This document shows, one piece after another, positions 1 through 64,000 of a stretch of DNA of 64,000 bases. The translations under genes were made by a program, and so were the position numbers. Source of the stretch: Luteitalea pratensis (GTDB taxonomy: Bacteria; Acidobacteriota; Vicinamibacteria; Vicinamibacterales; Vicinamibacteraceae); contig NZ_CP015136.1 of NCBI RefSeq assembly GCF_001618865.1, positions 1,709,001 through 1,773,000 on the forward strand, in the 5' to 3' direction. The notes under the pieces were generated by a model, which searched no databases, had not been told where the DNA came from, and saw only the letters and a list, made by a program, of their open reading frames with translations. The first letter of the stretch is position 1, and every line of letters starts with the position of its first letter.

Positions 1-1
1 C

Positions 2-106
2 GCGATGGCCTTCTCGGTCCTCGTCGAGCTGCTGAACCTGCGGCTGCGCCGCAAGAGCACGACGCCGGTGGTACTGCATCACTCGTCGATGCCGGGAGAG
101 TCATGA
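2..106 (+). CDS. TerC family integral membrane protein, C-terminal fragment
   Basis: Only the last 34 codons lie in the window; the gene begins upstream. The visible tail contains AFSVLVELLNLRLRRKS, which matches the end of the last transmembrane helix and the basic cytoplasmic tail of the TerC/Alx family (multi-pass inner-membrane proteins linked to metal-ion homeostasis). The stop codon TGA overlaps the ATG of the next gene (ATGA at 103-106), so the two are probably translationally coupled. The family call rests on this short C-terminal signature alone. Confidence 0.6.
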   Translation, partial: AMAFSVLVELLNLRLRRKSTTPVVLHHSSMPGES

Positions 107-528
107 GCGACCAGAACTACGCCAACCACGCCCATCGTCCGGTGCCGACCGTGATCGGCTTCGCCTGCTGGATCGTGGCGGTGGTCGGCTTCACCGCGAT
201 GGGGCGCGGCTACCCGTGGGGACCGAAGATGGCGTGGGCCGGCGTGCTGTTCTGCCTGCTGGTGCTGTTGTCGATCGGGCGTACGTACACGACCAAGCTG
301 CAGGATCGCGTGATCCTCCTCGAGGAACGCCTCCGGGCCAGCGCGCTGCTCACGCCCGACCAGCAGCGCCGGTTCTCGCAGCTCTCGGCCAAGCAGGTGG
401 CGGCGCTGCGCTTCGCGTCCGACGCGGAGTTCGCGACGCTGTTCGAGCAGGCTGTCTCGGGCAACATGAAGCCGGACGCGATCAAGCGCGCCGTCCGCGA
501 CTGGCGGCCAGACCCGCACCGCACGTAG
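103..528 (+). CDS. DUF6526-type small membrane protein
   Basis: This is a 141-residue protein. An N-terminal motif QNYANHAH precedes two hydrophobic segments (about residues 18-35 and 45-60). A charged cytoplasmic part of about 80 residues follows, rich in Leu, Arg and Glu and able to form a helix (TKLQDRVILLEERLR). The QNYxNH start and two-helix layout match proteins annotated as DUF6526, whose function is unknown. The ATG overlaps the stop of the TerC-like gene by 4 bp, which suggests an operon. I cannot assign a biochemical role. Confidence 0.75.
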   Translation: MSDQNYANHAHRPVPTVIGFACWIVAVVGFTAMGRGYPWGPKMAWAGVLFCLLVLLSIGRTYTTKLQDRVILLEERLRASALLTPDQQRRFSQLSAKQVAALRFASDAEFATLFEQAVSGNMKPDAIKRAVRDWRPDPHRT

Positions 529-550
529 GACGACCCAGAAATTTCAGCTC

Positions 551-1501
551 TCAAATTTCTGGTTTTACCGCGATGTCCTCGCTGGTGCTGACGTTGAACT
601 TCTTGTAGTCGGAGAACGATGTCGTCGACTCGAGCGCGAACTTGCGGAAGATCAGCGTCTTGCCGACCAGCTTGTACTGGGCTTCGGCCGGCAGCCAGAT
701 CTCGTTGTTCACCAGCGTCCGGCGGAACGTGATCGTGCTGCCGCGTCGCATGCGCGCCAGCAGGCCGAGGCCGAAGGTGATGTCCTCGACGGCTTCGAGT
801 TCGGCCCGCACCACCTGCCTGTCGGCTTCGTTCACCCAGGCCTTGCCGCGAATCTTCTTCAGGAACTTGCCCGCATCACTCCGGGTCCGGGCCCTGGGTC
901 GCGGCGTCAGGCTGGTGAGGATGGTCGGTCGCCCGTCGAGGGTCTCGCGGCCGAGGATGGCGATCTGGTACACGGCGAAGACGTCGTCGATGACGTCCTG
1001 CTCCTCCTGCCGTTCCCGGGTCTTCTTCGCGAGCCGCTTCTGTCGCTGCGCCGGGGTCTCGACCCGGATCTGCTCCAACTGGTCGAGCACCGTCTTGCGG
1101 TGCTCGGCGTCACGACGCGCGAGGACCGCCGGCGAGAGCGGCACGTTGTCGACGCTGACCAGCCGCTTGTAGGTCTCGCCCGGGACTTCGGAGGGATAGA
1201 CCTCGAACTCCCGCCACGGGCCGAACCGCACCTTGCCGAACTTGGTCACGTCCACGTCGCGGCGACGCTCGCGAAATGTGTACTGCCGCAGCAGTTCCTC
1301 GTCGGTCCTCAGGCCGGCCTGGACCTCGCGGACCAGTTGCTGGGTGTCCGGCAGCGGTGCTCCGGTCGCCTGTCCGGCGCGCGCGGCCGTGGACAACCCG
1401 GACAGGCCACTGGCGATGACGCAGGCCGTGAGGACCAGCACGGCGGTGACATGCCGGTGCGGTCGACGGCGAACAGGCAGGGCATCCATCTCCACGCCCA
1501 T
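551..1501 (-). CDS. uncharacterised secreted protein
   Basis: I place the start at ATG 1501 (MGVEMDALPVRRR), with an alternative ATG at 1489; longer upstream extensions would run into the divergent gene. The protein has 316 residues and a clear signal peptide (basic n-region, hydrophobic TAVLVLTACVIASGLSGL, cleavage near ARAGQA). The mature part is charged and helical in its middle (KRLAKKTRERQEEQDVID) and then predicted beta-rich. The general plan recalls the LolA-like secreted proteins common in Acidobacteriota, but no motif proves it. It is transcribed divergently from the pseudokinase-TPR gene, with only about 60 bp between the two starts. Confidence 0.6.
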   Translation of the reverse strand: MGVEMDALPVRRRPHRHVTAVLVLTACVIASGLSGLSTAARAGQATGAPLPDTQQLVREVQAGLRTDEELLRQYTFRERRRDVDVTKFGKVRFGPWREFEVYPSEVPGETYKRLVSVDNVPLSPAVLARRDAEHRKTVLDQLEQIRVETPAQRQKRLAKKTRERQEEQDVIDDVFAVYQIAILGRETLDGRPTILTSLTPRPRARTRSDAGKFLKKIRGKAWVNEADRQVVRAELEAVEDITFGLGLLARMRRGSTITFRRTLVNNEIWLPAEAQYKLVGKTLIFRKFALESTTSFSDYKKFNVSTSEDIAVKPEI

Positions 1502-1562
1502 AGGACGCCTGGTCCGGCGCGGTGGTCGACTGACCTGTGCGACAATCAAGGCACTTTCGCGC

Positions 1563-4313
1563 ATGCGCACTGATCGCGGGCTCACGGATCTGGCCGCTAC
1601 GCTCGCCGATGGCCAGGCAGTGGACTGGGCCGCGCTCGAAGCCGAACTCGGCAGCGAGGCTGAGCGCGCGCTGTTTCGGCAACTCCGCGTGATCGCGGAC
1701 ATCGCCGAACTCCACCGCAGCATACCGGACGAGGATGGGCTCGACGAGTCCGCCCTGACCGCGACGCCGGCCGGCGACACCGAGCCCGAACCGGAACCAT
1801 CCCGTGGGCTTGCGACGACCCCGGTCGGGGACGCTGCGGCGGCCGACGAGGTCGATCTCGGTACCTGGGGACCCTACCGCCTGCTTCGGGCCCTTGGCCC
1901 CGGCACGCTCGGCCGCGTCGTTCGCGCCACCGATCACCTGCATCGCGATGTCGTGATTCGTTTCCTCCCGACGCCGTCGGCACCGGAAGTGGCTGTGGCG
2001 TTTCTCGCGACCGGTCAGGCCCTCGCACGGGTCCGGCATCCCAATGCCGTCGAGGTCTACGGCGCCGAGCAACACGACGATCAGACCGGCCTGGTGATGG
2101 AGTTTGTCGACGGCCGCAGCCTCGACCAGGTCGTCGTCACCCAGGGCACGTTCAGCGCCCGCGAGGCTGCCCTCGTCGGATGGGAATTGTGTCGTGCGGT
2201 GGCGGCGCTGCATCGCGAAGGGCTCGCTCACGGGCTGCTCTCGCCCGACAACATCGTCCGCGAGGCGGGTGGCCGGCTCGTGCTGATGGATGTGTGGCCG
2301 CAGGGCGTGCCGATCGAGGCGCTCGACCTGGAGGCTGGCACGCTGCCGTTCCTGGCGCCGGAGGTGGTGTCTGGCGACCCGCCCTCGGGCCGCAGCGACA
2401 TCTACGGCCTCGGGGTCGTGCTGTTCTACCTGGTGTCGGGTGCGTACCCGGTGAGGGCGTCGTCGCTCGGCGACCTCGCCGGGCACTACGAGCGTGGCGA
2501 GCGGACGCCGCTGGCCGATCTCCGGCCCGATCTGCCCGACGACTTCATTCGCATCGTCGAGCGGGCCTGCGATCCCGATCCCGACCGACGCTACTCGACC
2601 ATCGCGGGGGTCAAGGAGGCGCTGTCGCGGACGCTCGGTTGGGACACCTGGACGCGAAAGCAGCCGGTGGTCACCGCCGCGATCGCCGACACGCCGTCGA
2701 GTTCGACGGCGCCACTGGCCCTGGCGACGCCCATCCCGACGGCGCCACCGCGACCGCCGACGCCGTACGGACTGGTCGCGGTTGCCGTCGCCGCGATCGC
2801 CATCGGCGGATTCGTGGCGTGGTCGCTGCTGCCGCGCATCACCGGTCTGCTCAGGCAGTCAGCGTCGCTGGGCGTGCGCGGCGCCGGGGCGACGACCGGG
2901 ACGCCCGCCGAGGTCCGCCTGGCGCTCGGGAGTGCGACTGGGGCCGATCCGGCGTTGACGCCCCTGGTCATCGAGCAGCTCGCGCAGGACCTCAGTTCGT
3001 CGCCGCCGTTTCGGGTGATCGCGCCTGTCGCCGTCGAGCCGATGCTCGGTCAGCCGGCGGCGGCCATCATGCACGCCGTCGACGCCGACGTGTACGTGGA
3101 CGTGGCGGTGACGCGCCGCGGCACCGGCATGCAGGCGCGCCTCGACGTCGTGCGCGCAGGCGGCCAGACGCAGTCCATCCAGGAGGCCATGACCGGCATC
3201 ACGCCGTTGCGCGAGTTCACCGCGACGCTGACGCAGCGGGTGGTCACGGAACTGGCAGCGACCGAGCCAGGTACGCGGCCGACGCTGCGCACCGAACTGC
3301 CACTCGACAACCCCGAGGCGATGCAGGCCTACACCCTCGGGCAGGCGCGTCTGGGTCGCGGCGGCCGCAAGGAGGTCGAGGAGGCCGCCGAGTCGTTCCG
3401 CAGTGCGACCGAGGCGGCGCCGGAGTTCGTCCTGGCGTATGCGAAATGGGCCGAAGCGCTGCTGTCGCTGTACCGGCACAACGCGCTGAGGGCCGACGAG
3501 GCGCTGCCGCTGGCGCAGAGCGTGATCTCCAAGGCCTTGAGCCTGGACGATCGCAGCGCCGAGGCCTACGCGGCACTCGGGGATCTCTATGCGGAGCGGC
3601 ACAACCTCGAACAGTCCGAGCGGCACTTCCGGCGTGCCCTCTCGCTCAACCCGAGCTGCGAGTACGCGCGCATCCGGTTCGCCATGTTGCTGGCGGGACG
3701 TGGCCGCGTGGAAGAAGCCGTGGAGCAGGTGGATCAGGCGCAGAAGCTGAACCAGCGGTCGTCGCTGCTGCGCGGCTACCTGGGCGCAACGCTGCACTAC
3801 GCGCGCCGGTTCGACGAGGCGGCCCGCACGTACGAGACGTTGCTGCGCCTCGACTCGCAGTACACCGCGGCGCACATCGGCCTGTGCAAGGCGTACACCG
3901 AATTGCGGCGATCGGCCGAGGCATTGGCGGCCTGCCAGAGCGTCGGCGCCGAGCGAGCGGCGGAAGATCCGTTCGTCCAGTCGCAGCTCGTGAAGATCCA
4001 TCACGACGCGGGACGTCCGCGGGAAGCGCAGCAGGCGCTGACGCAACTGCGTTTGCTTTACGATGCCCGGCCGACTGGCGACGGAGCATTCTGGATCGCG
4101 CTGGCTTACGTCAGCCTCGGCGATACGCCGCACGCCCTTGAGTGGCTCGACAAGTCGATCGATGCGAACTCGTCACGGCTGGCTTACGCACGTGTCGATT
4201 CGCGCCTCGATCCGATTCGCCGCGATCCACGCTTCATCGCCCGCATGGCGCGCATCGACAAGGGGACCCCGGTCGTCGACGACCCGCCGGCCCGCCCGCC
4301 CGCCAGCCGGTGA
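1563..4313 (+). CDS. membrane-anchored pseudokinase with periplasmic TPR domain
   Basis: This 916-residue protein has an STK-like layout: an N-terminal segment, a kinase-like fold (about residues 104-360), a Pro/Thr-rich linker, one transmembrane helix (about 403-424) and a periplasmic part ending in TPR repeats (about 580-880). The catalytic residues are degenerate. The VAIK lysine is Arg133 (VVIRFL). HRDLKPEN reads HGLLSPDN, so the catalytic Asp is Leu225. DFG reads DVW (243-245). The glycine loop is also poor (GPGTLGRVV). The APE motif survives (LAPEVV). It probably acts as a scaffold or sensor rather than a kinase. The ATG at 1563 is chosen because the conserved LTDLAATLADG start follows directly. 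It sits in a unit with the downstream TPR gene. Confidence 0.85.
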   Translation: MRTDRGLTDLAATLADGQAVDWAALEAELGSEAERALFRQLRVIADIAELHRSIPDEDGLDESALTATPAGDTEPEPEPSRGLATTPVGDAAAADEVDLGTWGPYRLLRALGPGTLGRVVRATDHLHRDVVIRFLPTPSAPEVAVAFLATGQALARVRHPNAVEVYGAEQHDDQTGLVMEFVDGRSLDQVVVTQGTFSAREAALVGWELCRAVAALHREGLAHGLLSPDNIVREAGGRLVLMDVWPQGVPIEALDLEAGTLPFLAPEVVSGDPPSGRSDIYGLGVVLFYLVSGAYPVRASSLGDLAGHYERGERTPLADLRPDLPDDFIRIVERACDPDPDRRYSTIAGVKEALSRTLGWDTWTRKQPVVTAAIADTPSSSTAPLALATPIPTAPPRPPTPYGLVAVAVAAIAIGGFVAWSLLPRITGLLRQSASLGVRGAGATTGTPAEVRLALGSATGADPALTPLVIEQLAQDLSSSPPFRVIAPVAVEPMLGQPAAAIMHAVDADVYVDVAVTRRGTGMQARLDVVRAGGQTQSIQEAMTGITPLREFTATLTQRVVTELAATEPGTRPTLRTELPLDNPEAMQAYTLGQARLGRGGRKEVEEAAESFRSATEAAPEFVLAYAKWAEALLSLYRHNALRADEALPLAQSVISKALSLDDRSAEAYAALGDLYAERHNLEQSERHFRRALSLNPSCEYARIRFAMLLAGRGRVEEAVEQVDQAQKLNQRSSLLRGYLGATLHYARRFDEAARTYETLLRLDSQYTAAHIGLCKAYTELRRSAEALAACQSVGAERAAEDPFVQSQLVKIHHDAGRPREAQQALTQLRLLYDARPTGDGAFWIALAYVSLGDTPHALEWLDKSIDANSSRLAYARVDSRLDPIRRDPRFIARMARIDKGTPVVDDPPARPPASR

Positions 4314-4351
4314 GTGCAGGCCCGGATTGGCGGGCAGAATGTGTGGCTCCC

Positions 4352-5602
4352 ATGCCGGATTGGTGTCGAGCGCTCGCGGTTGGGACACTGCTCGGTGTCA
4401 TGTGTGGGGCGCCTGGAGAGACCATCGCGGCCTGCACGCAGCAAGGGTCCGTGGCCGGGGCAGGCCCGGGCGTCGAGGTCAATCAGGGCGGCGGGAAGCC
4501 CGCTGCCTTCCGGCCTGAAGGCGCCGACGCGCGCGCGAGAGAGGCATACCGCCGGGCGCGCGAGTGGCAGGCCCGCGGGGACGCCGACGGCGCGCTGGCG
4601 CTCCTGTGGCAGGCCTCGGGTCTCGCGCCGGGCGATGCGGACATCCAGACGGCATTGGCCGAGGCACTCGAGCGTGTCGGTGCGCTCGACACGGCCATCG
4701 AGGCCTGGCGCGCCGCCCTTGCGGCACGCCCGGAGGATCGCAAGGCATCGCGCGGTCTGGTACTGGCGCTCGTGGCGGCTGGTCGCAGCCCCGAAGCGGT
4801 CACGCTGGCGCGCGCGGCCGCCGAGGCAGCGCCGAAGGACGCGGACGCCCTGTTCACACTGGGCCTGGCGCAATCGGAACAGGACGTGGAAGCGGCGCTC
4901 GCGACCCTCCGACACGTGCTCGCGCGAGCGCCGGATCACACGCTGGCCCGCTACAACCTCGCATTGCTGCTAAACCGTGTCGATCGGCGGGACGAGGCGA
5001 TCGCCGAGTTGATGCGCGTGATCGCGCTCGAGGCGAGACCGGAGGCAAACTACGCGCTCGGCGTCGCCTGGTGGCACCGCGGCGAGGCGGCGCGCGCCAC
5101 TGCAGCGTTCCAGGCTACGATTGCGCTCGAGCCGAGACACGCGGAGGCGTACCACAAGCTCGGCGTCGTTCGGGCGGCCGAGCGTGACTGGGACGGTGCC
5201 GCCGCGGCACTGCGCCGTTCACTCGCGCTGCGACCCGACGTGCCGGAGGTGCACGTCTCGCTGGCACGCGTGCTCAGCGCGTCTGGCGACGAGGCTGGTG
5301 CCCGGGCGCAGCTGGCTGAAGGCGAGCGACTGCGACAAGAGTCCGAGCGCGAACACGAAGCGCGCGTGTGGACGGCGCTCGGCAGTGCCCGGCTGGAGCA
5401 CGGAGACGCCATCGCCGCGCTGGACGCCTTCCGTCGGGCCCTGGCCATTCGCAACACGTACGCGCCGGCGCACTTCCAGATGGGACGCGCCCTCGAACGG
5501 CTCGGCGACGCAGACGCTGCCGAGGGCGCCTACACGCGTGCGCGCCAGCTCAATCCCCGCCTCGTCCGAGGCTCACGGACCGCTCCCGAGCGCGTCCCGT
5601 GA
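4352..5602 (+). CDS. secreted TPR-repeat protein
   Basis: This is a 416-residue protein with a signal-peptide-like start (MPDWCRALAVGTLLGVMCGA), followed by about nine TPR-like 34-residue units, for example ALALLWQASGLAPGDADIQ and AIAELMRVIALEARPEANY. TPR units mediate protein-protein contacts, so the likely role is a periplasmic adaptor. An alternative GTG at 4310 is in frame and overlaps the upstream stop (GTGA), which would couple translation to the pseudokinase gene; I prefer ATG 4352 because it gives a compact signal peptide. Its position directly behind a TPR pseudokinase suggests a shared complex. No enzyme motif is visible. Confidence 0.75.
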   Translation: MPDWCRALAVGTLLGVMCGAPGETIAACTQQGSVAGAGPGVEVNQGGGKPAAFRPEGADARAREAYRRAREWQARGDADGALALLWQASGLAPGDADIQTALAEALERVGALDTAIEAWRAALAARPEDRKASRGLVLALVAAGRSPEAVTLARAAAEAAPKDADALFTLGLAQSEQDVEAALATLRHVLARAPDHTLARYNLALLLNRVDRRDEAIAELMRVIALEARPEANYALGVAWWHRGEAARATAAFQATIALEPRHAEAYHKLGVVRAAERDWDGAAAALRRSLALRPDVPEVHVSLARVLSASGDEAGARAQLAEGERLRQESEREHEARVWTALGSARLEHGDAIAALDAFRRALAIRNTYAPAHFQMGRALERLGDADAAEGAYTRARQLNPRLVRGSRTAPERVP

Positions 5603-5646
5603 AGCGCATCTGCGGTTCAGGTTGTCAAACCATCCGGCTCGGTGTA

Positions 5647-5678
5647 TGAGATTGGTAGCTCAAGTCTAACCAATCTCA
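5647..5678. promoter_or_regulatory. candidate operator: 10-bp perfect inverted repeat
   Basis: TGAGATTGGT (5647-5656) and ACCAATCTCA (5669-5678) are perfect inverted copies separated by 12 bp. The centre lies about 83 bp before the TonB receptor start. No T-run follows, so an intrinsic terminator is less likely than a dimer-binding operator for a local regulator. The regulator is not identifiable here. Confidence 0.45.
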
Positions 5679-5745
5679 ACGGTTCTGGCCTTGGCGCAGA
5701 CCGGTCGAGGTTGATCTACGTTCGCGGCTCACCGGGGGAGGAACC

Positions 5746-8700
5746 ATGTCGAGCGCGCAATGGATGGGGGGCGTGGTGTGTGCGATGGCGATGGTGGTGT
5801 CGGCGACGGCCGCCATTGCACAGGAATTCCGGGCCACGGTGAGAGGGCAGGTCGTGGATGCGAGTGGCGGCAGCCTGCCGGGCGCCATCGTGTCTGTGCA
5901 GAATGCCGATACCAAGGAGCTGGCCACCGCGGTCACCAACGACCAGGGCAACTACAGCATCCCGTTCCTGCGGCCCGGGCCGTACACGGTGACCGTGGAG
6001 CTCGAGGGGTTCCAGAAGTACGTGCAAAGCGCACTGCAGCTGGAAGTCGGGCAGACGGCCACGATCAACGCCACGCTCGGCGTCGGCGACCGGACCGAGG
6101 AAGTCACGGTCACCGCGCAGACCGTGCTCGAATCGAGCAACGCCAATCGCGGTGACGTCATCGACAACCGCCGCATCGCCGAGTTGCCCCTGCAGTCGCG
6201 CAGCCCAATCGCGTTGGCGACGCTGGTCGCCGGCGTGAACTACAACGCCCAGGCGGTCTACCTGCGACCGTTCGACAACGGTGCGCTCGCCGACTTCTCG
6301 ATGAACGGCGGCGCCAACCGCAACAATGAGTTCCTGCTCGACGGCGCTCCCAACAACGCCAACCAGGACGGCAACAACATCGCGTACGTCCCGCCGGCCG
6401 AAGCCGTCCAGGAATTCAAGATCGCCACCAACACCTACGACGCCCAGTATGGCCGGAGCGCGGGCGGCGTCGTCAACATGTCGCTCAAGTCGGGTACCAA
6501 CAGCCTCCACGGCGTCGGCTACGAGTTCATGCGCCGCAAGTGGCTCGACTCGAACTCGTTCCTCCTGAACTCCCGCGACGCGCCGAAGTCGGACCACTAT
6601 CTCGACCAGTACGGCTTCAGCGTCGACGGTCCGGTCCGCATTCCCGGCCTTTACAACGGCATGAACAAGACGTTCTTCCTGTTCACCGGTGAGCGGTACC
6701 GGGAAGGCACGCCCGCGCCGCTGTTCAACACGACGCCGACCGAGGCCATGCGTCGCGGCGACTTCAGCGACTACCGCGATGTCAACGGCAACCTGATCAC
6801 CATCTACGATCCGGCGACCGGCCGCAACGTCAACGGTACGTGGGTGCGCGACCCGTTTCCGGGCAACATCGTTCCGGCGGACCGGATCAATCCGGTGGCT
6901 CGCGAAATCATGCAGTACTACCCCCTGCCGAACAACACGACCGCCGGCGTCGCGCCATGGCAGCAGAACCTCGGGTACGCCGACCAGGTCAACAGGGACG
7001 TGTTCTGGAACTGGGTCGCCAAGGTCGATCACAACATCAACGCGAACAACCGGACGTTCTTCCGCTGGGCGGAGAACGAGCGCAACGAGTTGCGCAACAC
7101 CTCGCCCATCCGAAGCGGACCCGCGCAGGACGGCCAGCTGCCGCTCATCCGCGCCAACCGCGCCATCGTCGGCGACTGGGTGCACATCGTGGGCGCTGGC
7201 ACCGTCCTGAACCTGCGCGGCAGCTACACCTACTACCTGGAACTGAGCCGCTCGGATGAAGGATTCGGGTTCGATGCGACCCAGCTGGGCTTTCCGGCAA
7301 GCCTCGTGGATCAGTTGCCGCAGCAGATATTCCCGCGCGTGAACATGGCCGAATACGTCCAGTTGTCGCGCGGCCAGGGCGAGAACCGCAACGACATCTG
7401 GTCGATTCAGCCGAACATCTCACTGACGCGTGGGCGCCACAACATCCGCGCCGGCCTCGATTTCCGCAGCACGCACAAGGCAGGTCGCAGTCTCGGCGAG
7501 GCCGGCATGCGCTTCGACTTCAACCGTGGGTTCACGCAGCGTGAGTTCAACCGCGCTGATGTGCTGTCGGGAAGCTCCTTCGCGTCGTTCCTGCTGGGAG
7601 CCCCGTCCGGCGGGGTGGTGGACAACAACCTGCTGCCCGATTACCGCTGGACGTACGCCGCCCCATGGATCCAAGACGACTGGAGGATCACCGATCGCTG
7701 GACGGTGAATGCCGGCGCCCGTTGGGACTACAGCAGTCCGTTGAGCGAAGAGGAGAACCGGCTGAACTACATTTTCGACCCCTCGATTGCGAACCCTGCG
7801 TCGTCGCGCATCGACCAGTCGCGATTCCCTGGTTATCAAGTGCAGGGCGGCCTGACCTTCGTCGATGTCGACGGCAACCCGGAACAACCCTGGGAACTCG
7901 ATCGCAACAACGTGCAGATCCGCCTCGGCACTGCGTATCACCTGAACGAAAAGACCGTCGTGCGCGGTGGCTACGGACGCTATTACCTCAATCCGACCGG
8001 TCAGGGCCACAGCCAGGGTTTCAGCATCCAGTCGACCCTGGTCCCATCTCTCGACGATAACCGTACGCCGACGTATGCGCTCGGCAATCCGTTTCCGAAT
8101 GGTGTGGACCAGCCCGCGGGCAACTCGCTCGGTCCGCTGACGTTCCTCGGGCGGAACCTGTCCTACGCCAACCCGGAGTTCGTGGTTCCGAAGGCAGATC
8201 ACTTCTCCGCTGGCGTCCAGCGACAACTGCCGTGGGGGATGACCTTCGACGTGAGCTATGCGGCGAGCCGGTCGACGCAGCAGGAAAGTGAGTTCCGCGG
8301 CATCAACGAGCCGGGTCGTGACCTGCTCGATCGGTGCGACGTCACGAAGGGCGGCTCGCGAGCGCTCTGCGACGAGCAGCTCCCGAACCCGTTCTACCAG
8401 GTGCCGGGCTTCGAGGGGACGGCACGGTTCACGAGCCCCACGCTGTCCCGGTTCGAGTTGAGCCGTCCATTTCCGGCGTTCGGAACCATCTTCGAGACCC
8501 AGCGCAACGACGGCACCATCAACTACCACTCGCTCCAGTTCGTGGCCAACCGGCGTTGGGCGAGGGGCCTGGTCGTCAGCGGCAACTACACCTTCGTTCC
8601 CAAGTTCGAGCAGATCGGCGCATCGTCCGGCTGGACGCAGTCCGCGCCGGAAATCGGCGGGCTCAACGCGTTCATCGATCCCAGCACCAGGGAACTCGTG

Positions 8701-9309
8701 CGTGGCCCGTACTGGACACACCGGCGTCACCGCATCTCGATCTCGGGAGTGTACGAGTTCCCCTTCGGCGAGACGCGCACCGGCCTGATGAAGGTCCTGC
8801 TCGACGGGTGGTCCGTCGCCCCGATGTTCCTCTATCAGTCGGGGCAGCCCTGGCGGATCCCGCAAAACACGGAGGTGGTCGGCGACCCGTCGCTGGATCC
8901 CACCAAGGACGGTCAGTTCATCTACGGCGTGCAGCCCTGCGTGGGGCAGCGCAACGCGTCTGGCGGCTATACGCTGTTCGCCTACTCGGTGAATTACGGC
9001 TGCACGGAGCCGTTCTTTCTCGTCCGCGAGCCATACCAAGCGCGCACAGCGCAGGTCGTCGACGACCGGATGCGCCGCCCGGGCTACTGGCAGCTCGACC
9101 TGAACTTCGCCAAGACGACGCAAATCACCGATCGCATACGATTCCAGCTGCGCGTCGAGGCGTTCAACGTGTTCAACAGCCCGATGTACGACGAGCGCGA
9201 CTACACACGCGACACCGCCTCAGACGACTTCGGCCGTATCAACCGCAACATCCAGGGGCAGTCGAACTTCCAGCGGGTCGTCCAGCTCGGGTTCCGGTTG
9301 GTCTTCTAG
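5746..9309 (+). CDS. Oar-like TonB-dependent outer-membrane receptor
   Basis: This 1187-residue protein has a signal peptide (cleavage near AIAQEF). A carboxypeptidase-regulatory-like beta-sandwich follows at residues 25-105 (GQVVDASGGSLPGAIVSVQN), then a plug domain (MNGGANRNNEFLLDGAP, GRSAGGVVNMSLKSGTN), then a long beta-barrel. It ends in a C-terminal Phe preceded by alternating hydrophobics (QLGFRLVF), typical for outer-membrane insertion. This architecture belongs to the Oar/CarboxypepD_reg receptor class, abundant in Acidobacteriota and thought to import oligosaccharides or other large ligands; the substrate is unknown. A strong Shine-Dalgarno (GGGGGAGG) precedes the ATG, and a candidate operator lies upstream at 5647-5678. 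Confidence 0.92.
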   Translation: MSSAQWMGGVVCAMAMVVSATAAIAQEFRATVRGQVVDASGGSLPGAIVSVQNADTKELATAVTNDQGNYSIPFLRPGPYTVTVELEGFQKYVQSALQLEVGQTATINATLGVGDRTEEVTVTAQTVLESSNANRGDVIDNRRIAELPLQSRSPIALATLVAGVNYNAQAVYLRPFDNGALADFSMNGGANRNNEFLLDGAPNNANQDGNNIAYVPPAEAVQEFKIATNTYDAQYGRSAGGVVNMSLKSGTNSLHGVGYEFMRRKWLDSNSFLLNSRDAPKSDHYLDQYGFSVDGPVRIPGLYNGMNKTFFLFTGERYREGTPAPLFNTTPTEAMRRGDFSDYRDVNGNLITIYDPATGRNVNGTWVRDPFPGNIVPADRINPVAREIMQYYPLPNNTTAGVAPWQQNLGYADQVNRDVFWNWVAKVDHNINANNRTFFRWAENERNELRNTSPIRSGPAQDGQLPLIRANRAIVGDWVHIVGAGTVLNLRGSYTYYLELSRSDEGFGFDATQLGFPASLVDQLPQQIFPRVNMAEYVQLSRGQGENRNDIWSIQPNISLTRGRHNIRAGLDFRSTHKAGRSLGEAGMRFDFNRGFTQREFNRADVLSGSSFASFLLGAPSGGVVDNNLLPDYRWTYAAPWIQDDWRITDRWTVNAGARWDYSSPLSEEENRLNYIFDPSIANPASSRIDQSRFPGYQVQGGLTFVDVDGNPEQPWELDRNNVQIRLGTAYHLNEKTVVRGGYGRYYLNPTGQGHSQGFSIQSTLVPSLDDNRTPTYALGNPFPNGVDQPAGNSLGPLTFLGRNLSYANPEFVVPKADHFSAGVQRQLPWGMTFDVSYAASRSTQQESEFRGINEPGRDLLDRCDVTKGGSRALCDEQLPNPFYQVPGFEGTARFTSPTLSRFELSRPFPAFGTIFETQRNDGTINYHSLQFVANRRWARGLVVSGNYTFVPKFEQIGASSGWTQSAPEIGGLNAFIDPSTRELVRGPYWTHRRHRISISGVYEFPFGETRTGLMKVLLDGWSVAPMFLYQSGQPWRIPQNTEVVGDPSLDPTKDGQFIYGVQPCVGQRNASGGYTLFAYSVNYGCTEPFFLVREPYQARTAQVVDDRMRRPGYWQLDLNFAKTTQITDRIRFQLRVEAFNVFNSPMYDERDYTRDTASDDFGRINRNIQGQSNFQRVVQLGFRLVF

Positions 9310-9364
9310 CCGGCCCTGCGTACATGACCGCCGCACGTCAAGGGCCATGAACCACAATCGCTTG

Positions 9365-9411
9365 GCCTACAGCCTACGTCCTGCCGCCTACCCCTCCGGT
9401 AGGCTGTAGGC
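9365..9411. terminator. 13-bp perfect hairpin downstream of the TonB receptor
   Basis: GCCTACAGCCTAC (9365-9377) pairs perfectly with GTAGGCTGTAGGC (9399-9411) across a 21-bp loop, about 55 bp after the receptor stop. The stem is built from the same CCTACRG heptamer type seen elsewhere in the window. No T-tract follows, so it may be a Rho-related or RNA-stabilising structure rather than a classic terminator. Confidence 0.4.
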
Positions 9412-9460
9412 TATGGGCCGTAGGCCATACCGATGGGTTCGCGGGAGCCTGCCTGCCACC

Positions 9461-10900
9461 GTGCGCATCGTCTCCTCCGTTGTCGTCCTCAGCGTGCTGA
9501 CCCTGGCGTGGGCCGACGCGCCCTCCTCCGGTGGCCTCACACCCCAGACGGGCGCCGAGTCTCACGCCCGACGCATCACCTGGCAGGACGTCGGGCCGCT
9601 GCACGCGCGCCTCGAGGCGCGCGGGTTTTCGGCGGCCGACTTCTCCGTCCGCATCGATCGCCTCGCTGAGGACAACGCCCGGCGTGTTCACCTCGGAGAC
9701 CTGGATCACCTCGTCTTCTTCGCACTCCAGTCGACGCGCTTCACGAGGCTGCCGGCGATGGAGCCGGCGCTCAGCGCCAGGGCGCTGGTCGACGACATGG
9801 ACCCTGCGGACCGCGACGCCTTCTTCGCCGACCCCGCCTCCGTTCGCGGCCGCGTCAACCCCGCCGTGCGCGCGCGCCTGACGGCGTTCCTGCGTGCGAT
9901 TGCTGCACCGGGCGCCGACGCACGGCTCGCGTATTTCGGTCGACTCGTCGGCGACGCGGTCCCTGCCGCGCGCGATCGCGAGGCGGCGCTCGTCGCCGAG
10001 TACCTCCGCGTGATGCGATTCGTGTACGAGAAGGAGTTCGGTGCGGGCCGATCCACGTCAGCGGCGGCGGCTGCCCTGTACCGCACGCGCGGCCTGAGCA
10101 CCGACACCGCCGTCGAGGCAGGATTTCTCGTGTCCCAGGGCCTGGGCGTGCTGCGCGGCCTTCAACCCGATCGGCGCGTACGTCGAGTGCTGATCATCGG
10201 CGCAGGGCTCGACATCGCGCCGCGCACGGCGCTGCTCGAAGCGGCGCCGCCCCAGAGCTATCAACCATGGGCCGTGCTCGACGCGCTGATCGGCCTCGGC
10301 CTGGCGAGGCTCGACGAGGTCGAGATCGTCGCGGCCGACATCAACCCCCGCGTCGTCGATTACCTGCAACAGTCACGAACCATTCCACCTCAGCTCCTGC
10401 TCGTGTCGGGGATCGGTGACGATGGCCGGGTGGCGCTCGCTGGTGGATACCGCGAGTACTTCGAGGCGTTTGGGCGTTCGCTGGGGCAGGTCGACACCGG
10501 GCCGCGCACCGGTCGTGGCATGCTCCTCGTGCCTGCCGGACATCTTTTCAAGCGTGTCCAGGTCTCCCGCGAGGCCGCACAGGTCCTGCACAGCGAGCGA
10601 TTCGACGTGGTCACCGAGCGCATCGTGGGGCGCACCTTCGATCTCGTCGTGGCCACCAACGTGTTTCCGTATTTCGACGACGACGCGCTGATGCTCGCGG
10701 TGGCGAACATCGCCGGTATGCTCGATGGGGATGGCGTGCTGCTGCACAACGAGCCACGCCCGACGCTGTTCGAAATCGCGGCGGCGCTCGGCTTGCCGCC
10801 GTGGCAGTCACGCCATGCGATCATCGCGACCGTGCGAGGGGCACCTCCGCTCGGCGACAGCATCTGGCTGCACGGTCGCCACCTTGTCGCCAATCGCTAA
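9461..10900 (+). CDS. exported protein with a SAM-dependent methyltransferase-like domain
   Basis: From GTG 9461 the protein has 479 residues and begins with a signal-like segment (MRIVSSVVVLSVLTLAWADA). An in-frame ATG at 9413 would add 16 residues, but it abuts the hairpin at 9365-9411 and its first codons are repeat-derived. The C-terminal half looks like a class I methyltransferase: motif I VLIIGAGLDIAPRT, an acidic motif II VEIVAADINPRVV, and a motif IV/V-like FDLVVATNVFPYFDD. The N-terminal half is helical and unassigned. An exported SAM-dependent enzyme would be unusual, so the hydrophobic start may instead be a membrane anchor. It converges on the CRTAC1 gene, with the two stop codons overlapping. 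Confidence 0.65.
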   Translation: MRIVSSVVVLSVLTLAWADAPSSGGLTPQTGAESHARRITWQDVGPLHARLEARGFSAADFSVRIDRLAEDNARRVHLGDLDHLVFFALQSTRFTRLPAMEPALSARALVDDMDPADRDAFFADPASVRGRVNPAVRARLTAFLRAIAAPGADARLAYFGRLVGDAVPAARDREAALVAEYLRVMRFVYEKEFGAGRSTSAAAAALYRTRGLSTDTAVEAGFLVSQGLGVLRGLQPDRRVRRVLIIGAGLDIAPRTALLEAAPPQSYQPWAVLDALIGLGLARLDEVEIVAADINPRVVDYLQQSRTIPPQLLLVSGIGDDGRVALAGGYREYFEAFGRSLGQVDTGPRTGRGMLLVPAGHLFKRVQVSREAAQVLHSERFDVVTERIVGRTFDLVVATNVFPYFDDDALMLAVANIAGMLDGDGVLLHNEPRPTLFEIAAALGLPPWQSRHAIIATVRGAPPLGDSIWLHGRHLVANR

Positions 10901-12660
10901 CGGGTTGGCCCGCGCACTGGCGTCCCGCGGCCTTCTGTCAGCGTGACCAGCCGGTCGATGCCGCTGGCCACGAACGCTTCCTCGACGCCGCTGGGCCACC
11001 GCACCGAGACACCGGTCACGGCGGTTGCGTCCCCGAGGCCGAAGTGGAGGCGGAGGTCGTTCTGCGCGTAGTAGCTTCCGCCGCCGCGCACCTCGTCCAC
11101 GAAGGTCCGTCCGCCTGACGACACGGTCACGCGCGCGCCGATCGCGTTGCGGTGCGACACGGTGCCGGCCAAGGCGATGCCGAGCCAGTGGCCCGCGCCC
11201 GGACGGATGTCGAGACGGAACAGGTCCGGTAGCGCGTGCATGTTGTTGACCACCACGTCGATGTCACCGTCGTTGTCGAGATCGCCGAATGCGGCGCCCC
11301 GGCTCGCGGCTGGTGTCGTCACGGGTGGGCCGAGTCGATCGGTGACGTCCTCGAACCGTCCCTTGCCGCGATTGTGATAGACCACCTTCCGCTGCCTGTA
11401 TGCGGCCTCGCCGGCCAAGGCTGAGACTTCGGGGTAGACGTGTCCGTTCACCAGGAACAGATCGGGCCACCCGTCGTGCTCGAGGTCGAGGAAGCCGACG
11501 CCCCATCCGAGCCAGCGCGTGTTGATGCCGATACCCGCCGCAAACGTGCGATCGTCGCAATCGCCGCGGCCCGTGTTGGCGTAGAGCGTCGACGTGTCAC
11601 CCGCAAAGTTGGTGCGGAAGATGTCCATCGTGCCGTTCCGGTCGTAGTCGCCCACGGCCAGGCCCATGCCTGCCTGCGCCCGGCCGTCCTGGCTGAACGC
11701 GCAGCCAGCTTCGATGGCGATGTCGTTGAAGGTGCCGTCCCGGTTGTTCCGATAGAGCGTGCTCGGCTTCGAATCGTTGGCCACGTACAGATCGATCCAT
11801 CCGTCATCGTCGAAGTCGAGCGTCGTGACGCCCAGCCCGTATGTCCCGCGCCCGCGCACGATACCCGACTTGTTCGAGACGTCCTCGAACGTGCCATCGC
11901 CACGATTCCGATAGAGCGCGTTCGTCGCGCCGGGAAGGCCTGGCGGCCCGCACGCCACCGGAAGGCCCTTGTAGCGGCACAGGCCGGACTCGGGCATTGG
12001 CGTCGCCCCGAGGTCGAGGTCGATGTAGTTGGCGACGAAGAGGTCGAGGTGACCATCGCGGTCGTAGTCGAGGAACGCGCAGCCCGCGCCCCATCGGCGC
12101 GCTGTCACCAGGCCCGCGCCAGCGGTGGTGTCGTCGAACGTACCCCCGGGGCGGTTCCGGAACAACCGGTTCTGTCCCCAGTAGGTCACCAGGAAATCGT
12201 CGCGGCCATCCGCGTCGTAGTCGCCGACGCAGGCCGCTTGACCCCAGCCGGACTGGCGAACACCGGCGCGGTCGGTCACGTCCTCGAAGGTGCCGTCGCG
12301 GCGGTTGCGATACAGGTGTGCCGTGGGTTCCTGGCCAGGCGGGAACCCCTCGAGCGTGGTGCCGTTCACCAGAAAGACGTCGAGCCAGCCGTCGCCATCG
12401 ATGTCGATGAGGGCCACGCCGCTGCCCGTCGTCTCGAGGAGGTAGCGGTTGCGCTCGCTGCCCCCGTACACGGTGACGCTGTCGAGACCGGCCTGGCGGG
12501 CGACGTTCACGAACGCAAACGGCAGGGCATCACCTTGCCCCGCCGTGAGGCGCAAGCCAGTCACGAGGAGGACCGCGGCTACGGCCGCCGCGATCCTGGC
12601 GCGAAAGTCGACGTGGCTTCGCACTGCAGCACCGCGACGGGACGACGTTGTCATCGCCAT
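10897..12660 (-). CDS. CRTAC1 family secreted FG-GAP/VCBS repeat protein (ASPIC/UnbV)
   Basis: This is a 587-residue exported protein; MAMTTSSRRG precedes a hydrophobic AAAVAAVLLVTGL. At least seven FG-GAP/VCBS-type repeats with calcium-binding D-x-D-x-D-G loops are visible (IDIDGDGWLD, GDYDADGRDD, LDYDRDGHLD, LDFDDDGWID, GDYDRNGTMD). The C-terminal ASPIC/UnbV domain follows (NAIGARVTVSSGGRTF). The fold is a beta-propeller, and in this phylum such proteins are secreted with unknown ligands. The start at 12660 is only 16 bp after the stop of the HerA-like ATPase gene on the same strand, so co-transcription is likely. Confidence 0.9.
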   Translation of the reverse strand: MAMTTSSRRGAAVRSHVDFRARIAAAVAAVLLVTGLRLTAGQGDALPFAFVNVARQAGLDSVTVYGGSERNRYLLETTGSGVALIDIDGDGWLDVFLVNGTTLEGFPPGQEPTAHLYRNRRDGTFEDVTDRAGVRQSGWGQAACVGDYDADGRDDFLVTYWGQNRLFRNRPGGTFDDTTAGAGLVTARRWGAGCAFLDYDRDGHLDLFVANYIDLDLGATPMPESGLCRYKGLPVACGPPGLPGATNALYRNRGDGTFEDVSNKSGIVRGRGTYGLGVTTLDFDDDGWIDLYVANDSKPSTLYRNNRDGTFNDIAIEAGCAFSQDGRAQAGMGLAVGDYDRNGTMDIFRTNFAGDTSTLYANTGRGDCDDRTFAAGIGINTRWLGWGVGFLDLEHDGWPDLFLVNGHVYPEVSALAGEAAYRQRKVVYHNRGKGRFEDVTDRLGPPVTTPAASRGAAFGDLDNDGDIDVVVNNMHALPDLFRLDIRPGAGHWLGIALAGTVSHRNAIGARVTVSSGGRTFVDEVRGGGSYYAQNDLRLHFGLGDATAVTGVSVRWPSGVEEAFVASGIDRLVTLTEGRGTPVRGPTR

Positions 12661-12676
12661 ATGGCGCCCTGCCCAG

Positions 12677-15079
12677 TCAGGCCGGTGGTTGCGGGACCCA
12701 CACGAGTGTCGCGGCCGACACCGTGATGTCGGACTTCTTCGGGCGCAGCACCAGGGGCTGCAGCGCCGCGGCGTCGTCACCGGCGGCGGCCGTCGCCTCG
12801 TTCTCGATGGCGGCCTGCATGTCGGCGAGTTTCTGTTGTTCCGAGGCCAGGTTTTCCTCGGCGCGCGTCACGTCCTGCTTCTCCTTCATCACCTTGCTGG
12901 CGCCACGGGCGGCGGTGCCGAGTCGCCCGGCATTGGCGGCGCTGAAGGCCTTGCGGCCGAACAATGCGCCGAAGACTCCTGTCGCGGCGGTCACGATGGC
13001 TGATCCCGTCGAGGACGTGACCTCCTGCTGCTGCTTGCCCAGCTGCTGTTCGGCCTTGCGGATACGGTCCTGGAGCGCCTGCAGGCGTGTCCCGTACTTT
13101 TTGCGAATCGCATCCACCTTGGCGTCCCGTTCGACACGGAGCGCCTCGGACAGCCGTGCCCGGAAGGCCGCCTCGGTCTCGCCCGGCGTCGAGTGCGTGC
13201 CGCTCGGCGCGTGCTCCTGCAGCGTGATCGCCTTCGTGTCGTACAGCCACGTGGCCACGGCCTTGCGCCAGGCCTCGTAGCTGCGCGGCGTGCTCGCGGC
13301 GGTGGGCAGATCGCCGTACGTCGCGGGTCCGCGTGGCGCCTGTTCGAGGTCCTCCGGGGCGACGTCCACCGATGTGGCCCGGTCGAGCGCCAGTGGCGTT
13401 GCGCCTGCCTGCAGCGGCACCAGCACCTGCACCGGCACCGTCTCGGCGATGCGCCGTTTCGTATCCGCGATGCGCACGGTGCCGGCTACGTAGAGCGCCG
13501 GGGCGTAGGCGAGGCCGGCTCCCGCGGCGGCACCGCGCGCCGGCACGAAGAGGGCCGTGACGCCAGGCGGGAGGACCGGCGGCGCACTCGCCGCGGTTGT
13601 AGGCGCGCCCTCGCCGTTCGGCGTTCGGCGTTCGACGTTCTCCAAGCCGGCGTTCGGCGTTCTGCGTTCGGCGTTCTCGCGCGCCTTCAGCTGTCTGATG
13701 TGCGTGCGCGTCAACGGACCGCGCAGGTAGGAGAGTGTCCACCGTGTCTCGAACGTCACCGGCGCCTGCTCGTGCACGTTGTGCATCAGGAACACCCGGT
13801 TGCCGAGCCCGGCGAGCACGTCGCCCATGCGTGCCCCGTCGAAGCTGCCGTCACCGCTGGCGCCCGCGAGGCCCTCGAGCACGCGCGCCTTGTCGCGTTC
13901 GGTCTGCAGGCGTCCGATGAACCAGGTGCCGGTGTTGGACAGCGCCTTGTAGTCCAGATCGACGGGGTTCTGCGTGGCGAGGACGACGCCCAGCCCGAAG
14001 GCGCGTGCCTGCTTCAGCAACAGGAGCATCGGACCCTTCGACGGCGGGTTGGCCACCGGCGGCAGGTAGCCGAAGATTTCGTCCATGTAGAGCAGCGCGC
14101 GCAGGCTCGTCGTGCCCGACTGCATTCGCACCCAGCCGAGAATCTCGTTGAGCAGCAGCGACACGAAGAACATCCGCTCGGCGTCGCTCAGGTGCGAAAT
14201 CGAGAACACCGCGGCCCGTGGCCGTCCGTCGGGTGTGCGCAGGAATGACGCGATGTCGAGCGGCACGCCCGTGAGCCACTGATCGAAGCCCGGCGCCGCG
14301 AGCAGGTTGTTCAACGCCATCGCCAGGCCGAAGCGCTCCTTGGCCGGGAAGAACGCATCCAGTTCGAGGGCGCCGATCCGCGTGACAGGTGGGGACTGGA
14401 TCTGCTGGATGAGCGTCACCAGGTCCAGGTCGGTGCCGGCGAGCCAGGCGGTCTCGAGCAGCTTGGCGATGAGGATGTGTTCGCGCGACTGCAGCGGATC
14501 GGCCTCGATGCCCGCGAGGCCCAGCAGACTGGTCGCCGTGGTCTGGAGACGTTCGCGCAGCAGGTCGCGATCCTCGAGCACCGCCGGCGACGGCACGGCG
14601 AACGATTTCAGGATCGACACCGGCGTACCGGCGCTGCTCCCTGGCGTGTAGATCGTGATTTCGGCGGCGTCGTGCAATCGCTTGACGCGCGCGGCGTCCT
14701 GGCCCCAGCTCTCGAGGCCCTGCCGCCAGCGCTCGGCCTGCGCCGCGGCAAACGCCGACACGTCCTGTCCCGCGCGTTGCGCCTCGTCCTCGTTCACCCA
14801 CGGTGCGAACGCCTCGCCCGACAGCGACGGGAAGGTCAGCGCCAGGTTCGAGAGGTCGCCCTTGGGGTCGATGATGATCGCGGGGATGCCATCGATCAAC
14901 GCCTCCTCGAGCAGCCCGATACAGAGGCCCGTCTTGCCGCTGCCGGTCATGCCGATGCACACCGCATGCGTCAGCAGATCGCGCGAGTCGTACATCAGCG
15001 GCGCCGGCGTTGCCGTCTTCGTCGTGAGGTCGTAGGGGCGGCCGAGATAGAACGCACCGAGTGTCTCGAAGTCCTGCAT
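12677..15079 (-). CDS. HerA/FtsK-like P-loop ATPase (DUF853-type)
   Basis: This 800-residue cytosolic ATPase has a Walker A GMTGSGKT at residues 43-50, an IIDPKGDLSNL motif after it, and a Walker B/DEAD-like LLYMDEIFGYLPP near residue 330. LATQNPVDLDYKALSNTGTWFIGRLQTERD follows in shorter conserved blocks (sensor and arginine finger region). These are hallmarks of the HerA-related helicase/translocase family with a helicase C-like end. A Lys/Glu/Gln-rich helical segment lies at about residues 690-760 (IRKAEQQLGKQQQEV). Residues about 466-488 read ENAERRTPNAG...NVERRTPNGE, which is the translated product of a GAACGCC heptamer array inside the gene, in a linker between the ATPase core and the C-terminal part. 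Confidence 0.85.
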   Translation of the reverse strand: MQDFETLGAFYLGRPYDLTTKTATPAPLMYDSRDLLTHAVCIGMTGSGKTGLCIGLLEEALIDGIPAIIIDPKGDLSNLALTFPSLSGEAFAPWVNEDEAQRAGQDVSAFAAAQAERWRQGLESWGQDAARVKRLHDAAEITIYTPGSSAGTPVSILKSFAVPSPAVLEDRDLLRERLQTTATSLLGLAGIEADPLQSREHILIAKLLETAWLAGTDLDLVTLIQQIQSPPVTRIGALELDAFFPAKERFGLAMALNNLLAAPGFDQWLTGVPLDIASFLRTPDGRPRAAVFSISHLSDAERMFFVSLLLNEILGWVRMQSGTTSLRALLYMDEIFGYLPPVANPPSKGPMLLLLKQARAFGLGVVLATQNPVDLDYKALSNTGTWFIGRLQTERDKARVLEGLAGASGDGSFDGARMGDVLAGLGNRVFLMHNVHEQAPVTFETRWTLSYLRGPLTRTHIRQLKARENAERRTPNAGLENVERRTPNGEGAPTTAASAPPVLPPGVTALFVPARGAAAGAGLAYAPALYVAGTVRIADTKRRIAETVPVQVLVPLQAGATPLALDRATSVDVAPEDLEQAPRGPATYGDLPTAASTPRSYEAWRKAVATWLYDTKAITLQEHAPSGTHSTPGETEAAFRARLSEALRVERDAKVDAIRKKYGTRLQALQDRIRKAEQQLGKQQQEVTSSTGSAIVTAATGVFGALFGRKAFSAANAGRLGTAARGASKVMKEKQDVTRAEENLASEQQKLADMQAAIENEATAAAGDDAAALQPLVLRPKKSDITVSAATLVWVPQPPA
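13617..13682. repeat. GGCGTTC heptamer array captured inside a coding sequence
   Basis: Two clusters of GGCGTTC and one-base variants (GACGTTC, TGCGTTC) lie in the HerA-like gene. Three 7-bp units make 21 bp, so the array stays in frame and encodes ERRTPNA-type peptides on the minus strand. The same unit fills the non-coding gap at 45691-45788 and the stretch after the AsmA-like gene (16867-16893). Confidence 0.8.
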
Positions 15080-15150
15080 GGTTGCTGATAGTAGCGAATC
15101 ACGACCATGGCCGAGCTGCCTTTTCGGCCCGTACGCTATACGCTCACGTC

Positions 15151-16860
15151 GTGGCCGAGTCGTCCCAGCGTCGCCCGCGCCGCATCCGCAACTACCTGCT
15201 GTTCACGCTCGGCGTGATCGTGGCCCTGTCGGCCGCCATCGGGCTCACCGCGCGCCCTCGCCTCGAGCACTGGCTGCGCACCACAGTCATCGCCACGCTC
15301 GAGAAGCGCCTCGATAGCCACGTCGAACTGCAGCGCATCTCGATCGAGATCGGACCGGTCACGCGCATCAGCGGCGGCCCACTGACGATTCGCCATCGCA
15401 GCCGGCTGGACGTCGCACCGCTCGTGCACCTCGATTGGTTCGAGACCACGATGACGTGGCGCGAACTGCTGCGCCGCCCCCGCCGCGTGGACACGATCAC
15501 GCTGACGGGACTGGCCATCGCCATCCCGCCGTCGCCGGGCGAGGGGCAACCTCGCTTCCCGAAGGCCGATAAGACGTCTGGCGAGTCGTCAGCGACGACG
15601 ATCGGTGACGTCACCGCACACGACGTCGCGACAGAACGCCCCGTCCAGGGGCAGCCGCCCACGTCGGCCGCGCCGCCCCAGGTCGCACCGCCTGCTGGCA
15701 CGCCCGGCAAGACGCCGGCGGTGATCATCGGGCGAATCACCGCCGACGCCGCGACGCTGACGATCCTGCCGCGCGAGATCCGCAAGCTGCCGCGGCGTTT
15801 CGTCATGCACCGCCTCACGGTGCGTGACATCACCACGACCCTGCCGATGTCGTTCGAGACGGTGCTCGAGAATCCGCAGCCGCGCGGGCGGATCGAGAGC
15901 AGCGGCACCTTCGGGCCGTGGAACGTCGAAACGCCCGCCCGCACGCCACTCGAGGCCGACTATCGTTTCGTCGACGCGGACCTCTCCACCATCAAGGGCA
16001 TCGCCGGTATCGTGCAATCGACAGGCACCTACGACGGCGTCCTCGAACGGATCGAGGCGGTCGGCACCACAACCATGCCCGGCTTCGACCTGAAGGTGGG
16101 TGGACGACCGATGCCGCTGTCCACGAAGTTCACCGTGATCGTGGACGGCACCAACGGCAACACCTACATCCAGCCCGCCGAAGGGCTCCTCGGGGCGCAT
16201 ACCCCCATCCGCGTCACCGGCGGCATCGTCAAGGCCGAGGATCGACGGGGAAGGACCGTCGATCTGGCGACGACGATCACCAATGGGCGACTGGAGGAGG
16301 TACTGGCGCTCGTGGTCGACGGTGCGCCCGCGATGCGGGGGCGGCTTGGTGTCGTGGCCTCGCTCCTGATTCCCCCTGGGCCAGTGCCGGTGGTCGACAA
16401 GATGGTGCTGGCAGGCCGCTTCACCCTGGCGGACGCGACGTTCACCAGCCGGGTGATGCAGGACAAGCTGGACGAGCTGAGTCGGCGTGCGCAGGGACGG
16501 CCGCGCGACGCCGACATCACCCGCGCGCTGTCGGCCTTCACCGGGCAATTCAGGATGGCTGACGGTGTCATCCGGTTCCCCGCGGTGTCATTCGTCGTGG
16601 ATGGCGCGAGGGTCGAACTGTCGGGCACGTACGCCGTGCGCGGGCAGGGGCTGCACTTCGACGGCCGCATCCGCCTGCAGGCCGGCGTCTCGCAGATGCT
16701 GGTGGGGAAGAAGCGGTGGCTGCTGCGGCCATTCGACCGGTTGTTCCGGCGCGACGGCGCGACCGAGTTCCCGATTCACATCCGCGGCTCGGTCGCGCAC
16801 CCGGTGTTCGGAGTGGACGTCCGGGAAACCGTCAAACGCGCCCTCCTGCCTGGCCGGTAG
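15151..16860 (+). CDS. AsmA-like membrane-anchored periplasmic protein
   Basis: From GTG 15151 the protein has 569 residues. It has a basic N-terminus (SSQRRPRRIRNY), one transmembrane helix (LLFTLGVIVALSAAIGL) and a long periplasmic beta-rich part. The block LTARPRLEHWLRTTVIATLEKRLDS, followed by VELQRISIEIG in a separate stretch, resembles the N-terminal part of AsmA/YhdP-like bridge proteins thought to carry phospholipid between membranes. A Pro/Ala-rich insert lies near residue 165. The C-terminal region (VSFVVDGARVELSGTY, FPIHIRGSVAHPVFGVDV) fits the AsmA C-terminal fold. It is divergent from the HerA-like gene, with about 70 bp between starts. The family assignment is by overall pattern. 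Confidence 0.65.
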   Translation: MAESSQRRPRRIRNYLLFTLGVIVALSAAIGLTARPRLEHWLRTTVIATLEKRLDSHVELQRISIEIGPVTRISGGPLTIRHRSRLDVAPLVHLDWFETTMTWRELLRRPRRVDTITLTGLAIAIPPSPGEGQPRFPKADKTSGESSATTIGDVTAHDVATERPVQGQPPTSAAPPQVAPPAGTPGKTPAVIIGRITADAATLTILPREIRKLPRRFVMHRLTVRDITTTLPMSFETVLENPQPRGRIESSGTFGPWNVETPARTPLEADYRFVDADLSTIKGIAGIVQSTGTYDGVLERIEAVGTTTMPGFDLKVGGRPMPLSTKFTVIVDGTNGNTYIQPAEGLLGAHTPIRVTGGIVKAEDRRGRTVDLATTITNGRLEEVLALVVDGAPAMRGRLGVVASLLIPPGPVPVVDKMVLAGRFTLADATFTSRVMQDKLDELSRRAQGRPRDADITRALSAFTGQFRMADGVIRFPAVSFVVDGARVELSGTYAVRGQGLHFDGRIRLQAGVSQMLVGKKRWLLRPFDRLFRRDGATEFPIHIRGSVAHPVFGVDVRETVKRALLPGR

Positions 16861-16866
16861 CACCAC

Positions 16867-16993
16867 AGTGGGAACGCCGAACGCCGAACGCCGGACATGG
16901 TCAGCCCTGATCCTGAGCGTGGGTCCTGGGCGCAGCCGCGACGCGGCGAGGGCAATGCCTTCGACATTCCGGCATTCCCGGCATTACTGAATT
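16867..16993. repeat. intergenic heptamer arrays (GAACGCC, CATTCCSG)
   Basis: Three to four GAACGCC units follow the AsmA-like stop, and CATTCCGG/CATTCCCG units lie at 16965-16985. The same CATTCC series recurs at 45863-45895. No gene is visible in this gap. Confidence 0.6.
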
Positions 16994-17001
16994 CTGCAGA
17001 A

Positions 17002-17077
17002 TGGGGTGGGTGAGGGGATTCGAACCCCCAACATCCGGAGCCACAGTCCGGCGCTCTGCCCTTGAGCTACACCCACC
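17002..17077 (-). tRNA. tRNA-His (anticodon GTG)
   Basis: The minus strand folds as a complete cloverleaf. The acceptor arm is 8 bp (GGTGGGTG with CACCCACC), including the extra G-1:C73 pair that identifies histidine tRNA. The T arm has GGTTCGAATCC, and the anticodon loop CTGTGGC gives GTG. The 3' CCA is encoded (17002-17004). It is a single gene, not in a cluster. Confidence 0.97.
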
Positions 17078-17157
17078 GTGCTGGAGTGGTCGACGCGTCC
17101 GGCGTCGAGGCAGCTCGAAAGTATACCACCGCCCTTCCGCGCCAGCCACTCGCATCA

Positions 17158-17230
17158 TGCCTCATGCCTTACGTCTCATGCTGGCTATGCCACAAGCCAT
17201 AAGCGTAAGCCGTAAGCCGCAAGCCGCGGA
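17158..17230. repeat. degenerate short tandem array between tRNA-His and the hybrid kinase
   Basis: Runs of CTCATGCC, then AAGCCGTAAGCCGCAAGCC, form short approximately 7-bp repeats with changing units. They lie just upstream of the hybrid kinase leader. No coding potential is seen. Confidence 0.55.
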
Positions 17231-17336
17231 CACCGTCTGGCGACGGTAATCCGGGCGGAGATGCTCACGTTTCACACGCCCGCGCCGAATACCGGAGCGG
17301 CCGGTATCGCCCGGTCCGCGACTGGCGGGAGTGTGT

Positions 17337-19574
<2,238 letters not shown>

Positions 19575-19580
19575 AGGTGT

Positions 19581-19746
19581 CTCAGGACTCAGGACTCAGG
19601 ACTCAGGACTCAGGTCTCAGGCCACAGGGCCCGGGGCTCGGGGCTCGCGCTTGACTTGAGACCTGAGACTTGAGACTTGAGACTTGAGACTTGAGACTTG
19701 AGACTTGAGACCTGAAGCCTGAGACCTGAAGCCTGAGACCTGAGAC
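19581..19746. repeat. paired heptamer arrays (CTCAGGA)n and (TGAGACT)n between convergent genes
   Basis: About six CTCAGGA/T units (19581-19621) face 13 TTGAGAC/CTGAGAC-type units (19656-19746). CTCAGGT is the reverse complement of ACCTGAG, so the two blocks can pair into a long imperfect hairpin exactly between the ends of the hybrid kinase and glnS. A bidirectional terminator-like role is possible but unproven. Confidence 0.7.
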
Positions 19747-19765
19747 GCAAGGCGTAAGCCCTGGC

Positions 19766-21478
19766 CTACGCCTGCGCTCGCTCGATCTTGGCCCAGGAGT
19801 CGCGCAGCGTGACGGTGCGGTTGTAGACGGGGCGCATGGGGGTGCTGTCGGGGTCGGCGCAGAAGTAGCCGAGCCGCTCGAACTGGTACGTGGCGCCGGG
19901 CCGGACCGCCGCGAGCGACGGCTCGACGAGGGCGTTGCCGACGACCTCGAGCGCGTTCGGGTTGATCTCCGCGGTGAAGTGCTGGCTGTCGTCGTCGGTG
20001 CGGGGCTGTTCGGTGGTGAACAGCCGGTCGTACAGCCGCACCGCGGCCTGCACCGCGTGCGTGGACGACACCCAGTGCAGCGTGCCCTTGACACGACGTT
20101 CGCCGGCGGCTGATCCGCCGCGGGTGTGCGGGTCGTACGTGCAACGTACCTCCACCACCTCGCCGGCATCGTTTTTCACGATCGACTCGCACTTGATGAT
20201 GTAGGCGTAGCGGAGACGCACCTCGTTGCCGGGAAACAGCCGGAAGAACTTCTTCGGCGGCACCTCCCGGAAGTCGTCCTGTTCGATGTAGAGCTCGCGC
20301 GTGAACGGCACCTGCCGTGTCCCCGCCGACTCGTCCTCCGGGTTGTTGATTGCCTCCATCATCTCGACCTGCCCCTCGGGGTAGTTCTCGATGACGACCT
20401 TCAGCGGCCTCAGCACCGCCATGGCGCGCGGCGCGACCTGGTTCAGGTCCTCGCGGACGCTGTGCTCGAGCAGCGCGACGTCGATCAGGCTCTCGTTCTT
20501 CGCCACGCCGATGCGCGCGCAGAACTCGCGGATCGCCCTCGGCGTGTAGCCGCGGCGCCGCATGCCGGAGATCGTCGGCATGCGCGGATCGTCCCAGCCC
20601 GAAACGACGCGCCGTTCGACCAGTTCGAGCAGCTTGCGCTTGCTCAACACCGTGTAGGTGAGCTTCAGCCGTGCGAACTCGATCTGCTGCGGGTCACCTG
20701 GCAGATCCGGGAATTGCTCGATGATCCAGTTGTACAGCGGCCGGTGATCCTCGAACTCCAGCGTGCACAGCGAATGCGTGATGCCCTCGAGGGCATCCGA
20801 GATCGCGTGCGCGAAGTCGTACATCGGGTAGATGCACCACGTGTCGCCGGTGCGGTGATGGTGTGCGTGGCGAATCCGGAACAGCGTCGGGTCGCGCATG
20901 TTCATGTTCGGCGACGCCATGTCGATCTTCGCGCGCAGCACGTGCGTGCCGTCGGGGAACTCGCCCGCGCGCATGCGCTCGAAGAGCGACAGGTTCTCGT
21001 CGGTCGGACGATCGCGAAAAGGGGAGTTCCGGCCAGGCTGTGTGAGCGTGCCGCGGTGCTCGCGGATCTCGTCAGCGCTCAGGCTGTCCACGTAGGCGCT
21101 GTCCTGCCTGATCAGGGCGGCGGCGCATTCGTAGATCTTTTCGAAGTAGTCCGAGGCGTAGAACTCGCGCGTGTCCCAGTCGAACCCGAGCCAGCGCACG
21201 TCGGTCCGGATCGAGTCGACGTACTCGACATCCTCCTTGGTCGGGTTCGTGTCGTCGAAGCGCAGGTTGCACTGGCCGCCGAACTCGGCGGCGACGCCGA
21301 AGTTCAGGCAGATGGACTTCGCATGCCCGATGTGGAGGTACCCGTTCGGCTCCGGGGGAAACCGCGTGTTGACGCCCGCGCCGTGGCGACCGACCTTGAG
21401 GTCCTCGCTGACGATCTGGCGGATGAAATCGAGCGGCGCGGCAGGGGCCGGGCTGGCGTTGGTGATGGCGTCGGACAT
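19766..21478 (-). CDS. glnS: glutaminyl-tRNA synthetase
   Basis: This is a 570-residue class I aminoacyl-tRNA synthetase that charges tRNA-Gln with glutamine in the cytosol. The catalytic Rossmann domain carries the HIGH motif at residues 49-52 ([15 protein letters not shown]) and the KMSKS equivalent VLSKRKL. The GlnRS signatures [12 protein letters not shown] and [24 protein letters not shown] are intact, and the C-terminal beta-barrel anticodon-binding domain is complete (ending WAKIERAQA). Length fits the bacterial GlnRS family. The minus-strand upstream region has a possible -10 (TACACT at about 21532) and a short GC hairpin in the leader. Presence of glnS suggests direct charging of Gln. 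Confidence 0.97.
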
Positions 21479-21633
21479 GAACGGTTGCGGTGGTTCGGCT
21501 CGGCCCGGCCTGTTGCCGGGGACCTGCCTAGTGTAACCGTGCGGCCGTCGCCGCGACGTCCGCCTCGCCCCGGGTCCTTACCGCTTCGCCCGATGCGCCA
21601 GCGGTGGGGCCCGGGGGAGACGCCGTCGTGTCG

Positions 21634-21933
21634 CTACAGCAGGTCGGGCGGATGGACGTTGCCGACGTAGTCCAGCCGGCAGTACTGCCCGTCCGGGGTA
21701 CGCGTCAGGACGCCGGCGTCGACCAGGGCGTCCAGCACGTCGGTGCAGGTCGGGGCGTCCATGCCCCACAGGCGCTGCCCCTGCCGGGTCGTGAGGCTCA
21801 GCGTCGGCTGGAGCACATAGGCGTCCAGCACGATCGCCCTCCAGTCCCGGAGGCCGCGGTGAGGCTGCGGTACGGTGCCCTCGTCCCAGAACAACGTGCT
21901 GAGAGGGGCCTCGACAAGACTTTCGGCTCTCAT
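21634..21933 (-). CDS. small winged-helix-like protein, coupled to a universal stress protein
   Basis: This is a 99-residue protein of unknown function. The C-terminal half (APTCTDVLDALVDAGVLTR, then PDGQYCRLD) looks like the recognition helix and wing of a winged helix-turn-helix domain, with two cysteines. The start codon overlaps the stop of the upstream universal-stress-protein gene (ATGA at 21930-21933), so translation is probably coupled. It could be a small transcription factor or a redox-sensitive adaptor; the Cys pair is only suggestive. Confidence 0.65.
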   Translation of the reverse strand: MRAESLVEAPLSTLFWDEGTVPQPHRGLRDWRAIVLDAYVLQPTLSLTTRQGQRLWGMDAPTCTDVLDALVDAGVLTRTPDGQYCRLDYVGNVHPPDLL

Positions 21934-22439
21934 ATGGCGGTCATCTCCTTTTCGTGTGGGACGGCCCAGGCCGGCGAAGAGGCACGGAGCGCGTGATGCG
22001 GCACCATCAGCACCGGGCAGGGCGCCATGCGCACCACCTGGTCGGCGACACTGCCGAGCACCAGGCGGCGTACTGGGCCGTAGCCATGCGTACCTACGAC
22101 GATCAGGTCAGCGCCCTGGCTGGCGGCGTACTGGTCGATCTCGCGAGCCGCGGGCAGGCCGGAAACCACCTTCCGCACGACGTGCGCTACCGGACTGGTT
22201 GCCGGGAGCGTACGGGCGGCAAGGATCCGTTCCGCATCGGCCACGCTCTCCTGCTGGAGCGCCGAGAAATCGAGGCCCGGCGCCTCGACACTCCACGCCT
22301 GCTGGCGGGCATCGGGTATCACGTGAAGCAGGTGGAGGGTGCTGCCCTGGCTCGACGCCAGTTCGCAGGCAACCCGGAGGGCTTCATCCGACGTCTCGCT
22401 GAAGTCGATGGCGGCGACGATGGTGCGGAAGACTGACAT
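21930..22439 (-). CDS. universal stress protein (UspA family)
   Basis: This 169-residue protein has a UspA fold: N-terminal FRTIVAAIDFSETSDEAL with the ATP-contact Asp, and the nucleotide-binding signature GADLIVVGTHGYGPVRRLVLGS (G-2x-G-9x-G-S) in shorter blocks. MAPCPVLMVPHH closes the domain. ATG 22439 is preceded by a perfect AGGAGGTG, which decides the start. UspA proteins bind ATP and help survival under starvation or oxidative stress. The gene leads a two-gene unit with the wHTH-like protein and sits near DJ-1/PfpI, a PAS kinase and CsbD, a stress-type neighbourhood. Confidence 0.93.
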   Translation of the reverse strand: MSVFRTIVAAIDFSETSDEALRVACELASSQGSTLHLLHVIPDARQQAWSVEAPGLDFSALQQESVADAERILAARTLPATSPVAHVVRKVVSGLPAAREIDQYAASQGADLIVVGTHGYGPVRRLVLGSVADQVVRMAPCPVLMVPHHALRASSPAWAVPHEKEMTAI

Positions 22440-22656
22440 GCACACCTCCTGAACGGCCGCAGGATCTCCCACGACTGTCCATGACCGTTGCATCAGCTGT
22501 GCCGCGCCGGCGCACGCGGAAATGTTCGGGGAAGCTCACGCGCGTGCGGCAACCGTCGGCGTCGCCGGGAAGAATCTCCCAGCACGGGGTAGCAATAATC
22601 CCCAGCTCTAAGGTTCAGCCTACGGCCTGCAGCCTGCCTGCCGGCGCCTCGGTGCC

Positions 22657-22719
22657 GGTACCCGGTACCCGGTACCCGGTACCCGGTACCCGGTACCCGG
22701 TACCCGGTACCCGGTACCC
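22657..22719. repeat. nine perfect tandem copies of GGTACCC
   Basis: The 63-bp block is nine uninterrupted 7-bp units ending 5 bp beyond the stop of the DJ-1/PfpI gene (minus strand). GGTACC is itself palindromic, so every pair of units can form a hairpin. A shorter relative lies at 49016-49050. Confidence 0.9.
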
Positions 22720-22724
22720 GAATG

Positions 22725-23276
22725 TCATCCCAAGCAGGCAAACACGTGCCGGTAGAACTCGGGATGCGACTGCCACGTCTGCCCGGTGACGATGCGGCCG
22801 TCCCGCACCGCCTGGTCGGCCGTGAGGTACGTGGCACCGCACGCCTCGATCTCCCATCGGCAATGCTCGTACGCGGTCACCTGCTTGCCGGCGATGACGC
22901 CGGCGGCGGCCAGCACCTGGACGCCATGGCAGATCGCGAACACCCATTTGCCCGCCGCGTCGAAGGCACGCACCAGATCGAGGACGCGCGGGTCGTGGCG
23001 GAGGTACTCGGGCGCCCGCCCCCCGAGCACGAGGATGGCCTCGAAGTCGTGCACACTCGCCTCGGCGAACGTCAGGTCGGATTCGGCGCCGTACCCCGGT
23101 CGCTCGATGTAGGTGTCCCATCCCGGCTCGAAGTCGTGGATGACCAGGTGGAGCCGGCGCCGGCTCGGCGCGGCGATGCGCGGAGCGAACCCGGCCTCCC
23201 GCAAGCGCTGACTTGCGTAGAGGCATTCGAAGCTCTCGCCCGCGTCCCCGGTGATGAGAAGAATCTGTCGCGACAT
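22725..23276 (-). CDS. DJ-1/PfpI family protein
   Basis: This is a 183-residue class I glutamine-amidotransferase-like fold. The nucleophile elbow AICHG places Cys116-His117. ILVLGGRAPEYLR lies before it, and GKQVTAYEHCRWEIE after it. The family includes PfpI proteases, glyoxalases and protein or sugar deglycases; these motifs cannot separate them. A GGTACCC array lies directly downstream. It is divergent from the PAS kinase gene at 23420, with a shared 143-bp upstream region. Confidence 0.9.
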   Translation of the reverse strand: MSRQILLITGDAGESFECLYASQRLREAGFAPRIAAPSRRRLHLVIHDFEPGWDTYIERPGYGAESDLTFAEASVHDFEAILVLGGRAPEYLRHDPRVLDLVRAFDAAGKWVFAICHGVQVLAAAGVIAGKQVTAYEHCRWEIEACGATYLTADQAVRDGRIVTGQTWQSHPEFYRHVFACLG

Positions 23277-23345
23277 GAGGTGGCTGTCCTTGGTCTCTGG
23301 ACCTGTAACCGTGCTGTTGAGTTGGCTGGACCAGGCTCCAGGTGA

Positions 23346-23361
23346 GGGAAGTGGCTTGCAC
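23346..23361 (+). promoter_or_regulatory. shared upstream motif GGGAA-GTGGCTTGCAC (copy 1)
   Basis: GGGAA followed by GTGGCTTGCAC occurs 59 bp before the PAS kinase start and again at 24997-25013, 65 bp before csbD. An 11-base exact match at similar distance from two neighbouring starts suggests a common promoter or activator site. GGGAA(C) resembles an ECF-type -35, but the matching -10 is not clear. Confidence 0.4.
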
Positions 23362-23419
23362 GCGACAATAGCAGTGATAACCTCCGCATCCGGTTGATTA
23401 ATTCATTGCGGTCAGTACG

Positions 23420-24967
23420 ATGCCCGAGCCACCTCCGGAGCTGGACCTGATGAAGACGCCATCCGCCGACCTGTTCAAGTTGGCCTTCGATTCGTCGCCC
23501 ACCGGCAAGCTCGTCATTGACCACTCGGGCGCCATCGTCCTTGCCAATCGTGAAGCCGAGCGGTTGTTCGGGTACGGACCTGACGAATTGCTGGGACAGT
23601 CGGTCGAGGTGCTCGTGCCAGAGCGCTTCCGGTGGGGACATTCGGGCGTTCGCCGCGCCTTCCAGGCGGCACCACAGTCGCGCCGCATGGGCGCCGGCCG
23701 GGACCTGTTCGGGCTGCGGAAAGACGGCACCGAGCTGCCCATCGAGATCGGTCTCAACCCCGTCCACACGCCTGACGGCGTGATCATCCTCACGACCATC
23801 GTCGACATCAGCGAGCGCCGGACCCTCGAGGCCCAACTCCGCCAGGCCCAGAAGCTCGAGGCCATCGGCACGCTCGCCGGCGGCATCGCGCACGACTTCA
23901 ACAACCTGTTGCGCAGCATCATCGGCTACTCGGAACTGGTGACCTCGGTCGTCACCGATCCGCAGGCGCTCGCTGACCTGGAGCAGGTGCGTGTGGCGGC
24001 GGCGCGCGGCCAGGAGCTGGTGCTCCGGATGCTTGCGTTCAGCCGTCCGAGCGACTCGGCCAGGCTCGCCGTGGCGCTGCATCGCCCGACGCTCGAAGCG
24101 GTGGACCTGCTGCGTTCCACCATCCCGTCCCTGATCGAGATCCGGTATCGCCACGACGCCGAGGTGCCGCCGGTACGCGTCGATCCGACGCAGGTCCAGC
24201 AGGTGCTGATGAACCTCGTGACCAACGGCGCGCAGGCGATCGGCGATGCCACCGGCAGCATCGAGGTGGCGCTCACGGCGTTCCGCCCCGACGACGCCTT
24301 CGTGCAGGCGCATCCGTTGATGAGCAAGGGCCTCTACGCGCGCCTCTCGGTCATCGACTCTGGCCACGGCATGAGCGACGAAGTGCAGCAGCACGCCTTC
24401 GAGCCCTTCTTCACCACTAAACCGGTCGGAAAGGGAACGGGCCTCGGCTTGTCCATGGTGCACGGCATCGTCCAGGGTGCCGGCGGCTGCGTGGATCTGC
24501 AAAGCCGCCTGGGCGAAGGCACGCGGGTGGACGTGTACCTGCCAGCGGCAGCATCAGAGGTTGCTCAGCATGCGCTCGATGTGCCCGATGAGTCGGCGCC
24601 GCTGATCCTGTTCGTGGACGACGAGGAGGCGATCAGTGATCTCAGCCGCCGGCAACTGGTCAGCGCCGGATTCCGTGTTGCGGCGTTCTCCGCGAGCCTG
24701 ACGGCACTCGAGGAGTTCAGGAGGCGACCCGACTCGTTCTCGCTCGTCGTCACCGACAACACCATGCCGAAGATGTCGGGCTTGCAGTTCGCCCAGGAAG
24801 TGCGCAGCCTGCGCCCGGACATCCCGATTCTGCTCGTGTCGGGGCTCGTGGACACGCTTGCACCGGACGTCATCTACCAGAAGGGCATCGCCGGCCTGCT
24901 ACGCAAGCCACACACCGGTGCCCAACTGGTCGCCGCGGCTCGAGCGCTGACCGCTCCACGCGGCTGA
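23420..24967 (+). CDS. cytosolic PAS histidine kinase with C-terminal receiver
   Basis: This 515-residue protein has no membrane segment. Order: PAS/PAC (about 15-135; LAFDSSPTGKLVIDHSG, VDISERR), an HWE/HisKA-type H-box [17 protein letters not shown] (His158), HATPase (N-box NLVTNGAQAI, G1 DSGHGMS, G2 GKGTGLGLSMV) and a receiver (LILFVDDEE; phospho-Asp in VVTDNTMPKMSG; Lys in LLRKPH). The family autophosphorylates on His and passes phosphate to the receiver. It lies between DJ-1/PfpI and csbD and shares an upstream motif with csbD, which hints at a stress-sensing role. Confidence 0.92.
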   Translation: MPEPPPELDLMKTPSADLFKLAFDSSPTGKLVIDHSGAIVLANREAERLFGYGPDELLGQSVEVLVPERFRWGHSGVRRAFQAAPQSRRMGAGRDLFGLRKDGTELPIEIGLNPVHTPDGVIILTTIVDISERRTLEAQLRQAQKLEAIGTLAGGIAHDFNNLLRSIIGYSELVTSVVTDPQALADLEQVRVAAARGQELVLRMLAFSRPSDSARLAVALHRPTLEAVDLLRSTIPSLIEIRYRHDAEVPPVRVDPTQVQQVLMNLVTNGAQAIGDATGSIEVALTAFRPDDAFVQAHPLMSKGLYARLSVIDSGHGMSDEVQQHAFEPFFTTKPVGKGTGLGLSMVHGIVQGAGGCVDLQSRLGEGTRVDVYLPAAASEVAQHALDVPDESAPLILFVDDEEAISDLSRRQLVSAGFRVAAFSASLTALEEFRRRPDSFSLVVTDNTMPKMSGLQFAQEVRSLRPDIPILLVSGLVDTLAPDVIYQKGIAGLLRKPHTGAQLVAAARALTAPRG

Positions 24968-24996
24968 GATCGTCCACATCGCCCAACCTGCGCAAA

Positions 24997-25013
24997 GGGA
25001 ACGTGGCTTGCAC
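24997..25013 (+). promoter_or_regulatory. shared upstream motif GGGAAC-GTGGCTTGCAC (copy 2)
   Basis: This is the second copy of the motif at 23346-23361, here 65 bp upstream of csbD. The exact 11-mer GTGGCTTGCAC and the preceding GGGAA are conserved. Confidence 0.4.
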
Positions 25014-25077
25014 TCTCCCGGACATCGAACGTCCGCGTCACACGAGGTGGCGCGTACCCCCAACCGAGGAGCGAGTC

Positions 25078-25281
25078 ATGAACAACGACGAAATCAAGGG
25101 CAAGGTCGAGCAAGCCAAAGGCAAGACCAAGCAGGTGATCGGCAACGCCGCGGGTGACCAGCGTCTGTACGACGAAGGCGTCGCGGACGAGGCGTCCGGA
25201 GACGTGCGCGAAGGCTACGGCAAGGTGAAGCGCAACATCGGCGAAGCCATCGAGGACGTCGGCGAAAGCATCAAGAAGTAA
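25078..25281 (+). CDS. CsbD family stress protein
   Basis: This is a 67-residue hydrophilic, highly charged protein with the CsbD signature EIKGKVEQAKGKTKQVIGN near the N-terminus and a second related half (REGYGKVKRNIGEAIEDVG). CsbD/YjbJ proteins are general-stress proteins, induced by sigma-B or RpoS in other bacteria; their molecular role is unknown. ATG 25078 follows GAGGAG with good spacing. A hairpin at 25291-25321 ends the unit. Confidence 0.92.
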   Translation: MNNDEIKGKVEQAKGKTKQVIGNAAGDQRLYDEGVADEASGDVREGYGKVKRNIGEAIEDVGESIKK

Positions 25282-25290
25282 ACGCACGGA

Positions 25291-25321
25291 CGGCGCCCGT
25301 ATCGATCCGGTACGGGTGCCG
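25291..25321 (+). terminator. GC-rich hairpin after csbD
   Basis: CGGCGCCCGTA pairs with TACGGGTGCCG across a 9-base loop, with one G-T wobble in the 11-bp stem. It starts 9 bp after the csbD stop. No T-run follows. Confidence 0.55.
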
Positions 25322-25370
25322 TCGAACGGGTCACTCGACATCCCCGGTGATTTCCGGTGGAATTGTCCGC

Positions 25371-26375
25371 ATGCAGCTCATCGCGGGCATCGATCTTGGC
25401 GGCACGGCCGTCAACTACACGCTCATCGACCTCAACGGACGGTTCCTCATCGATGGCCTGTGCGAGCATCCTGCTCGCAGCATCGAGGGCCCCGACATCT
25501 GCCTGCAGCAGATTGCGGACGGGCTCGCCATCGCCGTGCAGTCGGCCGGCGTGTCGCTGGACGACGTCATCTCGGTTGGTCTGGACACGCCTGGGCCGGC
25601 GAGCGCCACCGGCGTGCTCAGCGCGAAGGGCTCGACCAACTTCGTGCACCCGCAGTGGGCCGGGTTCGACCTCCCCGGTAACCTCTCCATTCGCCTGCAG
25701 CGGCCGGTCTGTTACCTCAACGACGGCAATGCCGGTGCCCTGTGGGGCCACTTCGGCATCTTCGGCAGGACGCCTGCGACGTCGATTTCCGCGATTGTCG
25801 GCACGGGCCTCGGAGGCGGCGTCATCGTCGACGGCCGCGTCGTGACCGGCCGCGCGGGTTTCGGCGGCGAATGCGGTCATGTGTTGATCCCGACGCAGAG
25901 GATCGCCGGACTGGAGGACGTCGACCCGCATTGCAACTGCGGCCGCATCGGCGATCTCGAGTCGGTCTGCTCGCTGACCGCCATCCGCAACACGCTCCTG
26001 CCGACGTTCCTGCGCAAGTACCCGGACCACGAACTCGCGGCACTCGACGTCAGGGACGCCGCCAAGCGGGTGCGTGGGCTGGCCGAGCGCGGCGACGCGA
26101 TGTGCCGTGACATCTTCCGCGTCCAGGCGCATGCCCTCGGGCTGTTCTTCGATCAGATGGTGAACACCTTCGATCCGGACGCGCTCATCGTCGGCGGCGG
26201 TGCGATCGAGGCTTCGCCCGCGTTCCAGTCGTGGTTCCTGTCGGAGATTCGTGCCGGGATGCCGGCGCAGCGCGAAGAGCAATCGGACATCCCGTTGCGC
26301 ATCATGCCGAACGGAGACACCGCAGGCGCGCGCGGCGCGGCGATCGAGGCGCTGCGTCTCGTGACCAACCACTAA
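25371..26375 (+). CDS. ROK family sugar kinase or regulator-like protein
   Basis: This is a 334-residue ROK-type protein without a DNA-binding N-terminus, so a sugar kinase is likelier than a repressor. The phosphate-1 loop is IAGIDLGGTAVNYTLID; NDGNAGALWGHFG, GTGLGGGVIVDGRV and GFGGECGH mark the sugar/ATP cleft. The zinc motif is partly altered: HCNCGRIGDLE has the CNC pair, but the usual third Cys (GCLE) is Asp. ATG 25371 is chosen over the in-frame GTG 25347 because IAGIDLGG follows at the usual distance. The substrate is unknown. Confidence 0.88.
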   Translation: MQLIAGIDLGGTAVNYTLIDLNGRFLIDGLCEHPARSIEGPDICLQQIADGLAIAVQSAGVSLDDVISVGLDTPGPASATGVLSAKGSTNFVHPQWAGFDLPGNLSIRLQRPVCYLNDGNAGALWGHFGIFGRTPATSISAIVGTGLGGGVIVDGRVVTGRAGFGGECGHVLIPTQRIAGLEDVDPHCNCGRIGDLESVCSLTAIRNTLLPTFLRKYPDHELAALDVRDAAKRVRGLAERGDAMCRDIFRVQAHALGLFFDQMVNTFDPDALIVGGGAIEASPAFQSWFLSEIRAGMPAQREEQSDIPLRIMPNGDTAGARGAAIEALRLVTNH

Positions 26376-26440
26376 CGGCTAACGCTTAACGCCTGACGAA
26401 CGCCGAAAGCCGAAAGCCGAACGCCAAGGCGAAGGCCGAG
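26376..26440. repeat. intergenic short arrays (CTAACGC, GAACGCC and AAAGCCG units)
   Basis: Approximately 7-bp units change identity across the block: GGCTAAC/GCTTAAC/GCCTGAC, then GAACGCCGAAAGCCGAAAGCCGAA. It lies between the ROK gene and the metallophosphoesterase; no gene is visible. Confidence 0.6.
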
Positions 26441-26532
26441 TAGGCCGTTCACGTTCCGGGCAACGCGGGCTGGAACACGTTCCCCAGGGCGTCACGGCGC
26501 CGTGGCACGGCCAGGGATATACGGCCCGAGGC

Positions 26533-27510
26533 TTGCTCTGCCCCTTGGTCGTGCAGCCTGGTCCCAACCTCGTCCGACGGTGTCTCCTCGTGGCCCCACT
26601 GGCGGCACTGTCGGCGGCCTGCCGTGCACGGTCCGCCGCGTCGGAGCGGACCGTAAGTGTGAGTGAGGACGATCTGCGCGGCCGCCCGCCGGACTGGCTG
26701 GCCCTGCCGGCCAACGCGTCGTCGGTCAAGTTCGCGGTGATTGGCGACGGCGGACGTGGATGGCCGCCGCAGTACGACGTCGCGCAGAGGATGGCCGGCT
26801 ACCATCAGCGGTTCGCGTTTCCGCTCGTGCTGATGGTCGGCGACAACATCTACGAAGGCCCGGCCTCGCCCGAGGATTACCGCCAGAAGTTCGAGGAACC
26901 CTACCGCGCCCTGCGAGAAGCCGGGGTGCGATTCCAGGCGGTGCTGGGCAATCACGACGACCCCGCGCAGCGCTTCTACGCGGGCTTCAACATGGACGGG
27001 CAGCGCTTCTACTCGTTCGAACCGTCCGGTCCGCCGCTGGCGCGCCTCCGCGACCTGGTGCGCATCTTCGCACTCGACAGCACGAACGTCGACGCCACGC
27101 AACTGGCGTGGTTGGACCGCGAGCTGGGGCGCTCACGGGCGCTCTGGAAGCTCTGCATCCTGCACCATCCGCTCTACACCGCCGGCCGCTATGAGCGCAC
27201 GGGCCTGCTGATGCGATGGCATCTCGAATCCATCCTCATCACGCATGGCGTGCATGCGGTGTTCTCAGGGCACGAGCATTTCTATCAGCGCAGCACACCG
27301 CAGCAGGGCATCGTCTACTTCATCACCGGGGCCGCAGGTTCGCTGAGGACCGGCGACGCGTCGTCCGGGCCGACGGTGGCACGGGCTTTCGATCGCGACT
27401 ACAGCTTCATGCTCTGCGAGATCGTGGATGACAAACTGTACTTCCAGTCCATCACGCGTGCCGGTGTCACCGTGGATGCTGGCGTCGTACGCTTGATGCT
27501 TGACGCTTGA
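26533..27510 (+). CDS. exported metallophosphoesterase (purple acid phosphatase-like)
   Basis: This calcineurin-like phosphoesterase has 325 residues. Metal-ligand motifs are in order: FAVIGDGGRG (D-x-G), MVGDNIYEG (GDN), VLGNHDDP (GNHD), CILHHPLY (H) and FSGHEHFYQR (GHxH). The N-terminus is signal-like (VRRCLLVAPLAALSAAC) with a weak lipobox-like LSAAC. TTG 26533 and GTG 26551 are both possible starts. The predicted product is an exported phosphatase. The last codons (VRLMLDA) and the stop are formed by the first units of a GCTTGAC heptamer array, so the C-terminus is repeat-derived. Confidence 0.87.
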   Translation: MLCPLVVQPGPNLVRRCLLVAPLAALSAACRARSAASERTVSVSEDDLRGRPPDWLALPANASSVKFAVIGDGGRGWPPQYDVAQRMAGYHQRFAFPLVLMVGDNIYEGPASPEDYRQKFEEPYRALREAGVRFQAVLGNHDDPAQRFYAGFNMDGQRFYSFEPSGPPLARLRDLVRIFALDSTNVDATQLAWLDRELGRSRALWKLCILHHPLYTAGRYERTGLLMRWHLESILITHGVHAVFSGHEHFYQRSTPQQGIVYFITGAAGSLRTGDASSGPTVARAFDRDYSFMLCEIVDDKLYFQSITRAGVTVDAGVVRLMLDA

Positions 27511-27600
27511 CGCTTGAAGCCTCATGCCTCATGCCTAAGACCCGAGACCCGAGACCCGAGACCCGAGACCTGAGACCTGAGACCTGAGACCCAAGGCCGA
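27490..27600. repeat. heptamer arrays GCTTGAN, TCATGCC and GAGACCC between convergent genes
   Basis: Four GCTTGAN units (27491-27518) overlap the end of the phosphoesterase gene. CTCATGC units follow, then about eight GAGACCC/GAGACCT units (27538-27592). Unit identity switches in blocks while the period stays at 7. Confidence 0.75.
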
Positions 27601-27607
27601 TGCCTGT

Positions 27608-28687
27608 TCACTGTGGACACGGCGGGCCGTCGGCGATCTGCGCGACGCGGGCCTGGAATACCGTCACCCAAGCGCTCACCGCGCCGTACCGCGGCTCGAA
27701 TCGGGCGCCGCGAAACAGGCTGGCGAGCTGCGCGCCCGAGAGTGCCTGCAGGCGCTCGGCGAGGAAGCGCCGGCCCGCCTCCGACACACGCACTGGCACG
27801 AAGGTGGCCCCGCCATGCGGCAGGTCGGGCATGCCGATCTCACAGCGGGCCCGATCGGTCCAGATCGCCGCACTGCGCCAGGCTGCGAGGTTGACCTTGC
27901 GCGGCCCGAACGTGGCTCCGACGTCCTGCAGCATGGCCATCGGCATCGCGCACCGGCCATCCTTGCCTGGCGGTCCGCTGAGGCAGATCAGGCGCTGGTT
28001 CTCCGACTTGTTGTCCCAATGCGCCAGGAACACGGCGATCAATCGCAGCGCGTCGGCATGCGTGGGCGATGCCGTCCGGACGCGCGCGAACTCGTGGAAG
28101 GTCCATCCTTCGACGGTGTCGGTTTCGATCTTCTCGCCATCGAACCGGCGTTCCACCGACACCCATTCGAAGTCCACCGCGCGGTCGCTTCGGGCGACTC
28201 GCTCGTAGAGTCCGCCCGCCCGCGCGAGTGTGACCGCGGCGATCGTGGCAAACGGCGACCACGGGCAACCGTGGCAGCGGACACGGCGCACGAAGCCGAC
28301 GTGATCGGCGCCGAAGCCGAGGGCGAGGAGCAGCCGGGACGCCGCGACTTCGCCGTGCGGCTCGGGCCCGGCGTACTTGACTCGCAACAACTCGCCGGAG
28401 GGCAGGGCACAGGTGAACTTGGGCACGCTGCCATGCAGCGGAGTCATCTTGAACGTGCAGGTCACGTCATCAGGCAGCTTGTCGGGCGGTCGCGACAGGT
28501 CGGCCGCATTGGGCGACACATCGGGCGCCTGCCAGACGACGGCCCGGGCGAGGGCGTCGTTGCGGGCGGCCGTGGTCCATCGAGCACCATCGGCGGACCC
28601 GACCGCTCCGATGGCCGCGACGCACGCACACACTGCGACCGCAGTGTGAATGCCCGCCGCCGGGACTCGCAGACCGAGGACACGCAT
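27608..28687 (-). CDS. secreted protein-kinase-like protein
   Basis: From ATG 28687 the protein has 359 residues and a signal peptide (TAVAVCACVAAIGAVGSADG). I know no exact family, but kinase-fold landmarks appear in the right order: a lysine in LLRVKYAG (Lys104), a Glu in a helix (PHGEVAASRLLLALGF, Glu113), a catalytic-loop match HWDNKSEN (H223-x-D225-x-K227-x-x-N230) and a metal-site match LQDVGATFG (D255-V-G, like DFG). Several cysteines (RCHGCPW, TCTF, FTCA) could form disulfides, consistent with export. The closest relatives may be HipA-, Fam20- or PI3K-like atypical kinases. The substrate is unknown. It converges on the phosphoesterase across heptamer arrays. Confidence 0.6.
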   Translation of the reverse strand: MRVLGLRVPAAGIHTAVAVCACVAAIGAVGSADGARWTTAARNDALARAVVWQAPDVSPNAADLSRPPDKLPDDVTCTFKMTPLHGSVPKFTCALPSGELLRVKYAGPEPHGEVAASRLLLALGFGADHVGFVRRVRCHGCPWSPFATIAAVTLARAGGLYERVARSDRAVDFEWVSVERRFDGEKIETDTVEGWTFHEFARVRTASPTHADALRLIAVFLAHWDNKSENQRLICLSGPPGKDGRCAMPMAMLQDVGATFGPRKVNLAAWRSAAIWTDRARCEIGMPDLPHGGATFVPVRVSEAGRRFLAERLQALSGAQLASLFRGARFEPRYGAVSAWVTVFQARVAQIADGPPCPQ

Positions 28688-28858
28688 GTGCACGGACGTG
28701 CTGCAAGGCTGATGCCCGCGGATGGTCCCGAACGACGCGAAAACGGCCCTGGACCAAGGGTGGCAGCAGGCGTAGCGTTCGGCTGCCTGTGCGGGTGTGC
28801 GGCCCTGATCTCGCTCCGTCCGGCGCCGCGCGGCGATGCGGTAGCATTCCGAACCGTG

Positions 28859-30883
28859 ATGTACAGATCAGCGGCGGTCCTGTGGGGCGTGGCGGCCGCA
28901 CTCGGCGCGGGCATGTCGGTGGCGCAACCGCTGCCAGACGTCGCCTTCCTGCAGCAACGGGCTGTTGCGGCCCCGGCGGCGCTGCCGTCGTCCGATGTCG
29001 GCGCGAGCCCGTCCGTCCGGCCGGCGCCCCCGGAAGGCGCCACACTCGTCGCGTCCGGACCGGGAGGCAATGCCGCCGCAGTTGTTGGCGACGGTCTGCG
29101 CGTGTGGCGCAACGGCGCGTGGCAGGCCGAGCGGCTACGCAACGCACACGGGGGCTGGGATCCACGCACGATCACCGCAATCGCGTTCGACGTCCGCGGC
29201 CGTCTCTGGGTCGCCTCGCCGCAGGGACTCGGTGTGCAAGAGCCGGAGGGCTGGCGCTTCATCGACCCGGCGCGCGGGCTGCCCGTCCTCGACGTCACCT
29301 CGATGGCCGCGGCGCCCGACGGCGCCATGTGGGTCGGGAGCCGGCGTGGAGCCGTCCGCATCGCGCCGGATGGCGCCTACGAGTACCGGCAGGGGCGACG
29401 CTGGCTGCCACACGACGAGATTCGCGGCGTCACCGTCGATGCGAGCGGCACGGCCTGGTTCGACACGGCTGGTGGGCGAGCTGGAATCGAAGCTCGCCCG
29501 ACGACGCTCGCGGCCAAGGCCGCGGCGTTCGAGGACGCCATCGATCGCCATCACCGGCGGACGCCATACGGCTACGTGGTCGAGGCGCACCTGAAGACGC
29601 CGGGCGACGTCACCACGGCCTTCACCACCGACAACGACAACGACGGGCTGTGGACCGGCATGTACGGCGCGGCGGAGTGCTTCGCGTACGCAGCCACCCG
29701 CAGCGAGGCCGCACGGCAGCGCGCGCGCCGGGCCTTCGAGGCGCTGCGATTCCTCGTGGACGTGACGCGTGGTGGCGAGCACAGCCCGCCGGACGGATTC
29801 CCCGCCCGAAGCATCATGCCGATCAGCGGACGTGATCCCAACATCCAGGACAGTCCCGAGAACGACCGTCGCCGCCAGGCACGTGACGCGATGTGGAAGG
29901 TGATTGCGCCACGCTGGCCGCGCAGTGCCGATGGGCAGTGGTACTGGAAGTCCGACACCAGTTCGGACGAACTCGACGGGCATTACTTCTTCTATGCGCT
30001 GTACCACGATCTCGTCGCCCGCGACGATGCGGAACGGGCCGAGGTGGCAGCCGTGGTACGTCGCATCACCGATCATCTGCTCACACACGATTTCACGCTC
30101 GTCGATCACGATGGCAAGCCGACGCGCTGGGGCATGTTCGGTCCATCGGTGCTCAACGCCAGCCTGAACTGGACGGACGAGCGCGGACTCAACAGCCTGT
30201 CCATGCTCACGTACCTGCGCATCGCGCACCACGTCACCGGAGACGGGCGCTACGACGCCGCGGCGTCGACGCTGGTGAGCCGTCATGGCTACGCGATGAA
30301 CCTGTCGCACCCGAAGGTCACTCTCGGCGTGGGCGGCGGCAACCAGTCCGACGACGAGATGGCGTTCATGAACTACTACCACCTGCTCAAGTACGAGCGG
30401 GATCCGGTGGTGCGAGCTGCGGCCGCCAGGTCGCTGCACGGGTACTGGCAGCTGGAACGGCCGGAACGCAACCCGTTCTTCAATCTCGTTGCGGCGGTTT
30501 CGCTGAAGGATCAGACGTTCACCTCCGCGTTCGAGGTCGAATCGTTGGCGTTGCCTGACGCGTCATGGCTCGACGACACGCTGGATACGTTGCGACGTTT
30601 CCCGGTGGATCTCGTCGATCACGGCCTCGAGAATTCCCATCGGCTCGATGTCCGCCGGCTCGACGCACACGTCCGCCCGGACGCGGCCACGCCGGTGGGG
30701 GTACGTGCGAGCGATGGCAAGGTGCTGCCGGTCGACGAGCGTATGGTGTTCCACTGGAACGTCGACCCGTTTGCGCTCGATCACAAGGGCACCGACAGCC
30801 GTCTCGCCGATGGCACCTCGTACCTGCTCCCGTACTACATGGCGCTGCATCACGGCGTGATTGCCGCGTCGCCACCACCGTAG
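28859..30883 (+). CDS. exported propeller-repeat protein with alpha/alpha-toroid-like C-terminal domain
   Basis: This is a 674-residue protein with a signal peptide (WGVAAALGAGMSVAQP). Residues about 60-205 contain two-component-regulator-propeller (Reg_prop) units (ITAIAFDVRGRLWVASPQGL, VTSMAAAPDGAMWVGSRRG, IRGVTVDASGTAWFDTAGG). Residues about 220-670 are helical with glycosidase-like aromatic/acidic motifs (FTTDNDNDGLWTGMYGAAE, SDELDGHYFFYALYHDL), consistent with an (alpha/alpha) toroid and possibly a sugar-active site. There is no kinase domain, so this is not a two-component sensor. A 9-bp perfect hairpin (29474-29499) sits at the linker between the two domains. Function unknown. Confidence 0.7.
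   Translation: MYRSAAVLWGVAAALGAGMSVAQPLPDVAFLQQRAVAAPAALPSSDVGASPSVRPAPPEGATLVASGPGGNAAAVVGDGLRVWRNGAWQAERLRNAHGGWDPRTITAIAFDVRGRLWVASPQGLGVQEPEGWRFIDPARGLPVLDVTSMAAAPDGAMWVGSRRGAVRIAPDGAYEYRQGRRWLPHDEIRGVTVDASGTAWFDTAGGRAGIEARPTTLAAKAAAFEDAIDRHHRRTPYGYVVEAHLKTPGDVTTAFTTDNDNDGLWTGMYGAAECFAYAATRSEAARQRARRAFEALRFLVDVTRGGEHSPPDGFPARSIMPISGRDPNIQDSPENDRRRQARDAMWKVIAPRWPRSADGQWYWKSDTSSDELDGHYFFYALYHDLVARDDAERAEVAAVVRRITDHLLTHDFTLVDHDGKPTRWGMFGPSVLNASLNWTDERGLNSLSMLTYLRIAHHVTGDGRYDAAASTLVSRHGYAMNLSHPKVTLGVGGGNQSDDEMAFMNYYHLLKYERDPVVRAAAARSLHGYWQLERPERNPFFNLVAAVSLKDQTFTSAFEVESLALPDASWLDDTLDTLRRFPVDLVDHGLENSHRLDVRRLDAHVRPDAATPVGVRASDGKVLPVDERMVFHWNVDPFALDHKGTDSRLADGTSYLLPYYMALHHGVIAASPPP
29474..29499. 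repeat. REP-like hairpin inside a coding sequence
   Basis: GGGCGAGCT (29474-29482) and AGCTCGCCC (29491-29499) are perfect inverted copies with an 8-bp loop. They lie at the domain linker (about residue 205) of the propeller protein. The shape recalls the intergenic GCGTCGAGC/GCTCGACGC palindromes. Confidence 0.55.
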
Positions 30884-30894
30884 GAAACGGGTAC

Positions 30895-31022
30895 CGGGGC
30901 GAACGCCGAACGCTGAACGCCGAACGCCGAGCAGCAGGGCCGCTGGCTGGTTTGTAGCCGTCGAGCCTCGAGCCTCGAGCCTCAAGCCTCAAGTCTCAGG
31001 TCTCAGGTCTCAGGTCTCAGGC
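30895..31022. repeat. mixed arrays between convergent genes (GAACGCC, CGAGCCT, CTCAGGT)
   Basis: GAACGCCGAACGCTGAACGCC opens the block. CGAGCCT/CAAGCCT units follow, and CTCAGGT units end it just before the minus-strand membrane protein stop. All have a 7-bp period. No gene is seen. Confidence 0.7.
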
Positions 31023-31044
31023 ACGAGGCATGACGATGAGGCAT

Positions 31045-31599
31045 TCAGATCTGCATCAGCAGCGCCGCCTTGCGGCGGGCGATGCGCCACCGGACAGCGG
31101 ACCAGAACCCGAGTCCGTAGCCGATCAGCAACGCTCCGGCCGCGAGCGATCCGGAGGCACCGGCCGACGCGATCCAACCGGACTCGCCGCCCCATCTCAG
31201 CCAGGCATCCCACAGCCGCCACGCGCCATACGCCAGCCGCGCGACCACGAGCATCGTCAACGCGCCCACCAGCCACCGGTTCGGCGTGAAGTACAGCTGA
31301 CCCGCCTGTGTCTCCCAATGGCTCAGCGACAGGCCGATCATGCCGAGCAACGCCCCGGCGAGAAGCGCCCCGGACGTGGCCGACAACGCAGACGGCACCC
31401 AGAGAGCGGTGATGGTCGACGTGATCACGACGACGCCCGCCGCGACCAGGAAACCACCGATATTGAGGTTGGCCACCCACGCGCGCGCCGGACCACGAGC
31501 CGTGCCCATCCGGTAGCGTTGCACCACCGAGACGGGCAACAGCACGAGCGGCAGCACCAAGGCGACAAGCACGAGCCCGACGATCAATGGCACGCTCAC
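31045..31599 (-). CDS. multi-pass membrane protein of unknown function
   Basis: This 184-residue protein starts at a GTG. About five hydrophobic helices are visible (residues about 3-24, 45-65, 72-92, 108-128 and 150-170), separated by short basic loops (QRYRMG, WRIARRKAA). FTPNRWLVGALTMLVVARLAYG slightly recalls CcdC/DUF1453-type proteins, but I am not sure. The end is marked by Arg/Lys-rich WRIARRKAALL. No operon partner is visible: the downstream neighbour converges and the upstream gap is long. Confidence 0.6.
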   Translation of the reverse strand: MSVPLIVGLVLVALVLPLVLLPVSVVQRYRMGTARGPARAWVANLNIGGFLVAAGVVVITSTITALWVPSALSATSGALLAGALLGMIGLSLSHWETQAGQLYFTPNRWLVGALTMLVVARLAYGAWRLWDAWLRWGGESGWIASAGASGSLAAGALLIGYGLGFWSAVRWRIARRKAALLMQI

Positions 31600-32056
31600 A
31601 GCCTAACGCGCTCGAGCTGTCATGCAAGCCCAGATCGATGTCCCAAAGCACGGCCTTGGTAACGCCGAGCAACATGTTGCGTTCGGCCCACCTGTCGCCG
31701 CAGATGGGCTTCGGTCAGCCATTCTCGAATTCCCGACTGCCGATCGCCTCCGAACGCCGGGCGGGTCGCCTCCACGGGGCGCCTCCACGGCACTCGGCGC
31801 GACCATCGGCTATCTGCGACTCCTGGCGCGAAGTCCCGTCGACTTGACTTGTGCCCCGTAGCCTTGGCGGGTGGAATCTCGACGGCCACATCAACCCCAG
31901 AGGAAGACGCAGGCGTCGAGCTTGCTCGGCGCTGACCGGTTCAGCTTTCTGCGTTTGGCGTCCGGCATTCGTTCGGGCAGCCGGCGCAGGATCCCCGACC
32001 GACTCCCAACGAATCCCAACTCCCGACTCCCGACTCCCAACTCCCGACTCCCGAAA
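31600..32056. other. 457-bp gap: dispersed element copy and CTCCCGA arrays, no clear gene
   Basis: The stretch holds one copy of the 54-bp dispersed element (31838-31889) and an ACTCCCG/ACTCCCA heptamer array (about 32018-32056). On the minus strand near 31610-31668 a short reading (TKAVLWDIDLGLHDSS) slightly resembles a HAD-hydrolase N-terminus and may be a gene relic. Nothing else coding is supported. Confidence 0.5.
31838..31889 (+). repeat. 54-bp dispersed element, copy 1
   Basis: It begins GTCGAC, contains CCCGTAGCCTTGGCG and ends TCGACGGCCAC. It aligns along its length with 48955-49008 and with the reverse complement of 60691-60744, with a 2-bp deletion and several substitutions. Confidence 0.65.
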
Positions 32057-33340
32057 TCAGATCCGCAAGAACACCTTGCGGTTGTACATCCAGTACAGCG
32101 TGCCCCAGTAGATGGCGAGCACCGCGACGCCCTCGACGAACGGGGCGGGACCGGTGCCGAACAGGTCGAAGATGCCCTGCCCCAGGTGCGTCTTGAACGA
32201 CGAGACGATGAACGACTCCCACAGGTGCGCGACCACGTATGCGGCGATCGAGTTGAGGCCGATCACGACGAGCGGGAAGGCCCAGCGGCGGTAGCCCTTC
32301 ATGTCGATGACCCACGAGAAACCCGCGAGCAGCAGGTAGCAGAGGCCACCACTGAACAGCGTCCAGGCCGGGGTCCAGATGCGCTTCACGATCGGGTTGA
32401 TGCCAGCCACGTGCAACACGACGCCAGCGGCGACCAGGGCGGCGCCGGTCACGAGCAGCCACTGCAGCGGGATTCGGGGCGACGCGCCGCGCAACTGGCG
32501 GCCGGCGATGAGGCCGAGGATCATCGTGCCGAGCGTCGGGATGAAGCTGAGGGTGAGGTAGCCACCGCGGTTGGCCACGAACAGCCGCTCCCGGGGGAAC
32601 AGGTTGAGGAACCAGGTGTCGAACGCCTGCCCGAGATTGGCGTTCTTGTTCCAGTGCGCCATCAGCCCGGTGTAGTGATGCGTCCAGTCGGCGGGCACGC
32701 CGACGGCAGCGAAGTCATAGCCGGCACCGGCGACAGGGAAGAGCGCCCACGCGAGCCAGTAGCCGCCGAGGATCACTCCCAGCGCGATCCAGAGACGGCG
32801 CGTCGACTGCGTCGCCAGCAGGAAGAGGAACGGGTAGCCCATGCCGATCTGCGACAGGGTGTCTTCGAAGGTGAAGTTGGTCTGCTGCCGACCCATCGAT
32901 CGCAGGAACACGCCGAGGGCGATGAGGATCAGCGAGCGCCACGCCGCGTGCGCGAAGGCCTTGCCGAAGCCGTCCTCGGCGACACGGCGCGCAAACGAGT
33001 AGGCGAGGGCGACGCCCACCAGCAGCGAGAACGACGGCTGGATGAGATCGTGGAGCGACGCACCCGCCCACGCGACGTGAGTCTGGTGGTACGCGAGCAC
33101 GTTGATCAACCAACTGCCGGGATACGCCGCCGCCACCTTGGCGAGCTGCAGCACCTCGGCCATCATCAGGAACATCACGAAGCCGCGGTAGGCGTCGACG
33201 GCGACGTTGCGGACCGTTGGAGCAGCAGCACCAGGCAGGGTCAGAGCCGCTCCGACCGCAGGCACTTCGCCCCGCTCGGACAGCGGGGCGCTACCATGCG
33301 CAGCCTCGGCGGTCTTTGTGTTGGGGGGAATGTCGTGCAT
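32057..33340 (-). CDS. DUF5009/HGSNAT-like membrane acyltransferase
   Basis: From ATG 33340 the protein has 427 residues, with about ten transmembrane segments after a 45-residue cytosolic start. The motif RNVAVDAYRGFVMFLMMAEV matches the first helix of the heparan-alpha-glucosaminide N-acetyltransferase/YeiB-like family (D-x-x-RG). The later ASLHDLIQPSFSLLVGVALAYS and IGLNSIAAYVVAHLWES are also typical. The family moves acetyl groups across membranes to amino sugars. The gene is the third member of the minus-strand run TonB receptor, M29 peptidase, acyltransferase. Substrate not determined. Confidence 0.8.
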   Translation of the reverse strand: MHDIPPNTKTAEAAHGSAPLSERGEVPAVGAALTLPGAAAPTVRNVAVDAYRGFVMFLMMAEVLQLAKVAAAYPGSWLINVLAYHQTHVAWAGASLHDLIQPSFSLLVGVALAYSFARRVAEDGFGKAFAHAAWRSLILIALGVFLRSMGRQQTNFTFEDTLSQIGMGYPFLFLLATQSTRRLWIALGVILGGYWLAWALFPVAGAGYDFAAVGVPADWTHHYTGLMAHWNKNANLGQAFDTWFLNLFPRERLFVANRGGYLTLSFIPTLGTMILGLIAGRQLRGASPRIPLQWLLVTGAALVAAGVVLHVAGINPIVKRIWTPAWTLFSGGLCYLLLAGFSWVIDMKGYRRWAFPLVVIGLNSIAAYVVAHLWESFIVSSFKTHLGQGIFDLFGTGPAPFVEGVAVLAIYWGTLYWMYNRKVFLRI

Positions 33341-33351
33341 GGGCACAGCTT

Positions 33352-33535
33352 AACGCCGAACGCCGAACGCAAGACGCTGGACGCTGGACGCTAGATATTA
33401 GCCGCCCAACCCGTCATACCTCATACCGCCTACCTACCGCTACCGATCGCCGCTTACGGCCTCCTGTGCTGCTGTCCTGTTGCCACCCTGTCCCTGAGCT
33501 CCTGAGCTCCTGTGTTCCTGTGTTCCTGAACCTCC
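33352..33535. repeat. mixed short arrays between acyltransferase and peptidase genes
   Basis: GAACGCC and GACGCTG units (33356-33395), then CTACCG-type units, then CCTGAGCT/CCTGTGTT octamers (33490-33530). They separate two same-strand genes. No coding potential seen. Confidence 0.6.
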
Positions 33536-33536
33536 C

Positions 33537-34649
33537 TTACCTCCGCGACGTCAGGTCGACCAGCTTGCCGTTCTTCACGAGCGTGGTCGAGCCGACGGTC
33601 ACCGTCGTGTCGGGGAAGAACAGCCACCGCACGCCGCCGCCACGGACCGCGCCACCGATCTCCTCGTTGTCGCCCAGGCTCAGGCGGACGACGGCGTCCC
33701 CGTAGCCGTAGTAGGGAAGCGCCGTCTGACCGGCGGGGACGACCAGCTTCGGGTTGAAGCCGAGGCCGAACTCCCGGAACTGCTTCGCCCCCGGCGCCGA
33801 CGCCAGGAAGGCGTCCAGCGCCGCCTGACCCTCGTCCGCGGTCGCCTTCACCACAAGTCCGTCCTTGATCTCGAGACGCGCGCGCGTCACCACCGTCGCG
33901 CCGAACCGGGCCTTTGGAACAACGAGCGTCCCCTGCACCGTCGACTCCAGTGGGGCCACGCGCAACACGCCTGCCGGCAACTCCACTTCGCGGTCCACGC
34001 GCACCTTCGCCTCCGCGATCCGCTCGCGCGACGCGTCGCCATCCTGCAGGTTGAAGGGCCGATCGCCGACGCGGAAGCGGATGTCCGTGCCCGCCGGCGT
34101 CGTCACCCTCGCCTCGGCCGAGCGCAACAGGCTGGCCGCGGCACGCTGCCGGCGGCCGAGCACCGCGTAGTCGATGTTCAGCGCATCGAGGTAGACCGCG
34201 TCGTAGGCCGGCGTGTGCGCGACCGGCAGTCCGTCGGCGTCACGGGTCCCGCCGTTCCAGTGGAAATGGATCTGCCGGCCCTTGCCCTCATCGAGCCATT
34301 TCGCGAGCAGGGCCCGTTCGGCGGGGCCGGTGTTGGCCGATTCGCCGGCCGGCAACCAGATGTAGACATCCGTGCGCGCCAGGCGGGCAGCGAGGTCCGC
34401 CGCGGGCGCGTAGGTCAGCGACTCCACGACCGCGCCGGCGGCCTCGAGTTGCTTCCGGACCACCGGCTCGAGCGCGCCGTAGGTCTGCGGGTCGTAACGC
34501 AACAGCACCCGCTCGCCCTTGCGCACCTCGAGGGAGCTCACGATGCGCGAGGCGAGCGTCTCCCACGGGAGATCCTGCGCCGCGGCGGTGTAGGACGACG
34601 TGCCGACGAGCAGCACGGAGGCAAGCAGTATTGGCAATGTTCGCTTCAT
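33537..34649 (-). CDS. exported M29-like aminopeptidase
   Basis: This 370-residue protein has a signal peptide (MKRTLPILLASVLLVGTSSYTAAAQ). The N-terminal Rossmann-like part (KGERVLLRYDPQTYGALEP) and the C-terminal core (FREFGLGFNPKL, YYGYGDAVVRLSLGDNEEIGG) match the AMPS/M29 thermophilic aminopeptidase family, in which Glu, His and Asp residues bind two metal ions. FGLGFNP is a family landmark, and the downstream GDN is consistent. Most M29 enzymes are cytosolic, so the signal peptide is notable. It lies 67 bp after the TonB receptor gene on the same strand and may digest peptides imported or captured by it. Confidence 0.82.
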   Translation of the reverse strand: MKRTLPILLASVLLVGTSSYTAAAQDLPWETLASRIVSSLEVRKGERVLLRYDPQTYGALEPVVRKQLEAAGAVVESLTYAPAADLAARLARTDVYIWLPAGESANTGPAERALLAKWLDEGKGRQIHFHWNGGTRDADGLPVAHTPAYDAVYLDALNIDYAVLGRRQRAAASLLRSAEARVTTPAGTDIRFRVGDRPFNLQDGDASRERIAEAKVRVDREVELPAGVLRVAPLESTVQGTLVVPKARFGATVVTRARLEIKDGLVVKATADEGQAALDAFLASAPGAKQFREFGLGFNPKLVVPAGQTALPYYGYGDAVVRLSLGDNEEIGGAVRGGGVRWLFFPDTTVTVGSTTLVKNGKLVDLTSRR

Positions 34650-34716
34650 GATGGTCTCTCTCTATCTTCAATCGATTCCCGATTCCCGATTCCGATTCCC
34701 GTTCCGTTCCCCGCCC

Positions 34717-37524
34717 CTAGAACTGCACTTTCACGCCGAGCCGGACGAGCCGGGCGTCGACGTTGCGCGAGATGCGCCCGAGTGCTGCGCCCACCTGTTC
34801 CACCTCGGTGACCGAGGCGTTCTCGTTCAGCACGTTGTAGACCTCGAGCAGTGGTTCCACCGTGAGCCCGCGACCCAGGCTGAAACGCCGTCCGAGGCGC
34901 ACGTCGAGCAACGACTGATCGGGCTTGCGCTCTTCGCCGGTCGGCAGCAGCAGCACGTCCTGGCTCACCTGCCGCAGTGTCGGCGCTACTGTGCGGGTGA
35001 CGGTGTAGATGCGGCGCAGCGGCTGGCCGTCGTAGTGGGCGAAATGCGCCGCGGCCTGCAACTGCCACGGCAGTTGATAGATGGCCGACAGGTTGACGAT
35101 GACGCGCGAATCGAGGAGGTCGTCGCCCTCGGAGTTGATGCGGTCGTTCGGGTTGGTGCTGGCCGACGTGTTGGCTGTGTTCTTTCCGAACGTCACGCCG
35201 CCCAACAGTGCCAGCCCGCCAGCGAAGCGACGGGTGACGGTGGCCTCCACGCCCTGGTAGCGCTGATCCAGCAGGTCCGAGTTGATGAGCGCGTTGTCGA
35301 CACGGCCGATGCTCGCCGCCGACTGGTTGTAGATCGTGAACGGCGTGCCGTCGAGCGGGTTGGTGATCTCCAGCGGCGTGAAGTCATCGGGCGAGATCGC
35401 GAGGTTCACCACGGCCGTCAGGTCGCGGTAGTCGCGGCGGAACCAGCTCACGGCCACGGAGAAGTCGTCGGCCAGCTGGTGTTCGAGGCTGGCGCTGTAC
35501 TCCCACTGCGTCGGACGCTTCAGGCCATCAGAGATCCGCACGGTGGCGCCGCGATCGAGCGCGCCCTGGCCAGGCCCGATTTCGTCCAGCTGCGGGACGA
35601 GATCGCCGTTGCGATCGTTCCAGCTGCGATTCTCCGTGTTCTGCCGGAGGGGATTGAACTGGTCGATCAGCTGCGAACCCTGTCGCTGCGCGTACTGGCT
35701 CGCGCTTGCCTTGACCACCGTACGCCCGCGGCCGCTGAGATCCAACGACGCCGCGAGGCGCGGCACGAAGGTGTTCCACACGACCAGGTTCGACTGCGCC
35801 TCGAACGTCCGCGCCGGCACGAATTGCCCGGCGGCCGCCGACTGCTGGCCGAGACTGCCCGTGTGCCGCTCGAATCGCAGGCCCGGGTTGATCGTCAGGC
35901 GTGGAGTGATCGCCCACGAGTCCTGCACGAACACGCCCAGTTCGAGCTGGCTCATGTTCGTGCTGACCGGCGTGTTGTACACCGTCACCGAGTCCGGCAC
36001 GCCGTTGCGATAGCGCGCCACGAGGTCGCCGTGCCCAAGCGAGTCGAACTCCTGGCCGTATGGCGCGTGTTGCACCTGCACACCGGTGCGCACCTGGTGC
36101 TCGCCGCGCCAGCGTGGCAGCCATGAGAGCACCGCGTTCCAGGTCCGCCGCTCCTGCGTCGCCCGAAGCATCGCTGGCGGCGGTGCGCCCGTGAGCGTCG
36201 ACTGGGCGATATCCACCCGCGGTAAGGCATCGGCCGCGAGATCGGGCTGGTAGTCGAGCGACCAGGGCACGTAGTACCAGGAGAAGCCCGTGTCGAGCAG
36301 CAGGTTCGAACCCAGGGTCGATGTCAGCTTCGTGTTGGCCACCGGCCCCCACAGCGGCGAGTAGTAACTCGCTTCCGGCGAGACGAACTGGTAGGCCGCC
36401 GTCGTCTGGCGGCGATGCTCGCGGAGCTTGTAGTTGTAGTCGACGAAACTCGTCAGCCGATTGGCGCGGTTGATCTGCCACGTCAGCTTGCCTGTCGCAT
36501 TCCAGATGTAGTTCTCGTCGAGGGCCTGCGTTCCATCGGGATTGAACGTGTTGGCCTCGAACCGATCGACCTGGAAGCGCCGTGCACTGCCATAGAACCA
36601 CAGCGCGTCCGGCTTGATCGGTCCTCCGACACCGCCGTTCAGGTCGTTGAACACGTCCATCGCACTCGGCGCGATCAAGCCACGCTCGCGCTGGGCATCG
36701 CTCACGTTGCTGCCCTGTAGTGCGCCACTCGTGTAGGTGCTGAACAACTCGCCGCGGAAACGGTTGCCGCCATCCTTGGTGATCATGTTGACGCTGACGC
36801 CGCCGGCGCCGATCTCTGCCGGCAACGCGCGCGTCTGCACCACGATCTCCTGGTAGGCGCCCTGGTTCGGGTACTGGCCCGAGACGCCGCCCGATCCCGT
36901 GTTCGACGTCATGTCGAGGCCGTCGGTATTCCAGACCAGGTCGCGTGTCTGCGAACCGTGGATCGAGACGCCCGCTGTCTGACCGGTCTCGGACCCGCCG
37001 ACGTCAGGCCGCGCCGTCACCGCGCCCGGCACCAGCATCACCGCGACGTTCGGGATGCGCCCGACCGGAATGCCCTCGATCAACTCCTGGCTCAGCGGCC
37101 GTTCGGACGTGCCCGATCGCGTGTCGATCACCGGTGCGCCACCCCGCACCGTGATCGCCTCGTCGAGCGCGCCGATCGACAGCGTCGCGTCCACGGTCGT
37201 GGTGATCGCCGTGGTCAGCAGCACGTGTTCGCGGCGGACGGTCTGGAAGCCGCCGAGCGAGAACGTGAGGGTGTAGTCGCCAGGCCGCAGATCCACGACG
37301 CGGTAGCGGCCATCGTCGGTAGTGACGGTGGCCCTGGTGCGCTCGATCAGGGCGGGACTCGCGACTTCGACCGTCGCGCCTGGCAGGGCCGCACCGGAAC
37401 TGTCGAGCACCACGCCGACAAGCGTGGCAGTGGACTGCGCGGAGACGATCGCGGGCGACGCGGCGACGAGCGTCGCGATGGCCCACGACCCCAACACGCG
37501 GGGAGGTGAAAGATGCGGGTACAT
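34717..37524 (-). CDS. Oar-like TonB-dependent outer-membrane receptor
   Basis: This is a 935-residue receptor. The signal peptide ends near IVSAQS, followed by a carboxypeptidase-regulatory-like domain (VVLDSSGAALPGATVEVAS; DDGRYRVVDLRPGDYTL). The plug (ITVRGGAPVIDTRSGTS, VSIHGSQTRDLVWNTDG, VSVNMITKDGGNRFRG) leads to a beta-barrel ending in VRLGVKVQF with a C-terminal Phe. ATG 37524 is chosen because GAGGAC precedes it; the upstream extension lacks a signal-like pattern. It leads a run with an exported M29 peptidase and a DUF5009 acyltransferase. A Cys-rich micro-ORF lies 160 bp upstream on the same strand. Confidence 0.92.
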   Translation of the reverse strand: MYPHLSPPRVLGSWAIATLVAASPAIVSAQSTATLVGVVLDSSGAALPGATVEVASPALIERTRATVTTDDGRYRVVDLRPGDYTLTFSLGGFQTVRREHVLLTTAITTTVDATLSIGALDEAITVRGGAPVIDTRSGTSERPLSQELIEGIPVGRIPNVAVMLVPGAVTARPDVGGSETGQTAGVSIHGSQTRDLVWNTDGLDMTSNTGSGGVSGQYPNQGAYQEIVVQTRALPAEIGAGGVSVNMITKDGGNRFRGELFSTYTSGALQGSNVSDAQRERGLIAPSAMDVFNDLNGGVGGPIKPDALWFYGSARRFQVDRFEANTFNPDGTQALDENYIWNATGKLTWQINRANRLTSFVDYNYKLREHRRQTTAAYQFVSPEASYYSPLWGPVANTKLTSTLGSNLLLDTGFSWYYVPWSLDYQPDLAADALPRVDIAQSTLTGAPPPAMLRATQERRTWNAVLSWLPRWRGEHQVRTGVQVQHAPYGQEFDSLGHGDLVARYRNGVPDSVTVYNTPVSTNMSQLELGVFVQDSWAITPRLTINPGLRFERHTGSLGQQSAAAGQFVPARTFEAQSNLVVWNTFVPRLAASLDLSGRGRTVVKASASQYAQRQGSQLIDQFNPLRQNTENRSWNDRNGDLVPQLDEIGPGQGALDRGATVRISDGLKRPTQWEYSASLEHQLADDFSVAVSWFRRDYRDLTAVVNLAISPDDFTPLEITNPLDGTPFTIYNQSAASIGRVDNALINSDLLDQRYQGVEATVTRRFAGGLALLGGVTFGKNTANTSASTNPNDRINSEGDDLLDSRVIVNLSAIYQLPWQLQAAAHFAHYDGQPLRRIYTVTRTVAPTLRQVSQDVLLLPTGEERKPDQSLLDVRLGRRFSLGRGLTVEPLLEVYNVLNENASVTEVEQVGAALGRISRNVDARLVRLGVKVQF

Positions 37525-37548
37525 GGACAGGTCCTCACACGGCGTCGA

Positions 37549-37607
37549 CGGCACCGAGTGCGCCGACGGCCCGGGATCGCGTGCAGGCACACGACTCCCG
37601 TGACGGG
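37549..37607 (-). promoter_or_regulatory. leader hairpins between micro-ORF and TonB receptor
   Basis: Three short stems are visible in RNA orientation: CCCG-TCA-CGGG (37607-37597), CGTG-TGCCTG-CACG (37593-37580) and CGGCGC/GTGCCG (37565-37549). Mutually exclusive folds would fit an attenuator coupled to the Cys-rich micro-ORF. This is inference from position and pairing only. Confidence 0.25.
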
Positions 37608-37683
37608 TTACGGAAGCAGGAAAGACGGACGTCAGGCCCGGGCGGCGTTGCCGCGGCAGGTACCGGTCAGGAGTGACGCGCGG

Positions 37684-37800
37684 CTAGTGACAGCAGGGGC
37701 AGGAACAGCGACAGGCGCACATCGTCATGCGGCGCATCACGGGCGTGATGCTGGGGGACACGAGGTTCCCGGCGCCTGAGGATGTCTGGATGGTGCGCAT
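37684..37800 (-). CDS. cysteine-rich 38-residue micro-ORF (possible leader peptide or metal-binding peptide)
   Basis: ATG 37800 opens a 38-codon frame that ends in CACRCSCPCCH just before TAG, with six cysteines in the last eleven residues. The first half (MRTIQTSSGAGNLVSPSITP) is ordinary. No strong Shine-Dalgarno is seen, so translation is unproven; leaderless or weak initiation is possible. Similar Cys-run micro-ORFs act as cysteine-responsive attenuators in actinobacteria, and Cys-x-Cys peptides can also bind copper or zinc. Here it lies on the same strand 160 bp upstream of the TonB receptor gene with hairpins between, which fits a leader peptide. Confidence 0.4.
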   Translation of the reverse strand: MRTIQTSSGAGNLVSPSITPVMRRMTMCACRCSCPCCH

Positions 37801-38050
37801 GGCTTGAGGTCAGCGGCCGGACGTCGGCGTGGCTGACCCTTCGAGGATAAACCCTTGCTTGCCCAACGCGAGCGCGGAATGTGACATAGCGGAAAGGACG
37901 GAGGAGGGAGGACGGAGGAGGGAGGACGGAGGAGGGAGGACGGAGGAGGGAGGTAGGACGGAGGGCGAGAACGGAGAACGGAGCCCGGAACCCGGTACCC
38001 GGAGAACGGCGGCGATCCGCATCGCGGCATTCGGCATTACGCTGTGCACA
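37801..38050. other. 250-bp upstream region of the oxidoreductase gene with a purine-rich array
   Basis: It holds a four-copy 14-bp tandem repeat (37898-37953) and GGAACCC/GGTACCC-like units near 37985-38000. No further gene is supported. Confidence 0.5.
37898..37953. repeat. four perfect copies of a 14-bp purine-rich unit
   Basis: The unit ACGGAGGAGGGAGG is repeated four times with no mismatch, i.e. a doubled 7-bp period with almost all purines on the plus strand. It carries several Shine-Dalgarno-like GGAGG cores but no start codon at a suitable distance. Confidence 0.85.
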
Positions 38051-39244
38051 ATGCTCAGTCACTCCATCACGATGCTCGGTGCCGGGCTCATCGGCGATTT
38101 CTACACGCGCACGCTGCACGCGCAGCGCAGTCGCGATCGGGTCGACGTGATCTACTCGCGACAGGCGGCTCGCGCCGCGGACTTCGCGCGGCGGTGGGGC
38201 GTGCCGCACGCACTCACCGACATGGCCGCGGCCATCGCCCATCCACAGACCGACGTCGTCGTGATCGCGCTTCCCAATCACCTGCACGAGGAGGCTGTCG
38301 GCATGGCGGCGCAGGCGGGCAAGGCGGTGCTGTGCACCAAGCCGCTCGGGCGCACGGCCGACGAGGCGTGGCGGATGCTGAAGGTGGTCGAGGACGCGGG
38401 CGTCTTCGCCGGTTACCTCGAGGACCTGTGTTACACGCCGAAGACCCTGAAGGCGATTGCGTCGGTGCGCGAAGGCGCGGTCGGTGAGGTGACCTGGGTG
38501 CGGGCGCGCGAGGCGCACCCGGGTCCGCACGCCGCGTGGTTCTGGGACCATCGGCTCACCGGCGGCGGCGCGATCATCGATCTCGGCTGCCACTGCATCG
38601 AGATCATCCGCAACTTCGTCGGCAAGGGGAACCGCCCCGTGGAGGTGATGTGCTGGGCCGACACGCTGGTACACCCTGTCGAGGCCGAGGACAACGCGGT
38701 CGCGCTCGTGCGCTTCGCATCCGGCGCGCTCGGCCAGTTCGAAGTGAGCTGGACGTTCCGCGGCGGCATGGACCTGCGTGACGAGATCGCCGGCACCCAC
38801 GGCACGATCTGGTTGAATCACTTCCTGCGCACCGGCTACGAGATGTTCACGGCGGCACGGCGTGCCGGGTATGTCGCCGAGAAGGCGGAGACGGCTGATG
38901 GCTGGTTGTTCCCGGTCGGCGACGAAGTGGCCGAGCTCGGGTACGTCGACATGTTCACCGACATGTTCGAAGCGATGGAGGCCGGGCGACAACCGCAGGA
39001 ATCCTTCTACGACGGCGTGGTGGTCAACGCGGTGATGGACGCGGCGTATCGGTCAGCGAAGAGCCGGCTATGGGAGCCGGTGACGCTGCCAGACTGGCGG
39101 GGCGGCGACGTGCCGAGGCTGCACGTCGAGCCGGAGATGTTCGAGGGGCAGCTCGTGATCAAGCGCGAGCTGCTCCCCGATGGTCGTGCCAAGCTGATTG
39201 TTCGCGATCCCGCCACTGGCGACTTCAGCGAACAGGTCAGGTGA
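38051..39244 (+). CDS. Gfo/Idh/MocA family oxidoreductase
   Basis: This 397-residue NAD(P)-dependent dehydrogenase has the N-terminal Rossmann motif [15 protein letters not shown], cofactor and substrate landmarks [29 protein letters not shown] (the Lys of the E-K-P-like motif is kept; the Glu is Thr) and [19 protein letters not shown] (active-site D and H). The family oxidises or reduces sugar or inositol derivatives; the substrate is not deducible. ATG 38051 is chosen because the Rossmann strand starts right after it. It is monocistronic on current evidence. Confidence 0.9.
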
Positions 39245-39254
39245 GGCCAGAAAC

Positions 39255-39310
39255 GCCTAATGCCTAACGCCTAACGCCTGACGCCTAACGCCTGGCGCCT
39301 GACGCCTGAG
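39255..39310. repeat. eight GCCTAAC-type heptamers
   Basis: Eight consecutive 7-bp units (GCCTAAT, GCCTAAC x2, GCCTGAC, GCCTAAC, GCCTGGC, GCCTGAC, GCCTGAG) start 11 bp after the oxidoreductase stop. An AAGCGTTAAGC-type block at 39361-39390 is partly complementary and abuts the subtilase stop. Confidence 0.85.
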
Positions 39311-39386
39311 CCTTCAAGGACAAAGGTGGAGCCGGGTGAGCGGCGTCTCGCCCTGGCGGGAAGCGCTAAGCGTTAAGCATCAAGCG

Positions 39387-40373
39387 TTACGGTGCTTGGA
39401 CCATCCCCGACCCGATGTCGGCGACGTCGAACGTGCCGGTGATGCCCGCCTGCACACCGGAGGCCACGAGCTTGGCCTTGAGCAGCGACCCTGGCACCGG
39501 TCCGTTCTGCGCGAGCTGTTGCATCCACAGGGCCGCGACGCCGGCGACGTGCGGAGTCGCCATGCTCGTGCCGCTCATCGACACGAGCCCGCCGGTCGCT
39601 TTCGCCGACCGGATGCCGACGCCCGGGCCAGACACGATGACGTTCTTGTTGCTGAATGGCGCGACGACGAACCCCGTGCCGGACTGGCCGAGTGCGGCCA
39701 CCGAGATCAACCCTTCCGACACGGCCGGCGGGCTGCACGCGATCTCGAAGTCGGCGTTCTCGTCGCGCTGGCTTTCGTTGCCCGCGGCGGCCACGATCAC
39801 CGTCGTCTCGCCGAATGCCTCACGCGCCCGGATCAGCGAGGCCAACCGCTCGAACAACAGGATGTTCTGCCGGTAGCCTTCGAGCGCCATCGTCGTCGCC
39901 ATTTCGGCGGCCATGCCCTCGTCGATCAGCTTCTTGACGAATCCCGGGAAGTCGATACCGAGCGACATCGAGATCACGTTCGCGCCTTCCTCGATCACCC
40001 AGTTGATGGCACGGACGATGGCGTCGCTCCCACCGCCGCTGGCGCCGAGCACCTTGCCGATGAGCGCCTTGTTCACTCCCCGGGCCACGCCGATGCGGGT
40101 GCCGTTGACGTCGCGGCCGAAGACGGTGCCCGCGCAATGGGTGCCGTGGCCGTACTTGTCGCCGTTACCCTCGCCGGTGAAGTCCTTCTCGACGATGGTC
40201 ACGCCGGTGAAGGCGGGGTGCGCTTGCGCGATCCCCGTGTCGAGCACGGCGACGATGACGTCCGTGCCGTCGAAGATGGACACATCGGCTTTCACCGCGG
40301 TGACGCCCCAGGCCGTTCCCGCAGCCGGCTGCGCCGTGTCCGCTGTCGTCGGCACTGGACCGATGAGTTTCAT
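39387..40373 (-). CDS. S8 family subtilisin-like protease, catalytic part (5' end out of frame)
   Basis: The open frame encodes 328 residues. The catalytic triad is intact: Asp45 in VAVLDTGIA, His76 in YGHGTHCAG and Ser270 in SMSGTSMATPHVAG, with oxyanion Asn199 in AAAGNES. The natural protein should start further upstream: the N-terminal piece (MKDKYIILREPS...) is read in another frame at 40560-40398, and one extra G in a GGG run (40394-40396) separates the two. MKLIGPV here follows what should be a continuous ...VKAIAPIIP linker. Translation from the ATG at 40373 would lack most of the prodomain. Mutation, sequencing error or programmed shift cannot be separated here. Confidence 0.85.
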   Translation of the reverse strand: MKLIGPVPTTADTAQPAAGTAWGVTAVKADVSIFDGTDVIVAVLDTGIAQAHPAFTGVTIVEKDFTGEGNGDKYGHGTHCAGTVFGRDVNGTRIGVARGVNKALIGKVLGASGGGSDAIVRAINWVIEEGANVISMSLGIDFPGFVKKLIDEGMAAEMATTMALEGYRQNILLFERLASLIRAREAFGETTVIVAAAGNESQRDENADFEIACSPPAVSEGLISVAALGQSGTGFVVAPFSNKNVIVSGPGVGIRSAKATGGLVSMSGTSMATPHVAGVAALWMQQLAQNGPVPGSLLKAKLVASGVQAGITGTFDVADIGSGMVQAP

Positions 40374-40560
40374 CGGGATGATCGGGGCGATCGCCCTTCA
40401 CGTCCCTCGTGGCCGCCACGGCACGGCTGCTCCGCCGATCGAGTTCGTCGATTTCGACTTCGAGTCCGGCACGGGTGCCGGTGCCACCTGTCGGACCGGC
40501 AACCGGTCCGCCGCGCGTTCGAGGTGATGGTTCGCGCAGGATGATGTACTTGTCCTTCAT
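40374..40560 (-). pseudogene. N-terminal prodomain segment of the subtilase, frame-disrupted
   Basis: ATG 40560 has a good GGGAG Shine-Dalgarno. It encodes MKDKYIILREPSPRTRGGPV, then a GPTGGTGTRAGLEVEIDELDRR segment (in parts), then AVAATRDV, after which the frame goes wrong. Removing one G at 40394-40396 joins it to the catalytic frame with ...DVKAIAPIIPMKLIGP, a typical junction for this subtilase group. Confidence 0.7.
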
Positions 40561-40998
40561 TGAAATGCTCCCTGGCACGCGTGCGTGCGCCAGTCCACCG
40601 TCCTGGTGTCGGAGTTGTGCCGTGCAGGAACAACGCTGCATGCGGGGCGAACGCACACGGCTGACGGGCCCCGCGAAGGCCATCTGGACCGTAGCGCATG
40701 TGCAGTCCAGCGGATCTCGTAGGCGCGGGCTTGTACGATATTCGCGTTTGGGCTACGGGCTGCAGGCTACCCGGGCCGTACATCGCGCCGGTCGGTGGCG
40801 CGGGCGCATGGACGCTTGTCGCACCGTAGCCTTGGCGGGGGTGGAGCCGGCCTACACGTATGGCGTGGCTTACGGTTTACAGGATGAGGCGCGTGGCCAG
40901 CGCGATGCGGGCGGTGCCGACCGCACGGCTGCCATCCGTGCAGGAGCCAAACGTGCGTCCGCGCAGCCTGACGGAGTAGGCTGTGGACGGAGGCAGCG
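40561..40998. other. 438-bp gap with a partial dispersed-element copy
   Basis: A partial copy of the dispersed element (CTTGTCGCACCGTAGCCTTGG...) lies at 40815-40855, and GGGCTACGGGCTGCAGGCTAC units lie at 40750-40770. Short reading frames exist, but none has both a Shine-Dalgarno and a recognisable product. The last 20 bp contain the GGAGG that serves the small frame at 40999. Confidence 0.5.
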
Positions 40999-41124
40999 AT
41001 GCAGGCCCAGGCGCGGGCGCAGGTGCAGGCGGTGGCGACAATGTGGCTCGGGATGGCGGACGTCACCATTGGCGTCCGTGGCATCCCGCACGCCAGCCCG
41101 ATCGTCGTGGAGTGCAGCCGATGA
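40999..41124 (+). CDS. possible 41-residue leader ORF coupled to the epimerase gene
   Basis: ATG 40999 is preceded by GGAGG at ideal spacing, and the frame ends with a TGA that overlaps the epimerase ATG (ATGA at 41121-41124). The product has an Ala/Gln-rich start (MQAQARAQVQAVATMW) and no known motif. The strong ribosome site and stop-start overlap suggest that it is translated to couple the epimerase gene, but the protein itself may have no role. Confidence 0.3.
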   Translation: MQAQARAQVQAVATMWLGMADVTIGVRGIPHASPIVVECSR

Positions 41125-41588
41125 CCGACGCCACGCAGGTACCGGGCTTCATCTGCTTCGATCACGTCGCCATCGCGGTGCCCCCGGGGCAGTTGGATGC
41201 GCAGGTCGAGGTGTACAAGACGCTGGGCTTCACCGAAATCCATCGCGAAGATGTGCTCGGCATCGACCAGGTGCGCGAGGTGCTCCTGCAGGTCGGCGGC
41301 GGACCGAACCTCGTGCAGCTCCTGGAGCCGCTGACGCCGGACTCTCCAGTCGCCAGGCAGATCGAGAAGAACGGCGGCCGAGGCGGCATGGCGCACGTGG
41401 CGCTGCGTGTCGCCGACATCCAGGCCGCCTTCGACGACCTCACGGCCAAGGGGTTCCGCATCATCGATGCAGCACCACGCAAGGGGTCGCGTGGCACCAC
41501 GGTCTTCTTCGTGCACCCCAGGACGACCGATGCCGCGGCCTTCGGCTACATCCTCGAGGTGGTCCAGGAGGGCAGCCTCGATGGCTGA
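41121..41588 (+). CDS. mce: methylmalonyl-CoA epimerase
   Basis: This 155-residue vicinal-oxygen-chelate protein converts (S)- to (R)-methylmalonyl-CoA. [10 protein letters not shown] carries the first metal-binding His. [31 protein letters not shown] (second His) and GYILEVVQ (Glu ligand) follow in order, and [11 protein letters not shown] is a hallmark of the family. It is the first main gene of a compact unit: its stop overlaps the mutase start by 8 bp. The Co-metal site residues His, His and Glu all appear present. Confidence 0.93.
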
Positions 41589-44500
41589 CTCAGGCGAGGG
41601 CACGACGGAAATCGCGCCGCTCGTGCTGCGGGATGCGTTCCCGCCGGTGGCGACTGCCGAGTGGCACGCGCTGGCGCGCGCCGACGTGAAGGACGACGAA
41701 TTCGAGCGTCGGCTGGCGTGGCGGATCGATGACGGTGTCATCGTCAAGCCGTTCTACCGCAGCGAGGATCTCGTTGGCCTCGACCATCTGATCGACGGCG
41801 TGCCAGGGACGCCGCCGTTCGTGCGCGGCGCCGGTGGTCCCTTCGAGCCGGTGACGACGCCTTCATGGCCACCCGACGCCATTCGCGCCGACCGCCTGCA
41901 CGACGCGGGCGCCACGCCCGTGCAGGAACTGGCCTTCGCAATCGCCGAGGCGGTGGATCGCATCGCGGCTGCGGTGCACGCCGGCACGCCCGTGGGTGCG
42001 GCCGCGGCACGCATCGAATGCGTCTTCGCGGTCGGGTCCACGTATTTCGTCGAGATCGCCAAGCTGCGCGCCGCTCGCCTGCTCTGGGCCGCGGTGCTGC
42101 ACGCGTTTGACGCATCCGCTCAGACCATGCGCGTGCACGTGCGCACCGCAGGCGCCAACACGAGTGCCCTCGACCCCTGGACCAACCTGCTGCGCGCCAC
42201 AACGGAAGCGATGTCGGCGGCGATCGGCGGTGCCGACACTCTGCTCGTCGAGCCGCACGGCTACGACGCGCATCTCGCCGCCAACGTGCCCCACATCCTC
42301 GCCGACGAGGCGCACCTCGATGCGGTCGCCGACCCGGCTGGCGGGTCGTATTTCGTCGAGTCGCTCACCGACGCGCTGGCCCGTGAGGCATGGACACTCC
42401 TGCAGCAGGTCGACGCTTCTGACGAGGCCATGCCGCGCCCGGATTTCTCGAGCATCGACTATCGCGCCATGCCCCGTGAGGCACGGACCGTGCCTGTGCC
42501 GGCCGCCAACACGGACGCACGACCTGCAGCGCGCGGCGGTGCCGAGGAGGCTCGTGCCTGGATGACGGCCGAGGGCATCGCGATCAAGCCGTACTATACC
42601 CGCGCCGATCTCGATGGCCTCGATCACCTCGAGTATGCGGCCGGGCTGCCGCCGTTCCTGCGCGGGCCGTATTCGACGATGTACGCGCTGCAGCCGTGGA
42701 CGATCCGTCAGTACGCAGGCTTTTCGACCGCGGAGGACTCCAACGCCTTCTACCGGCGCAACCTCGCCGCCGGGCAGAAGGGCCTGTCGGTGGCGTTCGA
42801 CCTGGCGACGCACCGCGGCTACGACTCGGACAACGAGCGCGTCGTCGGCGACGTCGGCAAGGCGGGTGTCGCCATCGACTCGGTCGAGGACATGAAGATC
42901 CTCTTCGACCAGATCCCGCTGGACCGGATGTCGGTGTCGATGACCATGAACGGGGCGGTGCTCCCGATCATGGCGTTCTACATCGTCGCTGCCGAGGAGC
43001 AGGGCGTGACGCCCGAACGGCTCACCGGCACGATCCAGAACGACATCCTCAAGGAGTTCATGGTCCGCAACACGTACATCTACGGCCCCGGACCGTCGAT
43101 GCGGATCGTCGGTGACATCTTCAGGTACTGCTCGGAACGGATGCCGCTCTTCAACTGCATCTCGATCAGCGGGTATCACATGCAGGAAGCGGGGGCGACG
43201 GCCGACCTGGAACTCGCCTACACGCTGGCCGACGGACTCGAGTACATCCGGACCGGTCTCGCGGTGGGACTGGACATCGACGACTTCGCCCCTCGCCTCA
43301 GCTTCTTCTGGGCGATCGGCATGCATCACTTCATGGAGATCGCGAAGCTGCGGGCCGCGCGGGCACTGTGGGCGCGCCTGGTGCACGGGTTCAGCCCGAA
43401 GAACCCGAAGTCGATGGCGCTGCGGACGCACTCGCAGACATCGGGCTGGAGCCTCACCGCGCAGGACCCCTTCAACAACGTGACCCGCACGTGCGTGGAG
43501 GCGATGGCGGCCGCACTCGGCCACACGCAATCGCTGCACACCAACGCGCTCGACGAGGCGATTGCGCTACCGACCGACTTCTCGGCGCGCATCGCGCGCA
43601 ACACCCAGATCTACCTGCAGCAGGAAACCGGCATCACGAAGGTGGTCGATCCGTGGGCTGGCAGCTACTACGTGGAGCGCCTCACGCACGAACTGATGGA
43701 CAAGGCGTGGCGCCACATCCAGGAAGTCGAGCGACTGGGCGGCATGGCGAAGGCGATCGAGACGGGCCTGCCCAAGATGCGGATCGAGGAGGCTGCCGCC
43801 CGTCGCCAGGCGCGCATCGACACCGGACGCGAACGCATCGTCGGCGTCAACGCGTACCGGCGTGAGCACGACGCGCCGATCGAGGTGCTCGAGGTGGACA
43901 ACCGCGCGGTGCGCGCGACCCAATTGCGCCGCCTTGCGCAGGTGAAGGGCGGACGCGATGCCGCGGCGGTGCAGCAATCGCTGCGCGCGCTGACCCAGGC
44001 CGCCGAACGTCGCGACGGCAACCTGCTGGCCCTGGCCGTCGCTGCGGCGCGGGTGCGGGCCACCCTCGGCGAGATTTCCGGCGCGCTGGAGGCGGTGTTC
44101 GGCCGCTACCAGGCCGTCAGTCGTACCATCTCCGGCGTGTACTCCTCGGAGAGCGAACAGGATCCCGAGTTCCAGAAGGCGAGACAGATGGCCGAGCGGT
44201 TTGCCGCCGACGAGGGGCGGCGTCCGCGCATCCTCGTGAGCAAGCTGGGACAGGACGGGCACGACCGCGGTGCGCGGGTCGTCGCCACGGCGTTTGCCGA
44301 TCTGGGCTTCGACGTCGACGTCGGTCCGCTGTTCCAGACGCCGCAGGAAGCGGCGCGCATGGCGGTGGAGAACGACGTGCATGTGCTCGGCGTCTCGACG
44401 CTGGCGGGAGGCCACAAGACACTCGTCCCAGACCTGATCGCGGCACTGAAACAGTACGGCCGCGCGGACATCCTGGTCGTCGTCGGCGGCGTCATCCCGC

Positions 44501-44619
44501 CGCAGGACCACGTGTTTCTCGAGCAGGTGGGCGTGACCGCCGTGTTCGGTCCTGGCAGCGTGATCCCGATCTGCGCGCAGCAGATTCTCGAAGCGCTGGG
44601 CGCGACGCGCGCCGCATGA
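41581..44619 (+). CDS. mcmA: methylmalonyl-CoA mutase, fused small-subunit-like and large-subunit domains
   Basis: This single 1012-residue protein joins two mutase units. Residues about 50-300 resemble only part of a small subunit: [16 protein letters not shown], then [46 protein letters not shown] and [15 protein letters not shown]. Much of the barrel and the B12 domain are missing. Residues about 333 to the end are a complete catalytic subunit: [47 protein letters not shown], then a B12 domain with [15 protein letters not shown] (DxHxxG) and [11 protein letters not shown]. It isomerises methylmalonyl-CoA to succinyl-CoA. The ATG 41581 overlaps the mce stop by 8 bp; the stop overlaps meaB (ATGA). 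Confidence 0.9.
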
Positions 44620-45605
44620 CGCCGCCGCGATTGCCCCTCGCCCGGTACGTCGACGGCGTGCTCGGCGGAGACACCGCTATCCTTGCCCGCGCGATCACGC
44701 TCGTCGAAAGCGAGCGCGCAGCGGATGCCGACGCCGCGGCGGCGCTGCTCGACGCGGTGTTGCCGCACGCGGGCCGGTCGCGGCGGGTCGGCATCACGGG
44801 CGTGCCCGGCGTCGGCAAGAGCACCTTCATCGACGCCCTGGGCATCCACCTCGTGCGAGATCGTGGTGAGCGCGTTGCCGTGCTCAGCGTCGATCCGTCC
44901 AGCCCGATCTCGCGCGGCAGCATCCTCGGCGACAAGACGCGCATGGAACGGCTGGCGCTCGAGGATGGCGCGTACATCCGTCCGTCGCCGGCGCGCGGCT
45001 TCCTTGGCGGAGTGGCCCGGCACACACGCGAGACGATCCTGCTCTGCGAGGCCGCGGGGTTTGGCACCATCCTCGTCGAGACGGTCGGGGTGGGGCAGTC
45101 GGAGACGGCTGTCCGATCGATGACCGACTTCTTCCTGCTGTTGCTGCTGCCCGGCGCCGGGGACCAGTTGCAGGGCATCAAGCGCGGCATCATCGAGATG
45201 GTCGACGCCATCGCGATCACCAAGGCCGACGGCGACATGCTGGCGCTCGCCGAACGCGCGCGCGTCGAGTACCAGGCGGCACTGCACCTGTTCCCGGCCG
45301 CCGCGAACGGCTGGAATCCACCGGTCGTCACCTGCTCGGCGGTCACTCCGGCCGGCGTCGGCGACATCTGGGACCTGGTGATCGAACATCACGCCCGGAT
45401 GGTGGCAAACCGACAGCTGGCATCCCGCCGTCGGGCGCAATCGATCGAGTGGATGCGCGAGCTCGTCAGCACGGAGGTCGATGCCGCATTCCGCGCGCAT
45501 CCACGCGTGGCCGACGCGCTCCCGGCGCTCGAGTCTGCGGTCGCCGAGGGCCGGACCACCGCCTTTGCGGCCGCCCGCGAATTGCTGACACTCTTCCGGG
45601 GCTAA
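44616..45605 (+). CDS. meaB: methylmalonyl-CoA mutase-associated GTPase MeaB (ArgK family)
   Basis: This 329-residue G3E-type GTPase guards and reactivates the B12 mutase. The P-loop is [34 protein letters not shown] is the family switch region, ETVGVGQSE the Walker B-like block and [10 protein letters not shown] the base-recognition N/TKAD. A C-terminal helical dimerisation arm follows. The start codon overlaps the mutase stop by 4 bp, so translation is coupled. All G-motifs appear intact. Confidence 0.95.
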
Positions 45606-45690
45606 AGCAGCCCGCGTCGAGCAAGCCCGACGCCTACCCTGGGCCTTCGGCCATCGGCCTTTGGCCTTTTGGCCTTCGCTCGTGCTATCC

Positions 45691-45788
45691 GGCGTTCAGC
45701 GTTCAGCGTTCAGCGTTCAGCGTTCAGCGTTCGACGTTCGACGTTCGACGTTCGACGTTCGACGTTCGGCGTTCGGCGTTCGGCGTTC
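45691..45788. repeat. 14-unit block-structured heptamer array
   Basis: The 98 bp are GGCGTTC x1, AGCGTTC x5, GACGTTC x5 and GGCGTTC x3 without indels. Units differ only in the first two bases, and each variant forms an uninterrupted block, which indicates local unit expansion after mutation. Confidence 0.92.
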
Positions 45789-45797
45789 TTACGTAGC

Positions 45798-45817
45798 CGT
45801 CGACCTTGGTCGACGGG
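45798..45817. repeat. REP-like palindrome CCGTCGACC-TT-GGTCGACGG
   Basis: The inverted repeat is a perfect 9-bp stem with a 2-base loop, preceded by ACGTAG. The same core occurs at 47902-47923 and 63232-63247. Confidence 0.75.
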
Positions 45818-45922
45818 CGACGTCGCGGATTGGGAATTGCGGATCGATGCCGTCGGCTTTCGACATTCCGGCATTCCCGTCATTCCCAGCATTGCCATGT
45901 TCGGTGTTGTAGTCTCTTGTTC

Positions 45923-45942
45923 CGCAGGCACGGCTGCCTGCG
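45923..45942. promoter_or_regulatory. hairpin in the leader of the oxidoreductase/PIG-L pair
   Basis: CGCAGGCA and TGCCTGCG form a perfect 8-bp stem with a CGGC loop, ending 21 bp before the ATG at 45964. It could affect translation initiation or terminate transcription; no T-run follows. Confidence 0.35.
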
Positions 45943-45963
45943 TCGCATCGGAGCCTCCGCAAC

Positions 45964-47001
45964 ATGAATGAATTGAAGATCGGGGTAGTGGGTCTCGGGT
46001 GGGTTGCCGGGGCGCACATCGAGACGTTCAAGCACGTCAAGGGCGCAGCGGTCACCGCGGTCTGCTCACGCCGCGACCTCGACGTCGGCGCGCTGCAGGC
46101 CACCTACGGCCTCCCGTTGAAGGCCTACCGCGACTACGCCGAGATGCTGGCCGATCCGGCCATCGACGCCATCGACATCTGCACGCCTCACCCCTTCCAT
46201 GCCGAGCAGGCCATCGCCGCGGCCAACGCGGGCAAGCACCTGATCATCGAGAAGCCGATCGCGCTCAGCTGGGAGGATGCCGTACGGGTCCGCGATGCGA
46301 TCCGCGCCAACGGCGTCAAGGCGATGGTGTGTTTCGAGGTGCGCTACAGCGCCCAGTTCACGCTGACGCGCTCGGTCGTCGAACAGGGACTGCTCGGCGA
46401 GCTGCATTTCGCCGAGGTCGACTACTACCACGGCATCGGCCCCTGGTATGGCCAGTACGGGTGGAACATCAAGAAGGACATGGGCGCGTCCAGCCTGCTG
46501 ACCGCCGGCTGCCACGCGATGGACATCCTGCTGATGTTGATGCAGTCGCCGGTGCAGGAAGTGACCGCCTACGGCACGACATCGAAGAGCGAGTACTTCG
46601 CGCCCTACGAGTACCCGACCACCACGGTGAGCCTGCTGAAGTTCGCCGACGGCAAGATCGGCAAGGTGACGTCCTGCATCGACTGCCTGCAGCCCTACTA
46701 CTTCCACTCGCACATCATCGGCAGCCACGGGACGTTGCTGGACACGAAGCTGCACACGACGAAGCTGCCCGGGATGATCAAGACGAAATGGAGCGAGCTG
46801 GCGACGCACCCGATCGACTCCGGTGACGTCAGCGATCACCCGTACCAGCCACAGTTCCAGGCGTTTGTCGACGCCACCCTGGCCGGCACGACGATGCCGC
46901 TGACCGACTTCGAGACGGCGCTCGAGAGCCACCGCGTCGCGTACGCCGCCGATCTCTCGGTGCAGCGTGGCACCACCGTGCAGCTGTCGGAACTCGCATA
47001 A
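45964..47001 (+). CDS. Gfo/Idh/MocA family oxidoreductase
   Basis: This 345-residue NAD(P)-dependent sugar-type dehydrogenase has the Rossmann start [15 protein letters not shown], the family landmark [15 protein letters not shown] (E-K-P) and the active-site region [18 protein letters not shown] (with H in GCHAMD). The substrate is not deducible. A PIG-L deacetylase follows after only 5 bp on the same strand, so the two probably act on the same amino sugar or glycoside. A leader hairpin precedes the start. Confidence 0.92.
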
Positions 47002-47006
47002 CGCCC

Positions 47007-47807
47007 ATGCCTCGCGTGCTCGCGCTCATGGCGCATCCCGATGACATCGAGATCACCTGTGCCGGCACGCTGATCCTGCTGAAGGCGGCCGGTTGGGACG
47101 TCCACCTGGCCACCATGACGGCCGGTGATCTCGGATCCTCGACGTTGCCGGCAGCGGCAATTTCGCGCGTTCGCCGCAAGGAGGCAGCGGCCTCGGCGGC
47201 GCTGCTCGGCGCCGGCTACACCTGCCTCGGCATTGCCGATCTCACCATCGCGCACACCGAGCGTCACAAGCGGATCGTCACCGGCCTGCTCCGCGCCGTG
47301 CGTCCTGACATCCTGATCACGCATCCGCCCGTCGACTACATGGCGGACCACGAGCAGACGTCGTACCTGGCGCGCGACGCCGCGTTCGGCTCGACCATCC
47401 CCAACTGGAAGGCGCTGCCGCCGATCGGTGTGCGCAGCCGGAAGGCCCTGCCGCCGTGCGAGGCGCTGCCCGCGTTGCTGTTTGCCGACCCGATCGACCT
47501 CGCCACGCCGGATGGGGGTCGCGCCAGGGCCCACTACGTCGTGGACATCTCCCCGGTGCTCGAGCAGAAGGCCGCGATGCTCGCGGCGCACGCCTCGCAG
47601 CGCGCGTGGCTGCACGAGCAGCACGGCGAGGACGAGTACCTGCACTGGATGCGTCGGGTGGGCGTCGAGCGTGCGAAGGATTTCGGCAAGCGATCGGTCA
47701 CGCATGCCGAAGGGTTCGTGCCGTATCTCGGGCACGCGTTCCCGAAGCACGACGTGCTCACCACGGCACTCGGCCGCGGGCGCGTGAAGACGCTGCGGCA
47801 GCGGTAA
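47007..47807 (+). CDS. PIG-L family deacetylase
   Basis: This is a 266-residue LmbE/PIG-L metal-dependent deacetylase. The zinc motif AHPDD (His10, Asp12-Asp13) lies in LALMAHPDDIEITCAG. The later ITHPPVDYMADHEQTS provides the H-x-D-x-x-x-D-H ligand region. The family removes acetyl groups from N-acetylglucosaminyl or related compounds. It starts 5 bp after the oxidoreductase stop, indicating an operon. It lacks a signal peptide and so probably acts in the cytosol. Confidence 0.92.
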   Translation: MPRVLALMAHPDDIEITCAGTLILLKAAGWDVHLATMTAGDLGSSTLPAAAISRVRRKEAAASAALLGAGYTCLGIADLTIAHTERHKRIVTGLLRAVRPDILITHPPVDYMADHEQTSYLARDAAFGSTIPNWKALPPIGVRSRKALPPCEALPALLFADPIDLATPDGGRARAHYVVDISPVLEQKAAMLAAHASQRAWLHEQHGEDEYLHWMRRVGVERAKDFGKRSVTHAEGFVPYLGHAFPKHDVLTTALGRGRVKTLRQR

Positions 47808-47815
47808 CTGCGGGA

Positions 47816-47835
47816 GCGTCGAGCAAGCTCGACGC
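47816..47835. repeat. REP-like palindrome GCGTCGAGC-AA-GCTCGACGC
   Basis: A perfect 9-bp stem with a 2-base loop lies 8 bp after the PIG-L gene and is followed by CTAC. A variant lies at 45614-45633. Confidence 0.7.
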
Positions 47836-47896
47836 CTACAAAGCCGGCCATCGGCATTCGGCCTTGGGCCTTCGTCTTGATGTTCAGCGTTTCTCA

Positions 47897-47984
47897 CGTA
47901 GCCGTCGACCTTCAGGTCGACGGGCATGGAACTCCCTGTGGGGACGCGCTTGCGGTCCCGCGCCGACCTGAAGGTCGGCGCCTA
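47897..47984. repeat. bipartite palindrome element between convergent genes
   Basis: CCGTCGACCT-TC-AGGTCGACGG (47902-47923) and CGCCGACCT-GA-AGGTCGGCG (47961-47980) are two perfect palindromes about 37 bp apart, flanked by GTAG and CTAC. The arrangement is like a bacterial interspersed mosaic element. It lies between the ends of the PIG-L and rhodanese genes. Confidence 0.7.
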
Positions 47985-47995
47985 CAGGTGCTGCA

Positions 47996-48850
47996 TCAGC
48001 GCCGCGCGGCGACGGCGCTGATCCAGTTGCCGTCGAGTTCTCCCTCGAACTGGCGCAGCACCTCGAGCGGTTTCACGAGTTCCAGCAACTCTCCCGGCTT
48101 CAGCAGGAAGTCCGGGTTCTTCGGATGACCTTTCTCGGCCTGCTTGTCGAGAAACGTCTCGTAGATCAGCACGCCACCCGGCGCGAGCGACAGCAGCAGG
48201 TGCGGCAGCAGCGGGCGGTGCAGGTAGCGCGTGACGAGGACGAGCGCGTAGCCCGGCTCGCCGAGGTCGACGTCGCCGGCCTCGAGGTCCGTCACCCTGG
48301 TCTGTATCGGAAGGCCGAGCCGATCGGCGTGGGTCTGCAGCCGTGCGAGTGCCGCCGCGTCGCGGTCGATCGCGGTCACCGCCAGACCAGTCGAGGCGAT
48401 CAGCAGCGCGTGCCGACCACGTCCGCACGCCACGTCGAGCGCGCGGCCCGTGCGCGCAATCAGGTCGCCGCATTCGAACAGCCATGGCGACGGCCCGGCC
48501 ATGGGCTGCGGCTCGTGGGCACGCGGACCATCCCACAGCGCCATCCCGTGCGCCAGTTCGTACACCTGCGTGAAGCCGGCTTGCGCGAGCAGCCGCGTCG
48601 CGACCTTGCTCCGCACCGCGTGCTCGCACGTCACGAGCACGGGCGTGTCCGGGTCGCCGAGGATCGCCGGCGCGCTGGCGATGATCTGCACCGGCAGCAG
48701 CATGGCACCCGGGATATGTCCGAGGTCGCTGAATTCCTGCGGCGTGCGCACGTCGAGTACGCGGACACCATCGGTCACCAGCGCGACTGCATCGGCGCCC
48801 GCCACCTGCCGGATCTGAATGTCGTACGACGGGTCGAGTTGCACCGACAC
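47996..48850 (-). CDS. rhodanese-methyltransferase fusion protein
   Basis: This is a 284-residue cytosolic protein. Residues about 10-110 form a rhodanese domain (VLDVRTPQEFSDLGHIPGA; active-site loop CEHAVRS with Cys75), which carries sulfur as a persulfide. Residues about 125-284 form a class I SAM methyltransferase of the TehB type (RALDVACGRGRHALLIAST, motif II AVTAIDRDAAAL, LLSLAPGGVLIYETF). The fusion suggests methylation of a sulfur, selenium or tellurium species delivered by the rhodanese part. That is inference; neither substrate is known. Transcribed away from the histidine-phosphatase gene. Confidence 0.87.
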   Translation of the reverse strand: MSVQLDPSYDIQIRQVAGADAVALVTDGVRVLDVRTPQEFSDLGHIPGAMLLPVQIIASAPAILGDPDTPVLVTCEHAVRSKVATRLLAQAGFTQVYELAHGMALWDGPRAHEPQPMAGPSPWLFECGDLIARTGRALDVACGRGRHALLIASTGLAVTAIDRDAAALARLQTHADRLGLPIQTRVTDLEAGDVDLGEPGYALVLVTRYLHRPLLPHLLLSLAPGGVLIYETFLDKQAEKGHPKNPDFLLKPGELLELVKPLEVLRQFEGELDGNWISAVAARR

Positions 48851-48854
48851 AGCC

Positions 48855-48930
48855 TACAGCCTGACGGCACCCCAGCCTGCGGCCTACAGCGTGCAGCCTG
48901 CAACGGCCGCCCGGACCTGAGACCTGAGAC
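48855..48930. repeat. GCCTACAG and GAGACCT short arrays
   Basis: CCTACAGCCTGACGGCACCCCAGCCTGCGG leads into GAGACCTGAGACCT units upstream of the rhodanese gene. The repeat period is 7 in the second part. Confidence 0.55.
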
Positions 48931-48954
48931 CTGCGACCGCCCGCACTGCCGACG

Positions 48955-49008
48955 GTCGACCTGACTTGTCCACCGTAGCCTGGGCGAAGGTGGAAGGTCG
49001 ACGGCTAC
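48955..49008 (+). repeat. 54-bp dispersed element, copy 2
   Basis: It is bounded by GTCGACC at the left and GGTCGACGGCTAC at the right, with an inner stem CCACC...GGTGG. It matches the reverse complement of 60691-60744 at 50 of 54 positions by hand alignment. Confidence 0.85.
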
Positions 49009-49015
49009 GCCCCCC

Positions 49016-49050
49016 GGTGCCCGGTACCCGGTACCCGGTACCCGGTACCT
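49016..49050. repeat. five GGTACCC-type heptamers
   Basis: GGTGCCC, GGTACCC x3 and GGTACCT. They lie immediately after the dispersed element and 57 bp before the histidine-phosphatase start. Confidence 0.8.
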
Positions 49051-49106
49051 GTATGCGGCAGGCCGTAGGCGTTAGTCGTTAAGCGTTAGGCGTTAAGATC
49101 CAGCGC

Positions 49107-49790
49107 GTGCCCACGACCCGGCTCTTCCTGGTGCGCCACGGCGCGACGCAACTGACGGCGGAGAACCGCTTCTCCGGTGCGGTCGGCGTGGATCTGTCCG
49201 AGGAGGGGCGTTGGCAGGCCGCCAAGCTCGGCGAGCGGCTTCGCCACGACCCCGTGTCGGCCATTTACAGCAGCCCGCTGTCGAGGACGATCGAGACGGC
49301 ACAGATCATCGGCAAGACATTCGGCCTCGCGCCGGTCACGCGTGATGGCCTAGCCGAGATCAGCCATGGCCGATGGGAAGGGCTCACGCGCGCCGAGGTC
49401 GAGCAGCAATTCGGCGACGAGTACGCCGCGTGGGAGGAGGATCCGTTCACCTTCGCACCGGCGGGCGGCGAATCGGGTGTCGCCGTGCTCGCGCGGGCGC
49501 TGCCGGTGATCCGCGAGATCGTCACCCACCACCAGGGCGAGTGCGTGCTGGTGGTCTCGCACAAGGCAACGATCCGCATCCTGCTCAGCAGCCTGCTCGG
49601 TTTCGACGCGCGTGGCTATCGCGACCGCCTCGATCAGGCGCCCGCGTGCCTGAACGTGCTCGACTTTCGCGATGCGGTGCGTGCCCGCCTGATGCTGTTC
49701 AACGACACGTCGCACTACGCCCACCACCAGCGGTCGGCCGAGGGCAACCTCTCGCGCTGGTGGGACGGAGCGCTCACGCCCCGTCCGTGA
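49107..49790 (+). CDS. histidine phosphatase family protein
   Basis: This 227-residue cytosolic phosphatase has the RHG motif at residues 10-12 (FLVRHGATQ), YSSPLSRTIETAQII as the phosphate-binding arginine region, ISHGRWEGLTRAEVE, and the second catalytic His in LVVSHKATIRILLSSLLG. The family includes cofactor-dependent phosphoglycerate mutases, alpha-ribazole phosphatases and fructose bisphosphatases. No neighbour narrows this. The start is a GTG placed 57 bp after GGTACCC arrays; the RHG motif lies 9 residues from it, as is usual. Confidence 0.9.
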   Translation: MPTTRLFLVRHGATQLTAENRFSGAVGVDLSEEGRWQAAKLGERLRHDPVSAIYSSPLSRTIETAQIIGKTFGLAPVTRDGLAEISHGRWEGLTRAEVEQQFGDEYAAWEEDPFTFAPAGGESGVAVLARALPVIREIVTHHQGECVLVVSHKATIRILLSSLLGFDARGYRDRLDQAPACLNVLDFRDAVRARLMLFNDTSHYAHHQRSAEGNLSRWWDGALTPRP

Positions 49791-49807
49791 CCGCGGCGAT
49801 CTCACAC

Positions 49808-49845
49808 AGGATCACAGGAGCTCAGGAGCTCAGGAGCTCAGGAAC
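49808..49845. repeat. CAGGAGCT octamer array before ligD
   Basis: Three to four units of AGGAGCTC stand in tandem between the phosphatase and ligase genes. AGGAG is Shine-Dalgarno-like, but no start codon follows at the right distance. Confidence 0.65.
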
Positions 49846-49945
49846 CAGGACGGGCTTCGCCGTCGCCTTGATTGCCCTGGCGAGTCGCGCGCTGACCACC
49901 CGCCTAAGCGCTCGCGGCCGGACTGACGGAACGATTCCTGCAACC

Positions 49946-51937
49946 ATGCACGCCATGGCCCGCGACAAGACGACAGGTCGTGCCCCCGGCACCCACCGCC
50001 CACGCGGCGCGGCGACGACCATGCCCGACTACGCGCCGCAACTTGCGACGCTGGTTGCGGCGGCGCCCGACTCGGACGAATGGCTGCACGAGACGAAGTA
50101 CGACGGGTTCCGCACGGGGTTGATCATCGACCGCGGCCGCGCGCGACTGCTCACGCGCAACGGCCTCGACTGGTCGGCGCGATTCCCTGATCTCGTGGAC
50201 GCAGCGCTTCGGCTACCGGTTTCATCCGCCTTGCTCGACGGCGAGGTGGCGCTCGAACTGCCCGACGGCAGGACGAGTTTCCAGGGTCTGCAGAACACGG
50301 GGCGTCGCAAGGGAGCCCTGACCTGCTTCCTCTTCGATATTCACTGGCTCGACGGAGAGGACCTGACGTCGCTCCCCCTCGAGGAGCGCAAGGCACGCCT
50401 CGAACCGCTGCTCGCCCGGCGAAGGAAGTCGCCGTTCAGGTACTCGACGCACGTGATCGGCGATGGCACACGCGTGCACGCCGAGGCGTGTCGCGCGCGG
50501 ATGGAAGGCATCATCTCCAAACGCCGGGACGCCCCGGTGACACCGGGCCGCTCGCGCGCGTGGGTCAAGGTCAAGTGCGTGGGTCGCCAGGAGTTCGTCA
50601 TCGGCGGCTTCACTGATCCACAGGGCGCGCGGGAGGGGCTTGGCGCATTGCTCATCGGCCATCATGAGGACGGCCGCCTCGTCTGGGCTGGCAAGGTGGG
50701 CACGGGCTTCACCACGCGATCCGCTCGCGAGCTGCGGACGCGACTCGATCAGCTGGTGCAGGAAACCTCGCCATTCACCCCGCCGCCTCGCGGTGCCGCT
50801 GGCGCGCACTGGGTGCGTCCCGAACTGGTCGCGGAGGTCGCCTTCACCGAGTGGACCGAGGGCGGCAAGATCCGCCACCCGTCATTCCAGGGACTTCGTG
50901 AGGACAAGCCGGCGAAGAGTGTCGTGCGCGAGCGTGCGGCACTACCAGCATCGACCGCCCGCGCCACGTCAATCCGTGCTGCCGCGCCGGCCCGTTCGAC
51001 GGCAGGGCCCGCTCTCCGCGCGCGGCCGGTATCTGGGCGTGCCGATCGGCGCGCCGCGGCAGCGGCCCCGACCGTCATCCGCGGTATCTCGATCTCGAAT
51101 CCACAACGCGAGATGTATCCCGGCGAGGGCATCACCAAGCTGGATCTGGTGCGCTACGTCGCCGCGATCGGCGACTGGATGCTGCCCCACGTCGCGGGCC
51201 GGCCGCTCACGCTGGTCTTCTGTCCCGACGGCATCGGCGGCGAGTGCGCGTACCTGAAACACGGCAAGTCTTGGGGCCCGAAGACCCTGCGGCGCGTGAA
51301 GCTCCGGGAGAAGACCAAGGTCGGCGAGTACATGGTCGCCGATACCATCGAGGGACTCGTGTCGATCATGCAGATGAATTGGCTCGAGGTGCACACCTGG
51401 AACTCGACGATCGGGCATGTGGAGTACCCGGACCGCGTCGTCATCGATCTCGATCCCGGGCCCGACGTGCCCTGGAAGGACGTCGTCGCGGCGGCCCGTG
51501 AAACGCGAACCGTGCTCGCCGACGCAGGGCTCGAGTCGTGGCCCAAGACGACCGGAGGGCGCGGGCTGCACGTCGTCGCGCCGCTCGCCCCGGGCGCCTC
51601 GTGGCGGGAAGGCCTGGCGTTCACGCAGGGCATTGCCGAGTCGCTGGTACAGGAGTCACCGGCGCGCTACACGACAGCGTTTTCGAAGGCCGGCCGTGAC
51701 GCACTCATCCTCGTGGACGTCATGCGGAACAATCGCGCGAGCACGGTCGTCGCCGCGTACTCGCCGCGTGCGCGGGCCGGGGCCCCGGTCTCCACGCCGC
51801 TATCCTGGGACGAACTGTCCGCTCGGCGGCCGCCTGATCGATTCACGGTCCGCACGGTGCCGCGCCGGCTGGCGCGGCTCGGCGCCGACCCCTGGCAGGG
51901 CTATTGGACTGCCACGCAGCGACTGCCCGGACGGTGA
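49946..51937 (+). CDS. ligD: ATP-dependent DNA ligase LigD (ligase plus polymerase/primase domains)
   Basis: This is a 663-residue NHEJ-type enzyme. The ligase comes first: the adenylated lysine is Lys51 in LHETKYDGFR, followed by LDGEVALELPDG, MEGIISKRRD, WVKVKC and the OB-fold. A Pro/Ala/Arg linker (about residues 340-375) leads to the AEP polymerase domain (SNPQREMYPGEGITKLDLVRYV, in parts; DLDPGPDVPW with catalytic Asp; TGGRGLHVVAPL). The 3'-phosphoesterase domain found in many LigD proteins is absent, and no Ku gene is seen in the window. An in-frame ATG at 49955 is also possible. Domain order ligase-polymerase is uncommon but known. Confidence 0.93.
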   Translation: MHAMARDKTTGRAPGTHRPRGAATTMPDYAPQLATLVAAAPDSDEWLHETKYDGFRTGLIIDRGRARLLTRNGLDWSARFPDLVDAALRLPVSSALLDGEVALELPDGRTSFQGLQNTGRRKGALTCFLFDIHWLDGEDLTSLPLEERKARLEPLLARRRKSPFRYSTHVIGDGTRVHAEACRARMEGIISKRRDAPVTPGRSRAWVKVKCVGRQEFVIGGFTDPQGAREGLGALLIGHHEDGRLVWAGKVGTGFTTRSARELRTRLDQLVQETSPFTPPPRGAAGAHWVRPELVAEVAFTEWTEGGKIRHPSFQGLREDKPAKSVVRERAALPASTARATSIRAAAPARSTAGPALRARPVSGRADRRAAAAAPTVIRGISISNPQREMYPGEGITKLDLVRYVAAIGDWMLPHVAGRPLTLVFCPDGIGGECAYLKHGKSWGPKTLRRVKLREKTKVGEYMVADTIEGLVSIMQMNWLEVHTWNSTIGHVEYPDRVVIDLDPGPDVPWKDVVAAARETRTVLADAGLESWPKTTGGRGLHVVAPLAPGASWREGLAFTQGIAESLVQESPARYTTAFSKAGRDALILVDVMRNNRASTVVAAYSPRARAGAPVSTPLSWDELSARRPPDRFTVRTVPRRLARLGADPWQGYWTATQRLPGR

Positions 51938-51980
51938 CACGCGTCGCCGTCCCTCGGCGCGGACGAGATCTTCGTAGAGA

Positions 51981-52329
51981 ATGGCCAGGATCATGCCGAC
52001 GTCGTCGCTGCGCGCCTGCTGCGCCCTCGCCAGAGCGGTCACCCTCGTCGCGCCATCCTCCGCACAGGTTGCGCCTGCCGTCGCACCCCTCCCGGCAGGA
52101 ACCCGCGGCTGCGGCCCGGCTGGCCGCGGATCGGCTCGGACGGACGCACGCGCGACTCGAGAAGACCACCGGGCAGTCGCTCGGGGCGTTGATGCAGGCG
52201 CGGATCTTCGGCCCGCTCGGGATGGTCGACACCGCGTTCGCCACGCCGGCCGGCAAGCGCTGGCGTCTCGCCCGTGTCTACAAGCGCGAAGGACAGGGGC
52301 CCGCCATGGTCAAGGCCGCCATCGAATGA
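51981..52329 (+). pseudogene. remnant of a secreted serine hydrolase (beta-lactamase/penicillin-binding family)
   Basis: The 5' part reads as a signal peptide (MARIMPTSSLRACCALARAV) in one frame. The 3' part, in another frame, matches the middle of PF00144-type serine hydrolases (TTGQSLGALMQARIFGPLGM, DTAFATPAGKRWRLA). The S-x-x-K catalytic motif and most of the protein are missing. An internal deletion with frame change is the simplest reading. Confidence 0.65.
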
Positions 52330-52369
52330 CGGATTGCTCCCAGCCGCCGCCGCCCGCGGTGCAGCCCTC

Positions 52370-54793
52370 GTGACGCCACTCGCCGCCGAAGGACTCCGGC
52401 CACGACGCGTTGGTCGTCATTTCCTCGCGCTGGCGTCGGCGCTCTGCGTGTTGACGATTCACGCGTCTGGCCAGCAGCCAGCGCCAGCGGCCCCGTCGAC
52501 GCCGGTCAAGGTCCTGCTGCTGCACTCGTACGACACGTCGTCGGAATGGGCGCTTCGCGTCGGCGAAGGCGTGTTCCAGGGCTTGCAGGATGGCGGCGCC
52601 CACGTCGACCTGCGGCAGGAGTTTCTCGACGCCCGCCGGTACCCGGGCCGGACGTACCTGGATCGCGCCAGGGATGTCCTGGCTGCGAAGTTCGAGGAGA
52701 CGCCGCCGCAAATCGTGATCACCTGCGACGACGCGGCACTGGAGTTCCTGCTCGGGTACCCGGACCTGTTCAGGGGCATCCCGGTGGTCTTCGGTGGCGT
52801 GCAGGATCGGCATCTCGCGGCCCTGGCGCCACGCCACCGCTTCACCGGCATCATCGAGCAGTTTCGCATCGACGATGTCGTCGCAACGGCGCTGCGTGCT
52901 CGTCCGTCGACCCGTCGCATCATCGTGACCACCGGCAACGATCGAAACGGCGCGGCATTCCGCGCCGAGTTCGCCGACGTCCAGGGATTGTTCCCGCAGC
53001 TGTCCTTCGTGGCGCTCTCAGGTGCGTCGATGAGCTTCACGGCGATCCTGCAGCGGCTGCGCAACGACACGACCGCGGACGATCTCGTGATGGTCACGCC
53101 GATCAGTCGCGACATCGCCGGTCAGACACTGGAGCCGGACGTCGCCATTCCGCAGGTCGTCACGGCCTCGAGTGCCCCCGTGATTGCCCTCGCCTATGCA
53201 AACCTCAACCGCGGACTGCTCGCCATGACGGCCAATACCGGCATAACGCATGGGCGGCTGATGGCGGCACAGGCCCTGCGCCTGCTCGGCGGGGCCAGCC
53301 CGGCCAGCGTCGCCCTCGAGATCGACGGCAATTCGCCGCTGGCCTTCGACGCCCGTCAACTCGCGCGATGGGGCATCGACGAAGCCCTGCTCCCCCCCGG
53401 CGCACAGGTCGAACATCGCGCCCTGCCGTCCTTCTACCAGGCCAACCGGGGCGTCATCTGGGCCGCCATCGCGTTCATCGCCGTGCAGTCGACAATCATC
53501 GCCGGCCTGGTCATGAACGTCCGCCGCCGCCGCCGTGCGGAGCAGAGACTCGGCGACCAGACACGTGCGCTGACCGTTGCCAATCGTGCACTCGAGGAGG
53601 TGAACCGGTCGCTGCTGCGTGAGCAGGATGTGCGTCAGCAGGCCGAGGAGCACCTGAGACACGCGCAGAAGATGGAGGCAGTTGGCCGGCTCGCCGGTGG
53701 CATTGCCCACGACTTCAACAACCTGTTGACCGTCACCATCGGCTACTGCGAGCTGCTGTTGAAACGTGTGTCGCGGGGCACGCCCGATCGTGAGGCGGTG
53801 GAGCAGATTCGGCAGGCCAGTGAACAGGCATCGACGCTCACACAGAATCTTCTCGCGTTCAGCCGCAAGCAGGTGGCGTTGCCGATCACCGTCGACGTGG
53901 TCGGCGCGATCCGGGGTATGGAGTCGATGCTGCGGCGCTTCTGCGGCGACCGCGTCACCCTCGTCCTCGACCTCGACGGCGCAGCAGGACAGGTGCGACT
54001 CGGTGAAGGTCAGCTCGAGCAGATCCTGATGAACCTGGTGATCAACGGCCGCGATGCGATGCTGCACGGTGGCCGGCTCGAGATGCAGGCGCGCGCGCAG
54101 ATCGTCGATGAAGATGCGGCGGGGGCGGGCGGGCTGCGCGCCGGGCCCCACGCGGTGATTGTCGTCAGCGACACGGGCATCGGCATGGACGATGCGACGC
54201 GCGCCCGCATCTTCGAACCGTTCTTCACCACCAAGGGCGTTGGCCGGGGGACCGGCCTTGGCCTGGCCACGGTGTACGGCATCGTGACGCAGCATGGCGG
54301 CCGGATCGAGGTGGACAGCGCACCCGGGCGCGGCGCGTCCTTCACCCTCTGGCTGCCCATGGCTGCACCGCGCGCGATGACCGATCGCACGACGGGCGAC
54401 GAGACGTCGGCGCAGGCAGGCCGGACCGTGCTGGTCGTCGAGGACGAACCCGAACTCCTGGGGCTCATCGCCCGTGTCCTTGGCGAGGCCGGGTTCGCCG
54501 TCCTCGGGGCCTCCGGGGGCGAGCAGGCGGTGGCCATCGCCTCGAGTCACCCAGGGACGCTCCACCTGCTCCTGACCGATATCGTCATGCCCGGCGACGA
54601 TGGATTCACCGTGGCTTGGCGGGTGGGCCAACTCCGCCCCGGGCTGCCCGTCGCCTACATGTCCGGATACACCGACGATGTGCACGCGGCCGAGGGGGAC
54701 ACCCCGCTGCTGCGCAAGCCGTTCATGCCGGCCGATCTGCTGGCGCATGTGCGCCGCGCACTCGGCTCCGAGGCCGCCATCACACAGAGTTAG
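52370..54793 (+). CDS. hybrid histidine kinase with periplasmic ABC-substrate-binding-like sensor
   Basis: From GTG 52370 the protein has 807 residues. A signal peptide ([19 protein letters not shown]) is followed by a periplasmic sensor of the ABC-sugar-binding-like type ([43 protein letters not shown]; about 40-360), a transmembrane helix ([21 protein letters not shown], about 362-383), a coiled-coil, an H-box [17 protein letters not shown], HATPase ([21 protein letters not shown]) and a receiver (VLVVEDEPE; phospho-Asp in [13 protein letters not shown]; Lys in LLRKPF). It senses an unknown periplasmic ligand. A GTG at 52274 inside the upstream relic is less likely. Confidence 0.9.
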
Positions 54794-54895
54794 TCCCGTC
54801 GTGCAGGCAGGCGGGTCAGGTTGGCCTGCCACCCGCGGAAACACTGCTACAATCGGCCCGTTTCCACGGCACCCTGTACCGCGTGCCCGTTCCCG

Positions 54896-57775
54896 ATGGC
54901 GGCAGCCTTTCTCTCGCATTATCGCCTGCTCGGTCTTCTCGGCGTTGGCGGCATGGGTGAGGTGCATCGCGCGGAAGACACCCGGCTGCGGCGCGAGGTA
55001 GCGATCAAGATCCTGCACCCCGAGGCCGCGGCCTCGAAGGAGTGGCTCAGTCGCTTCCGCCGCGAGGCGCGTCTTGCCTCGGCCCTGCAGCACCCGCACA
55101 TCTGCACGATCCACGAACTGGGCGAGCACGAAGGCCAGGCCTTCATCGTCATGGAGCGGCTCGAGGGCGTGACCGTCCGCGAGTTGATCGAGGATGGCCC
55201 GATCGCGCCGTCACGGGTGATTGCGATCGCGCGCCAGATTGCCGACGCGCTCGACGCAGCCCATCGGCGCGGCATCATCCATCGCGACATCAAGCCGGCC
55301 AACCTGTTTGTCACCGACGGCGATCACGTCAAGGTCGTGGACTTCGGCCTGGCGCGCCTGGCGAGCGACGAGGCTGCCGCGGTGGCGTCCGGTGCCATCC
55401 CCATTGCCAGCGCCAGGAGCGCCGCCGCGGCGCCGGGGTCAGGCTCGCGCCCCCTGCACCTGACACAGACCGGCATGGCCATGGGTACGGTCTACTACAT
55501 GTCGCCGGAGCAGGCGCGCGGTGACGCGCTCGACGCGCGCACGGACCTGTTCTCGCTCGGCAGCGTCCTGTACGAGATGGCGACCGGCCGCCGTGCGTTC
55601 GAGGGCGACGACATCGCGCAGATTCTGGGCAAGATCACGCACGGCGTGTTCGTGCCGCCTCGGGCGCTGAACGCCGGCGTCCCCCGCGCCCTCGACGCGA
55701 TCATCGTCAAGTTGCTCAGCGCCGACCCCAGGCAGCGATACCAACGGGCAAGCGACCTGATGTCCGACCTCGTCCGCGCGGATGCGCCGAGCGGTGCCAC
55801 GCCGCGTCCGTTGATGCAGGCAACGACGGCGACCGGCCGGACGACAGCCTGGCGCCGCGCCGGCCTGGCGGTGTCCGTGCTCCTGGTCGTGAGCAGCCTC
55901 GCCTACGCGTGGTATGCGCGCAGGCCGTCGACGCTCACCGATCGCGACAGCATCGTCATCGGCGCCTTCGAGAACGCGACCGGGAATCCGGTCTTCGACG
56001 ACACGCTGGTGACGGCCCTCAAGCTGCAGCTCGCCCAGTCGCCGTTCCTCGACATCGTCCAGGACTCGCGTATTGCAGAAACGCTGAAGTTGATGGGGCG
56101 CAAGGACGACGAGCGACTCACCCACGAGGTGGTCCGGGAAGCGTGCCAGCGGCTCGCGGTCAAGGCGATGATCGACGGCCGGCTCGCCCCGTTCGGCAAG
56201 AATTACGTGCTCACCGTGTCGGCGACCGACTGCAACACCGGCGAGGTGCTCGCCCGCACGCAGGCGGAAGCGGCCAACAGCGAAGCCGTCCTCGCCGAAC
56301 TCGGCAAGATGGCCTCGGAGATGAGGACGCGGCTCGGCGAGTCGCTGCCATCGATCGCGCGCTTCGACATGCCCGTGACAGAGGCGACGACGCCGTCGCT
56401 GCAGGCGTTCAAGGCCTATGCACTCGGCCTCGAGGAGCGACGCCGTGGCCGCGAACTCGAGTCGCTCGCCTTCTTCAAGCAGGCCATCGAGCTCGACCCC
56501 GACTTCGCCCAGGCCCATGCGACGCTGTCGACGGTGTACGGCGGCATCGGCGAACTCGATCGCAGCGAACAGCATGCACGCCAGGCGTACGAGCATCGCG
56601 ATCGCGTCAGCGAACGCGAACGCCTGTTCATCGGCTACCAGTACCACGACCGCGTCACCGGCAACCAGGCCGAGGTGATCGACACGCTGCAGGCGTGGCA
56701 GGCGGCATACCCGCGCGAGTTCGTGCCAGCCAACGCGCTCTCGGTCGTCTACAACCGCCTCGGCCAATACGACAAAGGCGTCGCTGCCGCACAGGAAGCA
56801 CTGCGCCGCAGTCCCGATCACCCGTTCGCGATTTCGAACCTCGCGGTGGCGTACCGGGGACTGGGGCGCTATGACGAGGCGCGTCGTGTCGCACAGCAGG
56901 GTGTGCGAGCAAATGCGGCGACCGTGCCGACGCGGCGTCTCCTCTACCAGTTGAGCGTGATGGCTGGTGACTCGGCCGCGGCGCAGCAACTCACGTGGGG
57001 GCGTGGCCAGCCGCGTGAGTTCGATCTCGTGGCCGCGCAGGGACAGATCGCGATGTTCGAGGGGCGCTGGCGCGAGGGCGAATCGCTCTATCGCCGTGCC
57101 GCGGAAATGGCACAGGCCCGCGGCCTGCCCGGCAACGCCGCCGGCCAGTTCGCGCATCTTGCGTGGCTCGAAGCGGTCTATCGTCCGGGACCGGATCTCG
57201 ACGAGCGCGTGCGTCGCATGGTCGCACTGGGCGGCAACAAGGAAGAGGGCGCGGCGGCACGCTCCCGCGTGGCGGCCGCGCTCGGCCTGGTGGGGCGGCG
57301 GGCGGAGGCATTGGCCATCGTCGCGTCCGCCGAACGGCGTGCGCCCGATTCCACCTATGTGCGGGCTGTCCTCGTGCCGGTGACCCGTGCGAGCCTGGCG
57401 CTGCACGACGGCAAGGCGGCAGAGGCCGTCCAGGCGCTTGAAGCGGCGCGCGACACCGACATCGGTGGCCTCGGGGCTCTGGTGCCGCTCTACCTGCGTG
57501 CCGAGGCCTACCGGCAGCAAGGCAATTGGACCGCCGCCGCGACCGAATACGAGCGCCTGATCCATCACCGGGGCACCGATCCATACGCGCCGATGGTGCC
57601 GCTGTCGTGGCTCGGTCTCGGACGGGTCCGGGCGGCGATGGGCGACCTGACGGTCAGCCGGACGTCGTACGAAATGGCGTTGTCGCTGTGGCGCGCCGCC
57701 GACAACGACTTTCCGCCGCGACGCGCCGCGCAGGCAGAGTACGATCGGCTCGCACAGGGAGCCACCTCTCCCTGA
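54896..57775 (+). CDS. active Ser/Thr protein kinase with periplasmic TPR domain
   Basis: This 959-residue protein has a complete kinase domain (about 9-270): GVGGMGEVH loop, VAIKIL (Lys38), HRDIKPAN (H129-R130-D131), VVDFGLA (D149-F150-G151) and a GTVYYMSPEQ activation end. A transmembrane helix (LAVSVLLVVSSLAYAWY, about 320-336) leads to a periplasmic FlgO/TolB-like part (IVIGAFENATGNPVFDDTL) and many TPR units (about 500-940). It is 34 bp before a paralog whose kinase residues are lost. Their outer halves are very similar (LDIV...LMGR; CQRLAV; YQYHDRVTG), which shows tandem duplication. An ECF sigma factor follows. Confidence 0.95.
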   Translation: MAAAFLSHYRLLGLLGVGGMGEVHRAEDTRLRREVAIKILHPEAAASKEWLSRFRREARLASALQHPHICTIHELGEHEGQAFIVMERLEGVTVRELIEDGPIAPSRVIAIARQIADALDAAHRRGIIHRDIKPANLFVTDGDHVKVVDFGLARLASDEAAAVASGAIPIASARSAAAAPGSGSRPLHLTQTGMAMGTVYYMSPEQARGDALDARTDLFSLGSVLYEMATGRRAFEGDDIAQILGKITHGVFVPPRALNAGVPRALDAIIVKLLSADPRQRYQRASDLMSDLVRADAPSGATPRPLMQATTATGRTTAWRRAGLAVSVLLVVSSLAYAWYARRPSTLTDRDSIVIGAFENATGNPVFDDTLVTALKLQLAQSPFLDIVQDSRIAETLKLMGRKDDERLTHEVVREACQRLAVKAMIDGRLAPFGKNYVLTVSATDCNTGEVLARTQAEAANSEAVLAELGKMASEMRTRLGESLPSIARFDMPVTEATTPSLQAFKAYALGLEERRRGRELESLAFFKQAIELDPDFAQAHATLSTVYGGIGELDRSEQHARQAYEHRDRVSERERLFIGYQYHDRVTGNQAEVIDTLQAWQAAYPREFVPANALSVVYNRLGQYDKGVAAAQEALRRSPDHPFAISNLAVAYRGLGRYDEARRVAQQGVRANAATVPTRRLLYQLSVMAGDSAAAQQLTWGRGQPREFDLVAAQGQIAMFEGRWREGESLYRRAAEMAQARGLPGNAAGQFAHLAWLEAVYRPGPDLDERVRRMVALGGNKEEGAAARSRVAAALGLVGRRAEALAIVASAERRAPDSTYVRAVLVPVTRASLALHDGKAAEAVQALEAARDTDIGGLGALVPLYLRAEAYRQQGNWTAAATEYERLIHHRGTDPYAPMVPLSWLGLGRVRAAMGDLTVSRTSYEMALSLWRAADNDFPPRRAAQAEYDRLAQGATSP

Positions 57776-57809
57776 AACCCGCTGAGCCTGCACCCCAGAG
57801 TCATCGCGC

Positions 57810-60623
57810 GTGAACACGCCTGCTTCGATCGCGCACTACCAGTTGCTCGAGCTCATCGGCCAGGACGGGCCGGTCGAGACCTGGCGTGCCCGTGACGCCC
57901 GGCTCCAGCGGACCGTGGCGATCCAGGTGCTGCGTCGCGGCCCGAACACGACGCAGGAAGCGATCGACCGCTTCCGGCGACAGGCCCACGTCGCCTCGCT
58001 CGTCACGCATCCCCACATCTGCGCGGTGCACAACTGGGGAGAGGACGACGGACAACCGTACGTTGTGCGCGAGCTGCTGTCGGGCGAGCGCCTCGACCAG
58101 TTGCTGGCGCGCGGCGCCCTGGCGCCCGATCGCGTCCTGGAGTTGGCCATCCAGCTCACCGGGGCGTTATGCGCCGTCCACCGGCGTGGCCTGGTGCATG
58201 GACAGCTGCGGCCGTCGCACATCCGGGTCACCGCCGACGGGCACGTGAAGGTCCTCGGGCTCGGGACGGCCGTGGCCGATCCCAATGCCGCGGCACCGGA
58301 TCTGGGAGCCTTCGCGACGACCGCGGTCGACATCGAAACAGCGGCCCCGTTTTCGGCGCCGACGGAGGCCGATCCGTACCTCTCGCCGGAACAGGTGGCA
58401 GGGCATCCGCCGGTCGCGGTGAGCGATGTATTTGCGACGGGCGTGCTGCTCTACGAGATGGCGACCGGCACAGCACCATTCAGCGGCGCCACGGGGGCGG
58501 AGTTGTCCAGGGCCATCCTGTCTACGCCCCCCGTGCCGGTGAGGCGCGTCAACCGGCGCGTTCCCGCGGCGCTCGCCGAGCTGATCGAGCGCGCGCTCGC
58601 GAAGGACCCGCACCAACGCCAGGGATCCGCACAGGAGCTTCTCGACGCGTTGCGCGACGCACGTCGCGGCAGCGGTGTGCGCTGGCGTCCTGGCACGTGG
58701 GGCTGGCGCCATTCCGCTGTCGTGGCCGGCGCCCTGGCCGTCGTTGCAGCGGGTGGATTGCTGGCGTGGTCAGCCGGTTGGATTCCCAAGGGGCCGGCGC
58801 GCGCCCGCAACACGGTCCTCCTGAGCGACATCGTCAACGGCACGGCCGATCCGGACTTCCAGGGCACATTGCGGCAGGCCGTCGGCGTCTACCTTGGCCA
58901 GTCGCCGTACCTCGACATTGTGTCCGAGGAGCGCATGCGCGCCGGATTGCAGTTGATGGGACGGACCGACGAGATGGCGCTCACCCATGACGCCGCCGCG
59001 CAGTTGTGCCAGCGACTCGCCGTGCAGGCCATGCTCGAGGGCAGTGTATCGGCAGTCGGACCGAATACGGTGATCAACCTGGTCGCCACCGACTGCGAGA
59101 ACGGCACGACCATCGCCCGCGAACAGGCCGAGGTCCAGCGCAAGGAAGATGTCCTGCGCCTACTCGGCACGCTGACTGCCTCGGTGCGCACGGCGCTCGG
59201 CGAGCCGCGGACCAGCCTGACGGCGCACAACGTGCCCATCGAGGATGCCACGACGCCGTCGCTCGAGGCGCTCAAGGCCTACACGGAAGCCGCGGCGCAG
59301 CGGGCCGCGGGGCGCGAGATGGACGGCATCCGTTGGCTCGAGAAGGCCATCGCCGCGGATCCGGGGTTCGCGCTCGCGTACACGACGCTGTCGACCGCAT
59401 ACGGTGGCCTCGGCGAGACGGGGCGCAGCGAGCAGTACGCGCGGCTGGCGTACGAGAAGGCGGCCCGCGTCAGCGAACGCGAGCGCCTCTTCATCGCCTA
59501 CCAGTACCACGACCGTGTCACGGGCGATCAGCTGAAGACCCGCGAGGTGCTGGAGGTGTGGAGTCGCACGTATCCGCGCGACTACCGTGCGCCGAATGCG
59601 CTGGCGGTGCTTCTGAACCGGCTCGGTGACTTCCAGGCCGCGGCGGTGCAGGCCGAGGAGGCACGCCGGCGGAACCCGGCGCATGCCTTCCCGCTCTCCA
59701 ACCTCGCGCACGCGCGCCGAGGACAGGGACGCTTTGCCGAGGCACGGTCTGTGGCCGAGCAGGCGATCGCGCAGCAACTCGAGACGGTGCCGATGCGCCG
59801 GCTGCTGTACCAGGTGACGTTGCTGCTCGGTGATCCGGCGACCGCGCAGCAGCAGGTGGCGTGGGCGTCGTCGCGACCGCGCGGATTCGACATCGTCGGC
59901 GCGCAGGCGCAGGATGCCGCGTTCCACGGCCGCCTCGACGAGGCGCGCGACCTGTTCGGGCGTGTGCTGGCTGCGGCCGAGGAGCAGAAATTCCCGCAGA
60001 TCGCCTCGGGCTACCTGGCCTGGTCCGCGGTCACGGAGGCGCTGCTCGGGGATCGCACGCGTGCGCTGGCACAGGCGCGTGACGTGGCGCGCACCGCCAC
60101 CGCGCCCGAACCCGCGCTCCGCGCCGCGCTGGCGCTGGCGCTGGCCGGCGCCCCGGACGAAGCCGCGGCCGTCGTCGAGCAACTGCGGAAGGTGCGTCCC
60201 GAGGACACGTTCCTGCAGGTCGCATACGTGCCGGCAGCGCGCGCCGCGACCGCGCTCGCTCGCAGCCATCCGGCAGAAGCGGTCGACACGCTGCGACCTG
60301 CGGCACCGTACCAGTTCGGCTTCATCGCCGCGCTCACGCCAACCTACCTGGAGGGCGCGGCCTATGCACAGGCCGGCGCCCACACCGAAGCGGCGCGGAT
60401 GTTCCGGCTGGTCGTAGAACATCGCGGCACCGATCCGTTCTCTCCGTTCCTGCCGATGGCGCAGCTCGGGCTCGCGCGCGCGCTCGCCGCGGCCGGCGAC
60501 CGCAACGGCAGCCGCCGGGCCTACGAGACGTTGATGGGATGGTGGGCGAACGCGGACAAGAGCATGGCGCTCGCGCCGCTGGTGGCGGCCGAGTACGCCG
60601 CTCTTTCGACGCCGACGTCATGA
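57810..60623 (+). CDS. pseudokinase paralog with periplasmic TPR domain
   Basis: This 937-residue protein starts at GTG 57810 and has the same layout as its upstream neighbour. The kinase-like domain has lost its catalytic residues: VAIK is VAIQ (Gln39), HRDIKPAN is HGQLRPSH (catalytic Asp is Gln132, Asn is His137), and DFG is GLG (Asp is Gly150). The ATP-binding loop is GQDGPVETW. The APE-like end is LSPEQVAG. One transmembrane helix (about 310-328) precedes a TolB-like part and TPR units. It is likely a partner or regulator of the active kinase 34 bp upstream. Decay of a duplicated kinase is the simplest origin. Confidence 0.92.
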   Translation: MNTPASIAHYQLLELIGQDGPVETWRARDARLQRTVAIQVLRRGPNTTQEAIDRFRRQAHVASLVTHPHICAVHNWGEDDGQPYVVRELLSGERLDQLLARGALAPDRVLELAIQLTGALCAVHRRGLVHGQLRPSHIRVTADGHVKVLGLGTAVADPNAAAPDLGAFATTAVDIETAAPFSAPTEADPYLSPEQVAGHPPVAVSDVFATGVLLYEMATGTAPFSGATGAELSRAILSTPPVPVRRVNRRVPAALAELIERALAKDPHQRQGSAQELLDALRDARRGSGVRWRPGTWGWRHSAVVAGALAVVAAGGLLAWSAGWIPKGPARARNTVLLSDIVNGTADPDFQGTLRQAVGVYLGQSPYLDIVSEERMRAGLQLMGRTDEMALTHDAAAQLCQRLAVQAMLEGSVSAVGPNTVINLVATDCENGTTIAREQAEVQRKEDVLRLLGTLTASVRTALGEPRTSLTAHNVPIEDATTPSLEALKAYTEAAAQRAAGREMDGIRWLEKAIAADPGFALAYTTLSTAYGGLGETGRSEQYARLAYEKAARVSERERLFIAYQYHDRVTGDQLKTREVLEVWSRTYPRDYRAPNALAVLLNRLGDFQAAAVQAEEARRRNPAHAFPLSNLAHARRGQGRFAEARSVAEQAIAQQLETVPMRRLLYQVTLLLGDPATAQQQVAWASSRPRGFDIVGAQAQDAAFHGRLDEARDLFGRVLAAAEEQKFPQIASGYLAWSAVTEALLGDRTRALAQARDVARTATAPEPALRAALALALAGAPDEAAAVVEQLRKVRPEDTFLQVAYVPAARAATALARSHPAEAVDTLRPAAPYQFGFIAALTPTYLEGAAYAQAGAHTEAARMFRLVVEHRGTDPFSPFLPMAQLGLARALAAAGDRNGSRRAYETLMGWWANADKSMALAPLVAAEYAALSTPTS

Positions 60624-60921
60624 GAACGCCTAACGCCTCTAACGCCTAACGCCTACGGCCTACGGCATGCAGGCTGCAGCCTACAGGCACGTAGGCGTCG
60701 ACCTTCCACCTTCGCCAAGGCTACGGTGGACACGTCGGGTCGACGCGCGCCGGCGAGGACACCGAGGAAAGGGGAACAAACAGGTAGCAACGAAGGGTCG
60801 ATGAGCCCGTCGGGGCGCTGGTTCCGCGTATCGGGATAGCCCGGTGGTCGGCTGGCAGGTCGCCAGTCGGAAACCGAGCGCCCGGCGGGGCTCGGCGACG
60901 CATCTCGCGAGGCGACTCGAC
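60624..60921. other. 298-bp gap with arrays and dispersed-element copy 3
   Basis: AACGCCT units (60626-60655) are followed by GCCTACG/GCAGCCTAC units and then the 54-bp element in minus orientation (60691-60744). The remainder leads to the sigma-factor start. No gene is supported. Confidence 0.55.
60691..60744 (-). repeat. 54-bp dispersed element, copy 3
   Basis: This copy reads GTAGGCGTCGACC on the plus strand and ends GGGTCGAC. Its reverse complement matches 48955-49008 at 50 of 54 positions, with the four changes at positions 8, 12, 28 and 50. Confidence 0.85.
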
Positions 60922-61773
60922 ATGGCCTTCCGTTCCCCCTCGATGGTCCTGCAGGCACCGGCCGCGCCTGCGTGGCACGACACACCGCGACAGCGATTCC
61001 TCGACGCGTTGCCGATCGTCGGCAGCGTGATCCGCGATCTCGGGCGGCGATATCACCTCTCGCGCGACGAGCGCGAGGAATTCGCGGGCAACGTCAACCT
61101 GCGGCTCATGGACGGCGATTACGCGGTCTTGCGTCAGTTCCAGGGTCGCAGCAGCCTGTCCACCTACCTGCGGACCGTGATCACCCGGCAGTTCCTGGAT
61201 GCGCGAGCGAAGGCGTGGGGCCGATGGCACCCCTCGGCCGATGCCCTGCGCCTGGGCCCGACGGCGGTGGCGTTGGAGCAACTGATCGCGCGTCAACGCC
61301 TGCCCCTCGAGCAAGCGATCGCGACGATGCGGTCGCGGGGGGAGACGCTCGAGGAGGGGAGATTGCGCGAGATGGCCGATCGGCTGCCGCGGCGCGCCTC
61401 CAGATGCCGGATCGTGGATGCCACCGCGCTCGAGTACGTAGCCGCGAGTGATCCGTCTCCTGAACAGGCGCTCGCCGACGAGCGCGCTGCCGACGCGCGC
61501 GCAGCGACGAGCGTGGCGCTGCGGCACGCGACCGCGGCGTTGACGGTCCGGGAGCAGATGCTGCTGCGGCTCCGCTACGAGCAGGGGGCCACGGTGGCCG
61601 AGATCGCGCGGATGCTGGGCGAGGACCAGAAGCCTCTGTACCGGCATCTCGAACGCGTGCTGGTCAAGCTTCGCCGCGCCCTCGAAGCGTGCGGTGTTTC
61701 TGCCGACCACGTCCGCGCGCTGACCACCATCCCCCTGGACGAATCTCGTGGCGCGGACGCCATCGCCTGCTGA
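60922..61773 (+). CDS. ECF-type RNA polymerase sigma factor
   Basis: This 283-residue sigma-70 family protein has region 2 (PIVGSVIRDLGRRYHLSRDE, NVNLRLMDGDYAVLRQFQGR, then SSLSTYLRTVITRQFLDARA) and region 4 (HATAALTVREQMLLRLRYEQ, then GATVAEIARMLGEDQKPLYR, then HLERVLVKLRRALE), a helix-turn-helix that binds -35 DNA. ATG 60922 is chosen; an upstream GTG (60844) would add 26 residues without a clear site. A long linker between the regions is typical of the sigma factors found beside Ser/Thr kinase genes in this phylum. It is 298 bp after the pseudokinase gene; no anti-sigma gene is adjacent. Confidence 0.87.
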   Translation: MAFRSPSMVLQAPAAPAWHDTPRQRFLDALPIVGSVIRDLGRRYHLSRDEREEFAGNVNLRLMDGDYAVLRQFQGRSSLSTYLRTVITRQFLDARAKAWGRWHPSADALRLGPTAVALEQLIARQRLPLEQAIATMRSRGETLEEGRLREMADRLPRRASRCRIVDATALEYVAASDPSPEQALADERAADARAATSVALRHATAALTVREQMLLRLRYEQGATVAEIARMLGEDQKPLYRHLERVLVKLRRALEACGVSADHVRALTTIPLDESRGADAIAC

Positions 61774-61779
61774 GTGCCG

Positions 61780-63177
61780 TCATCGCCGCGGTGGCAGGCT
61801 GATGACCACGGCGCAGGCCAGGAACACCAGGGCGTGCAGCGTCCGCGTGGTCCACGCCGCCCACGGCCACGGATAGTCGAAGAAGGCGAAGTTGAGGCCG
61901 AAATAGATCCACGTGGCGAGCAGGAGTGACACGCGCACGGCACGGCCGTCGGCCTCCTCGTCGCGGGGCGCCCGCACCGCCCACCACGCGGCGACGCACA
62001 TCAGCGCCAACGGGATGACCAAGTACGCCAGCCACCCGATCGATGGCGCGATCGCATGCTGTTCGTACACGAGACGCCGCATCGTCTTGCCGGCGATCGG
62101 CAGCAGCGTCACCGGCAGCGCGATCACCGCAGGCGCCCAGCGGCCCTCGGTCACGAGTGCGAGCGGGAGCACGCCCATCAGCAGCGACACGTCGGCGTAG
62201 CGGCCCAGTAACGGCACGTCGGTGAACTCGGCCATCGCCAGCGCGCTGACGTGCAGGGCCAGGCCGGCCCACTCGAGCGAGGACGGCAACGTGCGTTCAC
62301 TAGTTGCAGTCCCCGTGTCGTCCGATCTTGCCGGAGCCGCATCGTGCACGACGAGATCGCGATTGCGCCACACGCCAATCGACACGGCCGCGCCCAGGAC
62401 GAAGCCGAACGTCGTCTCCATTGTGTTCCACCAGTTCACGTGCGGGTCGATGCCGGGCCACCAGCCGCGGGTGAACACGTCCGGATTCCATGCGTGGTAC
62501 GCCTGCAGGCACTGGCCGACGGGGAAGCCGAGGGCGCCGCCGAGCACGCCCCATCCGAGCAGTCGCAACGCCAGGCGGTCGCCACGCCAGTAGCCCACGT
62601 ACGCGGCGAGGACCGCGAGGGCGAGGAGCAGGCCGCCCCATACTTCGTGCCGGGGCTGCAGGTCGATGGCCTCAGGACGCCAGTACCAGCTGGCGGAGAA
62701 GTAGAGGCGAGGCAGGAGACGCTGCGCCGGATCGAATGGGCCGTTGAGCAGCCAGACGCCAGCAGCGGCCATGCCCACCAGCGCCAGCATCAGCAGTGCC
62801 AGTTCGCGGGCCCGGTAGCGGACGCCACCAAGGCCCATGCCGAGGCAGGTGCCGAAGAAGCCGATCCAGAGCCCGCCCTTGACGGCAAGGCCGAGCAGCC
62901 CCCACCGCAGTGCCAGCCAGTTGCCGACGAGTGCGGCCTCCTGCGTCAGGCCGATCGTCTGGCCGTAGGTCATCGCGCCGCCGAAGCCGATCCCAATCGT
63001 GCCGAACGCGACGGCCCGCATGGCCCACGCCGCTGGCGCCCATGGCCTCACCAGCGACACGATCACCAGCGATACGAGCAGGCCGGCAATCATCGCGCCG
63101 GTCTCGTGCCCGTACTGCCCGCGGATGCCCCAGCCCATGGCGCCCGCTGCCGCGCCACTCAGGAGCAGGCGGGTCAT
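61780..63177 (-). CDS. polytopic membrane protein of unknown function
   Basis: This 465-residue protein has about twelve hydrophobic segments and short loops. The N-terminus MTRLLLSGAAAGAMGWGIRG, directly followed by QYGHETGAMIAG, is a striking Gly-rich helix. The central loop has WNPDVFTRGWWPGIDPHVNW, which may lie on the outer face. I recognise no transporter or enzyme motif. It converges with the sigma-factor gene (stops 6 bp apart). Confidence 0.65.
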   Translation of the reverse strand: MTRLLLSGAAAGAMGWGIRGQYGHETGAMIAGLLVSLVIVSLVRPWAPAAWAMRAVAFGTIGIGFGGAMTYGQTIGLTQEAALVGNWLALRWGLLGLAVKGGLWIGFFGTCLGMGLGGVRYRARELALLMLALVGMAAAGVWLLNGPFDPAQRLLPRLYFSASWYWRPEAIDLQPRHEVWGGLLLALAVLAAYVGYWRGDRLALRLLGWGVLGGALGFPVGQCLQAYHAWNPDVFTRGWWPGIDPHVNWWNTMETTFGFVLGAAVSIGVWRNRDLVVHDAAPARSDDTGTATSERTLPSSLEWAGLALHVSALAMAEFTDVPLLGRYADVSLLMGVLPLALVTEGRWAPAVIALPVTLLPIAGKTMRRLVYEQHAIAPSIGWLAYLVIPLALMCVAAWWAVRAPRDEEADGRAVRVSLLLATWIYFGLNFAFFDYPWPWAAWTTRTLHALVFLACAVVISLPPRR

Positions 63178-63182
63178 TTCAA

Positions 63183-63247
63183 TGCCTCATGCCTGATGCC
63201 TCATGCTTGAATCCCGAATCCCGCATCGCCTGTCGACCAAGGTCGAC
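63183..63247. repeat. TCATGCC array and GTCGACC palindrome
   Basis: ATGCCTC/ATGCCTG units (63183-63205), then AATCCCG units, then a perfect GTCGACC-AA-GGTCGAC palindrome (63232-63247) followed by GGCTACG. Confidence 0.65.
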
Positions 63248-63285
63248 GGCTACGCCCTGAAAGTAGGTGGATGTAGGTGGCGACC

Positions 63286-64000
63286 CTACCGCAACCCGCT
63301 GAGGAACTCGATCAGGTCGCGCACCTCGCGCGGCTTCAGCACGAGGCCGAGCGGCGGCATCGCGGACACCGGGTCGGTCCGTTCCGCGATGTCCGCCTTC
63401 TTCAGCTGGCGCTGCGTCACCGGTATGCCCGCCAGCACGACGACCTCGGTGTCGGTCTCTTCCTTCAGGGTGCCGTCGACGCGGTCGCCGTTCTTCAGGG
63501 TGATCCCGACCGTGCCGAAGCCGGGGGCGATCCGCTTGTTGGGCTCGACGAGCGCCTCGAACAACTGGTCGCGCGTCAGCGTGGCGCCGATCTTCGAGAG
63601 GTCCGGGCCGACATCGGCGCCTCGGCCGCGGATGGCGTGGCAGCGCGCGCACTCGGCGAGCGGGTTCTGCATCAACACCTGCTGACCCTTGCGCGCGTCG
63701 CCGCCGGCGATCGAGCCGGCGCGGAACGCCTTGATCAGCGCGTCGGCCTGCTGCTTGCGCTGGTAGGCATCGAGGCGCTTCTGCAGCGGCGCGGATCCGT
63801 CGGCCTGCACGGCATCGACGAGGTCGATTTGGAGCACCGGCGCCATCGTGCCGGCATCGAGGTCATCGAGATACGTCGACAGCAGCTTACGAGATTCGGG
63901 GGACTTGAGCGTCCCGAGCGCCTCGAGCGCCCCCTGCTGCTCGGCAACGCCGCCCGTCTTCACGATCGCTCCGAGGTGCTGCACCTTGGCGGCCGCCGAG
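63286..64000 (-). CDS. c-type cytochrome domain protein (putative heme-binding, TIGR02603-like), C-terminal part
   Basis: The frame is open to the right edge of the window, so only about 238 residues of the C-terminal end are present. A helical, HEAT-like part (ALEALGTLKSPESRKLLSTY) precedes the cytochrome domain. The heme motif is CARCH, followed by GADVGPDLSKIGATL and a distal Met in SAMPPLGLVL. The sequence PGFGTVGITLKNGDRVDGTL plus LKKADIAERTDPVSAMPP matches the putative heme-binding domain found in large secreted dehydrogenase-like proteins of Planctomycetota and Acidobacteriota. The upstream part likely contains propeller or HEAT domains. Confidence 0.87.
   Translation of the reverse strand, partial: SAAAKVQHLGAIVKTGGVAEQQGALEALGTLKSPESRKLLSTYLDDLDAGTMAPVLQIDLVDAVQADGSAPLQKRLDAYQRKQQADALIKAFRAGSIAGGDARKGQQVLMQNPLAECARCHAIRGRGADVGPDLSKIGATLTRDQLFEALVEPNKRIAPGFGTVGITLKNGDRVDGTLKEETDTEVVVLAGIPVTQRQLKKADIAERTDPVSAMPPLGLVLKPREVRDLIEFLSGLR

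Follow-up and report, generated by a model that had tools for sequence, protein, structure and literature searches.

A short cysteine-rich reading frame that precedes the genes for a TonB-dependent receptor and an M29-family peptidase is best explained as the leader peptide of an attenuator that would sense cysteine through Cys-tRNA, a reading to which we give, from sequence comparison, a probability of about three in four. It is supported in silico by a Cys-rich frame in four leaders, by a leader start shared with sulfur operons, and by terminator/antiterminator pairing in the sulfur leaders. The frame lies in the window (the whole 64,000-nucleotide stretch of DNA that was analysed), which is part of a genome of 7,480,314 bp in a single contig. 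Acidobacteriota are abundant soil bacteria, and if the reading is right, one leader class gains a likely ligand, genes and a structure-based mechanism, and two surface receptors gain a likely nutrient signal, sulfur in organic form.

Results

The cysteine-rich frame and its neighbours

Translation confirmed the closed minus-strand frame of 38 codons given in a preliminary description of this DNA, MRTIQTSSGAGNLVSPSITPVMRRMTMCACRCSCPCCH, whose final 11 residues, CACRCSCPCCH, hold six cysteines; the 3' end of the frame is MTMCACRCSCPCCH. The 38-codon extent is probably too long, and the likely coding unit is the 12-codon MCACRCSCPCCH, which begins with ATG-TGC like the leader starts of sulfur operons. 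The gap to the receptor start, put earlier at some 160 bp, is 159 nt from the stop codon of the Cys frame to the ATG at 37524, and it was rightly remarked that no strong Shine-Dalgarno sequence can be seen: none is visible before the ATG of MCACRCSCPCCH. The features of the region are as follows.

37800-37684, minus strand: closed frame of 38 codons, MRTIQTSSGAGNLVSPSITPVMRRMTMCACRCSCPCCH (translation)
37737, minus strand: in-frame ATG that gives a 17-aa form of the 38-codon frame (translation)
37684..37722, minus strand: proposed functional leader ORF, MCACRCSCPCCH, 12 codons with 6 Cys (translation)
37672..37748, minus strand: conserved island of 77 nt, 83% identical to G003, spanning the Cys codons and the stop (sequence search)
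37636..37657, minus strand: weak GC hairpin with little U tail, located where sulfur leaders have their terminator (covariance model matched in part: 4.9 bits, E 0.047 over 701 bases)
37626..37640, minus strand: weak terminator-like stem of 5 bp followed by TCTTTCC
34717..37524, minus strand: receptor of 935 aa, CarboxypepD_reg domain and TonB-dependent beta-barrel, start ATG 37524 (Pfam, run from the second codon)
33537..34649, minus strand: second gene, M29-family peptidase, signal-like N-terminus by eye (Pfam PF02073)
32057..33346, minus strand: third gene, without a match in the Pfam run
38051..39244, plus strand: divergent GFO/IDH/MocA oxidoreductase that bounds the intergenic region (Pfam)

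The Pfam assignments agree with the receptor and peptidase genes named in the preliminary description, and ATG 37524 is the most likely receptor start. The Cys frame sits in the divergent spacer between the oxidoreductase (plus strand) and the receptor (minus strand). In two other genomes, G003 and G059, a similar peptidase gene follows the receptor, and the third gene was not seen after the peptidase in either (both by eye).

It had been argued that such frequent Cys would be unusual in a random frame. This holds against 25 first-order random copies of the window, none of which contained a stretch with six Cys in 11 residues, but the real window has three such stretches in its six frames, and CxCxCxC shows no genome-wide excess (74 matches, compared with 90 for the reversed pattern). 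Most of the 30 CxCxCxC loci that we inspected lie under long open frames, the Cys frame included (461 codons), and a Leu-rich frame shadows the Cys frame. Composition alone is not decisive on a chance origin.

Conservation upstream of receptor orthologues

We compared the regions upstream of receptor orthologues, as the preliminary description had proposed. Among 193 genomes of the class, a close orthologue is present only in G000 (the genome of the window) itself, G003 (85%), G002 (73%) and G059 (67%); the next receptor is 41% identical, and no further close orthologue was found in the order (162 genomes), the class (193) or a sample of the phylum (396). All four leaders have a Cys-rich frame with an ATG. 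The best closed, start-bearing Cys cluster on the sense strand of about 480 nt upstream has, within 12 codons, 6 Cys in the window and 6, 4 and 6 in the three orthologues, and the putative regulatory Cys codons are kept in 4/4 orthologous leaders.

Under the same criteria, which were chosen after looking at the data, none of 80 control receptors (47 others of this genome and 33 elsewhere at 29-41% identity, with L136 left out) had at least 4 Cys in 12 codons; the maximum was 3, reached by 5 of the 80. Across 15 settings of region length, start and tail limits, between 0 and 5 of the 80 controls had at least 4 Cys, and not one had 6. A limit of 300 nt upstream loses the G059 frame, because the leader there is longer. 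When 8 and 40 other receptor upstreams of the own genome were scanned, L136 alone passed; receptors 29-41% identical elsewhere fail the test, some of them having Cys clusters at looser criteria. A looser scan of 1,100 nt found clusters upstream of 9 of 34 non-orthologue receptors, and a looser scan of receptor upstreams in the own genome found them in 4 of 40, L136 included. The G000 value is what drew attention to the frame and G003 shares its own by descent; G002 and G059 give the more independent support. Judged by these comparisons, the Cys frame is unlikely to be a product of chance, and it is orthology that makes it more than that.

Aligned by eye at the ATG, MCACRCSCPCCH (G000), MCACCCPSCICR (G003) and MAPAACRPCACR (G002) each run for 12 ungapped codons to the same TAG. 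The leader ORF of G059 is MVRLPFFCCCCCRSPRGRCHVQG; lengths among the orthologues range from 12 to 23 codons, and the residues vary. (G003 also has a frame of 37 codons whose start region is, by eye, related.) The four-way alignment was made by eye because MAFFT gapped G002 and placed G059 elsewhere. Of the 36 codons in the three ungapped rows, 15 are Cys, against an average of 3.2 in column shuffles, of which 0/3000 were as high, G000 having been picked for its Cys. By BLOSUM score, too, these rows exceed shuffles (P 0.005); in the G000/G003 pair alone, residue conservation does not (P 0.22). What the leaders keep is their Cys content and not their sequence. In G002 and G059 the receptor has, by eye, upstream genes other than the oxidoreductase of G000, so the frame goes with the receptor.

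At the nucleotide level, a search of 12 genomes with the 171 bases 37640-37810 gave, besides the query itself, one strong match, the island in G003 (E 2e-16; all others E 0.008 or worse). A tblastn search of the 193 genomes with the 38-aa peptide gave no convincing match (E 0.005 for the best other one), and the G003 copy was not among its results.

Cysteine-rich leaders of sulfur operons

The 18-base pattern RTGTGYGCNTGYNGYTGY was searched in the 193 class genomes. It is not itself enriched, with 25 matches in 23 of the 193 genomes and 35 for the reversed control. Seven of the 25 matches are leaders with a terminator, two belong to the receptor leaders (G000 and G003), and the other 16 fall in neither group. 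The seven precede siroheme synthase (G057, G078), CysD (G079, G112) and an SsuA-like operon (G004, G000), with one, in G032, unidentified; G000 has just two matches, the leader in the window and that of its SsuA-like operon. The leader start MCAC[R/C]C is thus common to the receptor leaders of the window and G003 and to leaders before siroheme synthase, CysD and the SsuA-like operon. It is absent from the G002 and G059 orthologues and is present in some, not all, of the 19 cysD-locus leaders described below.

The SsuA-like operon consists of an NMT1-type protein, which we term SsuA-like (by Pfam in G000; the G004 and G001 genes were called by likeness), ABC genes and PAPS reductase. Its leaders are MCACCCRALPLASALDVPRCLACCR in G004, VCACCCPVLTAASAPRTDCVQVCPH in G000 and MCACCRPAMPPASSPTATTTC in G001 (the last by eye); behind each stands a terminator-like hairpin whose tail is rich in U. 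We also surveyed the regions upstream of PAPS reductase and cysK/cysM-like genes in six genomes, and found Cys-rich leaders before cysK/cysM-type genes in G001, G004, G000 and G059. In G001, MLVRACACPCCCPACCRRQDVVYG precedes a PALP-family gene and then a JAB-domain gene; in G004, another gene stands between a related leader and the cysM-type gene; and in G059, a GTG-start Cys frame before cysK is accompanied by a terminator that ends in TTTTTT. No such leader was found at the cysK-type loci L167, L169, L170 (661 nt only), L171 and L172. At L185 (G000:C1:2558904-2559289), a related Cys leader and a JAB-domain gene remain, while the cysM-like gene that the leader precedes seems to be broken (two fragments match the profile).

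A search for CysD over 161 genomes of the order matched 68 at E 1e-60, and the 30 best loci were fetched. A Cys-run leader with a terminator close behind was found at 19 of these 30, within 260 nt of the cysD match in 16 and at 787-1,116 nt in 3; among the 11 misses are a locus that has 2 upstream bases and that of G059, where the leader is before cysK. A leader-plus-terminator detector made 19 calls in sense and 0 in antisense on the cysD loci, and 1 in L041, a second-receptor leader. No Rfam family matches the nine sulfur-leader loci searched (E 0.5).

An alignment of 18 cysD leaders shows the Cys run and a small hairpin, GGACC..GGTCC, and 5/18 predicted pairs are changed on both sides. The hairpin is followed by GGTCCC.GCGCT.TCGGTC, which by eye is complementary to GATCGAAAGCCCGGGACC, the left arm of the terminator and its flank. 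Folding of the full transcript at equilibrium showed a lowering of the terminator by the stall in 4/19 only, and any switch would therefore have to be kinetic. In a shorter-transcript test, tried after the full-transcript test failed, a ribosome stalled at the last Cys codon with the transcript extending to the left arm allowed the arm to pair upstream in 19/19 leaders (median 0.87); with the ribosome at the stop codon it did so in 9/19 (median 0.50). Duplexes with the own partner beat permuted partners (5/5000 as good) and exceeded the mean cross pairing in 14/19, among sequences that are related and not independent. In the cysD upstreams L223-L252, the leader tail, VPALSVRL.G before the stop, encodes the antiterminator strand.

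Structure and output step of the receptor leader

Hairpins are predicted in the receptor leader, as was described earlier for 37549-37607, but the leader taken whole does not exceed dinucleotide shuffles in structure (z -0.4; the best z among many 50-nt stretches is -2.6), and neither terminator nor switch action was found there. Over the four receptor leaders, whole-leader z ranges from -0.2 to -1.5; GC hairpins after the ORF, with best 50-nt windows of z -2.6, -3.0, -3.4 and -5.9, have no clear U tails. The receptor leader has weak hairpins alone and no strong intrinsic terminator: the stem at 37626..37640 is the sole terminator-like site in 37400-38100 (1 found, 0.2 expected), and the leader-plus-terminator detector made 0 calls in the 64-kb window and 0 in 40 paralogue receptor upstreams, L136 included. 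No Shine-Dalgarno switch was apparent, accessibility in G000 being 0.14 with and 0.15 without the stall, with no common trend in the other leaders. A C-rich, G-poor (Rho-like) stretch is not special, as 8 of 40 paralogue upstreams match or surpass it.

At thresholds up to E=10, the sulfur-leader covariance model R1 matches neither the window nor L002-L004, and it misses the cysM-type leaders L185 and L192 too; over 82 receptor loci it gave 4 matches, the best at E 0.06. Among 18 weak partial matches, two have the expected order and strand: 37718-37678 against the Cys-run part (2.4 bits) and 37657-37636 against the terminator part (4.9 bits), the latter no more than suggestive. Rfam has no match for the window region (E 1). 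The receptor leader is not a full member of the sulfur-leader RNA family.

In the receptor leader, the final Cys codon comes two codons ahead of the stop; in the cysD leaders the distance is 39-66 nt. Stall and release in the receptor leader therefore differ little in position. Given this spacing and the lack of a strong intrinsic terminator, a weak or Rho-dependent terminator or translational control is possible.

Discussion

Proposed mechanism and alternatives

We assume that the leader region is transcribed, and infer translation, stalling, the ligand and the substrate of the receptor. When charged Cys-tRNA is scarce, the ribosome would stall in the Cys-codon run of MCACRCSCPCCH, and the stall would alter the fate of the downstream leader RNA such that the receptor and M29 peptidase genes are expressed. 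Their products would presumably scavenge sulfur-containing organic matter, for example peptides, and the combination of a receptor with an M29 peptidase, as assigned from sequence, would fit such a role. With ample Cys, the ribosome would finish at the UAG and expression would stay low. The output step might be a weak terminator, a Rho-dependent terminator, or translational control as in mycobacterial poly-Cys ORFs. Since the frame is kept in relatives and resembles the leaders of sulfur assimilation, more receptor is probably made when cysteine is short. A cysteine-responsive attenuator was one of three roles suggested in the preliminary description; the retained frame and the MCAC[R/C]C start before sulfur operons with terminators favour it, but the terminator or switch that would complete the comparison was not found in the receptor leader.

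It is unlikely, though conceivable, that the Cys frame is a coincidence, the untranslated shadow of a CTG-rich (Leu) stretch such as a decayed signal peptide. The other frame reads VRLSLFLPLLSLAARHS, the Leu-rich shadow is kept in 3/4 leaders, and Cys-rich shadows are common in this genome. However, the Leu frame has an internal stop in G002 and, by eye, no ATG or GTG from which to start in G059, whereas an ATG opens the Cys frame in 4/4; a coincidence also sits poorly with the absence of such a frame from the 80 controls (0-5/80 at other settings) and with the MCAC start common to sulfur-operon leaders. The near identity of the 5' half of the island between G000 and G003, in a pair whose residue conservation is not significant, is what would be expected if the island were a DNA or RNA element (an operator, part of a promoter or a small RNA) and the ORF incidental. 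We regard this as quite unlikely, as G002 and G059 lack that nucleotide block and yet have the Cys-rich ATG frame (by eye).

A nascent-peptide metal sensor of the CutF/CruR type, in which copper or another metal would bind the Cys, change stalling and control the TonB receptor, is very unlikely. The copper-responsive upstream ORFs of that type are likewise small, Cys-rich and found before a TonB-type gene, and TonB-like proteins rank with the commonest neighbours of CutF-like proteins (PMC9973294). Those ORFs have signal peptides and a PP motif at the C terminus and stand mostly upstream of metal genes, and the PP motif and the hydrophobic signal segment serve as filters for CutF-like proteins (PMC9973294). 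The Cys frame has no PP motif in its last 15 residues and, by reading of the sequence, neither an N-terminal signal peptide nor a hydrophobic signal segment, and similar leaders precede sulfur genes in the same genomes. A stable Cys-rich peptide, either a metal buffer or the precursor of a modified peptide, has only its Cys-x-Cys arrangement in its favour; we consider it highly improbable, as the orthologues differ in residues and in length (12 to 23 codons) and Pfam found no modification or export protein among six neighbouring proteins, one of which had no match. The metal-binding and modified-peptide roles that had also been suggested were thus not upheld.

Relation to known cysteine leaders

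The attenuator reading places the receptor leader beside several described systems. Mycobacterial poly-cysteine leaderless short ORFs (Canestrari et al. 2020, as cited in PMC9094748, PMC9031893 and PMC13236596) are reported to respond to cysteine availability via the speed of the ribosome, at the level of translation. The likeness is that Cys codons cluster in a short ORF ahead of the genes concerned; here, in contrast, the phylum is another, the target is an outer-membrane receptor with a peptidase, and the system is known from sequence. For Actinobacteria, PMC1262725 describes candidate Cys leader peptides upstream of cys operons, with Cys runs near the stop and without conserved terminator hairpins. 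The receptor leader resembles these terminator-less leaders; many sulfur-operon leaders of Vicinamibacterales, unlike them, do have a terminator and antiterminator. By analogy, the receptor leader may be closer to the terminator-less actinobacterial and the translational mycobacterial Cys leaders, with Rho or translation as its output. The uORFC-8-2 motif (PMC8632094) is an upstream ORF with conserved tandem Cys codons and an intrinsic terminator before a Cys-tRNA synthetase gene; it shares the Cys-codon upstream ORF and differs in its genes and sequence, and no Rfam match was obtained here for the window or for nine of the loci.

Attenuation by amino-acid leaders is known as such. Cys attenuators in Acidobacteriota, this RNA family, and the use of such leaders before TonB receptors were not found in the literature searched, most subscription papers being outside its coverage. 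We lean slightly towards a wider reading, in which undescribed Cys-codon leader attenuators would form a cysteine regulon of Vicinamibacterales (sulfate activation, siroheme, sulfonate-type transport and cysteine synthase), the sensor having been recruited with a different output step for TonB receptors and the peptidase. Charging of Cys-tRNA would in that case directly control uptake from outside.

A second TonB receptor

MLSCQRRVACPACAVCRCACRTPTTGN lies before a second CarboxypepD/Plug/TonB receptor of G000 (L254), and MTSSLSCRCRPCACVSCRDACITPTAGW before the homologue of that receptor in G059 (L253), which is 60% identical to it. The leader regions, from two genomes of different families, are as follows.

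L254 7090-7420, minus strand: leader region of the second receptor, G000
L253 950-1290, plus strand: leader region of the second receptor, G059

In G059 the second receptor comes after receptor 1, the peptidase and an M20-type-hydrolase-like gene on the same strand (by eye). Cys-rich leaders at a second receptor make a receptor branch of the Cys regulon more likely. The PAPS reductase/CysD domain PF01507 had no match in G002 and G003, both of which keep the receptor; reliance of these two on organic sulfur is possibly one reading, absence from drafts (95% and 94% completeness) being weak evidence. The genome of the window encodes dozens of TonB-type receptors (60 matches), so a signal that singled out two would make their substrates directly testable by Cys limitation.

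Upstream of the leader, the divergent spacer contains tandem CCTCCGTCCT-like repeats (window 37893-37962, by eye). The string CTATGTCACA, about 150 nt before the leader ORF, is common to G000 (37880-37889, minus strand) and G002 (L003 1110-1119), with a similar string in G003 (by eye); it is a possible promoter or operator.
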